From NCBI RefSeq assembly GCF_014646055.1, contig NZ_BMMS01000037.1, positions 1 to 63,077 of the forward strand: a stretch of DNA of 63,077 nucleotides, in the 5' to 3' direction. Positions 1-63,077 of the stretch are shown here, piece by piece. Both the position numbers and the translations under genes were made by a program. Within the stretch, counting starts at the first letter, position 1, and every line of letters begins with the position of its first letter. A model generated the notes under the pieces. It was not told the origin of the DNA. It did no database searches and worked only from the letters and a program-made list of their open reading frames with translations. This DNA is from Wenjunlia tyrosinilytica. Lineage in GTDB: Bacteria; Actinomycetota; Actinomycetes; Streptomycetales; Streptomycetaceae.

Positions 1-19
1 CACCCGATCCCCCCGCACA

Positions 20-58
20 GGAGCGGCCGCGCACCCCCACGGGATGCGCGGCCGCTCC
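20..58. terminator. GC-rich hairpin, probable terminator of an upstream gene
   Basis: A 14-bp perfect inverted repeat (20-33 pairs with 45-58) with an 11-nt loop lies at the left edge, before the first gene. No T-tract follows, which is common in Streptomyces. It probably ends a transcript entering from outside the window. Confidence 0.55.
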
Positions 59-99
59 GGTACACCCCTGACCCGCTCCGCAACCACGTAAGGGACTCG

Positions 100-570
100 A
101 TGACCACGCCCGACAGCCTCGACGCCCGCCTGGACGCGGCCAACGCCACCGTCCTCGCCGAGATCTCCCGTACGGACGCCAAGTCCGGCGTCCTGCTCAC
201 CAGCTTCTCCCTGCCCCTCGCCGCGCTCGTCGCGGTGGTCCCGGGCCACGACTTACCGCCCGCCGTCGGTCTCCTCGTCGGCGCCGGCGCCTTCGGCCTC
301 ATCGCCTCCATGCTCGTCGTGCTCGTCGTCGTCCACCCGCGCCTGTCGGGCGCCGCACGCGGCAGCTTCCTCTACTGGTCGCTCTGCACCCCCCAGGACC
401 TGGTGAAGGACCTCCAGACCCCGGACGACCGCGTAGCCCACGTCATTCACCTCTCGCAGATCGCCCGACGCAAGTACGAAGGCCTACGGCTCGCCGGGAT
501 CATCACCGGCGCCTCGCTCATTGCCCTCGGCGCCGCACTGCTTGCGGCCTGCGCACGGCATCTGAGCTGA
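100..570 (+). CDS. Pycsar-effector-like (PycTM/DUF5706) integral membrane protein
   Basis: A 156-aa membrane protein. Hydrophobic segments lie at about residues 29-50, 55-78 and 130-153. The pattern RTDAKSGVLL before the first segment, VVHPRL after the second, and IARRKYEGLRLAG before the third matches the PycTM family. In that family a cyclic-pyrimidine signal opens a membrane-damaging effector. Many Streptomyces relatives are labelled integral membrane plasmid transfer proteins, so a spread function is an equally fair reading. No pyrimidine cyclase gene is adjacent, so it is an orphan if it is an effector. The ATG has only a weak upstream purine tract. A strong terminator follows it. Confidence 0.7.
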   Translation: MTTPDSLDARLDAANATVLAEISRTDAKSGVLLTSFSLPLAALVAVVPGHDLPPAVGLLVGAGAFGLIASMLVVLVVVHPRLSGAARGSFLYWSLCTPQDLVKDLQTPDDRVAHVIHLSQIARRKYEGLRLAGIITGASLIALGAALLAACARHLS

Positions 571-576
571 CAACAC

Positions 577-610
577 GAAGCGGGCCCCGTCCTCGGACGG
601 GGCCCGCTTC
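577..610. terminator. Bidirectional terminator between convergent genes
   Basis: A 15-bp stem (GAAGCGGGCCCCGTC) with a CTCG loop is followed by TTT. It lies between the plus-strand membrane protein gene and the minus-strand parB-like gene, so it can serve both. Confidence 0.8.
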
Positions 611-625
611 TTTGCGTTCGGGGCC

Positions 626-1552
626 TTACGCTGCGGACGCGGCCGCAGACGCGTCTGCGGCCTCCGTCTCAGGGCTGCTCTCCTCGGGGTCCTCGCTCAC
701 GTCGGCGACTCCGCCTTCGAGCTCGCCTTCCTCGGCCTCGGTCTCGCTCTCCAGGAACGTGACCGTAACCCCGCTGACGGAGGACAGGACCTCGATCAGG
801 GACTTCACCGCATTGCGAGCGCGCTTCGGGTCGTGTTCCAGCGCGGCCTGGAGAGCGCTCGCGTCGAAGGTGCGCGCAGCCTTCGACAGGGCTCGCACGG
901 TCTTCGCGGGGTCGGTCGCCGGAGTCGAGCGCGCCTCGTCCTCCGGGGAGGCGAGGTAGGAGATCACCGCCTCCTCGGTCTTGGCCTTGTGTCCGGCGGC
1001 CTCCTCCGGCAGCGCCTCCACGGCGCCCTGGACGAGTGCGGCGGTGACGCTCGCACCCTTGGCCTTCACGAGTCCCAGGTACAGGTAGACGGCCGCCTGC
1101 ACGCTGTGCTTCTCGACCAGCGGGACCAGCGCCCACGCGTGCCCGTACCCCAGCTTGGTAGAAACAACTGTTTCCAAACCGCCCCCTGGCCTGGCCTGGA
1201 ACAGGGCTTCGGCCACGCGCCACGTACGGATCAGCTTGCCTGCGTACTGCGGCGTGATGTCCCAGCGGGCCTGGGTGTAGTCCTCGAACGTCTCGAACTG
1301 AGCCCGGTACAGCCGAGCATCACGCACCACCTGAAGCGCCTTGCCGGCGGCCCAGAAGGCGAAGCGCAGGTTCTCGATGGCGCTCTCGCACTTCACCAAC
1401 ATGTCCTGCTCCTGCGCGATGAGCGCCGGAGTGTCGGTGAGCTGCTTCGTGGGGAGCTTTGCGGAGTCGCCGAGGGCGCGCGCCAACTCGATCGCGTTGT
1501 TCGGGCGCCCCGGGGCGACGGGGGCCCCGTTTACGTTGATCGGCTTACCCAT
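626..1552 (-). CDS. ParB-like partition partner protein
   Basis: A 308-aa protein encoded directly after parA; its ATG overlaps the parA TGA by one base, showing translational coupling. The N-terminal third has a motif found in plasmid and phage DNA-binding proteins: IENLRFAFWAAGKALQVV, then a YRAQFETFEDYTQARW-type block, then an ITPQYAGKLI segment that looks like a helix-turn-helix (about residues 55-125). The C-terminal tail is acidic and low in complexity. The classical ParB nuclease-like domain is not recognisable, so the role as centromere-binding partner rests on position and the HTH-like segment. A parS-like 20-mer lies inside the gene. Confidence 0.65.
   Translation of the reverse strand: MGKPINVNGAPVAPGRPNNAIELARALGDSAKLPTKQLTDTPALIAQEQDMLVKCESAIENLRFAFWAAGKALQVVRDARLYRAQFETFEDYTQARWDITPQYAGKLIRTWRVAEALFQARPGGGLETVVSTKLGYGHAWALVPLVEKHSVQAAVYLYLGLVKAKGASVTAALVQGAVEALPEEAAGHKAKTEEAVISYLASPEDEARSTPATDPAKTVRALSKAARTFDASALQAALEHDPKRARNAVKSLIEVLSSVSGVTVTFLESETEAEEGELEGGVADVSEDPEESSPETEAADASAAASAA
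1158..1177 (-). repeat. parS-like 20-mer, copy inside parB-like gene
   Basis: This 20-mer is the exact reverse complement of 2476-2495 upstream of parA. Its core GAAACAACTGTTTC is a near palindrome. In a GC-rich replicon an exact 20-bp AT-rich match bracketing the par operon is unlikely by chance, and it is a good candidate for the centromere. Confidence 0.55.
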
Positions 1553-2340
1553 CAGAGCATCTGCTCCATCGTCAGGGCCACGCGCATGAAGTCCTCACGC
1601 GCTTTCAGGGCCGTACCCGACATCTTGTACTCGGTGACCAGGGTGCCGTTCTCGTAGGCGTGCTCGTGGATGGTGTACCGGCGGATCGGGTCTGCGACCC
1701 GCGGGTAGTTCCGCTCGTCAATCCACGCCTTGACCTTGTTGAGCTGCGCCTCGAACTTGTCCTTGCCGGGGTCGTGCATGTTGATCACGACCAAGAAGGG
1801 GATGCCTCGCGGCTTGAGTACGCGCTCGATCGTGTACTCGCACTCATCCCAGGTGATCTTTGACGGAGTGATCGGGACGAGTGCCAGGTCTGCGACTTCC
1901 AGCACCTCGCGCAGCGCATCGGCTGTCCGGCTCTCGCCGAGCGGGTCGGCCCCCCACTCGGCGTCAGGGTCGACGTCCAGGAAGCCGGGCGTGTCAACGA
2001 TGATTCGCCGCCGCTCGGAGTCGTTGATGATGCTGGGCAGGATGTTCAACTTGCTGCGGGTGACGACGAAGTCAAACGGGAGGGCCTCCTCTCGGACGCC
2101 CGCGCACCACTTCTCCAGGGTGCCCTGGACGTCGATGCCGGCCGCGACGACGGGGGCGCCCGCGGACTCGTCCCCGTTGGACAGTACCGCCGACCGGCCC
2201 GCGCACGCGGCCGTGTTGACGGCGATGGTGGACTTGCCTGCGCCGCCCTTCTGCTGGATGACGACGATCACTTTCGCCGTTCTGGCGACAGCGTCAGCGG
2301 CCGTGTCGATGGCCGTTGAGAGGGTTGTGGATGTGCTCAT
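1552..2340 (-). CDS. parA: ParA family partition ATPase
   Basis: A 262-aa ParA/MinD-type P-loop ATPase. The deviant Walker A motif QQKGGAGKSTIAVN carries the signature lysine of ParA proteins, and RRRIIVDTPGFLDVD is the Walker B/switch region. ParA ATPases form DNA-bound gradients that segregate plasmids with ParB-parS complexes. I chose the ATG at 2340 because the Walker A then lies near residue 35; in-frame sequence upstream is non-coding in composition. It is first in a two-gene operon with the overlapping parB-like gene, and a parS-like site lies 136 bp upstream, fitting autoregulation. Confidence 0.92.
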   Translation of the reverse strand: MSTSTTLSTAIDTAADAVARTAKVIVVIQQKGGAGKSTIAVNTAACAGRSAVLSNGDESAGAPVVAAGIDVQGTLEKWCAGVREEALPFDFVVTRSKLNILPSIINDSERRRIIVDTPGFLDVDPDAEWGADPLGESRTADALREVLEVADLALVPITPSKITWDECEYTIERVLKPRGIPFLVVINMHDPGKDKFEAQLNKVKAWIDERNYPRVADPIRRYTIHEHAYENGTLVTEYKMSGTALKAREDFMRVALTMEQML

Positions 2341-2475
2341 TCCGAGGCCTTCCGTTGATTTCGCCGCACGATGGGCGGCTACTCGGATCGGGCACAGCTT
2401 GCCAGACGTTTGGGGTGTTGATGTGCATCGCGGCATTACGGAAAGAGCAAGAGCGTTCGAGTGAAATCGAACGAC

Positions 2476-2495
2476 TTGGAAACAGTTGTTTCTAC
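2476..2495 (+). repeat. parS-like 20-mer upstream of parA
   Basis: TTGGAAACAGTTGTTTCTAC sits between the 2498-3208 gene and parA and recurs in inverse orientation at 1158-1177. It is a candidate ParB-binding centromere or par operator. Confidence 0.55.
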
Positions 2496-2497
2496 TC

Positions 2498-3208
2498 TCA
2501 GGCCTGCTCGGGGATTTCGGGCTGATCCGTTGCTGTGGCCCGGTCGATCGCCGCGCGGAGCAGGTCGCCGGTGGTGAGGACCTGAGCGCGGAGTCGGTCG
2601 CGGATCTCCAGTGCGGACTGTGGTGCGGAAGGCCGCCCGGCGGCGACCATAAGGGCGAGTTCGGCGGGGATGCCGTCCCGTTCGGCTTCCCGGAGGGCGA
2701 CATCGACTCCGTCGCCCCAGCGGTCGGCCCACTCCTGGAGTGCTTCGACAGCGGCCTTGCTGGTCCAGTACGCGGCACGGCGGACGGTGTCGCCGAGGTT
2801 GTACGGCAGGTTCACCGACACGCGGCCGGTGTACCCGCCCTCGCCCATGGGGGCGCTCGGGGGAGTGCCCCAAGGGCGGCCCGGTGCGTCGGTCTCGCCC
2901 TCCGGGGGCTTGGGCCACTTGCGGTCCAGGCCGCGGGCGCGCAGTTCCTCGCGCACTGCCCGGGCCACGATGTCGTCCCGGTTGCCACTGAACTCGCCCG
3001 TGCGGCGCATCCGGGCGGCCTGGACGCGGACGTCGCGGCGTACGGCGGCGGCCGCGCGCCGTGACATGCCGGGAAGGAGCAGCTCCCGCCGGCGTGCGGC
3101 GATCCACTCCTTCTCGCGGTTCCGCTCCGCCTCGGCGTACTCGTTGAGCGCCTCCAAGGCGTGCTCGGTCACGGCTACGTGGAACTTCATCTTCGCCATG
3201 CTCGCCAT
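2498..3208 (-). CDS. Hypothetical plasmid protein, arginine/glutamate rich
   Basis: A 236-aa protein of unknown function upstream of parA on the same strand. It begins with a short segment resembling a small regulator (MKFHVAVTEHALEALNEYAEAE) followed by a charged helical region rich in Arg, Ala and Glu (about residues 25-100). The C-terminal half (SVNLPYNLGDTVRRAAYWTS onward) looks like a compact helical domain with SVNLPYNLGDTV suggestive of a ribbon-helix-helix strand. No catalytic motif is visible. Three ATGs cluster at the N-terminus (residues 1, 4, 7) and none has a strong ribosome binding site, so the exact start is uncertain. A DNA-binding partition accessory is possible from position only. 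Confidence 0.6.
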   Translation of the reverse strand: MASMAKMKFHVAVTEHALEALNEYAEAERNREKEWIAARRRELLLPGMSRRAAAAVRRDVRVQAARMRRTGEFSGNRDDIVARAVREELRARGLDRKWPKPPEGETDAPGRPWGTPPSAPMGEGGYTGRVSVNLPYNLGDTVRRAAYWTSKAAVEALQEWADRWGDGVDVALREAERDGIPAELALMVAAGRPSAPQSALEIRDRLRAQVLTTGDLLRAAIDRATATDQPEIPEQA

Positions 3209-3252
3209 GGAGGAAATGTAGCCAGATAATTGCGGGGCGTTCTGCTGCCCTT

Positions 3253-3305
3253 CCGTTTCGCTGTGCGCAATGGAGGGGGCGGCATTTCGCTGAGCGAACT
3301 CAACT
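3253..3305 (+). promoter_or_regulatory. Shared operator-like element, copy 1 (giant-gene locus)
   Basis: This element of about 50 bp contains a TTTCGCTGTGCGCAA hairpin, the block GGGGGCGGCATT and a TTCGCTGAGCGAA palindrome. It is repeated with high similarity at 34933-34982 upstream of the peptidoglycan hydrolase gene. Both copies stand about 150-230 bp ahead of a plus-strand transfer gene. A common regulator is inferred. Confidence 0.5.
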
Positions 3306-3537
3306 CCTGCTTCACCAGGGGCAATCCGCTGTTGGTGCGTCGTAGGGTCAAAGAGGATGGATCACGTCCGGCCGCTGTGAGCATCCGGGCGAGGCTGAGG
3401 GAAGTCCCTGGCCCCGTTCGTGGTGACGGCGTGCCGGGCCGGGTCCATGGCCTGTGCCCTACCAGCATCACGGGGGAGAACGCTCATGAGCATCGGGGGA
3501 GTGGAGCCGCCGCTCCGCGAGGACGAGGAGAACCGCA

Positions 3538-3828
3538 GTGACGCAGCTCAGCAGGCACGGGCAGACGGCTCGGGAGTATTGGGAGACGTACAGGCCGCAG
3601 GCCCTGGAGTCGCTGGGGAGCCCGGCGCAGCAGGAGGCCTACTTCCAGGAGTTGGACCTGCGGGTGACGGAGAAGATCGGGCAGTTGGCGACCGAACTCC
3701 TTCAGAAGCTGCCGATGGAGCAGCGCGCGGCGGCCCGGCGGTCGACCCGGTCGCAGGCGCAGGAGCTGGTGTACGCGGAGGAGATCTGGCTGGAGAAGGA
3801 GCCGGGGACGGAGCACCGGGAGATGTAG
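3538..3828 (+). CDS. Small TnpV-like protein preceding the giant gene
   Basis: A 96-aa helical protein with a GTG start after an AGGAG-like site. The sequence REYWETYRPQALESLG, a middle LDLRVTEKIGQLATELL and a final QAQELVYAEEIWLE resemble the TnpV family found on conjugative transposons; this is family-level recognition only. Codon third positions are GC-rich in this frame and not in the overlapping frame of the following gene, so this is the real gene here. It ends at 3828, just where the conserved N-terminal region of the giant methylase-helicase begins in the -1 frame. The two are probably translationally linked. Confidence 0.6.
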   Translation: MTQLSRHGQTAREYWETYRPQALESLGSPAQQEAYFQELDLRVTEKIGQLATELLQKLPMEQRAAARRSTRSQAQELVYAEEIWLEKEPGTEHREM

Positions 3829-3917
3829 CTCCGCCTCGTTTCCGACCGGAGAGTCAGCGGGACCTCGCCCCTGCCGGGCAGAGTGAGCGGGCCCGCGCCA
3901 ACCTCGCGGCTCTGGAG

Positions 3918-6900
3918 ATGCTGCGGGCCCTGGAGCGCGAGCAGCGCCCGGCCACCGAAGAGGAACAGCGCACCCTCGCGCGCTGGTCCGGCTGGGGCGC
4001 TCTGCCGGTCATCTTCAACCCGCGGCCGGCGCGTGCCGCGTTCGGCCCGGACGAGGATGAGCGCTTTGAGCGGGCGGCCGCGCGTTGGGACGCCGTCAGT
4101 GACCTGCGCGAGCAGATCCGGGCACTCCTCTCCGAGGATGAGTGGGCGGCGGCCCGCCGCAACACCATCAACGCGCACTACACCGACGCCGACCTGGTCC
4201 GCTCGATCTGGGGCGCGGTCCGCGGGCTCGGCTTCACCGGCGGCCGCGTCCTCGAACCGGGCTCCGGCTCGGGTAACTTCATCGGCTTCGCGCCGATCCT
4301 GACCTCGACCCCGGTGCAGATGACCGGTGTTGAGGTCGAGCCGACCACCGCGGCGATTGCCCGCCACCTGTACCCGGACGCCGAGATCATCACCAGCGGC
4401 CTCGAAGAGGTCCCGCTTGCCGACGGTGCTTTCGACGGCGTGGTCGGCAACGTCCCCTTCGGCAGGTACAAGCGGTTCGACAAGGTCCACAACGCCGACC
4501 TGTCGCTCTCGATCCACGACCACTTCGTGCTGAAGTCGCTGTACGCCACTCGCCCGGGCGGCGTCGTCGCGCTCATCACCTCGCGCTACACCATGGACGC
4601 GGAGAAGCCGGATGCGCGCGAGCGCATGTACCAGCTCGGCGACCTGGTCGGCGCGGTCCGTCTGCCCGCCCGGGCGCACATGGCGGCGGCCGGGACGGAC
4701 GTCGTCACCGACGTGCTGTTCCTGCGGCGCCGGATGCCGGGCGAGGAGCCGGGGGACAAGACGTGGCTGACCTCCCGCAAGCGGGTGCTGCCTGGCCACG
4801 ATGACGAACTAGCGGTCAACAGCTACTTCGACGCGCACCCCGAGTACGTGCTCGGCGAGCTGCGTGCGGGCTCCCGGGAGTGGGGGCCGGAGGTCACCGT
4901 CGTCGGTCGTACCGACCAGGCGCCGGCCGAATCCCTGGCGGCCGCGGCCGCCGCCATCGCAGTGGAGGCCCGGGCCGCCGGGCTGACGGCGGCCGCCGAT
5001 GAGCGCACCGAGCCGGTACAGACGATCGTCACCGGCGGCACCGAGGGTGCGCTCGGGCTGGACGCCGAAGGCAACCCCACGATCATCGACGGCGGCCGCC
5101 CGGTCCCGCTGGAGATCCACCCCGACCAGCGCGAGCAGCTCGTCCAGCTCATCCGCCTCAAGGGCCTGACCCTGGCCCTGTACGCGGCGGAGGCGGACAC
5201 CCCCGAGCCCGGCGAGACGCCGCAACTCGCGGCGCTCCGCGCGGAACTGCGGGTCGCCTGGCGGGACTACCGCAAGAACCACCCACCGCTGACCAAGCCG
5301 CGCCAGCACTACATCTTCACCCCGCCAGAGGCCCGCGCGCAGGCCACGGCGCAGGGCCTGAAGGACGTCCCAGCCGCGTGGAAGCAGCGCACGGCGTTCG
5401 CCTGGATTGACGACGACCCCGACGCCTCGCTGCTGTTCGGCCTGGAGGAGTGGGACGAGGCGACAGGCAAGGGCACCGAGCAGAAGGTGCTCCTGTCCCG
5501 CGTCCTGGAGCCGCGCACCCTGCCGTCCCGGGCCAACAGTCACGAGGACGCCATCGCCCTGGCGATGGAGTACGACGGCGGCCGCCTGGACATGAGCCGG
5601 GTCGCCAGCCTCCTGGGGCTGGACGAGGAAAGCGCGGCCGCGCAGTGCGCGGACGCCGGTCTCGCCTACCGCGATCCGCTCCAGGGCGACGCCTGGGAGC
5701 CCCGGCACCGCTACCTGTCCGGCAACGTCCGCGCCAAGCTCGCGGCTGCGCGGGAGCGGGCCGCCGAGGACCCGACGTTCCAGGGCAACGTCTCCGCCCT
5801 GGAACGGGTCCAGCCCGCCGACCTGGCGCCGTCGGAGATCAAGGCGAAGATCGGCGCCCCGTGGATTCCGGTCGACGTCTACAACGACTTCCTCGCGCAT
5901 CTCGGCTTCGACGACGCCAGTGTGCTGCACGCGGGCGGCACGGTGTGGGAGGTCCGCGGCGCCAAGAACGGCGACCTGGCGCGCACTGAGTGGGGCACCG
6001 GCTCCCGCCCCACGCAGGATCTGTTCACGTCGCTGCTGCGGCAGACCGAGTCGACTATCCAGGTCACCTACCGCGACCGCGAGGGCCGGACCTACGTCGA
6101 CAAGGAGGCCACCGACGCGGCCCAGGAGAAGGCCAAGCTGATCGCGGAGGCCTTCGAGGACTGGGTGTGGGACGACGAGACCCGCGCGGCCCGCCTCGCG
6201 GGGATCTACAACGAGCAGTTCAACAACATGGTGCTGCCCGAGTATGCGGGCTCCGCGCTGACCCTTCCCGGTCTGATCAGTGACTGGACGATGAAGGAGC
6301 ACCAGAACGCGGCGATCCGCCGGATCGTCAACGAACCGACGGCGTTGCTCGCGCACGTCGTCGGCGCGGGCAAGACAGCGACCATGGCCGCCGGCGCGAT
6401 GGAGCTGCGCCGCACCGGCCTGGCGACCAAGCCGTGCCTGATCGTCCCCAACCACATGCTCAAGCAGTGGTCGCGCGAGTTCCGGCAGCTCTACCCCAAC
6501 GCCAAGATCCTGGCGATCACCGCGAGCGACCTGAACAAGAAGCGCCGCGCGAAGTTCATGGGCCGGATCGCGGGCGGCGACTGGGACGCCGTGATCCTCA
6601 CCCACGAGGCGTTCACCCGGGTGCCGCTGCGCCCCGATACCCAGCGCGCCTACCTCGACCGCGAGATGAAGTCTCTGCGCGACCAGCTCGACGTCGCCGC
6701 CGAAGCCGGGATGCACCGCAACACGGTCAAGCAGATCGAAGAGTCCCTGGCCAACGCGGAAGCAAAGCTCCAGCAGCAGATCGACTCCATGGACGACGAG
6801 ATCGGCGTCTTCCTGGAAGACACCGGCATCGACTACGTGTTCCTGGACGAGGCGCACGAGTTCAAGAACCTGCGCACCGTCTCGGCGATCCCCGGCGCCG

Positions 6901-9900
6901 CCATCCAGGGCTCGGCGAAGGCCACCAAGCTCCACATGGTGCTCGACTACCTGCGCACGACCAACGAGTCCGAGCGCGTGGCGACCCTGGCCACCGGCAC
7001 CCCGATCGCCAACTCGCTGACCGAGGCCTACGTCCTCAAGCGCTACCTCGCCCCGCAGCTCCTGGAGGAGATGGGGCTCGACGCCTTCGATAACTGGGCG
7101 GCCACCTTCGGCGAGGTCGTGAGCCAACTGGAGCCCGACCCCAAGGGCGACGGCTACAAGTACAAGGCCCGCTTCAGCCGCTTCTTCAACGTCCCCGAGC
7201 TGATGGCCGCCTACCGGGTCTTCGCCGACGTGCAGATGGCGGAAGACCTCGACCTGCCCACCCCGCCCGTACGGGAGAACGAGGACGGACAGCGCGGCGA
7301 GACCATCCTCATCCCGCCCACGCCGGCGCAACGGCAGTTCATCAAGGAACTGCCGCACAAGCCCTGGGTGCGCAAGCCCGGCGGCGTCCTGAAGGCCCTC
7401 GGCGAAGGCCTGCGCGCCTCCGTCGACCTGGACCTGGTCGACGCCACCGAGGCCCTGCGCAACCTGGGCCTCAACATCACCGCCGAGGACATCAGCAGTG
7501 AAGACCCGACGTACGGCGGGCGCGTGCTGGACATGGAGAAGGTCCGCGACCTCGCGGACGCCGCCGCCGTCGACATGCGCAGCGTCGGCGGCAGCAAGGA
7601 GATGGGCAGCAAGATCCCGTACGCGGCCGAGAAGATCGCGGAGATCTGGCAGGAGACGAAGGACATCGTCTACCCGGTCTCCGGGGACAACCCGACCCCG
7701 CAGGATCTCCCCGGCGGCCTCCAGCTCGTCTTCCTGGACGAGGGCACCCCGGGCAGCACCGCCAAGCACGCCGCCGACCTGTACGCGGACCTGCGCGACG
7801 AACTGGTCGCCAGGGGGATGCCGCGCGAGTCCATCCGCTTCATCCACGAGGCGGGCACCGACCGCAAGAAGGAGAAGCTGTTCGCTGACTGCCGTGCCGG
7901 ACGCGTCCGCGTCTTGATCGGAAGCACGCAGAAAATGGGAACCGGGACCAACATCCAGGACAGGGCAGTCGCGCTGCACCACCTGTCCTACCCGTGGCGG
8001 CCGGCGGACATGGCCCAGCGAGACGGCCGGATCGAGCGGCGCGGCAACCTCAACGCCCCCTGGATCGACAACACCCCCGACCACGTCCGCATCCTGTACT
8101 ACATCACCGAGCGGACCTTCGATGAATTCCGGCTGACCACCCTCGCCCGCAAGGCGCGGTTCATCGGCCAGATCCAGCGCAAGGACTTCAGCGCCCGCGA
8201 GATCGAGGATATCGGCGCCGACGCCATCAACCTCGGCATGCTCTCCGCCCTGGCCTCCGGCGACCCGGCGATCCTGCAACTCGCCGAGGCCACGGCAGAA
8301 CGCGCCCGGCTCCAGGGCCTGGCCCGAAGCTGGGACCGCCAGCAGGACACCCGCACGCAGCAGCTCAGCGACATCGACGAATTCCTCGGCCGCGCGGACG
8401 TCGCCCTGGAAGGCATGCGGGCAGCGGCCCCCAACCGGCGCCCGACCACCGGCGACGACTTCGCCATGACCGTGGGCGACGCCACGTATCGCAGCCGCGA
8501 CGCGGCCGCGAACGCGCTCGGGGCCCGGATGGTCGCCATCGCCGGGGACCAGTCGATCCGGCCCGGCGAGCGTGTCCCGGTCGGCACCTTCGGCGGGCAG
8601 GACTTCCACGCCGAGATCGCCTACGGGGCCAGCGGCCGCCGCCAGATGCGCCTGCGCTTCGGCTGGGGCTACGTCGTCCCCCTGGGCCAGCGCGAGGACC
8701 GCGCCCAGTGGCAGGCCTCCTCCGTCACCCAGTCCAACGGCCGTGGCGCCATCCAGTCGTTGGAGCACTTCCTCAACCACCTGGACGACGACCTCAGCAA
8801 GCTGGAGAAGTCGACCGAGTCCCTTCGCGGCCGCCGCGAAGAGATCGCCGACAACCTGCGGCCGAAGGACGAGAACCCCTACCGCATCCAGGCCCGCTCC
8901 AAGGAGCGGGAAGAGAAGGCGCTGGGCAAGCTGGTCGTCGCCAACGAGAAGGAGGCCGCCCTCGCCGAGCGGGTCGAACGCGCCGCGAGCGTCAACCAGG
9001 ACGCCGCCGAGGAGGTCAACGAGGAACTCGAAGCGCTGCGCGGGCACATCGCCAGCCTGCGGCAGATCATCGCTGACGAACACGAGGTCCAGGCCCGGGC
9101 CCGGGGCCTGGTGCAGGACGAGAACCGCCCCGACGACGCGCCCAACCCTGACGCACCCACCCCTGCGGAAAAGGCCGCCGCGGAAGCGTTCGCCCAGGAC
9201 ATGGCCGATGCGTTCTTTCCCGAGGGCAGTACCGAATCGCCAACGGCGAGCCCGTCCACGGGCGGCGCCGAGCCCCGGCAGGAGGACCCGCCGGCCGAAG
9301 CACAGGACCAGCCCGGCCCGGACGCCGAGCCCGTACAGAGTGACCCTGAGCCCGCCGCCCCCGGTGAACCCGAAGGGGAGCCATCCCCCGAACCGGTGAC
9401 GCCCGAGGCCTCCGGCGACAGCGAGACTGCCGAGCAGGAGTCCAGGGAGCAGCAGTTCCAGGAGGCCGTGGACGACCTCTTGTCCGGTGCTGCGGAGCCC
9501 GAAGGCAACGCGCCCGATGCAGGAGACGGCCAGCAGGGCACACCCGACGCGGCCCCCGACGACGACCCACGGATTGCCGTCCCCGCGGGCTACCAGCCGT
9601 TCAGCGACAGCTCGGTGGAACTGGTGCCGGGCGACGTGGTCCGCGAGGGCCGACCGCAGTACATGGAGGATCGGCACCTCCAGTACCGGACGGTCGTCAT
9701 CGTGGAAGGCCCCGACCCCTGGGACGGCTACTACATCTGCCGGCCACAGAACCGCAGTGGGACCAGCCGCGTTCACCCCCGGGAGATCGTGGCCGTGCCC
9801 GACGGCTCCCGCCTCCTGGAGTCCAGCGCACCCGTTGCGCAGGAGGAGCCTGCCCCCGCGCCCCCGGAGGCTGCGGACGAGGAGCAGGCGCCGCTCCAGG

Positions 9901-12900
9901 ACCTGATCGACCTCTTCGGCGACCGGGTGTCGGTGACCCACATCGGCGGCGAACCCACCGGCCAGCAGCCCGAACCGGATGCCGCAGAAGCTGAGGCGCC
10001 GGAGCAGGGCCCCGAGCAGCAGGAGCCCGACCTCCCGACCGCAGCGGAGCCCGGCGCCGCCCCGGCGGCAGAGGAGACGACAGTCGCCCGGGACGAGCCG
10101 GAGCAGCACACCGGCCCCTCCCCGGCAATGGCGCGCTGCGCGGCCGTCCTGCGGTACTACGAACCGCTCTTGCAGCGGCACAAGCTCTCCGGCCGGGAGG
10201 CCGTGGCGTTCATCGACCGGCCCGGCGTCGGCTACCGGTACGAGCCGGGCAACCCGCTGCCCGACCTCATGGCCGAGATCGGCAAGGTCGCCGAACGCGT
10301 CGGCGGTTCCTACCGCGTCAGCTACAACGAGTGGGTCAACTACTCCGTCGGCGAGCGCCGACAGCAGCAGAGCGACACCCTCACCAACCTGAACCTCGAC
10401 CTCATGACCCTGTACTCCGGGGAGACCGAGCCACTGCTCATGGTCGACCTGGAGGCGATCCTCGCCGCGCCCGGGACAGTGGTGGAGCTGCCCTCCGAGG
10501 CGGAGATCGAAGCCGAGGAGGCGGCCGCAGCCCGCATCGTGATCAATCACGATGCCGAGGGCACCGAGGTCCGCAACACCCCGCGCGGCGGGGACCAGCG
10601 CATCCGGGACGCGCTGAACGACCTGGACTTCAACTGGTCGCGCCGTCAGCAGAAGTGGTACATGCGCCGCGACACTCCCTTCGAGGACCGCGACACCGCC
10701 GTACAGGCTCTGCGCGCCGCCTTCGAGCGGCTGGGCGTCGCCTACACCTACAACGGCCCCGACCCGCAGGACACAGAAGAGACCGCCGAGGCCGCGCCAC
10801 AGGAGACCGAAGCCCCGACCGGGCCGGTACAGAGCGAGCCTGCTGCGGACGTCTCCGCCACGCATGCCGCGGCCATCGCACCCGTCCGCCAGTCCGCCGG
10901 ATGGGCCATCATGGCAGTGCTCAGCGACGACCAGGTGCGCGGGCTGGTCAGTGCCGTCGCGGTCGACGGCCAGACGGTCAGCACCCAATCCCGGCGCCTG
11001 CTCGGGGACCGCGTACGGCAGTGGATCGCCGAGCAGCGGCAGACGCCGACGACAGCCTTCTACGCCTCCGACAGCAGTGAGCTGCCCTCCGCCCTGCGCG
11101 GCGGCGGCGACGTGCGCCTATCAACCCACATCAACGGGCTGACCATCGACCAGGGCAACGTGTCCTTCCGGACCCCGTGGGAACACCTCCCTGCCTGGAT
11201 CGACGCCGCCGTCGCGCACGACACTGCCACCCGCTCCAGTGACCTGCCTGCGTGGCGCTACGGCCGTCTGGACCACGAGATCCATTTCCGGATCGACGAG
11301 CGCAACGAGTCCGCAGCCCTGGCACTCCGCGCCCTGGCGACCGCATTGCGCGAGACCGCCCCACCCACCGACGAACAGTTCGCCGAAGCACGGGCCAAAT
11401 TCGCCCCCTTGGCTACGGCCGCCGACGCTGAGCCCGAGCCGGGCACGGAGGACCCAGAACTCGACCTGTCGGCCGCCGAAGAACCAGCCGACGCACCCGC
11501 CGACACCATGGAGCCGCAGGACGGACCCGAGGACTCGGACACCGACGGCACCGATACGGTCCCCGACGCCGAGGACACGGTGATCGTGCAGACCCCGGAC
11601 GGGCCCGGCACGGTCATCGGCACCGATGACGGCGACCTGGTGCTCGTCACCACCGGGTCCGGCACCCGGGTCTGGGAGGTCAGCGAGGTCCAGTGGCCCG
11701 ATGGCGCTGCCCGGCCCGAGAACACCGAACGGGCGGTGAAGGAGCGCCAGAACGCCGCCGATGCCGCGCAGGCCGCCACCGCCGAGGGCATCGAGCTGCG
11801 CTACGGCAACGGCAACAGGCTGGTCGACCTGGACACCGAGGCCGGGCACGGCACAGTGGTCGACGCCGACGGCGCGGTCATCGGCTGGGTCCGCGCCCGG
11901 ACCGGTGACGACGGCCGCCGCTACTGGTGGGCGCAGGACGCCCGCGGCGGCACCCCCGACGACATGCCCTTCCATGAGGCGCTGCCTGCCTCAGCGGGCG
12001 TCCCGGCGATCCGGGCCGCCGGGACCATCCGCTCCGAGCTGCACGCGGTCAAGGAACCGGCACACCGCGCCCCCATCCCTGCCGAGTACGCCGCCCGCGA
12101 GGTGCGGCTGACCACGGCTCAGGTCCCGGAGCTGCGCCGCCTGGTGCTCGATGCCACCTACTCGGACGGCACCCCCATCGAGCCGCCGGAGTGGGTGGCC
12201 TCGCACCGCAAGTACGTCCTGAACACGGCACAGATGCGGGCCCTCGGTGATGCGGCGCAGGCCGCCGCCGACGCCTTCCCCGGTGTCACCGCGGAGGAGC
12301 GACGCACCGCCCGCGTGCTGCGCAACGCCGCCGAGCGCTTCGAGTTCGAGGTGTACGACACCGCCCGGTGGCGCGCCACCATCGCGCCGATCGGCGAGAC
12401 GGACCCCTACGTCGGGCCCTACCAGCCCCGCCCCCGGCCGGAGACACCCGACGCACCGCAGGAGACGGCGGACGTACCCGCCCCGGCCCCGGAGCTCGCG
12501 GCGACCGAGACGCAGACCTCCGCCGGGACCGAGGCAGAGCCCCCCGCCCCGGCGGACACCGACACCCCGGAACCGACCGCAGAGACGGAGGCCGCCCCCG
12601 CCGACCCGCAGCCCGAGGACCGCGCGGACACGGCACCGGACACCCCGGCACCGGACCCCGCGCTCACGGCGGACACACCGCCGGGGCCGACCGGTGCGGA
12701 ACCCCAGGACGCCGGAGCCGATGACGAGGAGACACAGCTCGACCTCTTCCCCAGCGAGACGCCGGAGGCCCCGGCGCCCGCACGTCGGCCCGGCAGCCGC
12801 CGGCGGACCGGCCGGAAGGAACCCGCCATCCACCCCGGCGCCGAAGGCGGCCCCGAGGACGGACGCCTGGGCGTGTACGGGCACGCCGGTCACGGCGTGT

Positions 12901-15900
12901 GCGACCGGTGCGGCACCCCCGACACCGAGCGCTACACGATGGTGTGGAGCTGGCACCTACGGACCGAGGACGGCGGTGCCATGGCCGCCGAGTGCGGGAG
13001 CTGTGTCGAGCTGACCACCGGCCTGTCCTACAAGGAGTACCGGCGCCAGGCCGACGTCGCCGAGGCGCGGCGCGGCGGCCGCCGCATCGTGCCGACTCCG
13101 TACGCGAAGGGCGACGTCACCGGGAGCCGCACGGCCGAGAACGAGTGGACCTACGTCCACCAGCCCACCGGCAGCCGGTACCGCCTTGCGGAGGAAACCC
13201 CCAGCGGGTACCGGGGGTTCGTCCTGCGGGACCTGCACGGCATCTCCCAGGGCACGGGCGTCTCCACGAATTCCGGCTACGAACTGGCCGAACGGGCGGC
13301 CCTGGGCCGCACGGCAGAGACCCACCCGAACGACAGCGACGACTGGGTGTTCTTCGGCTACCGCACCAGCAAGGTGACGCTCCACGAGGGCGAGAGCATC
13401 AACACCCAGCACCCCAACGCCCCCCGCCGCAACCGCGCCCCGTTCGAGCACGGACCGCGCTGGGACATCACCGTCAGCGGGACCGACTACCAGGTGGAGA
13501 TGGTCTACCAGAAGGGCCAGCCCGGCGAGGACGGCCACCGCCTGGAGGTCACCGCCCCGGACGGTGCGAGCGCCCGCTATGTGGAGTGGGACGGCGTGCT
13601 GGAGTGGGCACGCGAGCGTGTCCGGGCCCCGGAGCCGGAGCAGGCGGCCGCGCCCCTCGCCGCGCCGCTCGCCGAAGCCGAAGAAGCGCTCACCACGGCG
13701 GAGGGCATCCGCGACGCTCTCCAGAACCGCAGCACCACCAGCGCCCTTGTCCGGGCGCGCGAGGCCTGGGACCGGGCCCGGTCCCACTACGAGGCCGGTC
13801 GGCTCACCGAGGGAGACGGCCACCTTGCCACGGCGCGCAGTCACGCGATCTGGGCCCGGTTCCGGGAGAGCGCGCGTGCCGACTTCCAGCCGCTCAAGGC
13901 TGCCGCGCGCCGCTTCCACGACGCGGTGGACGAGATCCTCTACCCGGGCGGCGCGGGATGGCGGCCGACGGTGGGCGACTACGTCCGCTCCCGGCACCAG
14001 TACGTGCCCGAGTCCGAGGGCTTCTGGATGAAGGTCACGGCGATCAGGGCCGACGGCATTCGCGTCCAGTCCGGCTCGACCGGAGACGCCAAGACCGTGT
14101 TGCAGCCCGCCGACCTCGGGCCGCACGCGGATCTGGCCTGGCAGGAACAGCCCTTCCGTGCTCCCGGCGAGCCGAGGGCATCGGACCAGGAGCGGCGGGC
14201 CCACCTCGGCATGCCGCCGCAGGAGGCGGCGCCCGAACCCGGCCTCCCGGAACCAGCGGAGACGCAGAGCGCGCCCGGCGACTCGGAAGAGGAGCAACTG
14301 GACCTGTTCGCCGCCACGGCACCGGAGGCGCCCGCCCCGCCGGCCACGCCGGAGGACACCGCGGCGTCCGGCACCGAATCATCGGGCGAGTACAGCTTGG
14401 GCCTGGTCGACGGGGAGAGCCTGACGTACCGGGGTGACTGGGACGGCCGCTACGAGATCACCCTTCCGGGCACCAGTTACCTGCTGTTCCTGCCTTCCAT
14501 CGAGTACCGGCGCACGAAGTGGGCCGTCGCGTCGAACGACGGGCCGGACACCATGTCCCCGAAGCGGCTGCGCCGGTTCGATGATCCGAACGAGATCATG
14601 CCGTGGGCGAGGGCTCACGCCTCGAAGCGGCAGACCGGCTACGTCTTCCGCGACGGCGCATGGACCGAGGCGCCGGAGACCATCGCACCGGAGCCTCCGA
14701 CGGAGGACGCGGCCGCCGAGGACGGACAACTCCCGCTCCTCAGGGCCGACGACACCGCGCCCGCTCCCGACTCGGCGGCCGGAGAGGACCCGGCCGCCCC
14801 CGACGCATCGCCCGCTGAGGCGTCCGCGCCGGACGACGCGCCCGCGCCGGACGACGCGGACGAGGACCCCGACCAGCAAGACCAGGAGGAAGCAGTGGCA
14901 GACGAGCCGGTACCCACCTCCGTCGCGACGGACGTCCCGGCCGTCGACCCGCCCGTGGAAGACCTCCCTGCGGAAGCCCCCGCACAGGAGGTAGCCGAGT
15001 CCACCGTGGACGTCGAAGACCCGCCCGCGCCCCGGAGCTTCACCGAGACGTTCCCGCTCGCCACCGACGCGAGGTATCAGCTCCTGCTGACCAGTTTCGA
15101 AGGCGAGAGCCCCCACGAGGGCGAGCTGCGGTACGGCGAGGCCACCATTGCTGCCGTCCGACTGTCCGCCTCCGGGCGCTGGTTCGCCCGGATGACGGTC
15201 GACGGCATGCCTGCCGACGTCACGGACCTGAACGGCTCACCGCTGGACGCGGCGCATCAGGGCGCGGTGATGTTCGCGGTCATCACCGGGGAGCCGTACG
15301 GCGAACCGCCGGTCGCGGCCGACGCCCGGGGGCCGCTCTCGCGGGCGGACGTGCTGCGCGTCGAACTGCGCTCCGCCGTCGAGCAGCACCTGCGCACCAT
15401 CACCGTGGCGGCCGCGCGGGTGACCCCGGACTACGGACAGAACCCCCAGTTCCAGGCCCTGAGCACCCAGCTCGGGCGACTCGGTGCCGCCGACGTTGAG
15501 TACCACGGCTCGCGGCAGATGGCCTCGAACCTCACCGCGGTCCAGGAGGCGGTCAACGCCTGGGGGGCCGCGCTGCCGGTGGACCCCGCCCTCGATGAGC
15601 GTCAGCACCTGGCCTTCCCGCTCCTGAACCTGCTGCACGAGACCATGCGCCTGCACGGACGCCTCCAAGCCACCCTGGACGCGATGGTGGCCGAACGCGC
15701 GGCCGCCGAAGGGCAGGAGGCCGCGGCCGCCGTCCCCGCGTCGGCCGAGCCCGCCCGGGACGACAACGCACAGCAGACTCCGGCCCCGGCGCCCGAACCG
15801 GCCGACGCACCCGGCCCGGAGCAGCCCGCCGACGAGGAGTCGACCGACCAGTTCGCCCCGAGCCGCGAACCGGAGAACCCCGAGATGGCCACACACGCCC

Positions 15901-17051
15901 AACCCGCGACACCCGAGACGCCGGAGGCGGAGGAAACCCCGCAGGCTGAGCAGGAGACCGCCGCCGCCCCGTCCGCGCCGGATGCGGCGGAACCCGCCAC
16001 GGAGGCCTCCGCCGACGGCGAGCCCGCGCCGAGCGCGGACGACACGGAGCCCGCCCCGGCGACGGTCGAACCGCCCGCCGCTGCGGAGCCGTCGGGGGAG
16101 CTGCCACTGTGGACCGGCCCGGCGGACTCCGACCCGGCGGAGGACACGGTCGACGTCGTCGCCGACTTCCATGCGGTCAAGGATGCATGGGACGAGCACG
16201 TTCCCGCCGACAAGGGCACGGGCGACGACCTGTTCGCCGAGGTGGAGGAAGAACTGCACCGGCTGGAGGCGCTGTTCGCCGAAGCCGTCGCCAAGGTGAA
16301 GCCTGCCCCCGAGCCGGAACCCGCCCCCTCAGCGGCGCCGGCCGCCGCGGTGCAGAGCACCGAGTCCGACTCGGCGGCCGCGCCGCCGCCCGGCGAGCCG
16401 GAGGCGGCCCCCAAGGACCCCGACCCGCAGCAGTCGGCGGACGCGGTGAACTCGGCGCTGCGCGAGGCCGACGCGCACGCACCCGACCTCCGGGACCTGC
16501 CGGAGTGGCAGCGCATCCAGAGCGTGCGGGGCGCGTTCGGCCACCTGATGCGTGTCATGAAGGAACGGGCGGGCGAGCACTTCGGCAAGCTCATGGCCGA
16601 CGGCCGCGTCTCCGACTTCGTCCGCCGGGTCTCGATCGCCGCGTGCGAGAAGGTCGCCGGGTGGGCACAGGCCGCTGCGGACAAGCTGCGCCGCCCCGAC
16701 GAACGCGGTACGAACAAGCGCGAGGAGCTGCCGAGCGCGGAGGCACTGCTGCGGCTGGGAGATGCGGCCTTCGAGTACGGCGGTCCCCGCCGCAGCGGCG
16801 GTGGCACTCCGCCCCCGCCTGCGAACGGCGCGCCGGACGCGATCGACATCCCGGCGATGCGCAAGATGGGGGAGGCGCTGGACCGGCCCATGCCAGGCGC
16901 CACCAAGCGCGTCTCCACGGCGGCCGCGCGGGGCCGGTCGACCACCGCCAAGCGGGGAGGGAAGAAGACCACGCCCGGCACCGACCAGGCCGAACACCTC
17001 CGCCGCGGCGGCGCCGAGCAGCAGCAGACCCGCAAGCCCAACCAGCGCTGA
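3918..17051 (+). CDS. Giant N6-adenine methyltransferase / SNF2-type helicase (DarB-like)
   Basis: About 4,377 aa from the ATG at 3918. Counting from it: an N6-MTase domain with motif I VLEPGSGSGNF near residue 111 and motif IV NVPF near 178 (canonical NPPF/Y); a superfamily 2 helicase with GAGKT at 816, DEAH at 977, a TGTPIANS motif III and a QRDGRIERR motif VI near 1370; then about 2,900 residues of Ala/Pro/Glu linkers joining small modules, including a CxxC...CxxC zinc-finger-like unit (12,898-13,010). QLDLF occurs at 12735-12749 and 14295-14309. This architecture occurs in phage DarB and in conjugative elements, where it protects incoming DNA from restriction. Conserved sequence starts about 84 bp upstream of the ATG without a normal start codon, so the true start is unresolved. 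Confidence 0.9.
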   Translation: MLRALEREQRPATEEEQRTLARWSGWGALPVIFNPRPARAAFGPDEDERFERAAARWDAVSDLREQIRALLSEDEWAAARRNTINAHYTDADLVRSIWGAVRGLGFTGGRVLEPGSGSGNFIGFAPILTSTPVQMTGVEVEPTTAAIARHLYPDAEIITSGLEEVPLADGAFDGVVGNVPFGRYKRFDKVHNADLSLSIHDHFVLKSLYATRPGGVVALITSRYTMDAEKPDARERMYQLGDLVGAVRLPARAHMAAAGTDVVTDVLFLRRRMPGEEPGDKTWLTSRKRVLPGHDDELAVNSYFDAHPEYVLGELRAGSREWGPEVTVVGRTDQAPAESLAAAAAAIAVEARAAGLTAAADERTEPVQTIVTGGTEGALGLDAEGNPTIIDGGRPVPLEIHPDQREQLVQLIRLKGLTLALYAAEADTPEPGETPQLAALRAELRVAWRDYRKNHPPLTKPRQHYIFTPPEARAQATAQGLKDVPAAWKQRTAFAWIDDDPDASLLFGLEEWDEATGKGTEQKVLLSRVLEPRTLPSRANSHEDAIALAMEYDGGRLDMSRVASLLGLDEESAAAQCADAGLAYRDPLQGDAWEPRHRYLSGNVRAKLAAARERAAEDPTFQGNVSALERVQPADLAPSEIKAKIGAPWIPVDVYNDFLAHLGFDDASVLHAGGTVWEVRGAKNGDLARTEWGTGSRPTQDLFTSLLRQTESTIQVTYRDREGRTYVDKEATDAAQEKAKLIAEAFEDWVWDDETRAARLAGIYNEQFNNMVLPEYAGSALTLPGLISDWTMKEHQNAAIRRIVNEPTALLAHVVGAGKTATMAAGAMELRRTGLATKPCLIVPNHMLKQWSREFRQLYPNAKILAITASDLNKKRRAKFMGRIAGGDWDAVILTHEAFTRVPLRPDTQRAYLDREMKSLRDQLDVAAEAGMHRNTVKQIEESLANAEAKLQQQIDSMDDEIGVFLEDTGIDYVFLDEAHEFKNLRTVSAIPGAAIQGSAKATKLHMVLDYLRTTNESERVATLATGTPIANSLTEAYVLKRYLAPQLLEEMGLDAFDNWAATFGEVVSQLEPDPKGDGYKYKARFSRFFNVPELMAAYRVFADVQMAEDLDLPTPPVRENEDGQRGETILIPPTPAQRQFIKELPHKPWVRKPGGVLKALGEGLRASVDLDLVDATEALRNLGLNITAEDISSEDPTYGGRVLDMEKVRDLADAAAVDMRSVGGSKEMGSKIPYAAEKIAEIWQETKDIVYPVSGDNPTPQDLPGGLQLVFLDEGTPGSTAKHAADLYADLRDELVARGMPRESIRFIHEAGTDRKKEKLFADCRAGRVRVLIGSTQKMGTGTNIQDRAVALHHLSYPWRPADMAQRDGRIERRGNLNAPWIDNTPDHVRILYYITERTFDEFRLTTLARKARFIGQIQRKDFSAREIEDIGADAINLGMLSALASGDPAILQLAEATAERARLQGLARSWDRQQDTRTQQLSDIDEFLGRADVALEGMRAAAPNRRPTTGDDFAMTVGDATYRSRDAAANALGARMVAIAGDQSIRPGERVPVGTFGGQDFHAEIAYGASGRRQMRLRFGWGYVVPLGQREDRAQWQASSVTQSNGRGAIQSLEHFLNHLDDDLSKLEKSTESLRGRREEIADNLRPKDENPYRIQARSKEREEKALGKLVVANEKEAALAERVERAASVNQDAAEEVNEELEALRGHIASLRQIIADEHEVQARARGLVQDENRPDDAPNPDAPTPAEKAAAEAFAQDMADAFFPEGSTESPTASPSTGGAEPRQEDPPAEAQDQPGPDAEPVQSDPEPAAPGEPEGEPSPEPVTPEASGDSETAEQESREQQFQEAVDDLLSGAAEPEGNAPDAGDGQQGTPDAAPDDDPRIAVPAGYQPFSDSSVELVPGDVVREGRPQYMEDRHLQYRTVVIVEGPDPWDGYYICRPQNRSGTSRVHPREIVAVPDGSRLLESSAPVAQEEPAPAPPEAADEEQAPLQDLIDLFGDRVSVTHIGGEPTGQQPEPDAAEAEAPEQGPEQQEPDLPTAAEPGAAPAAEETTVARDEPEQHTGPSPAMARCAAVLRYYEPLLQRHKLSGREAVAFIDRPGVGYRYEPGNPLPDLMAEIGKVAERVGGSYRVSYNEWVNYSVGERRQQQSDTLTNLNLDLMTLYSGETEPLLMVDLEAILAAPGTVVELPSEAEIEAEEAAAARIVINHDAEGTEVRNTPRGGDQRIRDALNDLDFNWSRRQQKWYMRRDTPFEDRDTAVQALRAAFERLGVAYTYNGPDPQDTEETAEAAPQETEAPTGPVQSEPAADVSATHAAAIAPVRQSAGWAIMAVLSDDQVRGLVSAVAVDGQTVSTQSRRLLGDRVRQWIAEQRQTPTTAFYASDSSELPSALRGGGDVRLSTHINGLTIDQGNVSFRTPWEHLPAWIDAAVAHDTATRSSDLPAWRYGRLDHEIHFRIDERNESAALALRALATALRETAPPTDEQFAEARAKFAPLATAADAEPEPGTEDPELDLSAAEEPADAPADTMEPQDGPEDSDTDGTDTVPDAEDTVIVQTPDGPGTVIGTDDGDLVLVTTGSGTRVWEVSEVQWPDGAARPENTERAVKERQNAADAAQAATAEGIELRYGNGNRLVDLDTEAGHGTVVDADGAVIGWVRARTGDDGRRYWWAQDARGGTPDDMPFHEALPASAGVPAIRAAGTIRSELHAVKEPAHRAPIPAEYAAREVRLTTAQVPELRRLVLDATYSDGTPIEPPEWVASHRKYVLNTAQMRALGDAAQAAADAFPGVTAEERRTARVLRNAAERFEFEVYDTARWRATIAPIGETDPYVGPYQPRPRPETPDAPQETADVPAPAPELAATETQTSAGTEAEPPAPADTDTPEPTAETEAAPADPQPEDRADTAPDTPAPDPALTADTPPGPTGAEPQDAGADDEETQLDLFPSETPEAPAPARRPGSRRRTGRKEPAIHPGAEGGPEDGRLGVYGHAGHGVCDRCGTPDTERYTMVWSWHLRTEDGGAMAAECGSCVELTTGLSYKEYRRQADVAEARRGGRRIVPTPYAKGDVTGSRTAENEWTYVHQPTGSRYRLAEETPSGYRGFVLRDLHGISQGTGVSTNSGYELAERAALGRTAETHPNDSDDWVFFGYRTSKVTLHEGESINTQHPNAPRRNRAPFEHGPRWDITVSGTDYQVEMVYQKGQPGEDGHRLEVTAPDGASARYVEWDGVLEWARERVRAPEPEQAAAPLAAPLAEAEEALTTAEGIRDALQNRSTTSALVRAREAWDRARSHYEAGRLTEGDGHLATARSHAIWARFRESARADFQPLKAAARRFHDAVDEILYPGGAGWRPTVGDYVRSRHQYVPESEGFWMKVTAIRADGIRVQSGSTGDAKTVLQPADLGPHADLAWQEQPFRAPGEPRASDQERRAHLGMPPQEAAPEPGLPEPAETQSAPGDSEEEQLDLFAATAPEAPAPPATPEDTAASGTESSGEYSLGLVDGESLTYRGDWDGRYEITLPGTSYLLFLPSIEYRRTKWAVASNDGPDTMSPKRLRRFDDPNEIMPWARAHASKRQTGYVFRDGAWTEAPETIAPEPPTEDAAAEDGQLPLLRADDTAPAPDSAAGEDPAAPDASPAEASAPDDAPAPDDADEDPDQQDQEEAVADEPVPTSVATDVPAVDPPVEDLPAEAPAQEVAESTVDVEDPPAPRSFTETFPLATDARYQLLLTSFEGESPHEGELRYGEATIAAVRLSASGRWFARMTVDGMPADVTDLNGSPLDAAHQGAVMFAVITGEPYGEPPVAADARGPLSRADVLRVELRSAVEQHLRTITVAAARVTPDYGQNPQFQALSTQLGRLGAADVEYHGSRQMASNLTAVQEAVNAWGAALPVDPALDERQHLAFPLLNLLHETMRLHGRLQATLDAMVAERAAAEGQEAAAAVPASAEPARDDNAQQTPAPAPEPADAPGPEQPADEESTDQFAPSREPENPEMATHAQPATPETPEAEETPQAEQETAAAPSAPDAAEPATEASADGEPAPSADDTEPAPATVEPPAAAEPSGELPLWTGPADSDPAEDTVDVVADFHAVKDAWDEHVPADKGTGDDLFAEVEEELHRLEALFAEAVAKVKPAPEPEPAPSAAPAAAVQSTESDSAAAPPPGEPEAAPKDPDPQQSADAVNSALREADAHAPDLRDLPEWQRIQSVRGAFGHLMRVMKERAGEHFGKLMADGRVSDFVRRVSIAACEKVAGWAQAAADKLRRPDERGTNKREELPSAEALLRLGDAAFEYGGPRRSGGGTPPPPANGAPDAIDIPAMRKMGEALDRPMPGATKRVSTAAARGRSTTAKRGGKKTTPGTDQAEHLRRGGAEQQQTRKPNQR

Positions 17052-17062
17052 CCGGCACCGGC

Positions 17063-17101
17063 CGGGCGCCCAGGTGACCACAGTCGTCGGCGTCCGGCCG
17101 G
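17063..17101. terminator. Imperfect GC hairpin after the giant gene
   Basis: A CCGGCCGG-type stem of about 13 bp with one mismatch and a long loop begins 12 bp after the stop codon. It is a plausible terminator for the giant gene. Confidence 0.35.
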
Positions 17102-17265
17102 GCACCGGCCATGTTCAGTCTGGCCAGATAACCCGCCTTCTACCTCGGGAGGTCGTCCGTGCCCATGGGCCCATCCTCGCTCCGGCACCCGCCCGACACG
17201 ACGAAGCCCCGCCCTGGGCGCAGGCGGCCCGGTCGGGGCGGCTGGCCAGGCCGAAGCCGCAAGCC

Positions 17266-17291
17266 CTGGGGCCGACCGGAGTCGGCCCCAG
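17266..17291. terminator. Hairpin terminator of the 45-aa gene
   Basis: CTGGGGCCGAC and its exact complement GTCGGCCCCAG flank a CGGA loop. It lies 11 bp downstream of the stop of the minus-strand small gene. The rest of 17102-17301 shows no supported gene. Confidence 0.65.
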
Positions 17292-17301
17292 GCGGGGGGC
17301 G

Positions 17302-17439
17302 TTAGCCCGCTTCGTGCCACTGGCGGAACTCGTCCGCGTCGTAGCCGGGGTTCTCCACGGGGCAGAGCGTGACGTCCTCGGGGTCGGTCGAGCGGGGGTT
17401 GGGGACCAGGCCGTCATCGCACTGGGGGTTGGCGCACAT
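17302..17439 (-). CDS. 45-aa Cys-containing small protein
   Basis: The small ORF MCANPQCDDGLVPNP... has an excellent ribosome binding site (GAAGGAG, 7 nt before ATG) and its own terminator. Cysteines at residues 2, 7 and 25 plus a late histidine could bind one zinc ion; that is inference. A mirror-image degenerate copy lies on the plus strand at 17628-17700, so the locus has undergone an inverted duplication. Function unknown. Confidence 0.65.
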   Translation of the reverse strand: MCANPQCDDGLVPNPRSTDPEDVTLCPVENPGYDADEFRQWHEAG

Positions 17440-17454
17440 GTGGTTGCTCCTTCG

Positions 17455-17605
17455 AGGTCGGTGTCGCTGTCCTGATGGGCTCCGCCCTGCACGGTTCTGC
17501 TTGGGGGGCAAGGCTCGCGCTTGCGCGACCGCACGCAGTGCGGCTTGGCCTTGCCCCCCAAGCAGGTTCGTGCTGCCCTTCGGGCATCAGGACAGCGGCG
17601 CCGAC
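17455..17605. repeat. Large inverted repeat with REP-like central palindrome
   Basis: Arms of about 60 nt (17455-17514 and 17548-17605) are inverted copies with roughly 80% identity; the inner 18 bp (17497-17514 with 17548-17565) are perfect. The centre matches a second copy at 49513-49567 (GGCTCGCGCT... GGCGGCTTGGCCT), a palindrome type that resembles common intergenic repeats of Streptomyces. The inverted repeat separates the 45-aa gene from its mirrored pseudogene. Confidence 0.7.
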
Positions 17606-17627
17606 CGGGAGTGACCACTTCACCAGC

Positions 17628-17700
17628 CGGTGTGATGACGGCCTGGTCCCCAACCCCCACCGCAGCTGACCCGCGCTCTGCCCCGTGGAGACCCCGGTCC
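17628..17700 (+). pseudogene. Degenerate inverted copy of the 45-aa gene
   Basis: On the plus strand the sequence encodes CDDGLVPNPHRS, then a TGA stop, then LCPVETP. This parallels CDDGLVPNPRSTDPEDVTLCPVENP in the minus-strand gene at 17302-17439. It has no start region, an internal stop and a short deletion. Confidence 0.6.
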
Positions 17701-17755
17701 GCACCCGGGCCGCCGACGCAGGTCAGCAGCATGCCGGACACGCGCACTTCCAGCG

Positions 17756-18022
17756 GAGTTCATCCGCGAACTCATCGTCCAGGGCACCCGCGAGGGCCTG
17801 GCCGCCGCTCGCGCCCGCGGCCGGGTCGGCGGACGCCCCACCGTCGCCACCGAGGAAGTCATCAAGGCCGCCCGGGACCTGTTGCCCGACCCCGGCCGCT
17901 CCATCACCTCGATCGCCAAACTCCTCGGCGTCTCCCCAGGCACCCTCTACAACCACATCCCCGACCTGCGCGAACTGCGCTCCGGCGACGTCCCCCGCCA
18001 GCTCGACGCTGCGGAGCGGTAA
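17756..18022 (+). pseudogene. C-terminal fragment of a Tn3-type serine resolvase
   Basis: Reading from 17756, the frame gives EFIRELIVQGTREGLAAARA, a GRVGGRPT hinge, and an HTH ending SITSIAKLLGVSPGTLYNHI before a TAA stop. This is the classic end of a TnpR-like invertase/resolvase: the E helix, the GR.GGRP hinge and the DNA-binding HTH. The catalytic N-terminal domain with the active serine is missing, and the upstream sequence is unrelated. It is the remnant of a broken transposon. Confidence 0.75.
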
Positions 18023-18105
18023 CCCGTGCCGATCAGCCTCCGGCCAGCTGACCGCCAAGCTGAGCGGCTACTTTGCACCGGGGGTCAGGGATAGGACACC
18101 GGGGC

Positions 18106-18183
18106 CTACTTCGCAGACCGGCAGAACTGACACCCCTCCACATGCGGATCCCGCAGCGCCTCCCGGGCCGTCTGCTCGCTCAC
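18106..18183 (-). CDS. Possible 25-aa CxxC peptide
   Basis: A GTG overlapping the TGA of the recombinase-like gene (GTGA) opens a 25-codon frame ending VEGCQFCRSAK. The overlap suggests coupling and the CxxC pair suggests metal binding, but it is very short and could be the decayed start of a larger gene. Confidence 0.25.
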   Translation of the reverse strand: MSEQTAREALRDPHVEGCQFCRSAK

Positions 18184-19082
18184 GGTCTCCCTGTCCCGTG
18201 CTGTTCCTCGGCGAACGGTGAGGGGGAGTGTGCGACGACGTCAGGCAGCAGGGTGGGGGCGATCTCTGTCAGGTCGGGGTGGGTGGCGGCCACTTCGCGC
18301 AGCAGTCGGGGGAAGGTGACGCGGTCCAGGCCGCGGCCGGTGCGGGAGAGCAGCAGCGGGCCGTGTGTCTTGGTGGAGTGCGGGGCCTTGTGGGTGCGCG
18401 CGGGAAGGTATTCGTCGAGTGCCCACAGCACCGGCCGGGGGATGGGTGTGAGGGGGCCGACGGCGGAGGCGCTGTTGTTCTTCATCGGCAGTCGCCAGGT
18501 GGGCCCGGCGGCGTTGTCGCGGTGGATGTGCTGGACGACGACGGCGATGGACTGGCCGGGTCGCAGGCCTGCGAGGGTCATGTAGGCGGCGAGGCGGGCG
18601 CGTTCGGGGTGGGGGCCGCGGTAGCGGTCGGCGGCGGTGCGCAGGGCGTCGGTCTGGAAGCGGGTGAGTTGTTCGCGTGGTGCCGGCGGGGTGGGTCCGG
18701 CGAGTGCGCGGCGGGGCGGCAGGTTCCAGCGGGCGGCGCCGAGGTCGTCTTGGCAATGCCGGTAGAAGGACCGGACGGCGGAGACGGCGCGGCCGCGGGA
18801 GGCGGCCGCCATGGGGGTGCCGTCCAGGTTCGTCAGGTGCGATGCCCAGTTTTGGATGTGCAGTGGCTCGAAGTGCCAGACGAGGTCGCCGATGTGGCTG
18901 AGCCAGTCGTACGTCCAGCCGGGTGGGGCTTCGAACCCGGCGAGCAGGAGGCCGTAGCGGTAGCGGGTGTCGTCGTCCCAGGCGCGGCCGGTGACTTCCT
19001 GGCCGTCGGGCCGCAGGTATGCCCCGGCGAGCCAGCCGCGCAGGATCGCGTACGGGTCGGGGGCTCCGACAGCAGCACTCAT
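18180..19082 (-). CDS. Tyrosine recombinase-like protein, catalytic end atypical
   Basis: About 300 aa with the fold pattern of a phage-integrase family protein. There is an N-terminal SAM-like region (DLVWHFEPLHIQNWASHL, AVSAVRSFYRHC) and the first catalytic arginine context AYMTLAGLRPGQSIAVVV. A later GPLLLSRTGRGLDRVTFPRLLREVA segment corresponds to the beta region before box II. The expected HxxR and terminal Tyr motifs are not seen; the protein ends EIAPTLLPDVVAHSPSPF. Either the C-terminus is truncated or the family is divergent and perhaps inactive. ATG 19082 is preferred to GTG 19091. Two 19-bp inverted repeats lie directly upstream (19109-19127 and 19227-19245). Confidence 0.6.
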   Translation of the reverse strand: MSAAVGAPDPYAILRGWLAGAYLRPDGQEVTGRAWDDDTRYRYGLLLAGFEAPPGWTYDWLSHIGDLVWHFEPLHIQNWASHLTNLDGTPMAAASRGRAVSAVRSFYRHCQDDLGAARWNLPPRRALAGPTPPAPREQLTRFQTDALRTAADRYRGPHPERARLAAYMTLAGLRPGQSIAVVVQHIHRDNAAGPTWRLPMKNNSASAVGPLTPIPRPVLWALDEYLPARTHKAPHSTKTHGPLLLSRTGRGLDRVTFPRLLREVAATHPDLTEIAPTLLPDVVAHSPSPFAEEQHGTGRP

Positions 19083-19108
19083 GGGCGCCACTCTATGAAC
19101 CCCTCAAC

Positions 19109-19245
19109 GAACTTTACGGAACAGACCGGCCATCTCCGCCAGGAGCCCGCGTCGGCCAAGGTCTGTACGAACGTGCGGAGTGCGGCGCGAGGCGGCGCCC
19201 CACCCTGGCCCTTGGGCTGGGGAGCTGGTCTGTTCCGTAAAGTTC
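19109..19245. repeat. Pair of 19-bp perfect inverted repeats upstream of recombinase-like gene
   Basis: GAACTTTACGGAACAGACC at 19109-19127 reappears inverted at 19227-19245, with 99 bp between. The AT-rich arms stand out from their surroundings. They may be recombinase-binding arms or the ends of a small element. Confidence 0.55.
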
Positions 19246-19272
19246 GGTCGGTAGTCCCGTTCCGCTCAAGTG

Positions 19273-20299
19273 GGGGCGCCGGTAAGAACCCTGTCAGGAG
19301 CCGCAAACGACGGCGATAGTTGCCTTGTCAGTCGGACTTCCGGAGGGCTCGCAGCACCAGGGGGCGTGACATCGCACCGTGGACTCGCTGTGCCAGTTCG
19401 TTGGCGCTGGCGCCGGTCTTCTCCTGCTCGGCGCGCAGAGCGACGCCGAGCAGGACGCGGGCCTCGTCGACCTTGCTCAGCGCCTCCAGGACGGCGTCGA
19501 CGGCCTCGGAGACGGTGGGCGGCGGTCCGGTGGTCAACGAGTTGACCACCTCGGCGGCAGGCTCCGTCTCGTCGGGACTCTGGTCCTGATCACCCTCGGG
19601 GTGGTCAACGGATTGACCAGTTGCGGCGGGTGCGCCCGGGTAGCGGAGGTTGGAGAGGTCGAGGACCTCCCGCTGCCATGGGGCAGGCTCGGGGTATCCG
19701 ATGGACTTCGGGTCGGCAAGACCGCGGTTGACCTCGTCGCGGTCGAATGTCGCTGGGTTGTACTTGTGCAGGCCCCATTCGCGCAGTTCGCGGTAGCGGG
19801 GTCCCTTGCGAGCCCGGATCGCGCGCAGGGTGCGTTCGTAACCGAGTGGCCCGCCGCAGTCCTCCGGCGGGCAGGCGCGGCGGCCGGCGGTGCAGCGCGG
19901 GTAGTGGGTGTTCGGGGCGGGCCGGTGGATCTTCTCCACGATGATGTGGTGAACCCAGTGGTCGCCGAAGTCGTACACGTACCCGGCGCCGGAACCCACC
20001 TCGGGCAGCATCTGCGCCACGGTGTGCGCGGACGCCTCCTTGCCGTTGTGTCCGTATGTCTCCCAGCGGGCGCCGAACTCGTACAGGTGGGCGTCATCCC
20101 AGCCCATGGCGACCTGGATGACGGCGTGCAGTCCGGACAGTGGGGTGTGCGAGTAGACGTGGATGCGCCGCCACACCTCCGGCTCGATCCCCGGCATTGA
20201 CACTCGTAGTTGGTGCACGCTCTCCACGACGGCAACCGTATCGGCAGAGCGCCCCGCATCGCCGTTTGCGGCTCCTGACAGGATTCTTACCAGCACCCC
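19273..20299. mobile_element. Transposase-less Tn3-type element (TIME-like) carrying a PRiA4_ORF3 gene
   Basis: Terminal inverted repeats of 37 bp (19273-19309 and 20263-20299) match at 34 positions and start with GGGG, as Tn3-family ends do. The element is flanked on both sides by the same 5 bp, AAGTG (19268-19272 and 20300-20304), the target duplication size of Tn3-family transposons. Only one gene (19328-20227) is inside and there is no transposase or resolvase. It is therefore a non-autonomous passenger element that needs a transposase supplied in trans. The intact ends and perfect duplication suggest recent insertion. Confidence 0.85.
19328..20227 (-). CDS. Plasmid pRiA4b ORF-3-like protein
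   Basis: About 299 aa from GTG 20227; upstream in-frame sequence runs into the terminal repeat and is not coding. The PRiA4_ORF3 domain covers roughly residues 5-180: QLRVSMPGIEPEVWRRIHV, PLSGLHAVIQVAMGWDDAHLY, YVYDFGDHWVHHI, and CTAGRRACPPEDCGGPLGYE with its cysteines. The family includes the second gene of IS1096, and its biochemical role is unknown. The C-terminal 90 residues are an acidic linker and a helical tail. It is the sole passenger of the Tn3-type element. Confidence 0.85.
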   Translation of the reverse strand: MESVHQLRVSMPGIEPEVWRRIHVYSHTPLSGLHAVIQVAMGWDDAHLYEFGARWETYGHNGKEASAHTVAQMLPEVGSGAGYVYDFGDHWVHHIIVEKIHRPAPNTHYPRCTAGRRACPPEDCGGPLGYERTLRAIRARKGPRYRELREWGLHKYNPATFDRDEVNRGLADPKSIGYPEPAPWQREVLDLSNLRYPGAPAATGQSVDHPEGDQDQSPDETEPAAEVVNSLTTGPPPTVSEAVDAVLEALSKVDEARVLLGVALRAEQEKTGASANELAQRVHGAMSRPLVLRALRKSD

Positions 20300-20377
20300 A
20301 AGTGCAGGCAGCCACCGTGCTGGAGATGGGCTTAGCCGTTCATCCGGTGCGGGGCTCTGGCGTTGTGCGGGGACGGG

Positions 20378-21106
20378 TCAGCGCGGGGCGTTCTGCAGGC
20401 GGTCGGCGATCCAGTCGGGCAGCGGAGCCACAGGCACGTCGCGGACGATCGAGTACGGCAGTCCGCCCACGATCGAGCCGGGCCCCACGAGGTAGCCGCC
20501 GCTGCGACGGCCGGGGCCGCGTACGTCGATCCCGGGCCCGAGCGCCGTACGGCCGCCGGACACGCTGCCGATGGTGCAGCCCATAGGTGCCCGGAAGTAC
20601 AGGTGCCGACCCCCGGACGGGGTGGCCACGGTGAACGTCTCGGGCACCTCCTTCCCGAGCCGGTCGGCCAGGGCGGCGAGGACGCCGGGGCCGTCGTCGT
20701 CGCCGTGGACGTCGAGGTCCAGGGCGACGACGTGGGAGGCCCGGCAACCGATGCCGACTCCCCGACCGGCGAGCAGCTCGGGCAGCAGCTCCGGGAGCAG
20801 GGTGGCCTGACGCTGCCACCCGCGTACGGGCACCCGGCCGCCGATCGGGAGCGGGAAGACGGCCAGGCCCCGCCCGACAGCCGTACGCGCGGCGGCGAGG
20901 ACCTGCGGGCACTCAGCCGACCAGTGCCAGAGCTGCACCGGGTTGAGACGGTGCTCGGGGCAGTCGTCGCGCTCGCTGCCGCTGGCGACGGCCCCACAGG
21001 CGACCTTGGGACAGGTGCACGCGCAGAAGGAGCTGCCGCCGTACGGCCTGCCGTGCCGCGCGTACCCGCTCGCGGTGATGACCGCCTGGACGTCGCGGAC
21101 GCTCAC
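20378..21106 (-). CDS. Bifunctional primase-polymerase (prim-pol) domain protein
   Basis: A 242-aa archaeo-eukaryotic-type primase. The metal-binding DxD is D130-L-D132 in VVALDLDVHGDDDG, followed by TPSGGRHLYF (the GGxHxY element) and the GIDVRGPGRRSGGYLVGPGS core. The first 55 residues form a Cys-rich, possibly zinc-binding module (FCACTCP, CG, CPEH). Prim-pols make primers for plasmid replication. No helicase domain is fused; the DnaB-like helicase at 51 kb could be its partner. The GTG overlaps the stop of the upstream Cys-rich gene (GTGA), so the two are translated together. Confidence 0.9.
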   Translation of the reverse strand: MSVRDVQAVITASGYARHGRPYGGSSFCACTCPKVACGAVASGSERDDCPEHRLNPVQLWHWSAECPQVLAAARTAVGRGLAVFPLPIGGRVPVRGWQRQATLLPELLPELLAGRGVGIGCRASHVVALDLDVHGDDDGPGVLAALADRLGKEVPETFTVATPSGGRHLYFRAPMGCTIGSVSGGRTALGPGIDVRGPGRRSGGYLVGPGSIVGGLPYSIVRDVPVAPLPDWIADRLQNAPR

Positions 21107-21543
21107 GCTGCCTGGTCCTCGTCGTCGTCCTCGTAGCAGCAGCACTCGCCGTACGGGTCGCCGCCGCCGCCGGCCCCGCACTCCGGGCAGGCGTTGGGGT
21201 CGTCGTCGTAGTCGCCGGTCGCGGCCCGCATCTCCTCGTGCCGCCAGCCGGTGCAGTCGTACTCGCACCCGCAGCCCTTCGCGCACTCCGGGCAGACCAT
21301 CCCGTACGTCCACCCGCAGTCCCGGCACATGACCTGGTTGCGCGGGTCGTTCTGCTCCTGGCGCAGGTAGTCGACTGCCTCGCGATACGTGTTGATGTCG
21401 CTGTACGTCTCCAGGTACCCCTCCAGCCTGTCCCGCTCGTCGGGGTCCGGGTGGTCCAGGAGCGCGATGGCGCAGGCGTGCTTGATGCCCAGCTCGTCCT
21501 TGAGGTCGGCCAGGGCCTTCTTGCGCGCGTGGTTCTTCGGCAT
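21103..21543 (-). CDS. Cys-rich zinc-ribbon-like hypothetical protein
   Basis: A 146-aa protein. An N-terminal helical half (KKALADLKDELGIKHACAIALLDHPDPDERDRL) is followed by many CxxC pairs (CRDCGW, CPECAKGCGCEYDC, CPECGAGGG) and a CCCY plus acidic end. Several zinc ribbons are likely. It is coupled to the primase gene by a 4-bp overlap, so a primer- or DNA-binding accessory role is plausible. I cannot assign a family. Confidence 0.7.
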   Translation of the reverse strand: MPKNHARKKALADLKDELGIKHACAIALLDHPDPDERDRLEGYLETYSDINTYREAVDYLRQEQNDPRNQVMCRDCGWTYGMVCPECAKGCGCEYDCTGWRHEEMRAATGDYDDDPNACPECGAGGGGDPYGECCCYEDDDEDQAA

Positions 21544-21750
21544 CTCAAGCTCTCGTTTCCGCGGCTCGCGGTGATCCCAGACTCACCGGCCGCCAAGAGC
21601 GAGGCCAGCAAGGGTGATGCGATGTGGTGGGCGGCTCGGCGCGGAGCACCTTCGGTGGAACTCGTCCGGTCTGGGCCAGACGAACCGGGCCACGAGCCGG
21701 GCCCACGGTCATGCGACCGCAGACCCGACTGTAGCGAACGGGGCCGACAC

Positions 21751-22680
21751 TCAGGGCGTGATCCGCGCGGCCGTCACACGGTCGGAGTGGATGCGGTGGG
21801 CCTTGCGGCCGGCGGGCGACTGCATGAGCGCGGTCGCGGAGTGCTCGATCATTGCCACGTGCACGCTGACCGGCGCGGTGGCCCGCACGAGGTAGCCCTG
21901 CCCCCGGCGGATCGTCTTGCCGTTCCGCAGGGCCTCGCGCACCGCGTCGTCGGCGACCTCGGCCAGGTGCTCGGCGACGAGGCCGGGCACCTCGACCACC
22001 ACGACGGGATCGGCGTCGACGGCCTGGTCATGGCCGTCGCTCTCGTCATGGCCGTCGCCGTCGAGCAGGGCGGACAGGTCGTCGGGCACCTCGCGGAGCC
22101 CGGCGTCGTCCAGGACGCGGCGGATGGTCTTCGGCGACGTGCCGTACTGCCGGGCGAGGGCCTTCACGGCGGCGCCCTCGCGGTACGCGGTGACGACGTC
22201 GGCCGCCTGGTCCTTGCTGAGCGCGGACGGCCGCCCGAGGGTCTTCCCGGCCGCCGCCGCGGCGGCGACGCCTTCCACCGTGTTCTCCGAGATCAGCTCG
22301 CGCTGGAACTGGAGGACCGAGGCGAGCACGTTGACCACCATCGTCGTGCCGGAGTCGTCGGCCGCGAGGTCGATTCCGGAGAGCAGACCGCTCTGCACGC
22401 GCAGGTGCAGGCCCCGCCGGGTGAGGACCGGGCGCAGGGCCAGGACGTCGGCCACGGACCGGAAGAGGCGGGCGGCGTCGGCGATCCGGATGGTGTCGCC
22501 GACGGCGGCCTCGTCCAGGAGCTGCTGGAAGCCCTTGCGGTGGATGGACAGGATGCGGCTGGACGTCGCCGGGTCCTCGTACATCGGGGCGCCGGCCTCG
22601 ATGAGGGTCTTGAGCGCGAGGCGCTGGCGGGCGTTGGTCTGCTTGTCGGTGGAGTGCCGAAGGTAGAGCCGGTCAGTCAC
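21751..22680 (-). CDS. Serine recombinase (resolvase/invertase family)
   Basis: A 309-aa protein with a resolvase catalytic domain: YLRHSTDKQTNARQRLAL carries the nucleophilic serine near residue 10, and IADAARLFRSVADVLAL corresponds to the conserved arginine helix. ENTVEGVAAAAAAGKTLGRPS is the E-helix/hinge, followed by an HTH (AAVKALARQYGTSPKTIRRVL). An extra C-terminal region of about 110 aa is unusual for a resolvase and may mediate partner contacts. It starts at GTG 22680, overlapping the upstream gene by 8 bp. Its likely job is multimer resolution of the plasmid. A candidate site is the gene-free repeat region at 23423-23657. Confidence 0.88.
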   Translation of the reverse strand: MTDRLYLRHSTDKQTNARQRLALKTLIEAGAPMYEDPATSSRILSIHRKGFQQLLDEAAVGDTIRIADAARLFRSVADVLALRPVLTRRGLHLRVQSGLLSGIDLAADDSGTTMVVNVLASVLQFQRELISENTVEGVAAAAAAGKTLGRPSALSKDQAADVVTAYREGAAVKALARQYGTSPKTIRRVLDDAGLREVPDDLSALLDGDGHDESDGHDQAVDADPVVVVEVPGLVAEHLAEVADDAVREALRNGKTIRRGQGYLVRATAPVSVHVAMIEHSATALMQSPAGRKAHRIHSDRVTAARITP

Positions 22681-23422
22681 GGCGGCCGTCCTTGTCGAGC
22701 GGGGTCACGGTGCCGCCGACCAGGCGCTCGGTGGCGTCCATCGCGTGGGCCTTGCAGGCGAGGAAGGACCCCCCGGCCGCGTCAGTGACCTTGTGGGTCA
22801 GCGGCTCGCCGCACGGGACTCCCAGCCGGTCGTAGTTCCACGTCCGGCCGCACGTCTTGCACCGGGTCCGGCCGCCGCTGGAGACCAGGGTGTTGCCGTG
22901 CTCGGGGCAGACGCCCCACGGCACCGCGCACACCGAGCCGTCGCGCACGGCGCGGACCCGGGCGAGTTCGCTGGCGGTCTCCTCCAGGGCCTGGCTCACG
23001 TCGGTGAGCCGTCCGGCGGCGTCGTCCAGGCGGAAGACGGTGTGCCGGGTCTCCTCACTGCCGCGCAGCCGACGCTCGACGTCGCGGATGCGCTCCTGGA
23101 GGGCGGTGGCGTCGGCGATCAGCGCGCGGACGTCGGCCGGGGTCGGCTCCCGGTCGTCGGCGTCGGTGGGCTCGTCGCTGAGGCTGCCAGCCTCCCACCG
23201 GTCGAACCCTCGCTCGCGGACGTGGGTCCACACCTGCCGGGCGCCGATGATGCCGTCCGCCCACGTGAGGGCCGCCTCGATGTCGGCGTTCTCGTCGCGC
23301 GGGTGAAACAGCTCGTGGCACTCCACGATGCGCTCGCCGGTCACGCGGTCACCGGTCAGCTCCCAGCCGGGCACGTCGACGTCGATCGGGCCCGGAACGA
23401 GCTTGAAGCGCGGGAAGGACAT
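22673..23422 (-). CDS. Hypothetical protein with coiled coil and zinc ribbon
   Basis: A 249-aa protein. The N-terminal part has no recognised motif; a helical region rich in charged heptads (about residues 95-165, DATALQERIRDVERRLRG) suggests a coiled coil. The C-terminal part has CAVPWGVCPEHG and RCKTCGRTWNYDR, a likely zinc ribbon. It is the first gene of a unit with the serine recombinase and overlaps it by 8 bp. A role with the recombinase is inferred from position only. Confidence 0.65.
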   Translation of the reverse strand: MSFPRFKLVPGPIDVDVPGWELTGDRVTGERIVECHELFHPRDENADIEAALTWADGIIGARQVWTHVRERGFDRWEAGSLSDEPTDADDREPTPADVRALIADATALQERIRDVERRLRGSEETRHTVFRLDDAAGRLTDVSQALEETASELARVRAVRDGSVCAVPWGVCPEHGNTLVSSGGRTRCKTCGRTWNYDRLGVPCGEPLTHKVTDAAGGSFLACKAHAMDATERLVGGTVTPLDKDGRRD

Positions 23423-23657
23423 GGTTCCCCCTCGGGTTCGGCCGGGCCGGGGCGGCGCGGCTTCCGATGAACACCCTAGGGGGGCGAAAAGGGGGGGCGC
23501 AAGTACGGAACGGATTCCATTGGATCACAGACCCCCCTAGGGCCGGTTTTCACCCGTTTGGGCGATTCGGCGGATTGGATCGGCTACCGGGGGCGAAGAC
23601 GACCGTTTCCGCCTCCTCGAACTCATTGGATACGAGCCTGACCGATGCCGGGGAAGC
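23423..23657. other. Gene-free segment with CCCTAGGGGGG inverted repeat and ATTGGAT repeats
   Basis: No gene is supported here. CCCTAGGGGGG (23474-23484) and its inverse CCCCCCTAGGG (23532-23542) flank a short AT-richer stretch, and ATTGGAT occurs three times further on. Its position upstream of the recombinase operon makes it a candidate resolution or control site. Confidence 0.35.
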
Positions 23658-24479
23658 TCAGTCGCGCTGCACCGGGGCGAACGTCGATTCGCAGTCCCCG
23701 CACAGGATGCTGCGGCGGCTCAGCGTCCTGGGTGAGACCCGGATGACAGTGGGCGGCTCACAGTTGCAGACCGCCTTGGCGTAGTTGCGGTCCTCCTTCT
23801 CCACGACGGCGGGTCCGTCCTGGTGGTCCTCGTCATCGGTCTCCGAGTCGATACCGGTGTCGTCCGCGCTGGAGCGAGAGCCGCCACCGGCACGGAGTAG
23901 GGCGAGGGGCCGCACCCGGGTCGCATGGATCGCAGCGTCCAGGGCCGCGATCTGCTCGGCGTACGCCGCCTTGGTCTCGTCGGTCATCCTGGTGCCAGCG
24001 AACCCGTACCGCTTTTTGAAGAAGGCGCTGACGTCGGCCTTTTGGGCAAGGCCCAGCTCCGCGGCAGCCGCCTTGAAGTGCTTGTTGTGGTACTGGCTCG
24101 CCGAGCAGTCGTTCACGCTCCGGGTCTCGTTGAGACCGTGCGCAGCCTCGTGCACCAGGGACTCGAAGACCTCCTCGGCGCCGTCCTCCAGGGATTCGGC
24201 CGTGACAAACACCTCGTGGTGGGCGGTGCCGCCGTTGCGGCCCCGCCAGCGGTGGGCGGCAAAATGCGCGAGCTTGGCGTGGCTCTCCCGGCCCCCGGTA
24301 GCCATGGAGATCACCGCTTCGGGGACGTCCGGGTGCCGGGCCCGAATCGCCCTCCACCCGGCGATCAGAGCCGTGGTGACGGCCGCCGCGTACTCGGCAA
24401 CAGGGGGCGCTACCAGGGCCGGGGCGTCTGATGCGGGTGCCTGCGCCGGTACCGACAGTGCATCGGCTGCTGTGGTCAT
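23658..24479 (-). CDS. SprT-like zinc metalloprotease
   Basis: A 273-aa protein from ATG 24479, preferred over GTG 24488 because an AAGGTG site precedes it. The HEAAH zinc motif (residues 110-114) is followed by NDCSASQYHNKHFKAAAAELGL, as in SprT-like proteins that bind DNA-protein crosslinks. The C-terminus has CNC...CGDC, a probable zinc ribbon. SprT family members (Spartan in eukaryotes) cleave proteins trapped on DNA; on a conjugative element a role in removing crosslinked proteins or a host factor is possible but inferred. A 32-bp perfect palindrome lies 15 bp upstream of the start and is shared with the divergent toxin module. Confidence 0.7.
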   Translation of the reverse strand: MTTAADALSVPAQAPASDAPALVAPPVAEYAAAVTTALIAGWRAIRARHPDVPEAVISMATGGRESHAKLAHFAAHRWRGRNGGTAHHEVFVTAESLEDGAEEVFESLVHEAAHGLNETRSVNDCSASQYHNKHFKAAAAELGLAQKADVSAFFKKRYGFAGTRMTDETKAAYAEQIAALDAAIHATRVRPLALLRAGGGSRSSADDTGIDSETDDEDHQDGPAVVEKEDRNYAKAVCNCEPPTVIRVSPRTLSRRSILCGDCESTFAPVQRD

Positions 24480-24493
24480 GGAGGACACCTTAA

Positions 24494-24525
24494 CTCAAAC
24501 TCACCTCTTAAGAGGTGAGTTTGAG
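24494..24525. promoter_or_regulatory. 32-bp perfect palindrome in a divergent promoter region
   Basis: The two halves, CTCAAACTCACCTCTT and its exact complement, meet at 24509/24510. The inner 20 bp (24500-24519, CTCACCTCTTAAGAGGTGAG) recur nearly intact at 44777-44796 and 49750-49769. The site lies between the SprT-like gene and the epsilon-like/zeta genes, so it is likely an operator acting on both. Confidence 0.65.
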
Positions 24526-24564
24526 AGGTAAGTTGGCCTCACGTCTCGTCGCCGAAGGGAAATC

Positions 24565-24822
24565 ATGAGCAACTTCGAGAACACACCGACCAGCGTCGTC
24601 TACGACGTCTTCGCCGAGACCGCCGGCCTGCTCACGGCCCGGTACACGAGCTTGTCGGACGCCGCGACCAGCGAGCCGGAGCGTGAGCGGTGGTGGGCCA
24701 AGGTGATGGAGCTGCGCGACACCAAGCGGGCGGTGCCAGCACACGACCGTGAACAACTGATCGTGCACATCACGCGGTGGGCTGCTGACCTTAAGGCCCT
24801 GGAGTCCGCCGACCGTGACTGA
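24565..24822 (+). CDS. Small partner of zeta-like toxin (epsilon-like antitoxin candidate)
   Basis: An 85-aa all-helical acidic protein with an AAGGGA ribosome binding site. Its last codons overlap the GTG of the zeta-like gene by 8 bp. Order and overlap are those of an antitoxin-toxin pair in which the small protein is made first; the sequence (YDVFAETAGLLTARYTSL... REQLIVHITRWAADLKALE) does not clearly match a named antitoxin. The upstream palindrome may serve autoregulation. Confidence 0.65.
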   Translation: MSNFENTPTSVVYDVFAETAGLLTARYTSLSDAATSEPERERWWAKVMELRDTKRAVPAHDREQLIVHITRWAADLKALESADRD

Positions 24823-26101
24823 GGCGAGCGATTACTTCCTCACCGACAAGCAGCTCCTCGACCGGTTTGAGGAACGGGTCAAGGAGTTCGTCTTCGGCGG
24901 GTACAGCCCGCAGGCCGAGCCGGTGCTCATACTGGCGGGCGGACAACCGGCGGCGGGTAAGAGCCAGGCCATGGCGGCCATCCAGCAGCGGCACGGGCAG
25001 GGCGTAGCGGTGCCACTGACCGGGGATGAGCTTCGAGGGTTCCATCCCAGGTACCAGGAGTTGCTGAGGGAGAGCCCGCAGGTACTGGAGTCCGCGACCG
25101 CTCAGGCTTCAGGACCGTGGGTGCGGATGAGCATCGACTTTGCCCGGGACAACGGTTACACCCTCATCCTTGAAGGCGTCTTCCGCGATCCGAACATGAC
25201 GCTGGGCACGGCCCGGGAGTTCGCGGCGGTCCGGTTCGGTGTCGAGATGGTCGCACTGGCCGTCCGCGAGGAGCGGAGCCGCCTGGACGCCTTGCACCGC
25301 TTCCTCAATCCGGGTACCGGCCTGCCCGGGCGCTGGACCCCGCCGGAGTTGCAGGATCTGGCCTACCGGATGACGCCGCAGACTGTCGCCGCCGCCGAGG
25401 CGGACGCGGCGGTACGCCAGATCACCGTCACCAATCGGACGGGCGTCGACCTGTATGTCAATGAGCGTCGCGCGGACGGCGCGTGGTCCACGCCTGCGGC
25501 GGCCGTGGAGGCTATCCACGATGAACGGGCCCTGCCGCTGGCGCGCGAGGAGGCCCGCGGATGGTTGGACCGGTATCGCGAAGTCATCATCACCTTCGCC
25601 GTGGAAGGCCGGGTCAACGATGCGAGCAGTGGTGTCCTGCAACGTCTGACCCAGGACGCCGACACGGTCGTGCAGATGGTGGATCACGATCCGAGGAGCC
25701 CACTGCGAACCGGCCACCAGGCATCCCAGACACTGCTGCGGCAACTGGCCACCGTGCCCATGGCGAACCGGGGCCAGGCGCTCCCGCTCCACCTGCTGCC
25801 GGACCACGAGATCACGGACCGCAGTGAGACACAGCGCCGCAGGCAGCTCACACCGGAGCAGCGCCTGGCCGAAGACAGTATCCGCCATCAGGTACGTGAG
25901 CGTCTGAGCGCTCAGCACTCCACGCCGGGCGAACAGCGCACTGCCGGACAGGGCCCGCGTGTGTCCTCGACGGCAGCAAGGTCGCGCTCGACCACGACGC
26001 GACAAGTGCCCCCGCAGTCCGGCGTCGGCGGAACGGAACAGCCCCCTCACCTGCGGCGGCCCGGTAACGAGCAGGAGCGCGGACACAGGCCGAGCCGGTA
26101 G
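24815..26101 (+). CDS. Zeta-toxin family kinase
   Basis: A 428-aa protein. Walker A AGGQPAAGKS (K49, S50) and the following TGDELRGFHPRY match zeta toxins, which phosphorylate UDP-N-acetylglucosamine and so block cell-wall synthesis. The substrate-side motif VRMSIDFARDNGYTLILEG and the LALRxExS-like AVREERSRLDALHRF are also present. A C-terminal extension of about 170 aa, low in complexity after residue 370, is longer than plain zeta toxins and typical of actinobacterial versions. It is co-translated with the small upstream protein. Expected role: plasmid addiction. Confidence 0.85.
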   Translation: MTEASDYFLTDKQLLDRFEERVKEFVFGGYSPQAEPVLILAGGQPAAGKSQAMAAIQQRHGQGVAVPLTGDELRGFHPRYQELLRESPQVLESATAQASGPWVRMSIDFARDNGYTLILEGVFRDPNMTLGTAREFAAVRFGVEMVALAVREERSRLDALHRFLNPGTGLPGRWTPPELQDLAYRMTPQTVAAAEADAAVRQITVTNRTGVDLYVNERRADGAWSTPAAAVEAIHDERALPLAREEARGWLDRYREVIITFAVEGRVNDASSGVLQRLTQDADTVVQMVDHDPRSPLRTGHQASQTLLRQLATVPMANRGQALPLHLLPDHEITDRSETQRRRQLTPEQRLAEDSIRHQVRERLSAQHSTPGEQRTAGQGPRVSSTAARSRSTTTRQVPPQSGVGGTEQPPHLRRPGNEQERGHRPSR

Positions 26102-26185
26102 AGCCGGTGACGTCGGATCGGTGCCGCTGCCGCCGCGCTGCCCACCGATCCGACGGCATACAAGGCCGCAGAACGGGTGTGCGCG

Positions 26186-26761
26186 TCAATCGCCCGTGCG
26201 ATGCCACGCGCTGGGCACCACGCTGGGGAGGCGATGGCCGATCTGGTGCTCACCCTTGGTGCAGCCCGAGAACGGGCCGGTGGAACCGCGCAACTCCCGC
26301 AGGGCGGGATCCAGGTGGTCGCGGTGCCACACCGAGGGGCCGGTGTAGCCGCAGGACGCCGGGTCGGTCAGCTCCTGCCAGGCCAGCCACACCGCGTGCA
26401 GGCGGGCGATGGCCACAGTGTGCTCGAACCACAGGTGACACCACCTGGCATCGGCCGACGGTTCGGCGAGGTAGCCGGGCACGAGCACGCCCTCGACCCA
26501 CTCGATCAGGGCCCGCAGCTCGTCGTCGTACGACGGGGCGTCGAGCAGCAGAACGAATGGCGGGTACTGCCACTCGTCCTCCGTCTCGTCCTCGGCCTTC
26601 CCGTCGGCGTCGTCGGAGGCCTCGCCCGGCTCGGCGCCGCCCCCAGTGAGGGCTTCGACCTGGGCAGTCAGGTGCGCGAGTTTGACCTTGAGGTCCTCGA
26701 TGTCCTCGAACATGCCGACCGGCACGTGCAGTTCCGGGACCTCTTCCGGCTCATCGGGCAT
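26186..26761 (-). CDS. DUF4913 protein, last gene of the T4SS operon
   Basis: A 191-aa protein from ATG 26761, overlapping the coupling-protein gene by 11 bp. A short coiled coil (EDIEDLKVKLAHLTAQVEAL) leads to an acidic linker and then the DUF4913 core: WCHLWFEHTVAIARLHAVWLAWQEL and WHRDHLDPALRELRG...GPFSGC. This family commonly sits beside VirD4-type genes on actinobacterial plasmids. An accessory function in transfer is inferred from this synteny. Confidence 0.8.
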   Translation of the reverse strand: MPDEPEEVPELHVPVGMFEDIEDLKVKLAHLTAQVEALTGGGAEPGEASDDADGKAEDETEDEWQYPPFVLLLDAPSYDDELRALIEWVEGVLVPGYLAEPSADARWCHLWFEHTVAIARLHAVWLAWQELTDPASCGYTGPSVWHRDHLDPALRELRGSTGPFSGCTKGEHQIGHRLPSVVPSAWHRTGD

Positions 26762-28496
26762 CGCGGGCCGCCTTCCGCTCCTCATACGCCGCGGCGGCGC
26801 GCTTGGCGATGGCGTACTCCTCGTCCTTCATCTGCGGGCCGATGTGCGCCATCAGCTTCTCCGCGTACCAGGGGCGCAGGCCGATCTGCGCGACGGGCAT
26901 GCCTGTGGCCAGCAGCAGGGCCGTGCCCTTCTTCATGGCGCGGATCTCGGCCGGGTCGAGCACCTGCTCGCGCTGCTCGGAGTAGCTGCGGCTGTAGCCC
27001 TCCTTGCTCTTGGAGTACGAGCCACGCTCGACGTAGTGCGCGCCGGTCAGCGTGCTCACGTCCTGCGCGAACTTCGCGTCGTCCAGGCCGACGCCGATCA
27101 ACTTCTTGGTGGCCGCGCTCCACATCGAGTCCATGCCGACCTCCCCCCACGCCTTCACGCCCTGCCTGTACGACTGGAGGATCACGAACGGGGTGATCCC
27201 CCGGCTGCCGAGGTGGCTGTAGAGGTCGGGCAGGTCCGCGATTCTGCAAATGTTGGCGGCCTCATCGAGTACGGCCCGCATCGGCTCGGGCAGGCGGCCG
27301 CCGTTGCGCTCGCCCGCCTCGGCCCCGGCGGTGAACACCGCGTCCGCGAGCGCGGCCACGACGGCGGAAGAGGGCCCGCCCTTCTTCGACAGGAGGTAGA
27401 GCGTGTCCTTGCTGGTCGCGAAGTGCTCGGGATCGAAGCGCGGGTAGCGCTTGTCCGGCGTGACCCACGCAAGGACCTTCTCGTCGCGCAGGGCGCTGGC
27501 GGCAGTCCGGGCGTTCTGATAGATCCCGCTCTGCGTCTCTTCGGCGATGTTGATGGACGAGTCGACCTGTTCGGCGAGCACGGGTTCGTGCTGGTAGAGC
27601 ACGCGGAGCGGCGCCTTCTCCTGCGGGTCGGACAGCCACTTCATGACGTCGCGGACAGTGCCGCCCTCCCACCATGCGGCCCGGAACAACCCCACGAGGA
27701 GGTCGCCGGCGGCCTGGGACCAGAAAGGGTCGGCCTGCTCGCTGGTGATCTGGGTGACGAAATGGGAGGCCAGGCGCTCGGCGCCCTCCAGCGTCTCGGC
27801 CTGGGCGATCATGTCCCACCACATCTGGCGCTCGACCTGGGCCACGCCCTGGGTGTCCAGGATCCAGGCGTGGCCGACCTTCGAACGGCTCCCGAGGGTC
27901 GCGGCGTAGACGTCGGCCTTGTTGCTGGTCATCAGCAGGGCCGCCGGGGCTTCCTCGGCCACGGGGATGGCGAGGCTGGTCGACTTGCCCGCCCGGGGCG
28001 CCATGATGGCGACGTAGGTGTCCTCGTCCGAGCCGCGCAGCTCGATACCGGAGGGCATGTGGTCGCCGAGGAGCACGCCCCGGTCGCGGGCCGGGATCTT
28101 CGCGGGCTTGGCCTCCGTCAACGAGGAGCGCAGCCGGGTCGCGGTACGGGCGGCGTGCTTCGGCGCCAGCTCGCGCACCTGGTGCAGCGTCGCCAGGCTG
28201 CTGGGGTTGCGGAACCAGCGGAAGGCCACCCGCAGGCCCCACACCACGAGGACGACGACGGCCACGTCGAGCAGCCCGGCACCGACGGTGGACGCGGTCC
28301 GGGAGTGCGGCCACAGCGTCGACCACTCGGTGGCCATCTGGAAGGCACCCACCAGGGACAGGGGAAAGGGGGCTACGTCCTCGCCGGTCGCCAGCGCGCC
28401 GACCGCCGCCCCGGCCCACGTCGAGACGGCCAGCGTCACCGTACCCCCGAGGGCGATGCCTCCGGCCGCCCATGCCCGGTCGTTCTCCGTCATCAT
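26751..28496 (-). CDS. VirD4/TraG-like type IV coupling protein
   Basis: A 581-aa protein. Two N-terminal membrane segments (about residues 10-35 and 70-92) precede a P-loop APRAGKST and Walker B MRAVLDEAANI. ITPFVILQSYRQG with GVGLDDAKFAQDVS corresponds to the TraM-recognition type C-terminal motor. Coupling proteins deliver the relaxase-DNA complex to the secretion channel. The start codon overlaps the stop of the VirB4-like gene. This T4SS-type motor differs from the single FtsK-like TraB typical of Streptomyces plasmids; no TraB gene is seen in the window. Confidence 0.9.
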   Translation of the reverse strand: MMTENDRAWAAGGIALGGTVTLAVSTWAGAAVGALATGEDVAPFPLSLVGAFQMATEWSTLWPHSRTASTVGAGLLDVAVVVLVVWGLRVAFRWFRNPSSLATLHQVRELAPKHAARTATRLRSSLTEAKPAKIPARDRGVLLGDHMPSGIELRGSDEDTYVAIMAPRAGKSTSLAIPVAEEAPAALLMTSNKADVYAATLGSRSKVGHAWILDTQGVAQVERQMWWDMIAQAETLEGAERLASHFVTQITSEQADPFWSQAAGDLLVGLFRAAWWEGGTVRDVMKWLSDPQEKAPLRVLYQHEPVLAEQVDSSINIAEETQSGIYQNARTAASALRDEKVLAWVTPDKRYPRFDPEHFATSKDTLYLLSKKGGPSSAVVAALADAVFTAGAEAGERNGGRLPEPMRAVLDEAANICRIADLPDLYSHLGSRGITPFVILQSYRQGVKAWGEVGMDSMWSAATKKLIGVGLDDAKFAQDVSTLTGAHYVERGSYSKSKEGYSRSYSEQREQVLDPAEIRAMKKGTALLLATGMPVAQIGLRPWYAEKLMAHIGPQMKDEEYAIAKRAAAAYEERKAARDAR

Positions 28497-30088
28497 CAGC
28501 TACCACCTCCTGGGGCGGTCGTGATCCTGCGCCGGTTGGTGTCCGTGCGGTACAGCCGCAGCTCTGTCCCGGTCAGCTCCAGCGCGGCCGCGATCCCCGG
28601 CCGCGTCCCGATCTTGATCAAATACTTGCCGCGGCCCGGGTGCCGGGTGCCCTCTTCCTCCAGGGGCGCGGTGCCGTCGGCGTCGTCGTAGGTGGGGTCG
28701 ATGTCGAGCCCGGTGCTTGTCGCTGAGGACCACGAGCCGATCATCATGCGTTCCTGCTCGGTCAGGGACCGCTTGCCGGTCACCCGGCGCAGCTCCTCCT
28801 CGGAGGACGCGCCGATTACCCACGTGTCGCACCGGTCCATCAGGCCTCTGGCCTTGGCCCGGTCGGTCTCGGTGGGCAGGGCTTCGACGTCGAGCAGGGA
28901 GTGCGTGACGTAGATCGTGACGTCGTTGGTGGTGCGGTTCAGGCGGCTGATGGCGTCCATCGCGTCCACGAGGCCCGGCCCGCTGCGCAGCGCTCGCCAC
29001 ATCTCGTCCATCGGCAGCACGAGCGAGCGGTCCATCAGGCCGATACTGCGGGCGCTGTCGATCGCGCTGTAGGTGTAGGCCCATGTGGCGATCATCCCGG
29101 CCGATACGACGTCGTGGCCGCGCGCACGCAGGGCGGAGATGTCGACCGAGACGGCGGGGGCGTTGATGTCCAAGGGGGTCGTGGTCGGCCCGTCGAAGAG
29201 GCCCTTCAGCGGGCCGCCGATCAGGTTGTCGAGCCCGGCGATGACCGAGCGGGTCAGGTCCTGGTACCGCTCGCCCTCCGCGGCGAGCTTCATCCGTAGC
29301 TCCTCGGGCGCCGCCCGCAGCACCCGAACGACGTCCGAGACGATGGGGTCGCTGCCCGACTCCTGTGCGACGGAGGCGACCTGGACCGCGGTGTCCAGCG
29401 CCGAGCGCTCGATCTCGTCGGGGGCCCGGCCGAGCCCGTGCTTGGTGGACAGCAGGGCGACCAGCGTCTCCAACCTGCGCCCGTTCAGGACGTCGAGCAG
29501 GGACTCTCGGCGGTCGACGGACAGCGTGTGCAGGCGCCCCTTGAGCGGGCCGGAGTCCAGCGGATTCAGGCGCCCGATCCCGTCGCCGATCCGCACCACC
29601 GACCCGCCGAGTTCGGTGATCAGCGCGCTGTACTCGCCCTTGACGTCTCCGGGGACGCACACCATGTGCCCGTACGCCGAGTACACCAGGCACACGCGCT
29701 TGACCAGCGCGCTCTTGCCCGCCCCGGGCTGACTCATGACCCACATGCCGGGGTTCGTCGTCAGCTTGCCGGTCCAGCCGGACGGGTCGATGCACACCAG
29801 CTCGCCGGTGAGCACGTCCCGCCCGACCGGTACACCGCGCGGCGGCAGGCCCGATCCCAACAGGAAGGGATAGATGCCGCCGGCCTGGCTGGTCGGGCCG
29901 GTGTAGACCGTGCCCGTGTCCTCGACCGGGACGCGGCCGCCGAACCGTCCGCCCCATCCCAACCTGGGGGCGAAGCGTCCCTTCAGCTTCTTCTCGGCCC
30001 GCCGCTCCTCGCGGGTCGGGCCCTGCTCGGCCACCCGGACCACGCGCTTGGGCGTGGTCACCGGCACCGGTTTCGCCTTGCGCGCCAC
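28496..30088 (-). CDS. VirB4/TraC-like secretion ATPase
   Basis: A 530-aa protein. Walker A is QPGAGKSALVKR, followed by CVPGDVKGEYSALI and RLNPLDSG, as in VirB4-type proteins. Walker B is LVLPMDEMWRAL, and IYVTHSLLDVEAL and VIGASSEEELRRVTG fit the C-terminal motor. The N-terminal VirB4 region is short (about 110 aa, basic), so the protein is the motor half; the missing N-terminal half may be supplied by the SCO6880-like protein encoded just upstream. GTG start, one base after the upstream stop. Confidence 0.88.
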   Translation of the reverse strand: MARKAKPVPVTTPKRVVRVAEQGPTREERRAEKKLKGRFAPRLGWGGRFGGRVPVEDTGTVYTGPTSQAGGIYPFLLGSGLPPRGVPVGRDVLTGELVCIDPSGWTGKLTTNPGMWVMSQPGAGKSALVKRVCLVYSAYGHMVCVPGDVKGEYSALITELGGSVVRIGDGIGRLNPLDSGPLKGRLHTLSVDRRESLLDVLNGRRLETLVALLSTKHGLGRAPDEIERSALDTAVQVASVAQESGSDPIVSDVVRVLRAAPEELRMKLAAEGERYQDLTRSVIAGLDNLIGGPLKGLFDGPTTTPLDINAPAVSVDISALRARGHDVVSAGMIATWAYTYSAIDSARSIGLMDRSLVLPMDEMWRALRSGPGLVDAMDAISRLNRTTNDVTIYVTHSLLDVEALPTETDRAKARGLMDRCDTWVIGASSEEELRRVTGKRSLTEQERMMIGSWSSATSTGLDIDPTYDDADGTAPLEEEGTRHPGRGKYLIKIGTRPGIAAALELTGTELRLYRTDTNRRRITTAPGGGS

Positions 30089-30089
30089 G

Positions 30090-31541
30090 TCAGTCCTTCA
30101 CCAGCGGGTTGTAGCCGAGCGGCAACTGGGCCGCGAAAACGGCGGCCTGGGCGCCATACGCACTCCTCATGCGGATACCTCGGGTCGCCTTGACCGCGCG
30201 GGCCAGCTCCTGGCGCGCGGCGGGCAGCTCGGCCGTGCTGCGGGCGGTTGCGGTCACCATGAGCGTCCAGTCGACCACCTGGGAGCCGCTGGCCACCTGA
30301 GCGGCGGCCTTCTCCGCGCGCTGGGCGTCGGCCCGCTGCGACCACTTCGCGCGGCCCTTGACCTCTGCGGTCGCCTGCGCGCGCTGGTGGGCGTGGCTGA
30401 TCTCCCGTTCCAGCACCGCCTCGCCCTCGTAGGGGTCGAGCACGCGGTACGCAATGGTGATGCGCCGCTGGTAGCGGCCGGGGGCCAGCAGCGGCAGCAG
30501 CACGCTGTACGGGATGGGCCGACGAGGCATCTCGCGCAGTACCCAGCTGATGGACACCCCGCCGTCGTGCGCGTACTCCTCCCAGCCGTCATCGGCGGCC
30601 TGCGGCCCGCACTCACTCCAGCTGAGTTCTTCGAACTCACGGTCCCTCGCATTGAAGACCTCGGGGTCGTACGCGCTGCGGACGATCCGGCGCAGGTCGA
30701 TGTCGGTGGCCCGGCGCTCGATGTCGGTGCCGGTGCCGGACAGGTCCAGCCCGTCGACCACCCGCAGCGACTCGGCGACCTGCTCGGCAAGGTCCGCCGG
30801 CGGATTGGCGCTCGCGTTCGGGTCCACCGTGACGCTCATCCAGGGCGCCACGCTGGCGGTGGCGTGCGGGGTGGTGCGGACCAGTTCGTCAATGATCTTC
30901 TTGGCCAGCTGCGGCGCGTGCGGGTCCTTGCGGGCCTTTACGTCGTCACCGAGGGCCTCCCCCGCTCCCGGGGTGATCTGGATGGTCACGCTCGCGCCCT
31001 TGACCTGCTCGTCCGTGCTCATCGCATCGAGCACGGACGACCAGGTGCGCAAGCTGCTCTGCACCGCCCCGGTGGGCGCCATGAGGCTGCCGCCCGGGGC
31101 GAGGAGAGTGGTGATGGTCATGTACCCGGTGGTCCGGTCGTGGACGACGCCGACGGACCGGCCGGTGGTCGGGTCGTGAGCCTTGATCAGGGTGGAAGAG
31201 GCTCCGACGCCCGGCAGGTCCAGGGCGTACGGGTGCGGCAGCAGCGTCCGCCGGTAGGAGGTGGCGTCGAACCGCGCCGCCCGCCGCCAGGAGAGCTTGG
31301 CCCAGTAGTAGGCGAGCGCGGACATGCCGTGGCGCTTGGCGGCGGCCAGGGCGAACACTGCGCCCGTCACCGGCAGGGTGACCAGCAGGGAGAGCGGGGC
31401 CTGTGTGGCGATCAGGCCGTCCGCCGTCAGGACCACAGCCGCGATCATCGTCGCAGTCCGGGACAGCCCGCCGAAGCCGAAGCTCCGGCGGGCACGGAAG
31501 CCCTCGACCATCAAGGTCTTCGGCACTTCATGGGCGGTCAC
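30090..31541 (-). CDS. SCO6880-family T4SS component
   Basis: A 483-aa protein. The N-terminus has a PrgI-like membrane hairpin (TATMIAAVVLTADGLIATQAPLSLLVTLPVTGAVFALAAA, residues 30-70). The rest is soluble (SYRRTLLPHPYALDLPG, GYMTITTLLAPGGSLM), resembling the N-terminal half of VirB4 proteins and the Streptomyces SCO6880 family. It probably forms the inner-membrane base with the neighbouring ATPase. The GTG overlaps the stop of the upstream membrane protein (GTGA). Confidence 0.85.
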   Translation of the reverse strand: MTAHEVPKTLMVEGFRARRSFGFGGLSRTATMIAAVVLTADGLIATQAPLSLLVTLPVTGAVFALAAAKRHGMSALAYYWAKLSWRRAARFDATSYRRTLLPHPYALDLPGVGASSTLIKAHDPTTGRSVGVVHDRTTGYMTITTLLAPGGSLMAPTGAVQSSLRTWSSVLDAMSTDEQVKGASVTIQITPGAGEALGDDVKARKDPHAPQLAKKIIDELVRTTPHATASVAPWMSVTVDPNASANPPADLAEQVAESLRVVDGLDLSGTGTDIERRATDIDLRRIVRSAYDPEVFNARDREFEELSWSECGPQAADDGWEEYAHDGGVSISWVLREMPRRPIPYSVLLPLLAPGRYQRRITIAYRVLDPYEGEAVLEREISHAHQRAQATAEVKGRAKWSQRADAQRAEKAAAQVASGSQVVDWTLMVTATARSTAELPAARQELARAVKATRGIRMRSAYGAQAAVFAAQLPLGYNPLVKD

Positions 31542-33031
31542 TGCTGGTTCCCCCCGCCCATCTGGCCGCTCGCTCCCTGAACCGCGTCGTTGACGCCGTC
31601 CAGGACCTGGATGCCGACGCCCACCGGGCCTGCGGCGCTGGCGGCACCGGCCGAACCCGCCGCCGCGGCGCCGGTGCCGGTGGCGCTCGAGGTACCGGCC
31701 GCCAGGCCCTCACCCGCGGCCGCGTCGGCGCCCGCGGCGCTTTCGGCTCCGGCCGGGCCGGGCACACGGGCCCCTGCCTCGTTCCGGGCTGCCTGCGCTT
31801 GGGCGTCGCCGCCCGAGCTGCCGTCTTCGCCGGAGTCGGCGTTGCCGCCCTGGCCGCCCATGCTCTGCTCGACGTACCGAGCGTGTTCCACGGCGCTCGA
31901 CGGACCGTTGCCGCCGTCACCGCCGTCGTCACCGCTGCTCTTACCGCCGAAGTAGCCCGCGGCTGCGGACAGTGCGCCGCTGGCCCCGCCCGAGCCCATC
32001 CCGGCACCGACCGCCGCCCCGAACGGTGCGAACACCTTCGCGAGCTGGGCGGGCGCGAGGACCGCAAGGACGAGGGTGGCGCAGCCTCTCAACCACTCGG
32101 CCAAGGTCTTGGCGTGCCCGAACTCGGCGAAGCCGGTGCAGATGATGATGGCCACCATCGGCTTGTACGCCACGATGACCATGCCGCTGGTGATCAGTGT
32201 GGGCGCCCACTTGCGGGTGGCGTCGCCGCCGGTGCGGCCGCCGCCGGCCACGGGCAGCAGCAGGCAGATGATGGGTATCGCGCTTTGCCGAAGGAAGATC
32301 ATGACCATCTGGATGAAGCCGATCAGCAGCAAGACCGCGACCACGCAGAGCATCGTGATGGGGTTCGCGACCGTGCTGGGGAGCAGTACCGCGATGATCC
32401 GCTCGTAGGCCTTACCGTCGTCCGCGAAGGTCGCGTTGACCAGACCGGTGCTCAGCGCGTCCCCGAGAACCAGCAAAAGCGCGAACAGGGACACCCCGAG
32501 GGTGGACAAGAAGAGGTTCTCCACCCATCCGGCCATCGCCCGCCCGGCGTGCTTGGTCTGCCCGGTCACGGCCATCTTGCCGAGTTGCCACATGATCCCG
32601 GCCACGGCGATGACCAGCCCGAGCCAGGTCAGCATGCCTGCCAGGGTGGCGGTCCCGCCCCACAGTCCGGTGCCCTTCAGGTCCACCGATGGGCCCAGCA
32701 AGGCGAAGGTGAGCACCTTCTTGATGACCCACTTCGTGACGTCCTGAGCGCTCTTGACGATGTCGCCGAGGACGCTCTCCCAGACGTTCTTCCAGGCCTT
32801 CTTGATCGCCTTCTCGCCCGCGTCGCCGACGGCGTCGCACATGTCCGAGCCGGTGAGGCCGCCGATGCCGGTGTGCAGGATCGTCCCCAGGACCGGGCCG
32901 GTGCCGACCAGGCACACCCCTTCAATGGTGTTGCCGATGATCCCGTCGGCGGCCGCGGGCTGCGGCGCGGACACCGAAACTCCGAACACTGCGACCAGGG
33001 CGAGCAGCAGCGATGCGAGCCGCCGCTTCAC
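31538..33031 (-). CDS. VirB6/TrbL-like polytopic membrane protein
   Basis: 497 aa from GTG 33031, chosen because it overlaps the upstream TGA (GTGA) and opens directly with a signal peptide (KRRLASLLLALVAVFGVSVSA, cleavage near AAADG). Five or six membrane segments follow (LTWLGLVIAVAGIMWQL, LFLSTLGVSLFALLLVLGD, ITMLCVVAVLLLIGFIQMVMI, SAIPIICLLLPVAG, MVIVAYKPMVAIIICT, CATLVLAVLAPAQLAKVF). The last 140 residues are a Gly/Ser/Ala-rich low-complexity tail. This layout fits the channel protein VirB6/TrbL. An ATG 24 bp earlier is possible. Confidence 0.82.
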   Translation of the reverse strand: MKRRLASLLLALVAVFGVSVSAPQPAAADGIIGNTIEGVCLVGTGPVLGTILHTGIGGLTGSDMCDAVGDAGEKAIKKAWKNVWESVLGDIVKSAQDVTKWVIKKVLTFALLGPSVDLKGTGLWGGTATLAGMLTWLGLVIAVAGIMWQLGKMAVTGQTKHAGRAMAGWVENLFLSTLGVSLFALLLVLGDALSTGLVNATFADDGKAYERIIAVLLPSTVANPITMLCVVAVLLLIGFIQMVMIFLRQSAIPIICLLLPVAGGGRTGGDATRKWAPTLITSGMVIVAYKPMVAIIICTGFAEFGHAKTLAEWLRGCATLVLAVLAPAQLAKVFAPFGAAVGAGMGSGGASGALSAAAGYFGGKSSGDDGGDGGNGPSSAVEHARYVEQSMGGQGGNADSGEDGSSGGDAQAQAARNEAGARVPGPAGAESAAGADAAAGEGLAAGTSSATGTGAAAAGSAGAASAAGPVGVGIQVLDGVNDAVQGASGQMGGGNQQ

Positions 33032-33834
33032 GACGCCTGCCTTATGGCTGTCCACCCGGACCCGTTGAAGTCGGGGTCACCGGGGGCCGCCATCTTCGGC
33101 TGGGTCTGCCCCTGGACGTCCTGCTGTGCGCCCTTGGTGGCGGCGCCGGTCAGCTTCCAGTCGCCGTCCTCCCACTGCGCGCCGGCCAGAGTGCGGGTGT
33201 AGGACCCGGACTCCTTCTTCATCTCCCCGGCCTTCTGGACCACCCGGCACAGCAGCCACGCACTGACCTCGGTGTCCGACTTCTTGATGACCTTGAAGCC
33301 CACGACGGTGCTGCGGACGTACGCGCCCGACGGCAGCGGCTGCCCGGGGCTCACGCCCATCTGCTTGGCGAAGGCCTTGTCACTCTGGACGGCGTTCAGC
33401 TCGATCTGCTCGGCGTTCTCCGAGGACTGGTCGGCCTTGCCGATGTACGAGTGGTAGATGCGCAGCTGCTCGTCGACGTTGGACTTCTCGCCCTCGATGG
33501 CGGTCGTGTTGGCGGCCACCATCATCGCCACCGCGCCCTCGGTGCCCTCGGGGAAGCCGACCGTGCTGCCCTTGCTGTCGGTGCGCTTCCCCCGCGGAAG
33601 CGCCGCCCACTGATCCGGCTCGGTCCAGTCCTCCGGCGGCGCGTACGTCGCCGACGGACCGGAGGACGGGGACGCACTCGCACTCGCACTCGATCCGCCC
33701 TTGCCCGGCGTGTCCGTGCCTCCGTCGTCCCCGCCGAACGCCGCGTAGCCCGTCAGGGCGAGCACGGCCGCGAGCGCGGCGCCCGCGAACCAGACTCCCT
33801 TGGTGTTCCACGTCCCCCTGGTGCGTCGTCCCAT
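33028..33834 (-). CDS. VirB8-like single-pass T4SS protein
   Basis: A 268-aa protein with one N-terminal membrane segment (GVWFAGAALAAVLALTGYAAF), a Ser/Gly linker, and a soluble domain with alternating strands (FKVIKKSDTEVSAWLLCRVV, QWEDGDWKLTGAATKG). Size, topology and operon position match VirB8-like assembly factors of Gram-positive T4SSs, though direct similarity is weak to the eye. Confidence 0.7.
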   Translation of the reverse strand: MGRRTRGTWNTKGVWFAGAALAAVLALTGYAAFGGDDGGTDTPGKGGSSASASASPSSGPSATYAPPEDWTEPDQWAALPRGKRTDSKGSTVGFPEGTEGAVAMMVAANTTAIEGEKSNVDEQLRIYHSYIGKADQSSENAEQIELNAVQSDKAFAKQMGVSPGQPLPSGAYVRSTVVGFKVIKKSDTEVSAWLLCRVVQKAGEMKKESGSYTRTLAGAQWEDGDWKLTGAATKGAQQDVQGQTQPKMAAPGDPDFNGSGWTAIRQAS

Positions 33835-33844
33835 GCCTCCCGCC

Positions 33845-34168
33845 TCAGCCTGCGATGCCGTTAAGAATGGCGATCAGGGAGCTGGACAAAAGGATGGCCG
33901 CGATCCCGCCGCCCATCCACTTGAAGGGCTCGGAACCGCCGCCGTTGCGGCTCTTGTCCGCCACGGCGAGCTTGTACACGCCGTAGGCCGTGCCGCCGAC
34001 TCCGGCCAGGACCAGCAGCCACAGGCCGTATCCGAAGATCTGGGCGACAGGGCCCTCCATCCCGGGGATCTTCGTGGGCTTGGCCCCGGGGATGAGGCCG
34101 CCCCTGTCCTTGTCGCCGTCCCCCGCCAGGTACATCGCCGCAGCGAAGCGTTCCAGGGCCATGGTCAT
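33845..34168 (-). CDS. Small two-helix membrane protein (VirB2/pilin-like candidate)
   Basis: A 107-aa protein with two hydrophobic helices (IFGYGLWLLVLAGVGGTAYGVYKLA and WMGGGIAAILLSSSLIAILNGIAG) split by a short basic loop. Small two-helix proteins at this place in Gram-positive transfer operons are often VirB2-like. The start overlaps the stop of the first operon gene (ATGA). Confidence 0.7.
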   Translation of the reverse strand: MTMALERFAAAMYLAGDGDKDRGGLIPGAKPTKIPGMEGPVAQIFGYGLWLLVLAGVGGTAYGVYKLAVADKSRNGGGSEPFKWMGGGIAAILLSSSLIAILNGIAG

Positions 34169-34641
34169 TTCCTCTCCATTGTGCGCCGCAGCTTCTCGGC
34201 TGCGGACTGGACGTCCTTGTACTCCAGGGCCTCGTCAGGTCCCTTAACAGCTCGCAGGACCGGCAGGTACGGCACCTTCGCCACCCCGGCCAGGCGCCCT
34301 TCCAGGGCGCGGACCAGGAAGCGGGCGTCCTGCACCGGGCGAGTCGGGGCGTCAGCCACCCAAACGAGCCAGGGCTTTGGCAGGGGGCCCCAGCGCAGCA
34401 GGGTCTCCTCCAAGCACGTCACGCTGTACAGCGTCGTGTCGGCCACGAGTACCGGGGCGGCCCCGTACGGGATGTACTCCCCTGGCGCGAGGACACGGGC
34501 GCGGGGGCTGCCGGAGTCGCCGTCGAGCATCCGGGCAACCGTTGCCACTGCAATGCCGTAACCGTTGATGGGCATCAGCGCGTACCGGAGCGCAACCGGT
34601 GCAGTGCTGCCTGGGGTTGATGTCACCGGTTGGGTGGTCAT
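34165..34641 (-). CDS. First gene of the T4SS operon, hypothetical
   Basis: A 158-aa soluble protein with a GGGGGGAG ribosome binding site just before its ATG; upstream AT-rich sequence (CATATA on the minus strand) probably holds the operon promoter. No known motif; the run RYALMPINGYGIAVATVARML, an acidic centre and a basic C-terminus are the visible features. Conserved position at the head of SCO6880-type operons suggests an early assembly or regulatory role; this is inference. Confidence 0.7.
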   Translation of the reverse strand: MTTQPVTSTPGSTAPVALRYALMPINGYGIAVATVARMLDGDSGSPRARVLAPGEYIPYGAAPVLVADTTLYSVTCLEETLLRWGPLPKPWLVWVADAPTRPVQDARFLVRALEGRLAGVAKVPYLPVLRAVKGPDEALEYKDVQSAAEKLRRTMERK

Positions 34642-35138
34642 GCCGCAACTCCCCCCTATATGCCTTTGGTTAAGTCACGATATTGGGTTCTTGGGATCAC
34701 TGAGGGTAGCGTGAACCTTCGAAAAACCTGAATGGGCTTTCGCGGTAGCCGGAGGTTGGGTCACAAGTGTCGCTCTACGGCAAATGCGCGAAGGCGCGGA
34801 TTCTGCCCGCAAAGCGACGGTTGTTCCGAGATGGCGGCCCGATCGCAGCTGGTGACCCCGGCACCCTTCGCCGCGTCACACGCACACCCATCAGCCAACC
34901 CCCGAGTCGCCAACGGCCCCGCACGGACGCCTCCATTTCGCTGCGCGAAATGAAGAGGTCGGCATTGGCTCAGCGAAGTCACCCCATGAGAGACCGACCC
35001 TACGTGAGCCGTGGGCCCCGCCCACGGTCCGGGCTCCACCTCAATGGAGGCGCGCATGCCGAGCGCATCGTGATCTAGTACGGCAGAAAGTCACACAACC
35101 GGCGCGACCGCGAAGACACAAGCCCGGGGGGATAGCGC
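34642..35138. promoter_or_regulatory. Divergent control region with shared operator copy 2 (34933-34982)
   Basis: This 497-bp gene-free stretch separates the minus-strand T4SS operon from the plus-strand hydrolase. It is AT-richer near 34660-34730, consistent with promoters. At 34933-34982 a CATTTCGCTGCGCGAAATG hairpin, a GAAGAGGTCGGCATT block and CAGCGAAGTCA repeat the element seen at 3253-3305. Spacing to the hydrolase start is about 160 bp. Confidence 0.55.
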
Positions 35139-36200
35139 GTGAAGGTGCTCGTTGGAGCTGCCGCGACAGTGATAGGCCTCGTCGTCCTGGCGTTCATCGG
35201 GGTGGTGGTCCTGGTCGTGGAGGACGACGCATCGGCCACCGAGACGACGGACGGCGGCGGCGGGTTGCGGGGCGTTCCCTCCGAATTCCGCAAGTGGATC
35301 CTGAAGGCAGACGCCGACTGCAAGCAGCCGGGGATGACCCCGGCACTGCTGGCCGCTCAGCTCTACCAGGAGAGCAAATTCCAGACCAGCCACGAGGAGG
35401 CCACCAGCGACGCCGGCGCGCAGGGACCGGCGCAGTTCATGCCGGAAGCCTGGGCGACATGGGGTAGGGATGCCGACGGCAACGGCGAGTCGAGCCCGTG
35501 GGACATCGGCGACGCCGTCATGGCGCAGGGCCGCATGATGTGCTCCCTGCTCAAGCAGGCGAAGAACTCCGGCTACCCCGGCGACGTCCGGGCGCTCGCG
35601 CTGGCCGGTTACAACGCCGGATGGGGCCGCGTCCAGGAGTACGGCGGTGTGCCCCCGAAGTCGTTCGCCAAGGGCGAGACGTACAAGTACGTGCAGATCA
35701 TCCTGTCCACCATGTCGCGCTTCGAGGGGCCCGGCCTGCTCACGGTCTCCGGCTCCGGCTCGGGCGCGGACGCCCTGCGCAAGGCGGCCACCCGGATGGG
35801 CACCCCGTACGCGTGGGGAGGCGGCGGACCGTCGGGTCCGTCGACCGGATTCTGTGATGGCACCAACGGCTACCTCAACGGTAAGTGCGCCGCGAGCAAC
35901 ACCGTGGGCTTCGACTGCTCCAGCCTCCTCCAGTACGCGTTCTGGCCCAAGACGAAGCTGCCGAGGACGGCCGCCGCTCAGTACGGCGCCACGTCCGACC
36001 GGCCCGTCTCCCGCAGCGACCTCAAGCCGGGCGATCTACTGTTCTGGTCGCACGGCGGCACCGGGTCCATCTACCACGTTGCGATATACGCGGGCGACGG
36101 CAACCTGCTGCACGCGCCGCGCACCGGCCGCCACGTGGAACTCGCCCCCCTCACCTCGGCGATGCCGGAGAGCGACTATGTCGGCGCGACCCGCCCCTGA
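35139..36200 (+). CDS. Bifunctional lytic transglycosylase / NlpC-P60 peptidoglycan hydrolase
   Basis: A 353-aa VirB1-like protein. An N-terminal membrane anchor (VIGLVVLAFIGVVVLVVE) precedes an SLT domain with the catalytic Glu in AQLYQESKFQTSHEEATSDA and QGPAQFMPEAW, ALAGYNAGWGRV. The C-terminal NlpC/P60 domain has catalytic Cys in FDCSSLLQYAFW and His in IYHVAIYAGDGNLLHAPRTG. It would cut glycan strands and stem peptides to open the wall for the transfer channel. GTG start after a GGGGGGA site. It is divergent from the T4SS operon and ends at a bidirectional terminator. Confidence 0.92.
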   Translation: MKVLVGAAATVIGLVVLAFIGVVVLVVEDDASATETTDGGGGLRGVPSEFRKWILKADADCKQPGMTPALLAAQLYQESKFQTSHEEATSDAGAQGPAQFMPEAWATWGRDADGNGESSPWDIGDAVMAQGRMMCSLLKQAKNSGYPGDVRALALAGYNAGWGRVQEYGGVPPKSFAKGETYKYVQIILSTMSRFEGPGLLTVSGSGSGADALRKAATRMGTPYAWGGGGPSGPSTGFCDGTNGYLNGKCAASNTVGFDCSSLLQYAFWPKTKLPRTAAAQYGATSDRPVSRSDLKPGDLLFWSHGGTGSIYHVAIYAGDGNLLHAPRTGRHVELAPLTSAMPESDYVGATRP

Positions 36201-36213
36201 TACGGAAACGACG

Positions 36214-36245
36214 TGTGCCGCAGACCCGAATCGGTCTGCGGCACA
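36214..36245. terminator. Bidirectional terminator between hydrolase and mobilisation operon
   Basis: A 13-bp perfect stem (TGTGCCGCAGACC) with a 6-nt loop sits between two convergent genes. Confidence 0.8.
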
Positions 36246-36264
36246 GGTGCGTCGGGGCGGCGGA

Positions 36265-37419
36265 CTACCGGGTCTTGCCACCCTTCGCAGTGGGCCCGGC
36301 CTCCCGGTGCGCGGCCACCGCTGGCTGGGCAGGCGCCGCGCCCTTCGACGCGGAGGTCTTAGTAGGGTCCACGCTCGGCGACTGCGACCGGGCCGCCGCG
36401 GTGTTCACCTTCACCCCGGACTCCGTCGCGGGTCCGCCGACCGGCTTGCGCAGCGCGTCGTTGGCGGCCTGGACCAGCCGTCCACCCATCTGCGTCTTCG
36501 GTCCCGCCTCCCAGGCGGTGTCCTTCGACAGGCCTGCCAGGTGCTCCGCCACCGGCTTGCCGTCGCGCTCCATACGCTCCATGCGCGCGGCGATCAGCGG
36601 CCACTGCTTCGCGGCGACGAGCATGTCCGCCTCGCGCTCGCGCCCGGGCAGCGCCTCGCGCACCATCCGTGTGTAGCGCTGGTTCTCCGACTGTGAGATG
36701 GCCAGCTGCCGAAGGGCTCGCTCGCGGTCGGACAGGTCCAGATCCCTGGGGATGTCCAACCCGGTCGTCAGCGGCCCGTACGACAGCATCGCGTCCCGGC
36801 TCGTAGTCGGCACCTCGGCAGCCGCGAGCACCTTCGCCACGGCCTGGTCGACGCCGACGCCCTCCTCGTGCGCGAAGGCGAGGATCGCCCGCACGTCGAC
36901 TCCCCGCTCGTCCAGCTTCGCCATCGTCGCCGCCATGTCGGGCCACGCCGGGGAAGACAGAAGCGCCTCACGCACCGGACCCGCCGGCATGGTCTCTCGC
37001 AGCATCCCGGCCCACGTGTCCGTGCCCTCGCGGGCCACCCGCTCGGCGTTCGCAGTGACCGCGTCCCGCACCGTCACCGCGATCTCGCCGACGCGCGGGA
37101 GCATCGCCTCCAGGTCCACCCCGGCACGACGCAGAGCCACCAGCTGCTGCGCGAGCTGCGGCCAGTCGGCACCGTCCAGCAGCACCGCGCCGATGTCCGA
37201 CGGCAGCAGCTTCTGCACCTTGCCGGAGGCCTCCGCCACCGACTCCTCGGTGGTCGGCAACTCCTCCTCCGCTCCGCCCTTCTGGCGCTGCTGGTGACGC
37301 CGCACCGCGTCCGCGATGGCCATCACCAAACGGAACGCCACCACGGAGGTCTGCACCGCCTCGGCGGCGGCCGCCGCGAACGCCTCTCCTACCTGCTCCT
37401 CCGGCGCCGGTGTTGCCAT
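36265..37419 (-). CDS. Relaxase-associated protein with W-P-x-hydrophobic repeats
   Basis: A 384-aa soluble helical protein downstream of the relaxase. Three or four copies of a unit of about 70 aa are visible, each with hydrophobic-WP-x-hydrophobic, a helix, then Gly-Val/Lys-Asp/Pro: DWPQLAQQLVALRRAGVDL, AWPDMAATMAKLDERGVDV, QWPLIAARMERMERDGKPV. The same unit is found in the C-terminal part of the relaxase (AWPALRTRLVAVEKAGEDP). The shared module suggests that the two proteins bind each other or the same target. The C-terminus is a basic low-complexity tail. No enzyme motif is seen. Confidence 0.7.
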   Translation of the reverse strand: MATPAPEEQVGEAFAAAAAEAVQTSVVAFRLVMAIADAVRRHQQRQKGGAEEELPTTEESVAEASGKVQKLLPSDIGAVLLDGADWPQLAQQLVALRRAGVDLEAMLPRVGEIAVTVRDAVTANAERVAREGTDTWAGMLRETMPAGPVREALLSSPAWPDMAATMAKLDERGVDVRAILAFAHEEGVGVDQAVAKVLAAAEVPTTSRDAMLSYGPLTTGLDIPRDLDLSDRERALRQLAISQSENQRYTRMVREALPGREREADMLVAAKQWPLIAARMERMERDGKPVAEHLAGLSKDTAWEAGPKTQMGGRLVQAANDALRKPVGGPATESGVKVNTAAARSQSPSVDPTKTSASKGAAPAQPAVAAHREAGPTAKGGKTR

Positions 37420-37434
37420 GTCTCGCTCCCCTCG

Positions 37435-39204
37435 CTATTGGGCCCGCTTCGGCCCCTTGCGCTGCTCGTCGCCCGGCGGTCGACGTGTCGGCCCCGGCGA
37501 CCCCGTCTTGCGGACCGCACCGGCGCCTCCAATGCCCCCCGTGGACGTCGGCGGCGGGTTCTTGCCGGAGGCGGTCGCCGCCGAACTGCGCTGGCGCTGC
37601 CACCCATCCAGACGCCATGTAAGCACCTCGGCAACGGAGTCCGCCGAGGTCATTTCCCGGCGCGCGGCTACTGCGGCCAGGACGTCGGCCGGGTCCTCGC
37701 CCGCCTTCTCGACCGCGACCAGGCGCGTGCGCAACGCGGGCCACGCCGGGTCCGCGAGCACCGTACGTGCGTGCTCGGGAAGGGCCTGCTGGAGCACCCC
37801 AGCCATCGGCCCCTCGCCGGACACGGCGGGCGTCCGCCGGGGCCCGCCGGGTCGTGCGGCCGCGCGCTTCGGGCGGGGCCGGTACTCCCGTGCCGCGCTC
37901 GCACCGGCGGTCACCTCGACCGCTTCGCGCAGCAGTCGACCGGCCCGCCCCGAGGCCTCCGCCTGGGCGCGGTGCTCCTGCGCCTGGTGCCAGCGCCGGG
38001 ACGCCTCGATCGCCGTCATCAGGGCCAGCAAAAGCCCGAGTGCGGCGACCGTGTCACTGCGACCGGCCGCAGCGGCGGACTGCGACAGCAGGTATGTCGA
38101 CTCCCGGTAGAGTCCGCGCGCCTGACCCTCCAGCGCACGGTCACCCGGGACGCGGGACGCGCGCTCGAATTCGTAGGCGGCCTGCCTCATCCGGTCGCGC
38201 ACCATGCGCGGCGAGATGACGGCGGCGACGACGATGAGGTCACCGAGCGCGGCGACGTCTCCGGCCCCCTCGCTCAGTCCGCCGGCGCCGAGCTGGTCGG
38301 CGGCCGCGCACACCCGGCGCTCCGCCTCGCGCCACATCTCCGCCGCCGCGACCGCCGGTACGACCGTCGGCGTCAGCCACCGCTCACGTACCCGAGGCAG
38401 GGAGAGGTCCGGGGCGAGTCTGGCGCCGGGAAACCAGACCGCATGCTGCCCGCCGTCACGGTCACCGGGCATGGCGACCGAGTACCCGGTCACCTTCCCG
38501 TCCGGCGCGATGCGCTGCTTCACCCGCACACCGGACGTCGACAGCCGGGCGAAGAAGTCGGCATCGCTCACGGCGGCGGCCGCCGCCTCGCGTACCGTCC
38601 GCTGGAGCGTCTCGCGTACCGGCTCCGACAGTCCGCGGCGCTGCGCCTTCTCCGTCTCCCCCGTCTTCGGCCACTTCCTCGCGGTCTTGTCGCCGTGCGT
38701 CAATCGGCGCAACCCGAACTCGACCTCGAACTCTCGCGCGGCGGCATGCATCTTCACGATGTCCTTCCGCAGATTCGGCCGCCGACCGTCCTGCCGTGCC
38801 TGGGTCGCCACGATGTGGATGTGGTCGTCAGCATGCCGAACCGCCACCCACCGGCAGGCCTGGTCATCACCGTGCTTAGCGACGCCGGAGGCATGCATCA
38901 TCTCGCGGGCGACCCGGGCCCATTCCCCGTCCGTGAGGGTGCGGTCCTCGGGTGCATTGCGCACGGCCACGTGGTACACGTGCTTGGGCGGCTTCTTACC
39001 CAGCAGCGCGTACACCGGGGCATCCAGGATGAGCGCCAGGTCGGCGATCGTCATGTCCGGCGAGCGCGCCGGGTCTTCCACGTACGGGTCGTCCCAAGAG
39101 GCCACCATGTGCGGGTCCGTGTGCTCATCGCGCTTGCCCGGCCCGAACAGGTAATCCAGCAGCCCCCAGGTGTCGTTTCCCTCCCGGGCCTTCTTCGGCA
39201 TCAC
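37435..39204 (-). CDS. Relaxase / mobilisation nuclease
   Basis: A 589-aa protein. The three-histidine motif is in RHADDHIHIVAT (H124, H128, H130), preceded by HVYHVAVRNAPEDRTLTDGEW and a candidate nucleophilic Tyr near the N-terminus (LLDYLFGPGK, Y18). This is a MobP/MobQ-like relaxase that nicks oriT and pilots the strand. The C-terminal half has a hydrophobic segment (VAALGLLLALMTAIEA) and one WP repeat shared with the next gene. The ATG overlaps the mobC stop (ATGA). The likely oriT lies upstream of mobC. Confidence 0.9.
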   Translation of the reverse strand: MMPKKAREGNDTWGLLDYLFGPGKRDEHTDPHMVASWDDPYVEDPARSPDMTIADLALILDAPVYALLGKKPPKHVYHVAVRNAPEDRTLTDGEWARVAREMMHASGVAKHGDDQACRWVAVRHADDHIHIVATQARQDGRRPNLRKDIVKMHAAAREFEVEFGLRRLTHGDKTARKWPKTGETEKAQRRGLSEPVRETLQRTVREAAAAAVSDADFFARLSTSGVRVKQRIAPDGKVTGYSVAMPGDRDGGQHAVWFPGARLAPDLSLPRVRERWLTPTVVPAVAAAEMWREAERRVCAAADQLGAGGLSEGAGDVAALGDLIVVAAVISPRMVRDRMRQAAYEFERASRVPGDRALEGQARGLYRESTYLLSQSAAAAGRSDTVAALGLLLALMTAIEASRRWHQAQEHRAQAEASGRAGRLLREAVEVTAGASAAREYRPRPKRAAARPGGPRRTPAVSGEGPMAGVLQQALPEHARTVLADPAWPALRTRLVAVEKAGEDPADVLAAVAARREMTSADSVAEVLTWRLDGWQRQRSSAATASGKNPPPTSTGGIGGAGAVRKTGSPGPTRRPPGDEQRKGPKRAQ

Positions 39205-39635
39205 GACCGCGGCCGCCGCTCGCGCATCACCTGCCGGGTCGCCTCGTCCATGCGCTGGATGGCCCTGTGTACGGCGTCCAGGGCGGCCGCGAGTTGCGCG
39301 GCGGTGACCGTGCCGTCAGCGTTCAGGGCCTTCGCGATCTGGTTCACGTTGTTGCCGACCCGCGAGACATGGTTGCGGGCCTTGATGAACTCGGCGACGA
39401 CGTCGCGGGCGTCGGCCGACACAGGGACGACCCTCTCCTTCGCCACGTCCAGGGCGGCGTTGCCGACCCAAGCAGCGAGTGCCTGACTATCGCGGGCGGC
39501 GGCCTCACGGACGATCGACAGCTCCGTGTCGTTGTAGGAGACAAGGAAGCGGTTAACGCGACGGCCATCGGCACCGCGTTCGCGGCGTCGCAACGGAGCG
39601 CTCCTCCGGCCGTCCGCTGCCGGTAGCTCTGCCAC
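39201..39635 (-). CDS. mobC: MobC-like relaxosome protein
   Basis: A 144-aa protein. I chose GTG 39635 because an AAAGGGGG site stands 6-7 nt upstream; GTG 39653 lacks one. An N-terminal basic arm precedes a ribbon-helix-helix (NRFLVSYNDTELSIVREAAARD) and the MobC signature NHVSRVGNNVNQIAKALN. MobC proteins bind oriT and help the relaxase open the nic region. First gene of the mobilisation operon. Confidence 0.85.
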   Translation of the reverse strand: MAELPAADGRRSAPLRRRERGADGRRVNRFLVSYNDTELSIVREAAARDSQALAAWVGNAALDVAKERVVPVSADARDVVAEFIKARNHVSRVGNNVNQIAKALNADGTVTAAQLAAALDAVHRAIQRMDEATRQVMRERRPRS

Positions 39636-39678
39636 GGGCAGCCCCCTTTCCACCCACCCGGTCCGTCCTCGGACCCAA

Positions 39679-39740
39679 GATCCCCGGCTGCCACCCTAGT
39701 GGACCAACAGCCGGGGATCCCACTTACTGATATCAGTAAG
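39679..39740. other. oriT: Candidate origin of transfer (oriT)
   Basis: Just upstream of mobC: GATCCCCGGCTG (39679-39690) and its exact inverse (39708-39719) flank a 17-nt spacer containing CACCCTAGTGGACC. They are followed by an 18-bp perfect palindrome CTTACTGATATCAGTAAG (39723-39740). Paired inverted repeats beside relaxase/mobC genes are the usual oriT layout. The nic site is not identified. Confidence 0.55.
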
Positions 39741-39878
39741 CACTAACTCGCTTTCGGTGGTTGAGGCCGTCGGAAGCGCACACGGTGCGCATGGCCACCT
39801 GTCAAAAATCCCTGCGGCCTGCGGTGATGGACCCGCCCCCGCAGCCGCCGTCTGGGGCCGTAACAGTACGATCACGGC

Positions 39879-40256
39879 ATGGCGAGTTCACATGACATCA
39901 TGCAGCGGATGAGAGAAGTCCAGGCGGCCCGCGAGAAGGCCTTCGAGCCACTGGCGGAGATCCTGGGACGGCGCGCTGAACTCCAGCGCCAGTTGGCAGA
40001 GCTGGACGCGCCGTACATCAAGGCGTTCGTCGCTGCGGAGGCGGCGGGCTGGACCGCAGAGGAACTGACGGCGATCGGCGCCGAGGAACCCGCGAAGCGT
40101 CCGAAGGGGCGCCCGCGCACCCGACGGACGACGAAGAGGGAGAAGCCGGAGGCCTCCGCAACGGAGTCTCCGACTACCCCGCCTGTGGGTACAGTGCCCG
40201 CACAGGAAGGCGCCGCAGAGGCTGCCACGGCGACCGCCGGAAGTGTCTCCGGCTGA
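39879..40256 (+). CDS. Small protein with helical N-terminus and basic AT-hook-like tail
   Basis: A 125-aa protein divergent from mobC. Residues 1-65 are strongly helical (MREVQAAREKAFEPLAEILGRRAELQRQLAEL). KRPKGRPRTRRTTKREK contains a GRPR core like an AT-hook, and a low-complexity tail follows. The layout of an oligomerising N-terminus and a basic DNA-binding segment suggests a small nucleoid-type or oriT-binding protein; this is inference. A clear terminator follows. Confidence 0.65.
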   Translation: MASSHDIMQRMREVQAAREKAFEPLAEILGRRAELQRQLAELDAPYIKAFVAAEAAGWTAEELTAIGAEEPAKRPKGRPRTRRTTKREKPEASATESPTTPPVGTVPAQEGAAEAATATAGSVSG

Positions 40257-40275
40257 CCGCAATGAACGCAGAGAG

Positions 40276-40302
40276 AAGGGGCCCCGCTTCGCGAGGCCCC
40301 TT
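40276..40302. terminator. Terminator after the 125-aa gene
   Basis: AAGGGGCC pairs with GGCCCCTT around a GC-rich loop, 20 bp after the stop codon. Confidence 0.75.
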
Positions 40303-40699
40303 CGTGATGTGCACGCATCCCTCCTCGGCTGATCCAGTGTCCGGCCGGGCTCCTCCGCGTCAAGGTCGTACGTCCGCTCCTCGCCTCATCGCTCGTCCCT
40401 CCCGACGCGCCTGCGGTGCGGGCGCTCCTCCTTGACTCTCCGTCCCCCGGCCTTGGGAAGGCCTTGACGGGGAGGGAGGAAAAGAGTCGGCGCCGGGGGC
40501 CGGGAGGGGGGGTCGGGCCGTCGTGCGAGTGCGACTCGCAAGGGGGTGGGCGGTTCCAGAAATCTGGGACACACAGTGGTGCCCCGGAACCCTCACGGGT
40601 GGGTATCCGGGGCACCTCTTCCGGCCGCTGCCCGCGACGGAGGTGGCGCGGGCAGCGGGGTTCAAGGGGCGGGCTACGGCCCGCTGCTGCGGCAGTCCC
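40303..40699. other. Gene-free stretch with a strong terminator at 40579-40617
   Basis: No supported gene. GGTGCCCCGGA (40579-40589) pairs exactly with 40607-40617; it lies about 85 bp downstream of the minus-strand 66-aa gene and probably ends that operon. An AAGGCC-type repeat near 40450 may form a second hairpin. Confidence 0.55.
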
Positions 40700-40900
40700 T
40701 CACAGGTCACCCGCTGCGATCATCTCCTTGCGCGTCCGCCGCACCGTGAGCTTGTGCGGCTCCTCCGCCGGCCACTCCTCTCCGCCGCCCGTCTGGCGCC
40801 GGAGCCAGGCGACTCCGCCGCGGACATCGGTCACAATGGCCCGGGTCTTCCCTTCCATCACCTCGTCGCCGACCGACGGCAACGCGTTGGTCTCGGTCAT
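40700..40900 (-). CDS. Small protein coupled to RsbW-like ATPase
   Basis: A 66-aa protein from the ATG at 40900, which has a GAAGGTGAG site and overlaps the upstream stop (ATGA). It begins MTETNALPSVGDEVMEGKTRAIVTDVRGG and contains WLRRQTGGGEEWPAEEP. Such small beta-rich proteins commonly accompany RsbW-like ATPases in Streptomyces whiJ-type clusters. Function unknown. Confidence 0.7.
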   Translation of the reverse strand: MTETNALPSVGDEVMEGKTRAIVTDVRGGVAWLRRQTGGGEEWPAEEPHKLTVRRTRKEMIAAGDL

Positions 40901-41331
40901 CGACTCACCTTCATCTCTGCCCAGACGCGCTTGCCCCACGGGCGGCGTCCGCGACCCATCAGGTCGTATCCCCATCTGTCCGCCAGTTCATCGACCAGAG
41001 CCAGTCCGCGGCCGTTGACGTCGTCCGGCCCTCCCTCGCGCATCTGCGGCAGTCGGTTGGGCGCACGGTCGACCACGGCCACGTAGACCCGTTCGTCGTC
41101 GGGGCGATTGATGATGACCCGGACGCTCCCGCCGCGGGCGTGTCGGACCGCGTTCGCGAACAGCTCCGACATCAACAGCGCTGCGCTGTCTCCTGCTTCG
41201 TGCATGTTCCAGGCGCACACGGCCACGCGCGCTAAGCGCCGTGCCTTCTCCGCCGTCTCGGGGGTGCGCGTCATCGTCTCGCTGTAGCCGGGATGTCCCG
41301 ACCCGCGGGGTGTGGTGGTCATGTCGGGCAT
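40897..41331 (-). CDS. RsbW/SpoIIAB-like ATP-binding regulator
   Basis: A 144-aa protein from ATG 41331, which has a GAGGTC site. The HATPase_c N-box is LLMSELFANAVRHARG, and DDVNGRGLALVDELADRWG is the G1/G2 region; this is the anti-sigma/serine-kinase type fold. In Streptomyces such genes pair with the XRE-type regulator upstream (bldB/whiJ-like systems) to tune development. Here they form a mini-cluster with the 41437-42660 regulator and the small gene downstream. Confidence 0.85.
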   Translation of the reverse strand: MPDMTTTPRGSGHPGYSETMTRTPETAEKARRLARVAVCAWNMHEAGDSAALLMSELFANAVRHARGGSVRVIINRPDDERVYVAVVDRAPNRLPQMREGGPDDVNGRGLALVDELADRWGYDLMGRGRRPWGKRVWAEMKVSR

Positions 41332-41380
41332 CGCCAGACCTCGGGTAGCGGATAGTCGAGCCATGACCGTAAAAGCCGGA

Positions 41381-41438
41381 GGGGGTAGCGACAGGTACAG
41401 TCGCTACCCCCTCGTCGAGGGGTACAGGTTGTACCCCT
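41381..41438. terminator. Two tandem hairpins at the end of the XRE gene
   Basis: GGGGGTAGCGAC and its exact complement form a 12-bp stem with a 7-nt loop (41381-41411). A second hairpin (AGGGGTAC, loop AGGTT, GTACCCCT; 41418-41438) touches the stop codon. They probably terminate the regulator transcript and separate it from the ATPase gene. Confidence 0.7.
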
Positions 41439-42660
41439 AAGCGGCGACGCCGAGCTGACGCGCGAGGCCCCGCGCGTCGTCGCGGATGATCGCACTGCCG
41501 TTCTCCGCCAACTCCGCTGCGGCGCCCCTCGCGAACAGGTTGAAGCGAGCCGTCTCAGGGCTGGCCTCATACGCCTTCTTCAGCAGATGCACGACCGCCA
41601 CGGACTCGCCTTCCATGCTGTACGCGCGGGCCGTCTCGATGATGTGGAAGCTGCGGCGGGTGGCGCTCTGCATCGTGCCGAGGTCGACGTGCGTCGCCGC
41701 GTCGATCGCAGCCCCGCCCCGCACGAGGTCGTTGTTCATCGTGATCGCGTACGCGTCGACCATGCTCCGGCCGAACACCAGCCACGGGTGCGCGTACCCG
41801 TCGCCGAGTCGGCGGGCGGCCGCGGCCGCCCGGTCCCAGTGCCGTTCGGCGTTGCCCTTCTGCCCGACCCGCGCGTACGACAAGGCGACGGCCAGGTGCA
41901 GCAGTCCGCCGAGGGCGATGTCCTCCGATCCGCGGTCCGGGTCGAGCAGCTGGATGGACTTCATTGCCAGCTCGACGCGCGCCTCGTGACGCTCTCCGGC
42001 GTCCCGGAAGACGTGGTTGAGGTACCACGCCGAGGCGGCCATGGCGCGCGGACTGTCGGCGTCCTGGGCCATCGTCATGGACCGGTCGCCGGTGAGCATC
42101 ACCAGCTCCGGCGCGGGCTGGAAACTCAGGTACAGCTGGGCGAGATGGTAGGCCTGCGCAAGGTGCACCTGGACCTGTCGACGCTCGACGCCTTCGTGTG
42201 TCCGGGCGGCGTGCTGGAGGTCGGCCAGCAGGGCAGGCAGCACGTTGGCGACGCGGGTGCGGTGGTCGCCGAATCCGTGCCATGCCTGCCATGCGTTCTG
42301 CACCCGGGTGGCGAGCTCTGCGGTCGGCGCAGGCTCCTCGTCCCGAACAAGCAGATCGTAGGTCGTCAGTGCTTCCTTCACCCGCAAGAGCTCAGGGTGA
42401 GCGGCCTTCGTGTAGGTGGCGGCCGCCAACCGCTCGTCACCGGTGAGAGCGGCAAGGTCGTCCACGCCGAGGGCCTCCGCGAGACGCAGAAGGAGCGGCA
42501 GGCGTGGCATGCCGAGTCGGTCGTTCTCGATCGCCTTGACCCATTCCGTGCTGCGGCCGACAAGACCGGCGAGCACCGGTCGCGTCTGCCCCTTCCGCTC
42601 GCGCTCTCGTCGGACCCGTTGGCCGAATGTACGCGGGCCATTTTCAGCGTCGTGCGCCAT
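41437..42660 (-). CDS. XRE-family regulator with TPR-like C-terminal domain
   Basis: A 407-aa protein. The N-terminal HTH is FGQRVRRERERKGQTRPVLAGLVGRSTEWVKAIEND (residues 12-50), followed by about 330 residues of helical repeats (ANVLPALLADLQHAARTHEGV, AMAASAWYLNHVFRDAGERHEA, FHIIETARAYSMEGES). This is the common Streptomyces layout in which TPR-like repeats sense a peptide or partner protein. Together with the ATPase downstream it resembles whiJ-type regulatory pairs. It may regulate itself and its neighbours. Confidence 0.88.
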   Translation of the reverse strand: MAHDAENGPRTFGQRVRRERERKGQTRPVLAGLVGRSTEWVKAIENDRLGMPRLPLLLRLAEALGVDDLAALTGDERLAAATYTKAAHPELLRVKEALTTYDLLVRDEEPAPTAELATRVQNAWQAWHGFGDHRTRVANVLPALLADLQHAARTHEGVERRQVQVHLAQAYHLAQLYLSFQPAPELVMLTGDRSMTMAQDADSPRAMAASAWYLNHVFRDAGERHEARVELAMKSIQLLDPDRGSEDIALGGLLHLAVALSYARVGQKGNAERHWDRAAAAARRLGDGYAHPWLVFGRSMVDAYAITMNNDLVRGGAAIDAATHVDLGTMQSATRRSFHIIETARAYSMEGESVAVVHLLKKAYEASPETARFNLFARGAAAELAENGSAIIRDDARGLARQLGVAA

Positions 42661-42756
42661 GATGGACTCCGTTCTGACGTCGCGCTCAGGACGGTACCGG
42701 TGCGCGAGCGTCCGGCGACACCGGTCTCGGGTCGAGGACCCGAAGGGTGACCGAAA

Positions 42757-42797
42757 AGTCCCGGTGGGCCGCTGATCTCCAGCGGTCCACCGGGACT
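42757..42797. terminator. Terminator after the cytosine methyltransferase
   Basis: AGTCCCGGTGG-GCCGCTG pairs with CAGCGG-TCCACCGGGACT around ATCTC, with one mismatch. It lies 17 bp past the methyltransferase stop, with A/T residues on both flanks. Confidence 0.8.
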
Positions 42798-42813
42798 TCG
42801 TCGTGAGGGTGGG

Positions 42814-44466
42814 TCAGGCTGCGGGGAACAGCTCCAGTTGCTCGATCGCCCCGTCTTTGGTGCGCGGGGCGGGCAGTGCCGGGCGGCCGGTGTCGGCGGC
42901 CTGGCCGTCCAGCCGGTAGAGCGCTGTCTGGTAGGTGGCCACCGGCTCGTACCAGTCCTCGCCCTGGACGGCGGAGGAGACGGCCGCGCCCATGACCGGG
43001 CTCACCGCGTCGGCGATCATCTGCGCGATGTTCCGCACGCCGCGGGCGCCCGCGCGGGTCGGGATGTAGGTCCACGGGTAGTCGCGGCGGAAGCCGACCA
43101 GGGCGCCGAGTTCGGGGGCGGTGATCGTGTTGGTGCCCTCACCCTGGGGGACGTAGGCCGGGCGGAACTTGATGCCGTACCAGGGGGCGGTGACGCACTG
43201 GCCAACGTCGTTGAGCGGGAACGATCCACCGCCCATGGGCTTGCCGGTCTCGGGGTTGATCCCGCGCTTACCGCGGGTGTCGGCCCACCAGTCCGTCGGG
43301 AGGTCAAGCGCGGCCGCAACGGTCACCTTCGGCAGGGCGGGGCGCCCCTGGTAGGGATCGATCCGCCGGTCGAGTTCCGGTGCCCAGTCCGGCAGTCGGC
43401 CGGTGCGCTTGAGGACGTACGCCCACATCGCGCGGGCCGCCTTGTCACCGTCCACGTGGTCCGCGTAGCGGGGCTCCTCGTAGCGGGTGGCGACCATCCA
43501 CGCGCGCTCGCGGTGGGTGGCTGCGCCGAAGTCGGCGGCGTCGGCGACCTGCCACGAGCACCAGGCCCAGCCGAAGCCCTCGACGCTGGTGATTTCGGAC
43601 TGGATGGCCTCGGCCAGGGCCGGGCTCTGCTTGAGGAGGTTCGCGCTCTGCTCCATGGTGATGGACACCAGCGGGGCGCCGATCTGGACCAGGCACATCG
43701 GCCAGATCAGCATCTCGGCCATGAGCGCCGTACGGTCGTCGGAGACCACGCTCGCCGTCCACTTCCGGAAGTCTGCGGGGGTCATGCAGGGGGGCAGGTG
43801 GCCGCCGCCGCACTGCTCGCCCCAGCCGTGGGCGTCGGGGTGGTCCTCCATACCGTCGATGACGTCGCCGAAGTAGTGGTGGGGGCCGCCGTAGAGGCTG
43901 CACAGGTCGTCCACCTCCAGGAAGCCGAAGGCCTCGCTCGCCTGCCACATGATCGACTGGAGTTCGGAGATCTGGGCGGCGTTCCACCCGGCGCGCTTGC
44001 CCGCGCCGGAGAGGGTCTGGCACGGCGGGGAGCCGTGGAAGCGGCGCACGCCCCGCAGGACCGGGTGGCGGGGGTCGAGCGTGCGGATGTCCGCCTCGAC
44101 CACCCAGTGCCCGGCAGCCCGGGCGGTCGCCGCGGCGTCGCGGTTGAACTCGATCAGGACCCAGTCGCCACCGTCGTCCACCAGCGCCCGCCCGGCGGAC
44201 ATGCCGCCCGGGCCGCCGAACGCCTCAATGCCGCGCTCCGGGTCACCCTCGGCCCACGGACGGGCCCAGTGCGGCGGGTAGGGGAAGGCGAAGTCGGTGC
44301 AGGCCTGGCAGTCGGCGCACTCCGTGCCGGTGCCGCAGACAATGCAGTCGGCGCACGTCCAGCCGTCCCACTCCAGCACCGCCGGCCGGAAGCCACTCGC
44401 GTACGGGCGGCCGTCCTCGTCCGTCGCCGGTTCGGGGGCGGCGTCGCGCACAGGGGTGCCCACCAT
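42814..44466 (-). CDS. C5-cytosine DNA methyltransferase with C-terminal QLELF
   Basis: A 550-aa protein. Motif I is EAFGGPGGMSAGRAL, the catalytic PCQ lies in GSPPCQTLSGAGKR, motif VI is replaced by SITMEQS (usually ENV), motif VIII is FGAATHRERAWMVA, and TITAPELGALVGFRRDYPW is a late motif. A Cys-rich N-terminal insertion (CADCIVCGTGTECADCQAC) is likely zinc-binding. The last residues, EQLELFPAA, form a clamp-binding-like peptide at the extreme C-terminus. No restriction enzyme is adjacent, so it is a solitary methylase, perhaps protecting the element. It has its own promoter-like block and leader hairpin upstream. Confidence 0.88.
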   Translation of the reverse strand: MVGTPVRDAAPEPATDEDGRPYASGFRPAVLEWDGWTCADCIVCGTGTECADCQACTDFAFPYPPHWARPWAEGDPERGIEAFGGPGGMSAGRALVDDGGDWVLIEFNRDAAATARAAGHWVVEADIRTLDPRHPVLRGVRRFHGSPPCQTLSGAGKRAGWNAAQISELQSIMWQASEAFGFLEVDDLCSLYGGPHHYFGDVIDGMEDHPDAHGWGEQCGGGHLPPCMTPADFRKWTASVVSDDRTALMAEMLIWPMCLVQIGAPLVSITMEQSANLLKQSPALAEAIQSEITSVEGFGWAWCSWQVADAADFGAATHRERAWMVATRYEEPRYADHVDGDKAARAMWAYVLKRTGRLPDWAPELDRRIDPYQGRPALPKVTVAAALDLPTDWWADTRGKRGINPETGKPMGGGSFPLNDVGQCVTAPWYGIKFRPAYVPQGEGTNTITAPELGALVGFRRDYPWTYIPTRAGARGVRNIAQMIADAVSPVMGAAVSSAVQGEDWYEPVATYQTALYRLDGQAADTGRPALPAPRTKDGAIEQLELFPAA

Positions 44467-44480
44467 GACCGTCCTTGATC

Positions 44481-44537
44481 GTTGAGGTTTCTCGGTGTGG
44501 GCCGGGGGCCCGGTGGCCGGTTAGGGATTCCCGCCCC
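44481..44537 (-). promoter_or_regulatory. Structured leader element, copy A (methyltransferase)
   Basis: On the minus strand: GCGGGAAT followed by CCC, a GC-rich linker, then CACACCGAGAAACCTCAAC and the ribosome binding site of the methyltransferase. The stem is short (GGG/CCC). It is one of seven copies in 44.4-49.3 kb, and it follows directly after a promoter-like block. Confidence 0.7.
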
Positions 44538-44540
44538 CTT

Positions 44541-44581
44541 CCGACGTAGACAATACTCTCAAGTTTTAAGGTTCGAGTCAA
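44541..44581 (-). promoter_or_regulatory. Promoter-like block shared by two operons, copy 1
   Basis: On the minus strand TTGACT and TATTGT are 20 bp apart, followed by CTACGTCGGAAGGGGG. The same arrangement, with the same 20-bp gap and an identical downstream sequence, occurs at 49303-49342. The spacing is longer than for a normal HrdB promoter, so another sigma factor or an activator is possible. Confidence 0.55.
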
Positions 44582-44599
44582 CCCCCGGCGCACCACAAA

Positions 44600-44796
44600 A
44601 TCGCAGCTCAGAATCCCTTTTGGAGGAGGGAGTCCCCCGACCCCACCCACCGATCACACCCCATCGGCCCGCAGCTCACCGCGCTCCCCTGCCCCCTCCG
44701 AGAGAGGGCAGGGGGTGTGGAGGCGGAGCCCCCGCGTTGCTTGGGCCCACAGCCTCCCGGGCACTCCCGCCATGAACTCATCTCTTAAGAGGTGAG
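44600..44796. repeat. Intergenic module: REP-like GC hairpin plus operator palindrome copy 2
   Basis: This gene-free stretch contains GGGGGTGTGGAGGCGGAGCC, a hairpin type also present near 49690, and then at 44777-44796 CTCATCTCTTAAGAGGTGAG, a one-mismatch copy of the 24500-24519 palindrome. The same order of parts (promoter block, GC repeat, palindrome) is found at 49303-49769, so the whole module is duplicated. Confidence 0.6.
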
Positions 44797-44877
44797 ATTG
44801 CGGACGGACCGGTGGCAGGGACGACAATGGCCAGCGCCCGCTCCGGGTCGCACTGGCCATCGTCCCTGCCGGGCCTG

Positions 44878-45516
44878 CTACTGCCGGGCCTCCTTGCGGG
44901 CCTGGGTGATGATCCGCTTCCAGGTGTCGACGGACTGCCCGTGGGTCTCGGCCAGGGCTGCGGCCACCTCTCCGGCCTTCCGGTCGGGCATCGCGGCCAG
45001 CGCCTCGGCGGCCAGCCGGACTCGCAGGTCGGGGGTCTTCGCCGCGCGGGCCTTGGAGTCGGGGCCGGGCGGGCGTCCGCCGCTGGTGCCGAACCCGCTG
45101 ACGGGGTTGTCGACCCAGGCCCAGAGCTGGGCCCGGGTGCGGTACTCGCGGGTGCGGGTGGGCAGCTCCTCGACGCGGACCGGGTCGGGCCACTCCGGCG
45201 GGGGGTTCTTGGTGTACTGGGTGATCCGGCTGGGGTCGACGCCGAGCACGCGGGCCTGCTTCGCTGGCGGTAGCTGCTCGTCCGGGTCGCCGCCGCGGTC
45301 GACGCCGGACAGGTCCCGGGGCCGGTCGCGATGCTGGGCGAACCACTGGTCCCAGGCCTCCAGGTCCCAGTGCATGACGCCGTCAATCTCGCGGGGCTCG
45401 GGGTGACCGTTGGCCCGGCGGTCGCGCCACAGCCTCTTCAGGGTGGTCCCGCCGTAGCCGATGTGCTCGATCAGGTCCTCGCGGTTCGCCCACTGGCGGC
45501 CGTCGACGGTCTTCAC
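44878..45516 (-). CDS. DNA-binding protein with two HTH-like segments
   Basis: A 212-aa protein from GTG 45516 with an AGGAG site. The first module (EDLIEHIGYGGTTLKRLWRD... VMHWDLEAWDQWFAQH) looks like an excisionase/AlpA-type winged HTH. A second similar module (KQARVLGVDPSRITQYTKNP... YRTRAQLWAWVDN) repeats the theme. The third part (LAAEALAAMPDRKAGEVAAALAETHG) has another HTH-like stretch. It is probably a regulator of the accessory cluster. In-frame sequence upstream of the GTG is shadow coding over the leader element. Confidence 0.75.
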   Translation of the reverse strand: MKTVDGRQWANREDLIEHIGYGGTTLKRLWRDRRANGHPEPREIDGVMHWDLEAWDQWFAQHRDRPRDLSGVDRGGDPDEQLPPAKQARVLGVDPSRITQYTKNPPPEWPDPVRVEELPTRTREYRTRAQLWAWVDNPVSGFGTSGGRPPGPDSKARAAKTPDLRVRLAAEALAAMPDRKAGEVAAALAETHGQSVDTWKRIITQARKEARQ

Positions 45517-45576
45517 GGGTGTGCTCCTGGTGGTGTCGGTCGTGGATACGATGGTGACTGGTCCGGTTATGGGTCT

Positions 45577-45645
45577 GTTGAGGGCCCTCGGTGGCCGGAC
45601 CGCACGGCCCGGCGGGATTCCCACGCTTTTGCGCCCCGCCGGGCC
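45577..45645 (-). promoter_or_regulatory. Structured leader element, copy G (DNA-binding protein)
   Basis: An 11-bp perfect stem (45606-45616 with 45635-45645) carries an 18-nt loop ending in TGGGAAT; a mini-hairpin CGC-AAAA-GCG is inserted in the loop. The conserved tail CCACCGAGGGCCCTCAAC follows, farther from the start codon than in the other copies. Confidence 0.65.
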
Positions 45646-45688
45646 GCTCGACGTCCGGCGCCGAGCGGCCCCGGCTCGCGGGCCGCCG

Positions 45689-46276
45689 TCAGAACAGGGT
45701 GCACTGCGCCTCATCGGCAGGCTCGCATCCTCGAGTACGGCGCCCTCCCCACGCGGCGCCCCGCTCCGCCCGGCGGTCGGGGCCCGACTCCGCCGGTTCG
45801 GCTTCGGCCTCCACCGGCGCCGCGGGCTCGGCGGTGACCGAGTCGTCCTTGGCGCAGGGGCACCGGCACCACCACACGCACGGCGCGTCGTCGGGCCGGA
45901 CGATGAGCTTCGCGACGACCCGCCCCCGGGGGCCGTGCACCCAGTCGGTGTTGTCGTCCAAGTGCGGGCCGCCCTCCTGCCGGTGGACGCACAGCTCGCA
46001 CCGGCCGCCGAGGCAGTTCCAGCACGTGCCCCGCTCGCACATCGACCAGCGCCAGAAGCCAAACGGGTACTTGCGGTCGATCTCCGTGAGGAACGCGGGC
46101 CACACCTGCTCGCGCACCCACGCGCCCTCGTCCTCACCCATGGGCGACGGGTTGGGTACCGGGTCGATGATGCCCATGATCAAGCCGCCCTGGAAGTTCA
46201 GGGCGGAGGCGCCCCGTACGATCTCGCGTTCCTCCGGCGTGACTGTGCGCTGCGGGCGGCGGATGACGTCGTTCAT
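45689..46276 (-). CDS. Trp/Cys-rich hypothetical protein ending in QCTLF
   Basis: A 195-aa protein. A central CERGTCWNCLGGRCELCVH and later CVWWCRCPCAKDD give several CxxC pairs, probably zinc-binding. FGFWRWSM adds tryptophans. The C-terminal 50 residues are a disordered acidic linker that ends exactly in QCTLF, which resembles a sliding-clamp-binding peptide placed at the free C-terminus. No family recognised. It is in the leader-element operon. Confidence 0.7.
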   Translation of the reverse strand: MNDVIRRPQRTVTPEEREIVRGASALNFQGGLIMGIIDPVPNPSPMGEDEGAWVREQVWPAFLTEIDRKYPFGFWRWSMCERGTCWNCLGGRCELCVHRQEGGPHLDDNTDWVHGPRGRVVAKLIVRPDDAPCVWWCRCPCAKDDSVTAEPAAPVEAEAEPAESGPDRRAERGAAWGGRRTRGCEPADEAQCTLF

Positions 46277-46292
46277 GCTGCGGTCCTTCGGC

Positions 46293-46356
46293 AGTTGAGG
46301 GGTTCGGTGTGGTGTGCGGCCCCGGCGGGGGAGCGGGATTCCCGCCCCGCTCCCCC
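46293..46356 (-). promoter_or_regulatory. Structured leader element, copy B
   Basis: An 11-bp perfect stem (46327-46337 with 46346-46356) closes the 8-nt loop GCGGGAAT (minus strand). The tail CACACCGAACCCCTCAAC and a GAAGGA site lead into the QCTLF gene. Confidence 0.75.
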
Positions 46357-46371
46357 GCTGGCCACGGCCGG

Positions 46372-47244
46372 TCAGCCCCGGGCGCGCTCGATGATCTCCC
46401 GCAGGCTGATGGACTTCTTGAACTGGTGGCCCATCTCCGCCTCGGCCTTGGCGTACTCGGCGAACAGCCCGGGGTTGAGCTGCGCGGAGCGCACGAGGTC
46501 GTCGGTGTGCGCAAGCGGGCAGGCGCGGCAGCTCAGGCGCCGCATACCCTGGTCGTAGGCCTCGTGGTGCGCGATGCCGTTCTTCCGGTGGGTCTCCCAC
46601 ACCTGCTCGGTGGTGAGCCGGTGGACCGGGAGCCACGTCGTCACGACTCTCAGCGTGCCCTTGCCGCTCATGCGGTTCCGCTCGATCTCGGGCTTGTTGG
46701 CGCGGGCCCGGGACTCCTCGGCGCGCATGCCCATCGCATATCCGGCCCGGATCGGGCGCCCCAGGTTCAGCTCGACGCCGGTCTCGTCCACGAAGTCCCG
46801 GCCGACCACGGTCTTCCCGTCACTCGTGCAGTAGCGGGCGAAGAACCCGGGCCAGTTGCCGTGCGAGAGGATCCGCTCCCACAGCGACTTCCACCGCTTG
46901 CTGCGGCGGACGGCGAACGGGACGCCGTACTGCTCAGCGTGCGCGCGGGCGACTTCGAGCGCACCAGGCCACTCGACCAGGTGCCCGTCATCGGTGCGGC
47001 CGAGGTCGCAGTGCAGTACGCGGACCTTGTGGAGCTGGCCCGCCTTGTCGGCCTGGGTGCACACCTCGTGCACGGTGGCGCCGGAGTCCTTGCCGCCGCT
47101 GTCGCCGACGATGACGACGTCGTGGGCGTCAAAGTCGAACTCCGCAGGGGGCGCGGCTGGCGGCGCGGGCGGCGCGGCGAACAGTTCCATCTGGGCGGCG
47201 GCGCATTCCGTGCCGCACGGCGGGGTGAAGGGCTTCTTCGTCAC
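46372..47244 (-). CDS. PP-loop ATPase, PAPS reductase/DndC-like
   Basis: A 290-aa protein from GTG 47244 with an AGGAG site. The PP-loop is VGDSGGKDSGATVH. FARYCTSDGKTVV and LSCRACPLAHTDD carry the cysteines typical of PAPS-reductase-family proteins, and AGYAMGMRAEESRAR is the conserved R-E motif. Relatives in phages and plasmids act in sulfur transfer or DNA modification (DndC is in this superfamily); the substrate here is unknown. Near the N-terminus AAQMELFAAPPAPP places a clamp-like QMELF before a flexible linker. It shares an operon with other unknowns and lies near the cytosine methyltransferase. Confidence 0.82.
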   Translation of the reverse strand: MTKKPFTPPCGTECAAAQMELFAAPPAPPAAPPAEFDFDAHDVVIVGDSGGKDSGATVHEVCTQADKAGQLHKVRVLHCDLGRTDDGHLVEWPGALEVARAHAEQYGVPFAVRRSKRWKSLWERILSHGNWPGFFARYCTSDGKTVVGRDFVDETGVELNLGRPIRAGYAMGMRAEESRARANKPEIERNRMSGKGTLRVVTTWLPVHRLTTEQVWETHRKNGIAHHEAYDQGMRRLSCRACPLAHTDDLVRSAQLNPGLFAEYAKAEAEMGHQFKKSISLREIIERARG

Positions 47245-47256
47245 GATCGTCTCCTG

Positions 47257-47320
47257 GTTGAGGGATTCGGTGTGGTGCGCGGCCCCGGCCGGGGGAGCGG
47301 GATTCCCGCCCCGCTCCCCC
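47257..47320 (-). promoter_or_regulatory. Structured leader element, copy C (PP-loop ATPase)
   Basis: An 11-bp perfect stem (GGGGGAGCGGG type) closes the loop GCGGGAAT, followed by CACACCGAATCCCTCAAC and AGGAG. It is nearly identical to copy B. Confidence 0.75.
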
Positions 47321-47351
47321 GGCCGGTCGGACCGGTCAGTCGTCGGACTGG

Positions 47352-48110
47352 TCAGTCGTCGGTCCGGTCGACCCGGGCGTAGTTGTGGAAGTCGTCGCTG
47401 ACGGGGAACTCGGTCGGCTCGGCGACGGGCGCGCACACCCACGTGTCCAGCGGGCCGGGCGTCTCCTGCTGGCCGCTGAGCCAGAGATGGAGGTCCGGCT
47501 GGACCTCGAAGAGGCCGCCGTCCTCGCCCTCGGCGTAGAACTGGGAGTTGCCGCCGAACCCGTACTCGTCGGCGTAGTCCCACACGCAGACCAGGTACGG
47601 GCCGCCCTCTTCCGCGATGCGCCCGAAGACCGACCGGACCTCATCGGCGCTGTAGCCGATCTCGAAGGCCCCGTGCAGATCGGCGAGCTGGGTCATCGGG
47701 TCCGGCGACGTCTGCGACGTCGTGATCCATTCGGCAAGAGCGCGGGTCGCGGCGACCTCCGCCGTCTCACCCTCGTCCGTCTTCCCGGTACTCTCCGGCG
47801 CGGGCTCCTGGTCGTCGTGCTCGCCGCCGTGCTGCACGATCAGGTCGCGCACGGCCTCGACCGGCACGTCCACGTACAGCGAGCCCTCGCCGAGGTTGCC
47901 GCCGGTCAGCCACTCCTCCCACTGGTCCTCGTTCTCCCAGGCCTCCGTGTCGGGGGCGGTCAGGCCCGCGTACAGGAAGACCTCCTCCGCCGTGTCGGCG
48001 CCGGGGCGGGTCTTGAGGGTGAGCACATGGCCGTCGGCGAGGCGGATGCCGTCGAAGACGTCGTTGGTCCCGCCGGCCGTGAGGCTGTCGAGTCGCGGCG
48101 TGCTGGTCAT
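47352..48110 (-). CDS. Hypothetical acidic protein of the leader-element operon
   Basis: A 252-aa very acidic protein (many Asp/Glu). The N-terminal part (DGIRLADGHVLTLKTRPGADTAEEVFLYAGL) and a C-terminal part (YLVCVWDYADEYGFGGNSQFYAE) look like separate small domains joined by a linker rich in Glu and Thr. No motif identified. An acidic phage-like protein could mimic DNA, but there is no direct support. Confidence 0.6.
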   Translation of the reverse strand: MTSTPRLDSLTAGGTNDVFDGIRLADGHVLTLKTRPGADTAEEVFLYAGLTAPDTEAWENEDQWEEWLTGGNLGEGSLYVDVPVEAVRDLIVQHGGEHDDQEPAPESTGKTDEGETAEVAATRALAEWITTSQTSPDPMTQLADLHGAFEIGYSADEVRSVFGRIAEEGGPYLVCVWDYADEYGFGGNSQFYAEGEDGGLFEVQPDLHLWLSGQQETPGPLDTWVCAPVAEPTEFPVSDDFHNYARVDRTDD

Positions 48111-48127
48111 CGTGACTGTTCCTTCGA

Positions 48128-48187
48128 GTTGGGGTGGTTCGGTGTGGGCCCGGGCGCGGCGGGATTCCCGCCCCGCCGACGCCCGGG
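48128..48187 (-). promoter_or_regulatory. Structured leader element, copy D
   Basis: A stem of 12 pairs with a one-base bulge (48152-48163 with 48172-48184) closes the loop GCGGGAAT. The tail is CACACCGAACCACCCCAAC, then GAAGGAA before the ATG. Confidence 0.75.
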
Positions 48188-48248
48188 CAGGCGGGCGGTG
48201 TGGCCGTACCGCCGGGCCCAGGGAGATCCGGGCCCGGCGGGCAGCGGG

Positions 48249-48818
48249 CTACTTCTGGTAGGCGGGGATCAGCGCGCGGACCTTCTCCTCGCCGATGCAT
48301 CCGCCCTCGTGGCGGTAGGCGGACGGCGGGTTGCCGTTGCGTCCGCGATGGTGGCTCCAGTAGCGGACGCCGGACCAGGGGCACAGCTCGCACTGGAGGT
48401 ACCAGGGGTTGTCCGACCCCGGAAAGCCGTGGAGCACGGCACGCCAGCGGTGCTCCGTCAGCCCGGCGAACGCGACGTGGGCACCCGCGATGTTGCGCGG
48501 GCTGGCAGGCATCCGCGGGTGCAGCAGGGGCACCGGGCCGTCCAGCGGCTTCGGGGCCTCGGCGCGGATCTGCTCCAGGGCGACGGCGGTGACGCGACCG
48601 GCGGCGTACTCCTCGGCGAGGTACGCGGCGGCCATGTCGATTCCCTTGGTGCCGTGTGCCGGGCGGCGGAGGTTGTGCTCGCCCTCGCTGGTGACGACCA
48701 GCCAGTCACGGTGCCAGCGGTAGGCCTGCCCGATGACCCGGTCTTCGCCGATGATCACGGGGTAGCGGCACTCGATGTCCGGCTCTCCGATGCGGGTCTT
48801 CAGGGTGGTGGCGCTCAT
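48249..48818 (-). CDS. Hypothetical protein with C-terminal zinc-binding motif
   Basis: A 189-aa protein with an AAGGAG site. An N-terminal beta-rich region (RYPVIIGEDRVIGQAYRWHRDWLVV) is followed by a helical part and a C-terminal LQCELCPWSGVRYWSHH... HEGGC that could hold one zinc ion. Function unknown; same operon and leader type as its neighbours. Confidence 0.65.
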   Translation of the reverse strand: MSATTLKTRIGEPDIECRYPVIIGEDRVIGQAYRWHRDWLVVTSEGEHNLRRPAHGTKGIDMAAAYLAEEYAAGRVTAVALEQIRAEAPKPLDGPVPLLHPRMPASPRNIAGAHVAFAGLTEHRWRAVLHGFPGSDNPWYLQCELCPWSGVRYWSHHRGRNGNPPSAYRHEGGCIGEEKVRALIPAYQK

Positions 48819-48831
48819 GATCGTGCTCCTT

Positions 48832-48895
48832 GTTGAGGTGGTTCGATGGCCGGGGTCCGCGAGCGGGCGGGGATTCCCGCCCCCGCCCGCTCGCG
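48832..48895 (-). promoter_or_regulatory. Structured leader element, copy E (longest stem)
   Basis: A 15-bp perfect stem (48858-48872 with 48881-48895) closes the same loop GCGGGAAT. The stem sequence differs from copies B-D but the pairing is complete. The tail is CCATCGAACCACCTCAAC followed by AAGGAG. Confidence 0.75.
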
Positions 48896-48908
48896 GGGTG
48901 ACGACCGG

Positions 48909-49229
48909 TCAGGCCCGGTCGTCGGCGCCGATGGAGAGCAGCAGGATTTCCCAGTCCGGGCCGCCCTTGGCCTGGACGAGACCGGCGTAGAGCAGCGCGG
49001 CCTCCTCGTCGGTGACGGCGCGCACGCCGTTGTCAGCGAGGAAGGCGCCGATCGCCTCAAGCGGCTCGTCGGCGCCCCGGAAGTTGTCGGTCAGGCCGTG
49101 GATGCCGCCGGGCTCGCCGTTCTCCCAAAGCTGGATAGAGAAGGTGCGCAGCCGGGGGTCGAAGACGGGACGCAGTTCGATATCGGTGCCGTCCAGGCCG
49201 AGGCGGTTGAGAGTGGCGAAGTCGATCAC
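48909..49229 (-). CDS. First gene of the leader-element operon, hypothetical
   Basis: A 106-aa acidic protein from GTG 49229, with GGAGG 7-8 nt upstream. It begins VIDFATLNRLGLDGTDIELRPVFDPRLRTFSIQLWENGE and includes AIGAFLADNGVRAVTDEEAALLYAGLV. Beta-rich N-terminus, helical C-terminus; no family recognised. It stands directly after the promoter-like block and leader copy F and so is probably the most highly expressed member. Confidence 0.65.
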   Translation of the reverse strand: MIDFATLNRLGLDGTDIELRPVFDPRLRTFSIQLWENGEPGGIHGLTDNFRGADEPLEAIGAFLADNGVRAVTDEEAALLYAGLVQAKGGPDWEILLLSIGADDRA

Positions 49230-49242
49230 GGTGATTCCTCCG

Positions 49243-49299
49243 GTTGAGGTGGCTCGGTGCGGGCCCGGGGCCCGATGGCCGGTGGGGATTCCCACCCCC
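49243..49299 (-). promoter_or_regulatory. Structured leader element, copy F (promoter-proximal)
   Basis: GTGGGAAT with a short 4-bp GGGG/CCCC stem, GC-rich linker, then CGCACCGAGCCACCTCAACC and GGAGG. CCTC in the tail can pair with the GAGG of the ribosome binding site. The long stem of the internal copies is missing here, as in copy A. Confidence 0.7.
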
Positions 49300-49302
49300 T
49301 TC

Positions 49303-49342
49303 CGACGTAGACAATACTCTCAAATTTTGAGGCGTGGGTCAA
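49303..49342 (-). promoter_or_regulatory. Promoter-like block shared by two operons, copy 2
   Basis: Minus strand TTGACC, 20 bp, TATTGT, then CTACGTCGGAAGGGGG: the same block as at 44541-44581. A CTCAAATTTTGAG palindrome sits in the spacer. It would drive the genes from 49229 down to 44878. Confidence 0.55.
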
Positions 49343-49896
49343 CTTTCAACTCACCAAAAACCGCAGTTCAGAGGCTTTTTTCAAGGGAATTCCGGGGGGG
49401 GATTCCGACGCCTCGACAGACCCCGGAATTGCCCCCGGCGGACGCCGCACGACGGGCCGGTCGGGGGGTTCCCTCCGCGGCTGGGCAGGCGCAGCCGACC
49501 GCGGGCCGTGTCGGGGGGCCAGGCTCGCGCTCGCGCGACCGCCGCAGGCGGCTTGGCCTGGCGGCCCGGCGCGGGCTGTGGTCCCCTCGGGGGCACAGTC
49601 GCGGAGGGGGCCCCCCGACCCCACCACCCCCGACCACCCACACACCGCAAGATCACAGCGGCGCCCCTCCCCTCTGTGGAGGGTCGGGGGTGTGGGGGCG
49701 GAGCCCCCGCTGCCTGAGACCGCACGGCACACCTCACCCGCACCACCAACTCACCCCTTAAGAGGTGAAGCGGTCGGCGAGTCCCGGTGCCGCCCGGGCG
49801 CGGACCCGCCGACGCCGGTCGGCTCCGCACGTGCGGCGGGGCCGGGAAGGGGCCCGGTGAGACGGGTGTGTCTCGCCGAGCCCCGGGTCGGGCGGG
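49343..49896. repeat. Gene-free module: REP-like palindrome, GC hairpin, operator palindrome copy 3
   Basis: 49513-49567 is a second copy of the REP-like palindrome at 17503-17559. Around 49660-49710 is a GGGGTGTGGGGGCGGAGCCC hairpin. 49750-49769, CTCACCCCTTAAGAGGTGAA, is the third copy of the 24500-24519 palindrome. No gene is supported between the promoter block and 49897. Confidence 0.6.
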
Positions 49897-50223
49897 TCAG
49901 TAGAGCTGGATGCGGGTGAGGACGATGTGCCGCGGGTCGGCGTCGGCGACGATGACGTACTCGGCGATACCGAGCGAGCCATCGGCGCCGAGCGGCATGC
50001 GCCGCTGCTGGGGCCACTTCGCCGATGCGGTGCTGCCCGGCACCTCGCCGCGGGTCTGGTTGATCACGACCGTAGCGGCCACGATCGCGCCGAACACCTC
50101 CCCGGGCAGGGCCTTGTCCATGAGGAGTTCGGCGACCTCCTTCGACAGCACGCACGGCAGGCCCTGCGGGTCCTCGTCGTACGGCTCACTCAACGGGCAG
50201 GCCCGCCTCACGGCGGCGACCAA
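49897..50223 (-). CDS. Hypothetical protein, possible toxin-like partner
   Basis: Up to 108 aa. The start is uncertain: TTG 50223, GTG 50211 and TTG 50190 (overlapping the upstream stop) are all possible. The core VLSKEVAELLMDKALPGEVFGAIVAATVVI, then QQRRMPLGADGSLGIAEYVIVADADPRHIVLTRIQLY, ends in two strands like small RelE-type proteins, but no catalytic residues can be assigned. It is the last of three overlapping genes, which suggests a toxin-antitoxin-type unit; this remains a guess. Confidence 0.5.
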   Translation of the reverse strand: MVAAVRRACPLSEPYDEDPQGLPCVLSKEVAELLMDKALPGEVFGAIVAATVVINQTRGEVPGSTASAKWPQQRRMPLGADGSLGIAEYVIVADADPRHIVLTRIQLY

Positions 50224-50476
50224 CGAGGTCGGCGGCCGCGGTCGTCGGCAGCGTCCCGTCCAGCGCGGCCGCAGTGAGCCGGTCGCCGGACGGATCCGTG
50301 TCGAGCATCGCCTCGCACCACCAGCGCCGAAGGACGCCTTCGGCCTCCTCGGGGGCTGCGGCCAGCAGCTCGCGGTAGAACTCCATACGGCGCTCGCCGG
50401 ACAGCGCGGTCGCGATGCCTTCGGCGTTGCGCGGCACCCGCTCCGGCCCGTGCGGGTGAATCGGCTCTGCGGTCAT
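50186..50476 (-). CDS. Small helical protein, possible antitoxin
   Basis: A 96-aa protein from ATG 50476, with a GAAAGGGG site and an overlap (ATGA) with the upstream gene. Helical core RNAEGIATALSGERRMEFYRELLAAAPEEAEGVLRRWWCEAMLDTDP. Many small Streptomyces antitoxin-like proteins look like this, but no firm family match. It overlaps the downstream partner. Confidence 0.55.
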   Translation of the reverse strand: MTAEPIHPHGPERVPRNAEGIATALSGERRMEFYRELLAAAPEEAEGVLRRWWCEAMLDTDPSGDRLTAAALDGTLPTTAAADLVGRRREAGLPVE

Positions 50477-50829
50477 CGCGTGGTGCCCCTTTCCGTCTGC
50501 TCTGAGTCTGCCCGCTCCCGGCGACCGCCGTCGACCGGCTGCACGGGAACGGTCCCGGACCGCTTCGCCTGCCACTCGGCGCGGGTGGCGGTCTCGGCGG
50601 CCGCGGCCACGTCGGCTAGTTCGCCGGCCAACCGGTAGATGCCGCCCGCAGCGGGGCTGCCGAGGGAGGCCACGGCCAGCACCTCGCGCACACCGGAGAG
50701 CGCGTCGAAGATGCTGAACGTGCCCGCACGTCGGCTGCGATCATGCCGGATTCCCCTTTCCGCATGTAGGTTCTCGGCGCTCGTGTCGGATGCCGCCTTC
50801 ATGACCTGCGGCTTCGTCCGCAGTCTCAC
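50473..50829 (-). CDS. Hypothetical protein with possible N-terminal frameshift
   Basis: Coding signal is clear from about 50755 downward (GTFSIFDALSGVREVLAVASLG ... AAETATRAEWQAKRSGTVPVQP). In this frame the only starts (GTG 50829, ATG 50802) lack a ribosome binding site. One frame over, an ATG with a perfect GGAAAGGGG site (MIAADVRA...) stops after 42 codons. A single-base change near 50730 would join the two into a natural protein. Overlaps the next gene by 4 bp (ATGA). Confidence 0.5.
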   Translation of the reverse strand: MRLRTKPQVMKAASDTSAENLHAERGIRHDRSRRAGTFSIFDALSGVREVLAVASLGSPAAGGIYRLAGELADVAAAAETATRAEWQAKRSGTVPVQPVDGGRRERADSEQTERGTTR

Positions 50830-50980
50830 GACGTGTCGGACGCTGGAGTCTCACGCCCATGTCGTTTTCTCGACGGTCCGCCTCGGGCAGCTCGGTCCGT
50901 CGGTCCTCCGACCTGGGCGGTCTCACGGCCGGTGTCGTATCCGACATCGATCCGACATCAGCCGTGAGATTCCGACACGG
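50823..50980. repeat. Iteron-like array of TCTCACG...TGTCG motifs
   Basis: Four copies: 50823-50840, 50848-50864, 50920-50937, and inverted at 50953-50970. Each combines TCTCACG and TGTCG 3-5 bp apart, and extra CCGACAT/CCGACAC half-sites lie between. The array lies between the dnaB-like gene and the small-gene operon, overlapping the latter's promoter region. It is either a replication-origin iteron set or an operator. Confidence 0.5.
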
Positions 50981-51003
50981 GATTTTTGAGATCCCACAGC
51001 AGG

Positions 51004-52401
51004 TCAGAAGCCTGAACCGAGGTTGCGAGCGCGGGCATAGTGGCCCTGGAAGGCGACGGTGACGGTACCCGTCGGCCCCTGCCGGTTCTTACCGATGATC
51101 AGATCCATTTCGCCCGCCCGCTCGTGCTCCTTGTCGTACGCGTCGGGCCGGTGCAGCAGAATCACGGCGTTGGCGTCGGCCTCGATCGACCCGGACTCGC
51201 GAAGATCGGCCATCATCGGCTTCTTGTCCTCGCGCTTCTCGACCTCCCTGTTGAGCTGGGCCGCGGCGATGACGATGATCCCGAACTCCCCGGCCAGCTC
51301 CTTGAGCCCGCGGCTGATCTCGTCCACCTCGCCCGTGCGGTTCTGTCCGCGCTTTCCGGAAGCCTTCATGATCTGGAGGTAGTCCACCACCAGCACAGCC
51401 GGGAGCTTGCCCTGGGCCTGGAGCCAGCGCAGCCGCGAACGCAGCTGCACGGTCGTGGCCGCCGGGCCGTCGTCCACGACCAGCGGCGCCCCGCCGATAC
51501 GCAGGGCCGCGTCGTGGATGCGCCGCCTGTCGTCGTTCATGTAGTGGCGGTCCTTGATCCGGTTCAGCGGCACGCGGGCCTCGGCCGCCATCAGCCGCTC
51601 CATCAGCTGCGGGCGGCTCATCTCCATGGACGACACCATGACGGTGATGCGGTGCTCGATGGACACGCACCGGGCGATGTCGAGCAGGACCACACTCTTG
51701 CCGATCGCCGGACGGGCGGCCACCACGACCAGGTCGCCGGGCTCCATCGGGAGCATGGCCCTCAAGTCGTCGTACGGCAGCGGCAGGCGGCTGGGCGGCG
51801 GCGCGTCCATGCTGACGAGGTAGTCCTCCAGCATGTCGTCCACCCACTGCACACGCTCCTGCCCGCCCCCGGCGCCGAGCTGGACCGCCGACTGCATCTC
51901 GGCCTGCGCCGCGCCGACGACGTCGGCGACCTCGCCCTCGGCCGCGTAGCTCATCTGCACGATCCGGGTGCCCGCCTCGATCAGGCGCCGCAGCTTGTAC
52001 CGCTCGACCACGATCTCGGCGTAGTACGCGGCATTCGCCGCCGTCGGCACCGCCTGCACCAGGGTGTGCAGGTAGGAGGCGCCGCCGATGCGCTCGATGT
52101 CGCCGGACTTCGTCAGGTACGACGCGACCGTGATCGGGTCGACCGGCTGACCCTTGCCGTACATGTCCATGATCGCGTCATGGATGGTGCCGTGCGCCGG
52201 GCGGTAGTACGCCTCGTTCGTCACCCCGGCCTCGTTGACGTCCCCGATCGCGTCCTTCGACAGCAGCATGCCGCCGAGCACGCACTGTTCGCTCTCCACG
52301 TCGTTCGGCGGGACGCGCTCGAAGGGGACGGTGTCCGGCGCCTCATCGAACAGCGAGCCGCCGCCGTCCTCCATGCCGTCGTGCTGAGTGGGTACGCTCA
52401 T
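51004..52401 (-). CDS. dnaB: DnaB-like replicative helicase
   Basis: A 465-aa protein from ATG 52401 with an AGAAGGG site. The N-terminal DnaB domain (PPNDVESEQCVLGGMLLSKDAI, HGTIHDAIMDMYGKGQPVD) precedes the RecA-like motor: Walker A VVAARPAIGKSV, Walker B VLVVDYLQIM, AAAQLNREVEKREDKKP and DLRESGSIEADANAVILLHRPD. Full length for the family. It unwinds DNA at the plasmid fork and probably works with the prim-pol at 20-21 kb and the Rep-like protein upstream. Confidence 0.93.
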   Translation of the reverse strand: MSVPTQHDGMEDGGGSLFDEAPDTVPFERVPPNDVESEQCVLGGMLLSKDAIGDVNEAGVTNEAYYRPAHGTIHDAIMDMYGKGQPVDPITVASYLTKSGDIERIGGASYLHTLVQAVPTAANAAYYAEIVVERYKLRRLIEAGTRIVQMSYAAEGEVADVVGAAQAEMQSAVQLGAGGGQERVQWVDDMLEDYLVSMDAPPPSRLPLPYDDLRAMLPMEPGDLVVVAARPAIGKSVVLLDIARCVSIEHRITVMVSSMEMSRPQLMERLMAAEARVPLNRIKDRHYMNDDRRRIHDAALRIGGAPLVVDDGPAATTVQLRSRLRWLQAQGKLPAVLVVDYLQIMKASGKRGQNRTGEVDEISRGLKELAGEFGIIVIAAAQLNREVEKREDKKPMMADLRESGSIEADANAVILLHRPDAYDKEHERAGEMDLIIGKNRQGPTGTVTVAFQGHYARARNLGSGF

Positions 52402-52488
52402 GGGTGAATCCCTTCTTGAACTGGGTGATTCGAGCGGCGGCAGGGGCCTTTCCACGGGCTCCCCTGCCGCCGTTGTGCTGCGGAGGGT

Positions 52489-53781
52489 CTAGGCCAGCAC
52501 CGACTTCTTGGCGTTGCCGGGGTGGCTCGGGTGGCACTCGCACCGGACCAGGCGGCCGTCGTCGTCCTCGCGCATCCGCTGGCCGGGCTGGCGGGGCTCG
52601 ATGCCGTCGTTGCACTTGCCGCACCAGTCGGGCAGCGCGCGGCGCTGGCCGGGCACCGCGGTCTTCGGCAGGACGAACCGCTCCAGGTGACGGGGCAGCG
52701 AGTACCAGTTGCCCCGACTGCCCATGTCGGCGGCCGCGGCGATCAGGTGGTCGACGTCGATGCCGTCGGCGAGCAGCGCAGCCGCGTCGCGGACCATCGC
52801 GGTCCGCCCACGGGCCGGAACACCGTGCCCGTGCTTCTGGCGGGACTCGATCCAGGCCTCCGCCACCCGCACGTCGTCGTGGGTGTCCGACTCCTCGGCG
52901 GCAGCCGAGGGGGTGATGTCGTTCTCCGGCGAAGCCGAAGTCTCCTCTCCTCGTCCCGTCCCGGACTTGGCTGTGACGGTGGGGTCCGTTGGGGCACCCG
53001 GGTCACCAGAGAGAGAGGCTTCTTTGAGAGAGCTTCTTAGAGGGTGATCGTTTTCGCTGGTCAGCGGGAGATCCGTTCCGGAATTCTGGGCTGGCGTTCC
53101 AGTTTTTTGGAAGGGCGATCCAGTTTTCTGGAATGAAGGGGCCTCGGAGGCCTCGACCTGCGGTGTTCCAGTTTTCTGGAACGGCTCGCCGTTGGCGTCG
53201 ACCAGCCGCACTCTGGCCCGGATCTGCCCGTTGGCCGTGGTCTCGATCTCGGTGATGTGGGTGGGCGGCGCCGGCGGGTTCTCCCGCCAGTCCGGCCGGT
53301 AGGCGTCCAACTTGTCCCACGCGTTGCGCCACCCGGTGTGTTCGGCGTCGGGGGGCAGGTCGTTGACGATGAAGCCGCGGGAGATGCCTTTGGCGGCCCG
53401 CGCCTTGCCCTTGAGCTGGCTGATGCCCTCCAGCTCCAGCACGTCCTTCGGTACGACCAGGTTGAGTTCTTCCAGCGTCGCCAGGACCTCGTACATGGTC
53501 GAGATGCTGGTGGGCTTGTCCTTCGGGCCGGGCAGCAGCCAGCAAAGCTGGTCGATCGTCATACGCCGCATGCCGTTCCACGACTGGCGGGAGGCCTCGG
53601 CGATCATCGACCGCAGCAGGCTGTAGAGCCGGTACGCGGTGTGCGTCATGCCCGGCATGAGCATCAGGTAGTCGCGGACCTGCGTGTACGACCAGTAGTC
53701 GGTAATGGTGCCGGAGAACTCGAACAGCTCGTCGCCGTCCGTTGGCGCGGCGGCGGCCAAGGCCCTCTGTGGGCGCTTCAC
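52489..53781 (-). CDS. Rep-like / helix-turn-helix plasmid replication protein
   Basis: 430 aa from GTG 53781, preceded by GAGGCGG. An N-terminal winged-HTH region (YTQVRDYLMLMPGMTHTAYRLYSLLRSMI, MTIDQLCWLLPGPKDKPTSISTMYEVLATLEELNLV) resembles plasmid replication and primosome loaders. A linker has three close FQKTG repeats, a late helical part, and a zinc ribbon CGKCNDGIEP...CECHPSHP at the C-terminus. It is directly upstream of dnaB, 87 bp apart, same strand. Initiator or helicase-loader function is inferred from layout. Confidence 0.75.
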   Translation of the reverse strand: MKRPQRALAAAAPTDGDELFEFSGTITDYWSYTQVRDYLMLMPGMTHTAYRLYSLLRSMIAEASRQSWNGMRRMTIDQLCWLLPGPKDKPTSISTMYEVLATLEELNLVVPKDVLELEGISQLKGKARAAKGISRGFIVNDLPPDAEHTGWRNAWDKLDAYRPDWRENPPAPPTHITEIETTANGQIRARVRLVDANGEPFQKTGTPQVEASEAPSFQKTGSPFQKTGTPAQNSGTDLPLTSENDHPLRSSLKEASLSGDPGAPTDPTVTAKSGTGRGEETSASPENDITPSAAAEESDTHDDVRVAEAWIESRQKHGHGVPARGRTAMVRDAAALLADGIDVDHLIAAAADMGSRGNWYSLPRHLERFVLPKTAVPGQRRALPDWCGKCNDGIEPRQPGQRMREDDDGRLVRCECHPSHPGNAKKSVLA

Positions 53782-54451
53782 GGAGTCACCGCCTCGGCGG
53801 TGGAGACCGCGGCGGACGCGACCGAACGGGTCGGCGTAACAACGCTGCGTGTCGTCAGGTGGATCTGGAACATTGGTTGGGCTCTCCCCTGGAGGTTTGG
53901 GGAGTCGCAGACCGGCAAGTGACGGAAAAGAGACGGTGACCTGGAGCACGCTGCTGCGTGCAAGCCATTCCTCGCTCTATCCTGTGAGTGGTGACCTCGG
54001 GCCCCTGGCAGGGCTCAGGCCCCGGCGTCATCGCCGACCTACGACTCAAGCTGTGGAGGCGGGAGTCGATCTGGGTGGCCGTCCTGCTGGCAAACAGGGC
54101 GGCCATCGGCGTTTCACGGGGCTCGCGCCAGCCGGAGCGAGGCGAGGACATGACCGCCGGTGGTCGTGCTGCGGATGACTGGCCATCCTGCGATCTTGTA
54201 CCCCTGGCGCCGGAGCCCTGAACGCATTTTCGAGCTGCGAGCGTTGCGCCGTTGCGGCGAAGGCGGGTGCTGAGTTCGATTCATCGTGGTGCCTTCCTGG
54301 TTCCGTTGGTTTCACCGCGGTTGCGGCTACTCGGATCAGTGCGGCGCCGACCACCACAATCGGCTGCCACTCTGCGCAGTGCCTCCCGGTGTACTCGGGA
54401 GGGGAGCCCTGCGTCTCGCGCATTGTCCTCCCCCGAGGGCCCACTGTGTGG
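53782..54451. other. Gene-free 670-bp region upstream of the Rep-like gene
   Basis: No reading frame here has convincing codon use. A hairpin GCACGC-TGCT-GCGTGC lies at 53946-53961 and the region is lower in GC in places. As it precedes the Rep-like and dnaB genes, it is a candidate for their promoter and possibly the replication origin. Confidence 0.35.
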
Positions 54452-55018
54452 TCAGCCTGCCAAACCCGGTGTGTCGACGGTGCACAGGGGTGCGTCGGGG
54501 TGCACAACGAGCGACGAAGGACGCTGGGCCATCCAGCCCGAAAGGCGATGGGACGGCGCCTCGGTCCGCACGTGCTCGAACCCTTCGTTCAGGTAGTAGC
54601 CCTGCAACTTGGAGTTGTCACGCCAGACGTCCAACCGAAGCCATGGGAGCCCTCGGTCACGCGCGACTCCTCCAGCCCAGTCGAGCAGTCGGCCCCCGAG
54701 TTGCTGGCCAGCCGCCGAGCGAGCCGTGATGAGCTTCGCGACGTAGACCGCCGACTCGGGGTCGTCAGCCCGCGTCCAGAAGTCCGCATCGGGACGCGCC
54801 AGGGTGATGGTCCCCAGCAACTCTCCGCTCGCATCGGGGACCACCCAGGTGCGCCCCTCGGCGATGTCGACCTGCCATTTGGCCAGGGCGCGATCTCGGA
54901 AGCCGGGCGAACGCCACTGGTCGATGCCCGCGTTGGCAAGCCACTCCTCGGCTTCGATCCGCAGCTTCATGAGGGCGTTGGAGTCGTCCAGGGAAGCCGG
55001 GCGGATGAGCTGTGACAA
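54452..55018 (-). CDS. GNAT-family N-acetyltransferase
   Basis: A 188-aa protein. The GNAT fold is visible as IRPASLDDSNALMKLRIEAEEWL, LLGTITLARPDADFW, YVAKLITARSAAGQQLGGRLLDWA (acetyl-CoA pyrophosphate loop) and LPWLRLDVWRDNSKLQGYYLNEGFEHVR. Such enzymes acetylate small molecules or protein N-termini; the substrate is unknown. It follows the GntR-type gene by 3 bp and is likely in the same transcript. Confidence 0.88.
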   Translation of the reverse strand: MSQLIRPASLDDSNALMKLRIEAEEWLANAGIDQWRSPGFRDRALAKWQVDIAEGRTWVVPDASGELLGTITLARPDADFWTRADDPESAVYVAKLITARSAAGQQLGGRLLDWAGGVARDRGLPWLRLDVWRDNSKLQGYYLNEGFEHVRTEAPSHRLSGWMAQRPSSLVVHPDAPLCTVDTPGLAG

Positions 55019-55021
55019 GGG

Positions 55022-55801
55022 TCAGTCCTCGATCTCATAGACGAGCGTGTTGAGGTCACCGGGGGCGATGGTGACCATGCAGCGGACGGCCGTTCCAGCC
55101 GAGTTGTAGCCAACTCGGACGTGCCGCAGGACGGGGACAGTGCTGCCGGTCGGTAGCCCGAGGCGTACGGCCTGGTCGGCAGTCAGAGTCCACGCGCGCA
55201 GCTTGTCTACCTTGCGCGTCTGGGCGTACCGCTTGTCCTTGATGTTCGCGAGAATGCCGCCCGGCATGGTGACGTCCTCTTCGTCCATGAGTGGCGTATC
55301 GAACGCGACCTCGGTAGGAAACCAACTGTCAGCGAGCTGAAACGGCTCGCCATCGACGCGGCGGGTTCGCCGGCGGGCGACGACGAAGGTTCCACGCTCC
55401 ACGCCGAGCTCCCTCGCAATGTCCGCTGGTGCGCGCTCCACGCTGACCGTGGGGGCGTCCTGGCTGGGCACCCGGCCGAGTTCGAGGATCGCGGCCTTCC
55501 AGTCGTCTATGCCGTTCTCGACGTCATCGCGACGGTTGCCGTGCTCGAACCGGTGCATGGCGAACTCGATCGGCTCGACCCGCCGAACGAAGACGCCCTT
55601 CCCTTGCTGGCTGGTGACGCGCCCTTCGGCACGGAGGATTCCGACGGCTTGCCGAAGAGTCTCGGCGCTCGTCTCGAATTCCGCGACCAGGACGCGAGTT
55701 GGCGGTAGCTGGCGCTCAATCGCGCCGTTGTCGATGCGCGCACGCAGGACAGCGGCGATGTCTTTCGCCCCCATCCGCTTCTTTGGCTGGCGGGTTGTCA
55801 T
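55022..55801 (-). CDS. GntR-family (UTRA) repressor, KorA/TraR-like
   Basis: A 259-aa protein from ATG 55801. The N-terminal winged HTH (AKDIAAVLRARIDNGAIERQLPPTRVLVAEF, SAETLRQAVGILRAEGRVTSQQGKGVFV) and a C-terminal UTRA domain (VARRRTRRVDGEPFQLADSWFP ... VLRHVRVGYNSAGTAVRCMVTIAPGD) are complete. In Streptomyces plasmids GntR proteins such as KorSA control transfer and spread genes. Three CTRGKGAAG motifs lie in the divergent region upstream, one inside a likely promoter of the spread operon, fitting that role. Confidence 0.9.
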   Translation of the reverse strand: MTTRQPKKRMGAKDIAAVLRARIDNGAIERQLPPTRVLVAEFETSAETLRQAVGILRAEGRVTSQQGKGVFVRRVEPIEFAMHRFEHGNRRDDVENGIDDWKAAILELGRVPSQDAPTVSVERAPADIARELGVERGTFVVARRRTRRVDGEPFQLADSWFPTEVAFDTPLMDEEDVTMPGGILANIKDKRYAQTRKVDKLRAWTLTADQAVRLGLPTGSTVPVLRHVRVGYNSAGTAVRCMVTIAPGDLNTLVYEIED

Positions 55802-55824
55802 GCGGAACAGAGTACCCAGCTTGT

Positions 55825-55998
55825 CTAGTGAAGCTAGCCCGGGATGGAACTTCTTTGATGTCGACTCCATTTCCGCAGGTAGGAGTTGCTTTCCAAGTTG
55901 CAGTGACACGCCGTCAGAGGCCCTTTGGGTTTTGGTTGTTGACGGCTTGCCTGGTGAAGGCTTACGGTCTTCCCATCTTCCCCAGTTAACTAGGGAAG
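55825..55998. promoter_or_regulatory. GntR operator candidates and spread-operon promoter
   Basis: CTAGTGAAG (55825-55833), CTGGTGAAG (55951-55959) and CTAGGGAAG (55990-55998) are three similar motifs. The middle one lies in the 17-bp spacer of a plausible plus-strand promoter, TTGACG (55939-55944) and TTACGG (55962-55967). Repression by the divergent GntR protein would block it. Confidence 0.55.
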
Positions 55999-56021
55999 TG
56001 GTCGGAAAGGGTGTGCTCGTC

Positions 56022-56099
56022 ATGCCTGTTGACCTGCGTGAACTGCTTGAAGCACACCGCCAGAGCTGGTCTGACCAGCACGGGACCACCGTCGGATGA
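56022..56099 (+). CDS. Possible 25-aa leader peptide
   Basis: MPVDLRELLEAHRQSWSDQHGTTVG; a GTG three codons upstream (56013) has GGAAAGG directly ahead and may be the start. It is the first reading frame after the putative promoter. Codon use is acceptable, but the frame is too short to be sure. It could be a leader peptide or a genuine small protein. Confidence 0.4.
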   Translation: MPVDLRELLEAHRQSWSDQHGTTVG

Positions 56100-56219
56100 C
56101 GGCAGGCCGGGGCGGGAGTGAACGTCACTTGAGAACTCAACAGCGTGCCAAAAGATGAGTAATTGGGCCGGATGGCCGCCGGGCGCTCTCCACACGAGGG
56201 CTGCCCGGCGGCACTCCAA

Positions 56220-56294
56220 AGGCAGAGGTCATGAGGGGCGTGCCCGACTGGTTCGGGCTCTCCGGAGACAGGGGTTCGAGTCCCCGCTCGCCTA
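56220..56294 (+). other. tRNA-like sequence (degenerate)
   Basis: 75 nt. AGGC-A-GAG at the 5' end can pair with CTCGCCT at the 3' end, with one bulged A. GCCCG-ACTGGTT-CGGGC forms an anticodon-arm-like hairpin with a 7-nt loop, and GGGGTTCGAGTCCCC is a perfect T-arm with a B-box. The D-arm is not recognisable and position 33 is not U, so this is not a functional canonical tRNA. It may be a tRNA-derived att-site scar or a tRNA-like leader of the next operon. Confidence 0.45.
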
Positions 56295-56318
56295 CCGCGC
56301 CGTCCCCCGTACGGCGCG

Positions 56319-56358
56319 ACCCCCGACACGGCGTTGCAGCGCCTGATGTGTCGGGGGT
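56319..56358. terminator. Hairpin upstream of the 56391 gene (terminator or attenuator)
   Basis: ACCCCCGACAC (56319-56329) pairs perfectly with 56348-56358. Since it precedes the next ribosome binding site by about 15 bp, it may act as an attenuator for the spread operon. Confidence 0.5.
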
Positions 56359-56390
56359 CCACGGATCTACCAGCAAAGGAACCGATCCGC

Positions 56391-56810
56391 ATGACCATCA
56401 TCGCAGTTACCACCGCCGCCCCGATCCGCCCCCAGGCCGTGTCCGATGGTGTCGAGGACGTGGTCCAGGAGGCGTGGAGCGTGTTCGGTGAGGTCCAGGA
56501 CCTCGTGAAGTTCGGCATCGAGGTTGAGGTGACCATCCGCCCCGGCGAGATCCTTGCCGACCTGGTCGTCCGCAAGGAGGCCGCGCACCTGCTCCCGGCC
56601 CTGGTCAAGGAGCTGGAGAACAGCGGGATCAGCCGGACCAAGAACGGCTTCCGGGTCGCCGGAACGATGTGCCAGGGCAACGTCAGCCTGCGCATCATCG
56701 TCGACAGCTCGCAGATCACCGTCGAGCAGATCGAGGCCCTGGTCGCTGCGGCCGACGTCGACTTCGACGCGTACGCCGGCGGCGACGACCGCACGGAGTG
56801 GGCCGCATGA
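56391..56810 (+). CDS. Hypothetical plasmid protein, first of spread operon
   Basis: A 139-aa acidic protein with an AAAGGA site. Predicted mixed alpha/beta: VQEAWSVFGEVQDLVKFGIEVEVTIRPGEILADLVVRKEAAHLLPALVKELE, then GTMCQGNVSLRIIVDSSQITVEQIEALVAAADVDF. No family recognised. It overlaps the following gene (ATGA) and heads a run of plus-strand genes with spd-like features. Confidence 0.65.
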   Translation: MTIIAVTTAAPIRPQAVSDGVEDVVQEAWSVFGEVQDLVKFGIEVEVTIRPGEILADLVVRKEAAHLLPALVKELENSGISRTKNGFRVAGTMCQGNVSLRIIVDSSQITVEQIEALVAAADVDFDAYAGGDDRTEWAA

Positions 56811-56932
56811 GCGCCGAGTCTGCCGCCCAGGCCGCCGAGGCGGCCCGCAAGGCGGAGGAAGCCCGACAGCAGGCACAGGCCGAATTGCAGCGCCACGGAC
56901 AGGCGATGTCCGGAATCGGAGGACGACGGTGA
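56807..56932 (+). CDS. 41-aa helical small protein
   Basis: MSAESAAQAAEAARKAEEARQ... is a single amphipathic alpha-helix rich in Ala/Glu/Gln with a basic end. Its ATG and its stop both overlap neighbouring genes (ATGA and GTGA), which supports translation. Possibly an assembly partner of the neighbouring membrane-associated protein. Confidence 0.55.
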   Translation: MSAESAAQAAEAARKAEEARQQAQAELQRHGQAMSGIGGRR

Positions 56933-57327
56933 CTCTCCCCCTGCTCACCCGGCCGAAGAAGAAGACGGCCGTCGAGAACTTCCACAACCAGCACGGACCG
57001 ATGGACGGCTGGTCCGGTGACGACTTCGAGCACCTGCTGGACCTGCTCGTCGTCGTGAACGCCCCCGGCCCGCTGGCCCGGTTCCGCCTGCGGCTGGCGC
57101 TGCTGGCGTGGACCGCGGCGACGATGCCGGTCTACGCCCTCGCCGAGCTGCTGTGGTCGGCGCAGGAACGGGTCTCGGAGCGCCTGAACGTGGCCATGGA
57201 CAAGCTGGACGACCGGTGCTCGAAGGTCGAGTCCGCGTGCAAGCGGGCCGGTGACTACGCGCTGGTCGAGTATGTCGGCCGGGTCTTCGACTCGGTCTCT
57301 CACGCGGCCAACGTCGCGCGGGGCTGA
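56929..57327 (+). CDS. Hypothetical protein of the spread operon with a hydrophobic helix
   Basis: A 132-aa protein from GTG 56929 after GGAGG. A central hydrophobic helix (LARFRLRLALLAWTAATMPVYALAELL) could be membrane-associated; the rest is helical and charged (SERLNVAMDKLDDRCSKVESACKRAG). Function unknown; translationally coupled to the 41-aa gene. Confidence 0.65.
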   Translation: MTLPLLTRPKKKTAVENFHNQHGPMDGWSGDDFEHLLDLLVVVNAPGPLARFRLRLALLAWTAATMPVYALAELLWSAQERVSERLNVAMDKLDDRCSKVESACKRAGDYALVEYVGRVFDSVSHAANVARG

Positions 57328-57385
57328 CGGACCGAACACCGAGGTGGCCGCCGAGAGGCGGCCACCTGCATGAGAGGAGGCCGGT

Positions 57386-59155
57386 GTGGGGTCCCGTAAG
57401 CCACCCGCCCGCAATACCCGGAACACGACGACGCCGCGCCGCCCGGCCAAGGCGGCGGCCCTGCCGCCGAAGCCGGAGGCGCGGGAAGACGGCGAGGCCC
57501 TGGACGCGGATCTCCGTGACCGCGCCGCCGACGTGATCGACGGCGCCCGGTGGACCGGGGCTCAGGAAGCGGCGGCGCTGATCCAGGCCGCCAAGAACGA
57601 GGTGGACCAGATCCGCCGGGCGGCCGCCACCCACGCCAAGCGCGTGCTGGTGGAGGCAGCCGAAGAAGTCGGGGAGCGGCTGCGCCGCGCCGAGGGCGAC
57701 GCGGACACGATCCGCGCCGGTGCCCGGAGCGACGCGGAAGCGATCCTCGAACAGGCCCGGACCGACGCGGCCGCCGAGACCGAGGAGGTCATGGCGGACG
57801 CCGAGGAGCAGGCCAAGAGCCTGCTCGCCGAAGCCGAGAAGCAGGTGAGCATCGTGCTCGCCGAGGCGGAGGACCGGGCGAACGCCCTGGTGGAGCTGCG
57901 CCGTACCTCGGCGGAGGCCGCCTACCGCAAGGCCTTGGACGACGCCGCCCGCATCGTCGGTGAGGCGCAGGACCAAGCGGTGGAGATCCGGACGGCCCGT
58001 GCGGCACTCGACTCGGAGCTGGACCTGACCCGCCGGTCGGCCCGGCTCACCCTGGACGAGGAGCTGAGCGCGCGCCGGGCGGAGATCGACGCCGACCTCG
58101 CCGCGTACCGGGCGGAGGTGGACGCAGCCCGGGCGAAGATCGAAACCGAGTTCCGCCAGCTCGGCGAACAGCACGAGCGGGAACGGCAGGCACAGCGGGC
58201 TCGACTCGCCGCTGAGTTCGGGGAGCTGCGCAAGGAGGCGGAGAGGGAAGCCCGGACCGCCGCCGGCGCGGTACGCAAGGAGGCGGACGCCAAGCTCGCG
58301 GAAGCCAAACGCGAGCTGGACGCCGCCCGCGAGGCCCGGCGCGTCGCCGAGAAGCGCGCGGCGAGCCTCAAGCGGACCCGGGACCGCGGGGAGATGGTCA
58401 AGCAGGGAAGCATCTGGGTCGCGCTCGCGGCCGTGATCGTCCTCACCGCCTCCGGCGAGTGGGCCTTCGCCCGGATGGTCGGGCTGGGCAACACCCCGCT
58501 CGGAGACATGGGGTGGGCACTCCCCCTCGGTCTCGATGTCTACGCGGTCACGGCCTTCCGCATGAAGAAGGACGTGCCCTACGCGCTCGGGCTGATGGCC
58601 GCCACCAACATCACGTACCACGTGGCCGACATGACCGGCCACGGCGTGACGGTGGTCCACGGCAAACAGCACCCGAGCATCGGGCTCATCGTCGTCGCGG
58701 TCCTCGTCGTCGTCGCCATCGTCTGGCGCGTCCACCGTCTCCTGGAGAACGACCACGAGGAGACGGCGCCCGCCGAGGCCGCGATGGACACGGTCGCCCC
58801 GTCCGCCGGACGGGGCGAGTCGGACCGTACGGCCACCCTCGACGCGGACCGTACGGCGGACCCGAATCCGGACCGTACGGACCCCGCCCGTACGGACCGT
58901 ACGGCGGCCCGTACGGCGAAGCCCCGTACGGCCCGTACGCCCGCCCCCCGTACGGGCGGCCGTACGGCGGCTGTCCGTACGGACGAAGAGGCGATCCAGA
59001 TCCTGAAGGACTTGCCTCGCGGGGCCGACGGGTTCGTCACCGTCAACGCCGCCCGTACGGCCGTCGGCTGCAACCGCGACCGGGCCGTACGGCTGCTGGA
59101 CGAAGCGGGGCTCTTGAGCCCCGCAGACCGAGAGAAGCACCTCGCCGCTCGCTGA
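57386..59155 (+). CDS. SpdB-like coiled-coil membrane protein
   Basis: 589 aa from GTG 57386 with a GAGAGGAGG site. A long coiled coil (about residues 60-340, Ala/Glu/Arg-rich, repeated AEAEKQV-type heptads) leads to three or four membrane helices (SIWVALAAVIVLTASGEWAF, MGWALPLGLDVYAVTAF, YALGLMAATNITYHVADM, SIGLIVVAVLVVVAIVW). An Arg-Thr-rich linker and a small winged-HTH end (EEAIQILKDLPRGADGFVTVN) follow. The membrane part matches the SpdB/DUF2637 family that spreads plasmids within the mycelium. The linker DNA carries an array of CGTACG. Confidence 0.82.
   Translation: MGSRKPPARNTRNTTTPRRPAKAAALPPKPEAREDGEALDADLRDRAADVIDGARWTGAQEAAALIQAAKNEVDQIRRAAATHAKRVLVEAAEEVGERLRRAEGDADTIRAGARSDAEAILEQARTDAAAETEEVMADAEEQAKSLLAEAEKQVSIVLAEAEDRANALVELRRTSAEAAYRKALDDAARIVGEAQDQAVEIRTARAALDSELDLTRRSARLTLDEELSARRAEIDADLAAYRAEVDAARAKIETEFRQLGEQHERERQAQRARLAAEFGELRKEAEREARTAAGAVRKEADAKLAEAKRELDAAREARRVAEKRAASLKRTRDRGEMVKQGSIWVALAAVIVLTASGEWAFARMVGLGNTPLGDMGWALPLGLDVYAVTAFRMKKDVPYALGLMAATNITYHVADMTGHGVTVVHGKQHPSIGLIVVAVLVVVAIVWRVHRLLENDHEETAPAEAAMDTVAPSAGRGESDRTATLDADRTADPNPDRTDPARTDRTAARTAKPRTARTPAPRTGGRTAAVRTDEEAIQILKDLPRGADGFVTVNAARTAVGCNRDRAVRLLDEAGLLSPADREKHLAAR
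58826..59091. repeat. Array of 13 CGTACG palindromes inside the SpdB-like gene
   Basis: CGTACG, mostly as CCGTACGG, occurs 13 times in 266 bp and encodes the repeated Arg-Thr dipeptide of the linker. The same codon pair (CGT ACG) is used at nearly every Arg-Thr although six Arg and four Thr codons exist, which suggests either recent tandem growth or selection on the DNA itself. Confidence 0.7.
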
Positions 59156-59239
59156 CCCGCGCGGCGCCGTACGTCGCGGGCCGGGCCCGCCACCGCCCCC
59201 GAGAGTCGGCGGGCCCCTTCCCCCGAGAGGAGATCACCT

Positions 59240-59806
59240 GTGCCCGAGATCGAGCACATGAACAACGAGGTCCTGAACCGGGTGCCGGCGGAGTTCCGGC
59301 CCCTGCTCAACCTGGACCACCTGACCACCTGGACGCTGGACCGGCAGCGCGTACACAACGACGACCACGGCGAATACGAGGCGGCCCGGGCCATGTTCCA
59401 GGCCGTCCTGCGCTCCCAGGTGGTTGAGGGAGACGGCAAGTGGTCGGCCCGGCGCCGGGCCCGGAAGGTCGAGAAGCACCTGAACCGGCTGGTCAAGGCC
59501 TCGCGGGACCAGGCGCAGGCCGCAGAGGGCCTGCGCACCGCGTACGCGGACCACGTCCGCACCGTCGCCGCCCTGCCCGGTCAGCGGGCGGCCAAGGCCA
59601 AGGCCAAGGCTGACCGGCGCGGTCAGGTGAACGCCTTCGCCACGAAGTCGCTGAACAAGACGGTCGCCGCGATGGCGGCCCGGCCCGACGGCGACACCGA
59701 GGCGAGCGACGAAACCGCAGGTCAGAGTGCCGGTAAGGCGTCCGGAGGGCGCACAGTCCGGGGCGTCCGGGGCGTGAACGACCTGTTCGAGCGCAAGGGA
59801 GCCTGA
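59240..59806 (+). CDS. Hypothetical spread-operon protein
   Basis: A 188-aa protein from GTG 59240 with GAGAGGAG. Basic and helical: WSARRRARKVEKHLNRLVKASRDQAQAAEGL, then a Lys/Ala/Arg stretch and a low-complexity tail. It could bind nucleic acid or act as an adaptor to the SpdB-like protein. No family recognised. Confidence 0.6.
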   Translation: MPEIEHMNNEVLNRVPAEFRPLLNLDHLTTWTLDRQRVHNDDHGEYEAARAMFQAVLRSQVVEGDGKWSARRRARKVEKHLNRLVKASRDQAQAAEGLRTAYADHVRTVAALPGQRAAKAKAKADRRGQVNAFATKSLNKTVAAMAARPDGDTEASDETAGQSAGKASGGRTVRGVRGVNDLFERKGA

Positions 59807-59809
59807 TCA

Positions 59810-60034
59810 GTGCAGCAGGTGCCCTCGACCTCCGAGGTCCGCCGGGAACGCCGCGCCGCCCACTGGGCGGCGCGGCAGGCCCGGCAGGTCCAAGCGCGCG
59901 GCGACGCGGGTCTGGCCGATGCCTGGTGGGACCGGGCCCGCGCGATCTGCAAGGCCAATCCGGAATTGTGGAATGACCTCGCGCTGACGCTGGAGAACTG
60001 GACCAGCCGTCACGACGGCAGTCACGGCGCGTAA
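59810..60034 (+). CDS. Small basic hypothetical protein
   Basis: A 74-aa protein from GTG 59810, three bases after the previous stop. Arg/Ala-rich N-terminus (RRERRAAHWAARQARQVQARGD) followed by AWWDRARAICKANPELWNDLALTLENW. Function unknown. Confidence 0.55.
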   Translation: MQQVPSTSEVRRERRAAHWAARQARQVQARGDAGLADAWWDRARAICKANPELWNDLALTLENWTSRHDGSHGA

Positions 60035-60164
60035 GCGTCATCACCATCATCATCACCCGGGGGCGGACCGGTTTTGGGAGGCCAAGGCGGGCGCGCGGGC
60101 GCGCGGGCGCTCGGGCGCGCGAGGATCTCCTATCCGGTCACCCTCTGTCAACCCTGGAGAGCAC

Positions 60165-62531
60165 GTGGCTGATGACCCTCGGGACGACAACCGGAACGGC
60201 AACGTCGTCTCCTTCCGATCTCGGGGAGGGGCCCCGCCGGGGCTCCCCCCGATCCCGGGCGCCCCTCCCCCGGCGCCCCCGGCCCCGCCCGCCGAACCGC
60301 CTGCCCCGGCCTCCGGGCCGGAGGTGGGCGTCGGCGACGGGATGGTGGTTCCCGCCCGGCGGCGCCGGTCGGTGGCCGACTCCCTGGCCGACCTCACCCC
60401 GACACTCCCGCCGGCGCCCGGATCGACCGGCACCGTGGGCGCCGTCGCTCTCCGCTCGGAGGGGACGGCGCCCGCCCGCGGGGATGGCGATGAAGGCGAG
60501 GCGGACGGCCCCGGCGTCGCCGCCCTCGGCCTTGCGGCCACCCTTGCTATCGCGCTGGCCGCACTGCGGGGCACCGCGACAGTGCTGACGGACTGGCGCC
60601 AGCGGCGCCAGGAGCGGGCGGAGGAACTGGCCCCGCTGCGCGAGGCCCGCCTCAAGCACCGGCTCGCAGGCGAGGAGACCGCCGCCAAGCACGCCCTCGC
60701 CATGCAAAGCATCGGCGACAAGGCAGCGCAGAAGCGCGGCAAGTCCATCCCTTCCAGTCAGGAGTACGGCCGCAAGGCACTCGGTGGCGGCCGTGGCTCC
60801 CTGATGGGAGGCGGCGGCAAGGGAAGCGGGCCCGGAGGTAAGGGCACCGGCGGAGCCGGGCCCGGCCGCGGAGGCAAGGGCGGCTCCGGCAGCGGGCTGA
60901 CGCCGGGCGGCAAGAAGACCTCACCGAAGACGTCCAACGGACTCGGCTCGCTCGGCACCAAGGGCAAGGGCGGCTCGAAGTCGCCCGGCTCTGGGAAGAA
61001 CGGCCCGTCCGGGAAGAACGGCGGCTCGGGGTCGGGGATCAAGTCGCCCTCGGGCGGCAAGTCCCCCAGCTCGAAGAAGTCCAGCCCCGCGCTGGAGCGG
61101 GCCCGCGGCCGCCAGGAACGGGCCGCCGCACGGCAGGGCGCCAAGGTGCAGCGGCGCGCGGACCGGCAGGCGGCCCGCGCAGAGAACCGGGCCAAGGACC
61201 GGGACGCCGCCCGGGACCGCAAGACCCGCGCGGCGGACGCCCGGCAGGACACCAAGGACCGGGTCCGCAACGCCCGGGCCGACGCGAAGCAGGCCCGCAA
61301 GGAGCAGGTCCGGCAGGACCGGTTCGAGGCCAAGCAGAAGGCCCGCAAGGCCAGGGCCAAGGCCCGCCGGAAGAAGAAGGAGACTGCGGCCGCTTCCGAC
61401 GCGACATTCGGGCGGGCCGTCGCCAAGGCGGCGCGGCGCCGACTGAAGAAGCGCCGGAAAAACCTGGCTCCGCCGGTGCTGACCACGGTCAAGCGCAAGA
61501 AGCCGAAGAAGGGAGGTGCCAGCGGCGGGGCGACACCGGCCGGGCCGAAGGTCGACCTGACCAAGAAGCCCAAGCCGGGGGCCACGCCGAAGGTCGACCT
61601 CACGAAGAAGCCCAAGCCCGCCGGCGGTTCCGCGACTGGCACCGGGCCGAAGGTCGGCACGACCAAGAAGCCCAAGCCGGGCGGTGGCACGAAGGCCTCG
61701 GGGCCCGGCAGAAAGAAGAAGGTCCGGGTGAAGCCGAAGTCGAAGAAGAAGACGCGCGGCTCCGCCCCGGGCACGGGCCCCGCCGACCGGCGCAAGGCCA
61801 GCCGCAAGGAGCGGGCCCGCCGCGCGAGCGAACGGGCCAAGGCCAAGACAGAGGGCGCCGACTCTGCCGGGAGCGGCTGGGAGTTCTACACCCCGCCGCC
61901 GCGCGGGGAACGGCGCAGCGCCTACGACTCCATGCGGGACACCGACCCGCAGCAACAGGAGGTGTGGACGGTGGGGCAGATCTTCCCGCCCGGCTATCAG
62001 GCCTCCTCGCGCGAGCCCCTGACCACTGGGGCCCGTGGCCTCCCTGCCGGAAGCACTACGACGAACACGAAGGAGGCGCCCGTGGGCAACTCGCCCGCTG
62101 TGAACACCGGGGCCGTCACGATCGCGATGGACGGCGGCATGAACCCCGAGCACGCGACGGAGGTGACGCTCGATGACGTCACCGAGTTCCTGGACGAGGT
62201 GGTCTCGGAGGCCTTCGCCGCGCACGACGAATGCCTCCAGCTCGCCCGGAAGGCCAGGGAGCTGATGCATGAGCTGGACTGGGTGGCCGCCCAACTGGCC
62301 GCCAAGCACAACATCATCGGCACCCTCACCGCCTGGGCGATGCGCAAGCTCGCCGAGTCGATGGAGGTCCTCTCCCGCAAGGCCGAGGAGATGTCCATCA
62401 AGTCGCTCCACGCGGCCGAGACCTGTGAGACCGCGAAGACCGAGATGGACGACGCGTACCGGCCGCTCACGCAGGCGACCGCCGACGCAGGCCTTCGCAC
62501 CCCGTCCGCCCGCGTGCACAACGAGAACTAG
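60165..62531 (+). CDS. Large basic low-complexity protein with C-terminal coiled-coil domain
   Basis: 788 aa from GTG 60165 with a CTGGAGAG site. Proline-rich N-terminus; one hydrophobic helix (VAALGLAATLAIALAALRG, near residue 120); Gly/Ser/Lys-rich middle; very basic Arg/Lys/Ala region; tandem KVDLTKKPKPG repeats; and a folded C-terminal part of about 140 aa (DVTEFLDEVVSEAFAAHDECLQLARKARELMHELDWVAAQL). The middle could coat nucleic acid. The architecture resembles large transfer-associated proteins on actinobacterial plasmids, but no domain can be named. Confidence 0.65.
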   Translation: MADDPRDDNRNGNVVSFRSRGGAPPGLPPIPGAPPPAPPAPPAEPPAPASGPEVGVGDGMVVPARRRRSVADSLADLTPTLPPAPGSTGTVGAVALRSEGTAPARGDGDEGEADGPGVAALGLAATLAIALAALRGTATVLTDWRQRRQERAEELAPLREARLKHRLAGEETAAKHALAMQSIGDKAAQKRGKSIPSSQEYGRKALGGGRGSLMGGGGKGSGPGGKGTGGAGPGRGGKGGSGSGLTPGGKKTSPKTSNGLGSLGTKGKGGSKSPGSGKNGPSGKNGGSGSGIKSPSGGKSPSSKKSSPALERARGRQERAAARQGAKVQRRADRQAARAENRAKDRDAARDRKTRAADARQDTKDRVRNARADAKQARKEQVRQDRFEAKQKARKARAKARRKKKETAAASDATFGRAVAKAARRRLKKRRKNLAPPVLTTVKRKKPKKGGASGGATPAGPKVDLTKKPKPGATPKVDLTKKPKPAGGSATGTGPKVGTTKKPKPGGGTKASGPGRKKKVRVKPKSKKKTRGSAPGTGPADRRKASRKERARRASERAKAKTEGADSAGSGWEFYTPPPRGERRSAYDSMRDTDPQQQEVWTVGQIFPPGYQASSREPLTTGARGLPAGSTTTNTKEAPVGNSPAVNTGAVTIAMDGGMNPEHATEVTLDDVTEFLDEVVSEAFAAHDECLQLARKARELMHELDWVAAQLAAKHNIIGTLTAWAMRKLAESMEVLSRKAEEMSIKSLHAAETCETAKTEMDDAYRPLTQATADAGLRTPSARVHNEN

Positions 62532-62542
62532 GAGGTCACCTC

Positions 62543-63022
62543 GTGTCCGGAGAAATCACGCCCGGTCAGGTCGTGTCCGGGGAGATCGTCCCCCGCGAGA
62601 GCTACGTCCCTGCGGTCCCCGCCAGCGACGGCGACCTCCCGTCGATCCCCGACAGCAACCTGGGCTTCCTCAGCCTCGGTCTCGCCGTCGCCGCGCTGGC
62701 CGCGCAGGCGCTGCGGCTCAAAGAGAAGGTCTGGGCCCTCCAGGCGCTCTTTCGCCGCAACACCGACAAGGCAAGCAACATGTCGGAGATGTGTGACGCG
62801 GCAGAAGTCGAGCCGCAATTCACCGCTCTCATCATGGAGGGCGCCACCTCGCTGCGGGAAGTCGCCGAAGCCTCGGGCGACATGGTGAATGCCGCCGACG
62901 AGATGCAGATGGACGCGCAGGGCTTCAACGACGCCCACCAGGGCGAATACGGCGGGATCTACGAAGTCGTGCAGTCCATGGGCGTGCAGCAGCCCAAGCC
63001 CGGATTCAACGAAGTCAAGTAA
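62543..63022 (+). CDS. Hypothetical protein with hydrophobic helix, last spread-operon gene
   Basis: 159 aa from GTG 62543 with AGGAGG. Two short direct repeats near the N-terminus (SGEITPGQVVSGEIVP), one hydrophobic helix (LGFLSLGLAVAALAAQALRL), then a soluble helical domain (MSEMCDAAEVEPQFTALIMEGATSLREVAEASGDMV). It follows the 788-aa gene by 11 bp and both carry a single membrane helix, suggesting a joint complex; inference only. Confidence 0.65.
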   Translation: MSGEITPGQVVSGEIVPRESYVPAVPASDGDLPSIPDSNLGFLSLGLAVAALAAQALRLKEKVWALQALFRRNTDKASNMSEMCDAAEVEPQFTALIMEGATSLREVAEASGDMVNAADEMQMDAQGFNDAHQGEYGGIYEVVQSMGVQQPKPGFNEVK

Positions 63023-63030
63023 CCGAATAG

Positions 63031-63058
63031 CCGCCCGGACGCGAAAGCGCCGGGGCGG
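63031..63058. terminator. Hairpin at the right edge, end of the spread operon
   Basis: CCGCCCGG-A-CGC, loop GAAA, GCG-CCGGGGCGG: a GC stem with one mismatch and a stable GNRA-type loop, 9 bp after the last stop. Confidence 0.65.
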
Positions 63059-63077
63059 AAAGCCCCCACGGGAGGGG

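Follow-up and report, generated by a model that had tools for sequence, protein, structure and literature searches.

A transposase-less Tn3-type cassette of Wenjunlia tyrosinilytica carries a PRiA4_ORF3 gene with palindromes in its own coding sequence

A contig of the actinomycete Wenjunlia tyrosinilytica contains a unit of 1027 bp between its outer end bases (19273–20299), whose Tn3-type ends of 38–40 bp leave space for a single gene (Pfam–ID: PF07929). This unit is almost certainly a mobile insertion cassette (MIC) of the Tn3 family, an already known kind of element. The new aspect of the cassette lies in its passenger: a PRiA4_ORF3 gene whose coding sequence contains palindromes resembling binding sites. 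The best explanation as a whole, a MIC which was moved in trans and whose passenger protein binds its own gene, is in our opinion likely. The window, by which the whole analysed stretch of 63,077 nucleotides is meant, comprises bases 1–63077 of contig NZ_BMMS01000037.1 in an assembly of 172 contigs and 8.49 Mb (GCF_014646055.1). The features of the cassette are listed in Table 1.

Table 1 Cassette features with their positions in the window
Feature	Position	Strand	Basis or remark
Left target duplication AAGTG	19268..19272	.	direct reading of the letters
Left terminal inverted repeat, Tn3 type, GGGG...GGTAAGAA...CTGTCAGGAGCCGCAAACG	19273..19312	+	repeat search (40 nt, 90 %) and recurrence of the subgroup
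Lone passenger gene (GTG start) for a PRiA4_ORF3 protein of 299 aa with C-terminal extension	19328..20227	-	open reading frame and Pfam
C-terminal module	19331..19522	-	predicted long helix 239–271, HTH-like helices 275–282 and 288–296
Palindrome 2, GGTCAAN4TTGACC	19532..19547	.	linker codons VVNSLT, frame 2
Palindrome 1, GGTCAAN4TTGACC	19603..19618	.	linker codons GQSVDH, frame 0
PRiA4_ORF3 domain, PF07929	19733..20218	-	Pfam E 4.7e-51, residues 4–165; predicted fold matches PDB 2i1s
Putative −10 box TACGGT	20235..20240	-	7 nt ahead of GTG
Right terminal inverted repeat	20260..20299	-	repeat search
Right target duplication AAGTG	20300..20304	.	direct reading of the letters

The two end arms of 40 nt are complementary at 36 positions (90 %), and reading of the arms confirmed the 37-bp inverted ends with 34 identical positions described in the first-pass annotation. 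Its further statements on the anatomy also held: both AAGTG copies were read directly, one PRiA4_ORF3 gene of 299 codons lies between the ends, and tblastn with TnpA and TnpR of the end subgroup gave no match inside the cassette, which is thus distinct from an autonomous Tn3-family transposon with tnpA within its ends. At the local base composition the same pentamer is expected on both flanks by chance with P ~0.002. The gene starts 32 bp from the right end and stops 15 bp from the left end. A defence-system match to the cassette was not obtained with PADLOC.

The cassette is located between a Prim-Pol gene on one side and a frame of 303 aa without a Pfam match on the other, and because of this position it seems to interrupt neither of the two. 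Other scanned neighbours encode a conjugative coupling protein, a serine recombinase (1.5 kb away) and a zeta-toxin-like protein. These few neighbours, together with relatives of both cassette flanks in Streptomyces plasmids, suggest that the contig is plasmid-like. Just left of the cassette (window 19108–19246) there is a stretch of 139 bp with perfect inverted ends of 20 bp (CGAACTTTACGGAACAGACC), which is present as a single copy in the host assembly. Stretches with 72–76 % similarity to it exist in four plasmid records, next to a left-flank gene homologue in three of them, about 10 kb away from it in the fourth; the 139-bp stretch may be a separate miniature element. Elsewhere in the window (3420–17051), an open frame of 4543 codons has SNF2/helicase-type matches between residues 956 and 1542 and possibly encodes a very large helicase-type protein.

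The ends of the cassette belong to a subgroup which is found repeatedly in the same bacterial order. A 29-base core pattern, searched with up to three mismatches in 391 genomes of the order, occurs at 44 places in 33 genomes including the host, compared with none for the backwards pattern used as control. The two ends of the window cassette itself excepted, all of these places (42) differ from the core by 2–3 mismatches. The objection raised in advance, that the ends might recur nowhere, therefore falls away. Among plasmid records (E ≤ 0.1) the right end of the window cassette has 28 matches, all in Streptomyces and 27 of them over 80 % of the length; the end of the tnpA-bearing element L031 has 60, of which 40 extend over 80 % and 57 are from Streptomyces.

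A search of 32 loci yielded 19 elements with paired ends. Exact flanking duplications of 5 bp, each with a chance probability of 0.002, are present in seven of them and an agreement of four out of five bases in three more, but 7 of 19 is no unbiased rate, since the loci were picked by hand, partly for having two listed ends, and single ends were left out of the count. Among the tnpA-bearing elements, exact duplications flank L031 (AAGAA; tnpA coverage 1024 of 1024 residues), L164 (GATCT; 1014 of 1024), L168 (AAGCT; 960 of 1024) and L158 (AAGCT; only 584 of 1024). The TnpA of L031 is uninterrupted, with 1024 aa and a Tn3 DDE domain (E 6e-121). Ten of the 19 elements contain no tnpA. Besides the window cassette with its AAGTG, exact duplications are found in this group at a 735-bp element of the Streptomyces coelicolor plasmid SCP2 (perfect TGGAC) and at the 1442-bp element L167 (TACTT), which retains short tnpR remnants. 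The SCP2 element spans the start of its record (loci L155 and L156, record positions 30799–31317 and 1–216). Further elements without tnpA are L030 (3190–5518), with an ADP-ribosylglycohydrolase gene and no duplication, L165, with an HTH-AAA-TPR gene and flanks agreeing at four of five positions, and L154, with a lone resolvase gene and no duplication. The L030 element directly adjoins remnants of a different Tn3 tnpA. Other elements with TGTCAGGAGCC inner ends were absent from a pattern scan of the genome contigs, and a looser form of this inner-end pattern gave no match in viral contigs.

Mobilisation in trans, which the first-pass annotation had claimed, is presumed here from tnpA-bearing relatives with similar ends: over 38 bp the cassette ends show 4–5 differences to those of L029 and L031. 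An autonomous partner with exactly the cassette's ends was not found in the pattern scans of genomes and viral contigs. In the same assembly, an element of the subgroup with tnpA, a TPR gene and tnpR occupies 6.4 kb of contig C42 (43302–49685), and the end subgroup is thus present in the host. The tnpA of this element has an in-frame TAG at codon 896, through which the tblastn alignment to the TnpA of a relative continues. Its flanks are not duplicated, and its ends differ from those of the window cassette at 5 of 38 positions. Because of the TAG, the differing ends and the missing duplication, it probably did not move the cassette in its present form. Other transposases of the host were rejected as partners. 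A long Tn3 transposase on contig C86 is ~26 % identical to the subgroup TnpA and has no end within 12 mismatches on its 8.6-kb contig; the stretches surrounding four further host places with Tn3 transposase matches likewise contain no end within this limit.

A second copy of the cassette is carried by plasmids of Streptomyces NBC_00873 and NBC_00842, which count as one copy because the two records are identical across the 2.6 kb compared. It is 84.3 % identical over element positions 52–1027, and the similarity breaks off exactly where the right end terminates. The 2-kb flanks of the window cassette gave no blastn match to the 3 kb on either side of the second copy. Its right end, 31 bp from the gene, shows four mismatches when compared with the closest reference end. 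The left end, as judged by eye, is decayed, and no duplication is recognisable. The element is thus found at more than one place with different immediate flanks. About 10 kb from the second copy there is a 76 % relative of the sequence 0.8–1.15 kb right of the window cassette, so that common descent of the replicons, and with it some dependence between the two copies, is possible. The left flank is matched by 18 plasmid records and the right flank by 25, but the only record which matches both has them 83 kb apart. An empty site with a single AAGTG, as the first-pass annotation had proposed to look for, did not turn up among the plasmid records when both flanks and the sequence around the second copy were used as queries.

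At the thresholds applied, no ends lie near the close homologues of the passenger gene in Kitasatospora, in genome G022 and on the plasmids of NBC_00212 and NBC_01590. Since homologues without Tn3 ends exist, the gene was probably captured by the ends. It is also possible, though we do not favour it, that a Tn3 transposon with a PRiA4_ORF3 passenger lost tnpA and tnpR by an internal deletion and stayed mobile in trans. Such losses would be in line with the tnpA remnants within the subgroup, which cover 233 of 1024 TnpA residues in L163 and 288 of 1024 in L166, and with the TPR passenger beside the tnpA of L029. However, no tnpA-bearing element with a PRiA4_ORF3 passenger is known among those examined, the gaps between gene and ends are short on both sides of the window copy and on the right side of the second one, and neither copy contains a tnpA or tnpR remnant.

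The N-terminal PRiA4_ORF3 domain of the passenger reaches 173.4 bits in comparison to a curated cut-off of 26.6 and is the sole PF07929 match in the 8.49-Mb host assembly. Its predicted fold matches that of the Methanosarcina mazei protein MM3350 (PDB 2i1s; Foldseek E 2.1e-16, sequence E 4.6e-26). MM3350, however, comprises 178–188 residues, hence it has no C-terminal module, and it is titled a protein of unknown function; its fold gives no indication of what the passenger does. The following linker (residues 178–233) is mostly predicted with low confidence, pLDDT being below 50 at residues 178–189 and 193–233. For the C-terminal module the block-mean pLDDT is 60–84, with only 2 of 23 aligned sequences reaching into the module; the alignment used 23 of 32 sequences and left out one with a stop in its translation and eight more. 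The Pfam family HTH_31 matches the module below threshold (E 0.13), and the predicted helices weakly suggest that it is helix-turn-helix (HTH)-like. Furthermore, the protein has one NCBIfam match under the cut-off and one weak PHROGs match to a family of unknown function (E 0.017). In the loci L347, L354 and L355, the same C-terminal module follows a different N-terminal domain, which contains cysteine and has no Pfam match that exceeds the cut-off. Upstream of the gene, the six compared homologues, the window included, all have TACGGT at a distance of 6–7 nt from the GTG, suggestive of a leaderless promoter moving together with the gene.

The coding sequence of the linker contains two palindromes (GGTCAANNNNTTGACC), both of which are present in each of the six homologues (window, L067, L068, L069, L032 and L074) and are kept in a seventh, broken one (L073). 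The proteins of the homologues compared are 68–83 % identical. In the six, palindrome 1 encodes G-Q-x-V-D-H in frame 0, whilst palindrome 2 encodes V-(N/K)-x-L-T in frame 2, and they require some codons uncommon in these genes (GGT, CAA, GTT, TTG). Invariant alignment columns amount to 27 of 32 in the palindromes, 19 of 109 in the remaining linker and 467 of 900 over the full length of the gene (palindromes versus remaining linker, Fisher test with columns treated as independent, P 5e-12). One DNA motif retained in two frames, within a linker that is otherwise poorly conserved, is a clear example of selection acting on the DNA, or on the RNA, of a coding region. The linkers on the other N-terminal domain hold palindromes as well: L347 has both in the same frame, and L354 has one exact and one imperfect copy. 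A function as resolution (res) site of a Tn3 element is ruled out by the homologues without Tn3 ends, which also have the palindromes.

The palindrome pattern occurs exactly twice, and always within the module gene, in the host assembly, in the genomes G022 and G537 and in each of six plasmid records. G536 and G003 have three occurrences each, and the additional sites are at most 4 kb from the module gene. Of these 11 genomes or records, four (G536, G022, NBC_00873 and NBC_00842) contain the backwards control once. Copies of GGTCAAN4TTGACC outside the module gene were seen at positions 2239 and 3743 of L354 and 1310 of L355; that at 2239 is inside a frame matching tyrosine integrases, and that at 3743 within a longer palindrome. 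A stricter pattern, GGTCAANNCGTTGACC, had 37 matches in 200 genomes. Ten of these lie within module genes or close to them; the other 27 compare with 23 for the backwards control. A palindrome scan of viral contigs yielded at least 120 stretches. Among 80 PRiA4_ORF3 loci kept from a protein search, one has the module and the palindromes, and all 79 without the module, which are distant relatives (34–49 % identity) and no matched control, lack the palindrome.

The simplest reading of these sequences, and our best guess at about even chances, is that the module binds the palindromes inside its own gene. A more far-reaching version, in which we have somewhat less confidence, regards the gene as self-targeting: the two linker palindromes would be the only genomic binding sites of its HTH-like domain, and this dual-coding module of protein plus site would have been shuffled onto at least two unlike N-terminal domains on actinomycete replicons, captured by Tn3 ends and used to mark the carrier DNA for partition, copy control or transposition control.

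The palindromes could instead act in the mRNA, where hairpins or mutual pairing would steer translation or decay. Folded singly, each palindrome forms a hairpin that is more stable than those of almost all shuffled sequences (z −4.4 and −2.9), and over 106 nt the best structure is that with the two palindromes paired together (z −2.0). We nevertheless regard an action in the RNA as unlikely. The arms are invariant in the six homologues and do not covary, although some compensatory pairs might be expected at their degree of identity; the sole broken stem, the second site of L354, shows no compensating change, and L354 and L355 have palindromes outside the gene too. Still less probable is that the palindromes serve a different factor, such as a site-specific recombinase by which N-terminal domains are exchanged on the module. 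Two unlike N-terminal domains are indeed joined to the same linker and module, and integrase genes are situated within a few kb in L067, L073 and L347 (annotated), L354 (Pfam) and L032 (translation, by eye). However, with 6-bp arms around a 4-bp spacer the palindromes are short for the core site of a tyrosine recombinase, and the scanned neighbours of the window copy include no tyrosine integrase. That the ends are mere chance inverted repeats next to an ordinary, immobile plasmid gene, in favour of which the missing empty site could be cited, is so improbable that it was rejected, because the end subgroup recurs with tnpA and duplications and the second copy stops at the same base of the right end.

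Taken together, a Tn3-family transposase from another element of the same subgroup would bind both ends of the cassette and paste it by replicative transposition, the 5-bp duplication AAGTG being the trace left. The passenger would once have been an ordinary plasmid gene which was later enclosed between Tn3-type ends, and it seems to bring its own promoter. In its product, the PRiA4_ORF3 domain would be joined through a disordered linker to an HTH-like domain recognising the two palindromes in the linker's own coding sequence. The protein may accordingly act mainly on its own gene, either by autoregulation or by forming a small nucleoprotein mark on its carrier replicon.

These data suggest that, on actinomycete plasmids, one subgroup of Tn3 ends moves genes as transposase-free units. 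Further units of this kind are perhaps L030 and L165, whose flanks are not exact duplications, and the gene content of plasmids may be shuffled by cassettes which annotation overlooks. In addition, the PRiA4_ORF3 family is widespread, and its self-sited variant offers a handle in the form of a named DNA sequence as candidate binding site. Literature searches among open-access papers listed none that, judged from title and beginning of the abstract, deals with the cassette, the end subgroup or the palindrome module.

A link of the PRiA4_ORF3 family to mobilisation, drawn by the first-pass annotation, finds support in the cassette itself; genes of this type were already known in transposons. Twelve transposons of the ISAzba1 group, as described, have a pRiA4_Orf3-like gene in common, but they possess their own Mutator-like transposase and 8- or 9-bp duplications (PMC3942029), in contrast to the 5-bp duplication and the single PF07929 gene of the cassette. 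From Streptomyces itself, Tn4556 of S. fradiae is reported as a Tn3-type transposon with 38-bp ends and 5-bp duplications; likened to the cassette by this description and not by the end letters, it differs by its own transposase and resolvase and its 6.6 kb (PMC6403206). Tn3 elements are also reported to harbour toxin-antitoxin pairs (PMC7157771).

The cassette had also been compared to TIMEs, with which it shares the absence of a transposase between Tn3-type ends. TIMEs and TIME-RES, whose transposition was shown in the report on them, have in common with it 38-bp ends of the Tn3 family and 5- or 6-bp duplications (PMC4133298). A TIME of that report, however, measures 262 bp, and TIME-RES carries a resolvase and res, whereas the cassette has 1027 bp and one other gene, neither resolvase nor res (PMC4133298); TIMEs with resistance genes are described as well (PMC13367494). 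A gene-bearing unit of this size fits MICs better. Tn3-family MICs were described in Xanthomonas, where a passenger likewise lies between long Tn3-type repeats without transposition enzymes and needs a transposase in trans (PMC6304161). The likeness is one of anatomy and not of end letters: the passengers of the Xanthomonas MICs, as presented there, are effectors in another host group (PMC6304161), whereas the present cassette carries a PRiA4_ORF3 gene with embedded palindromes.
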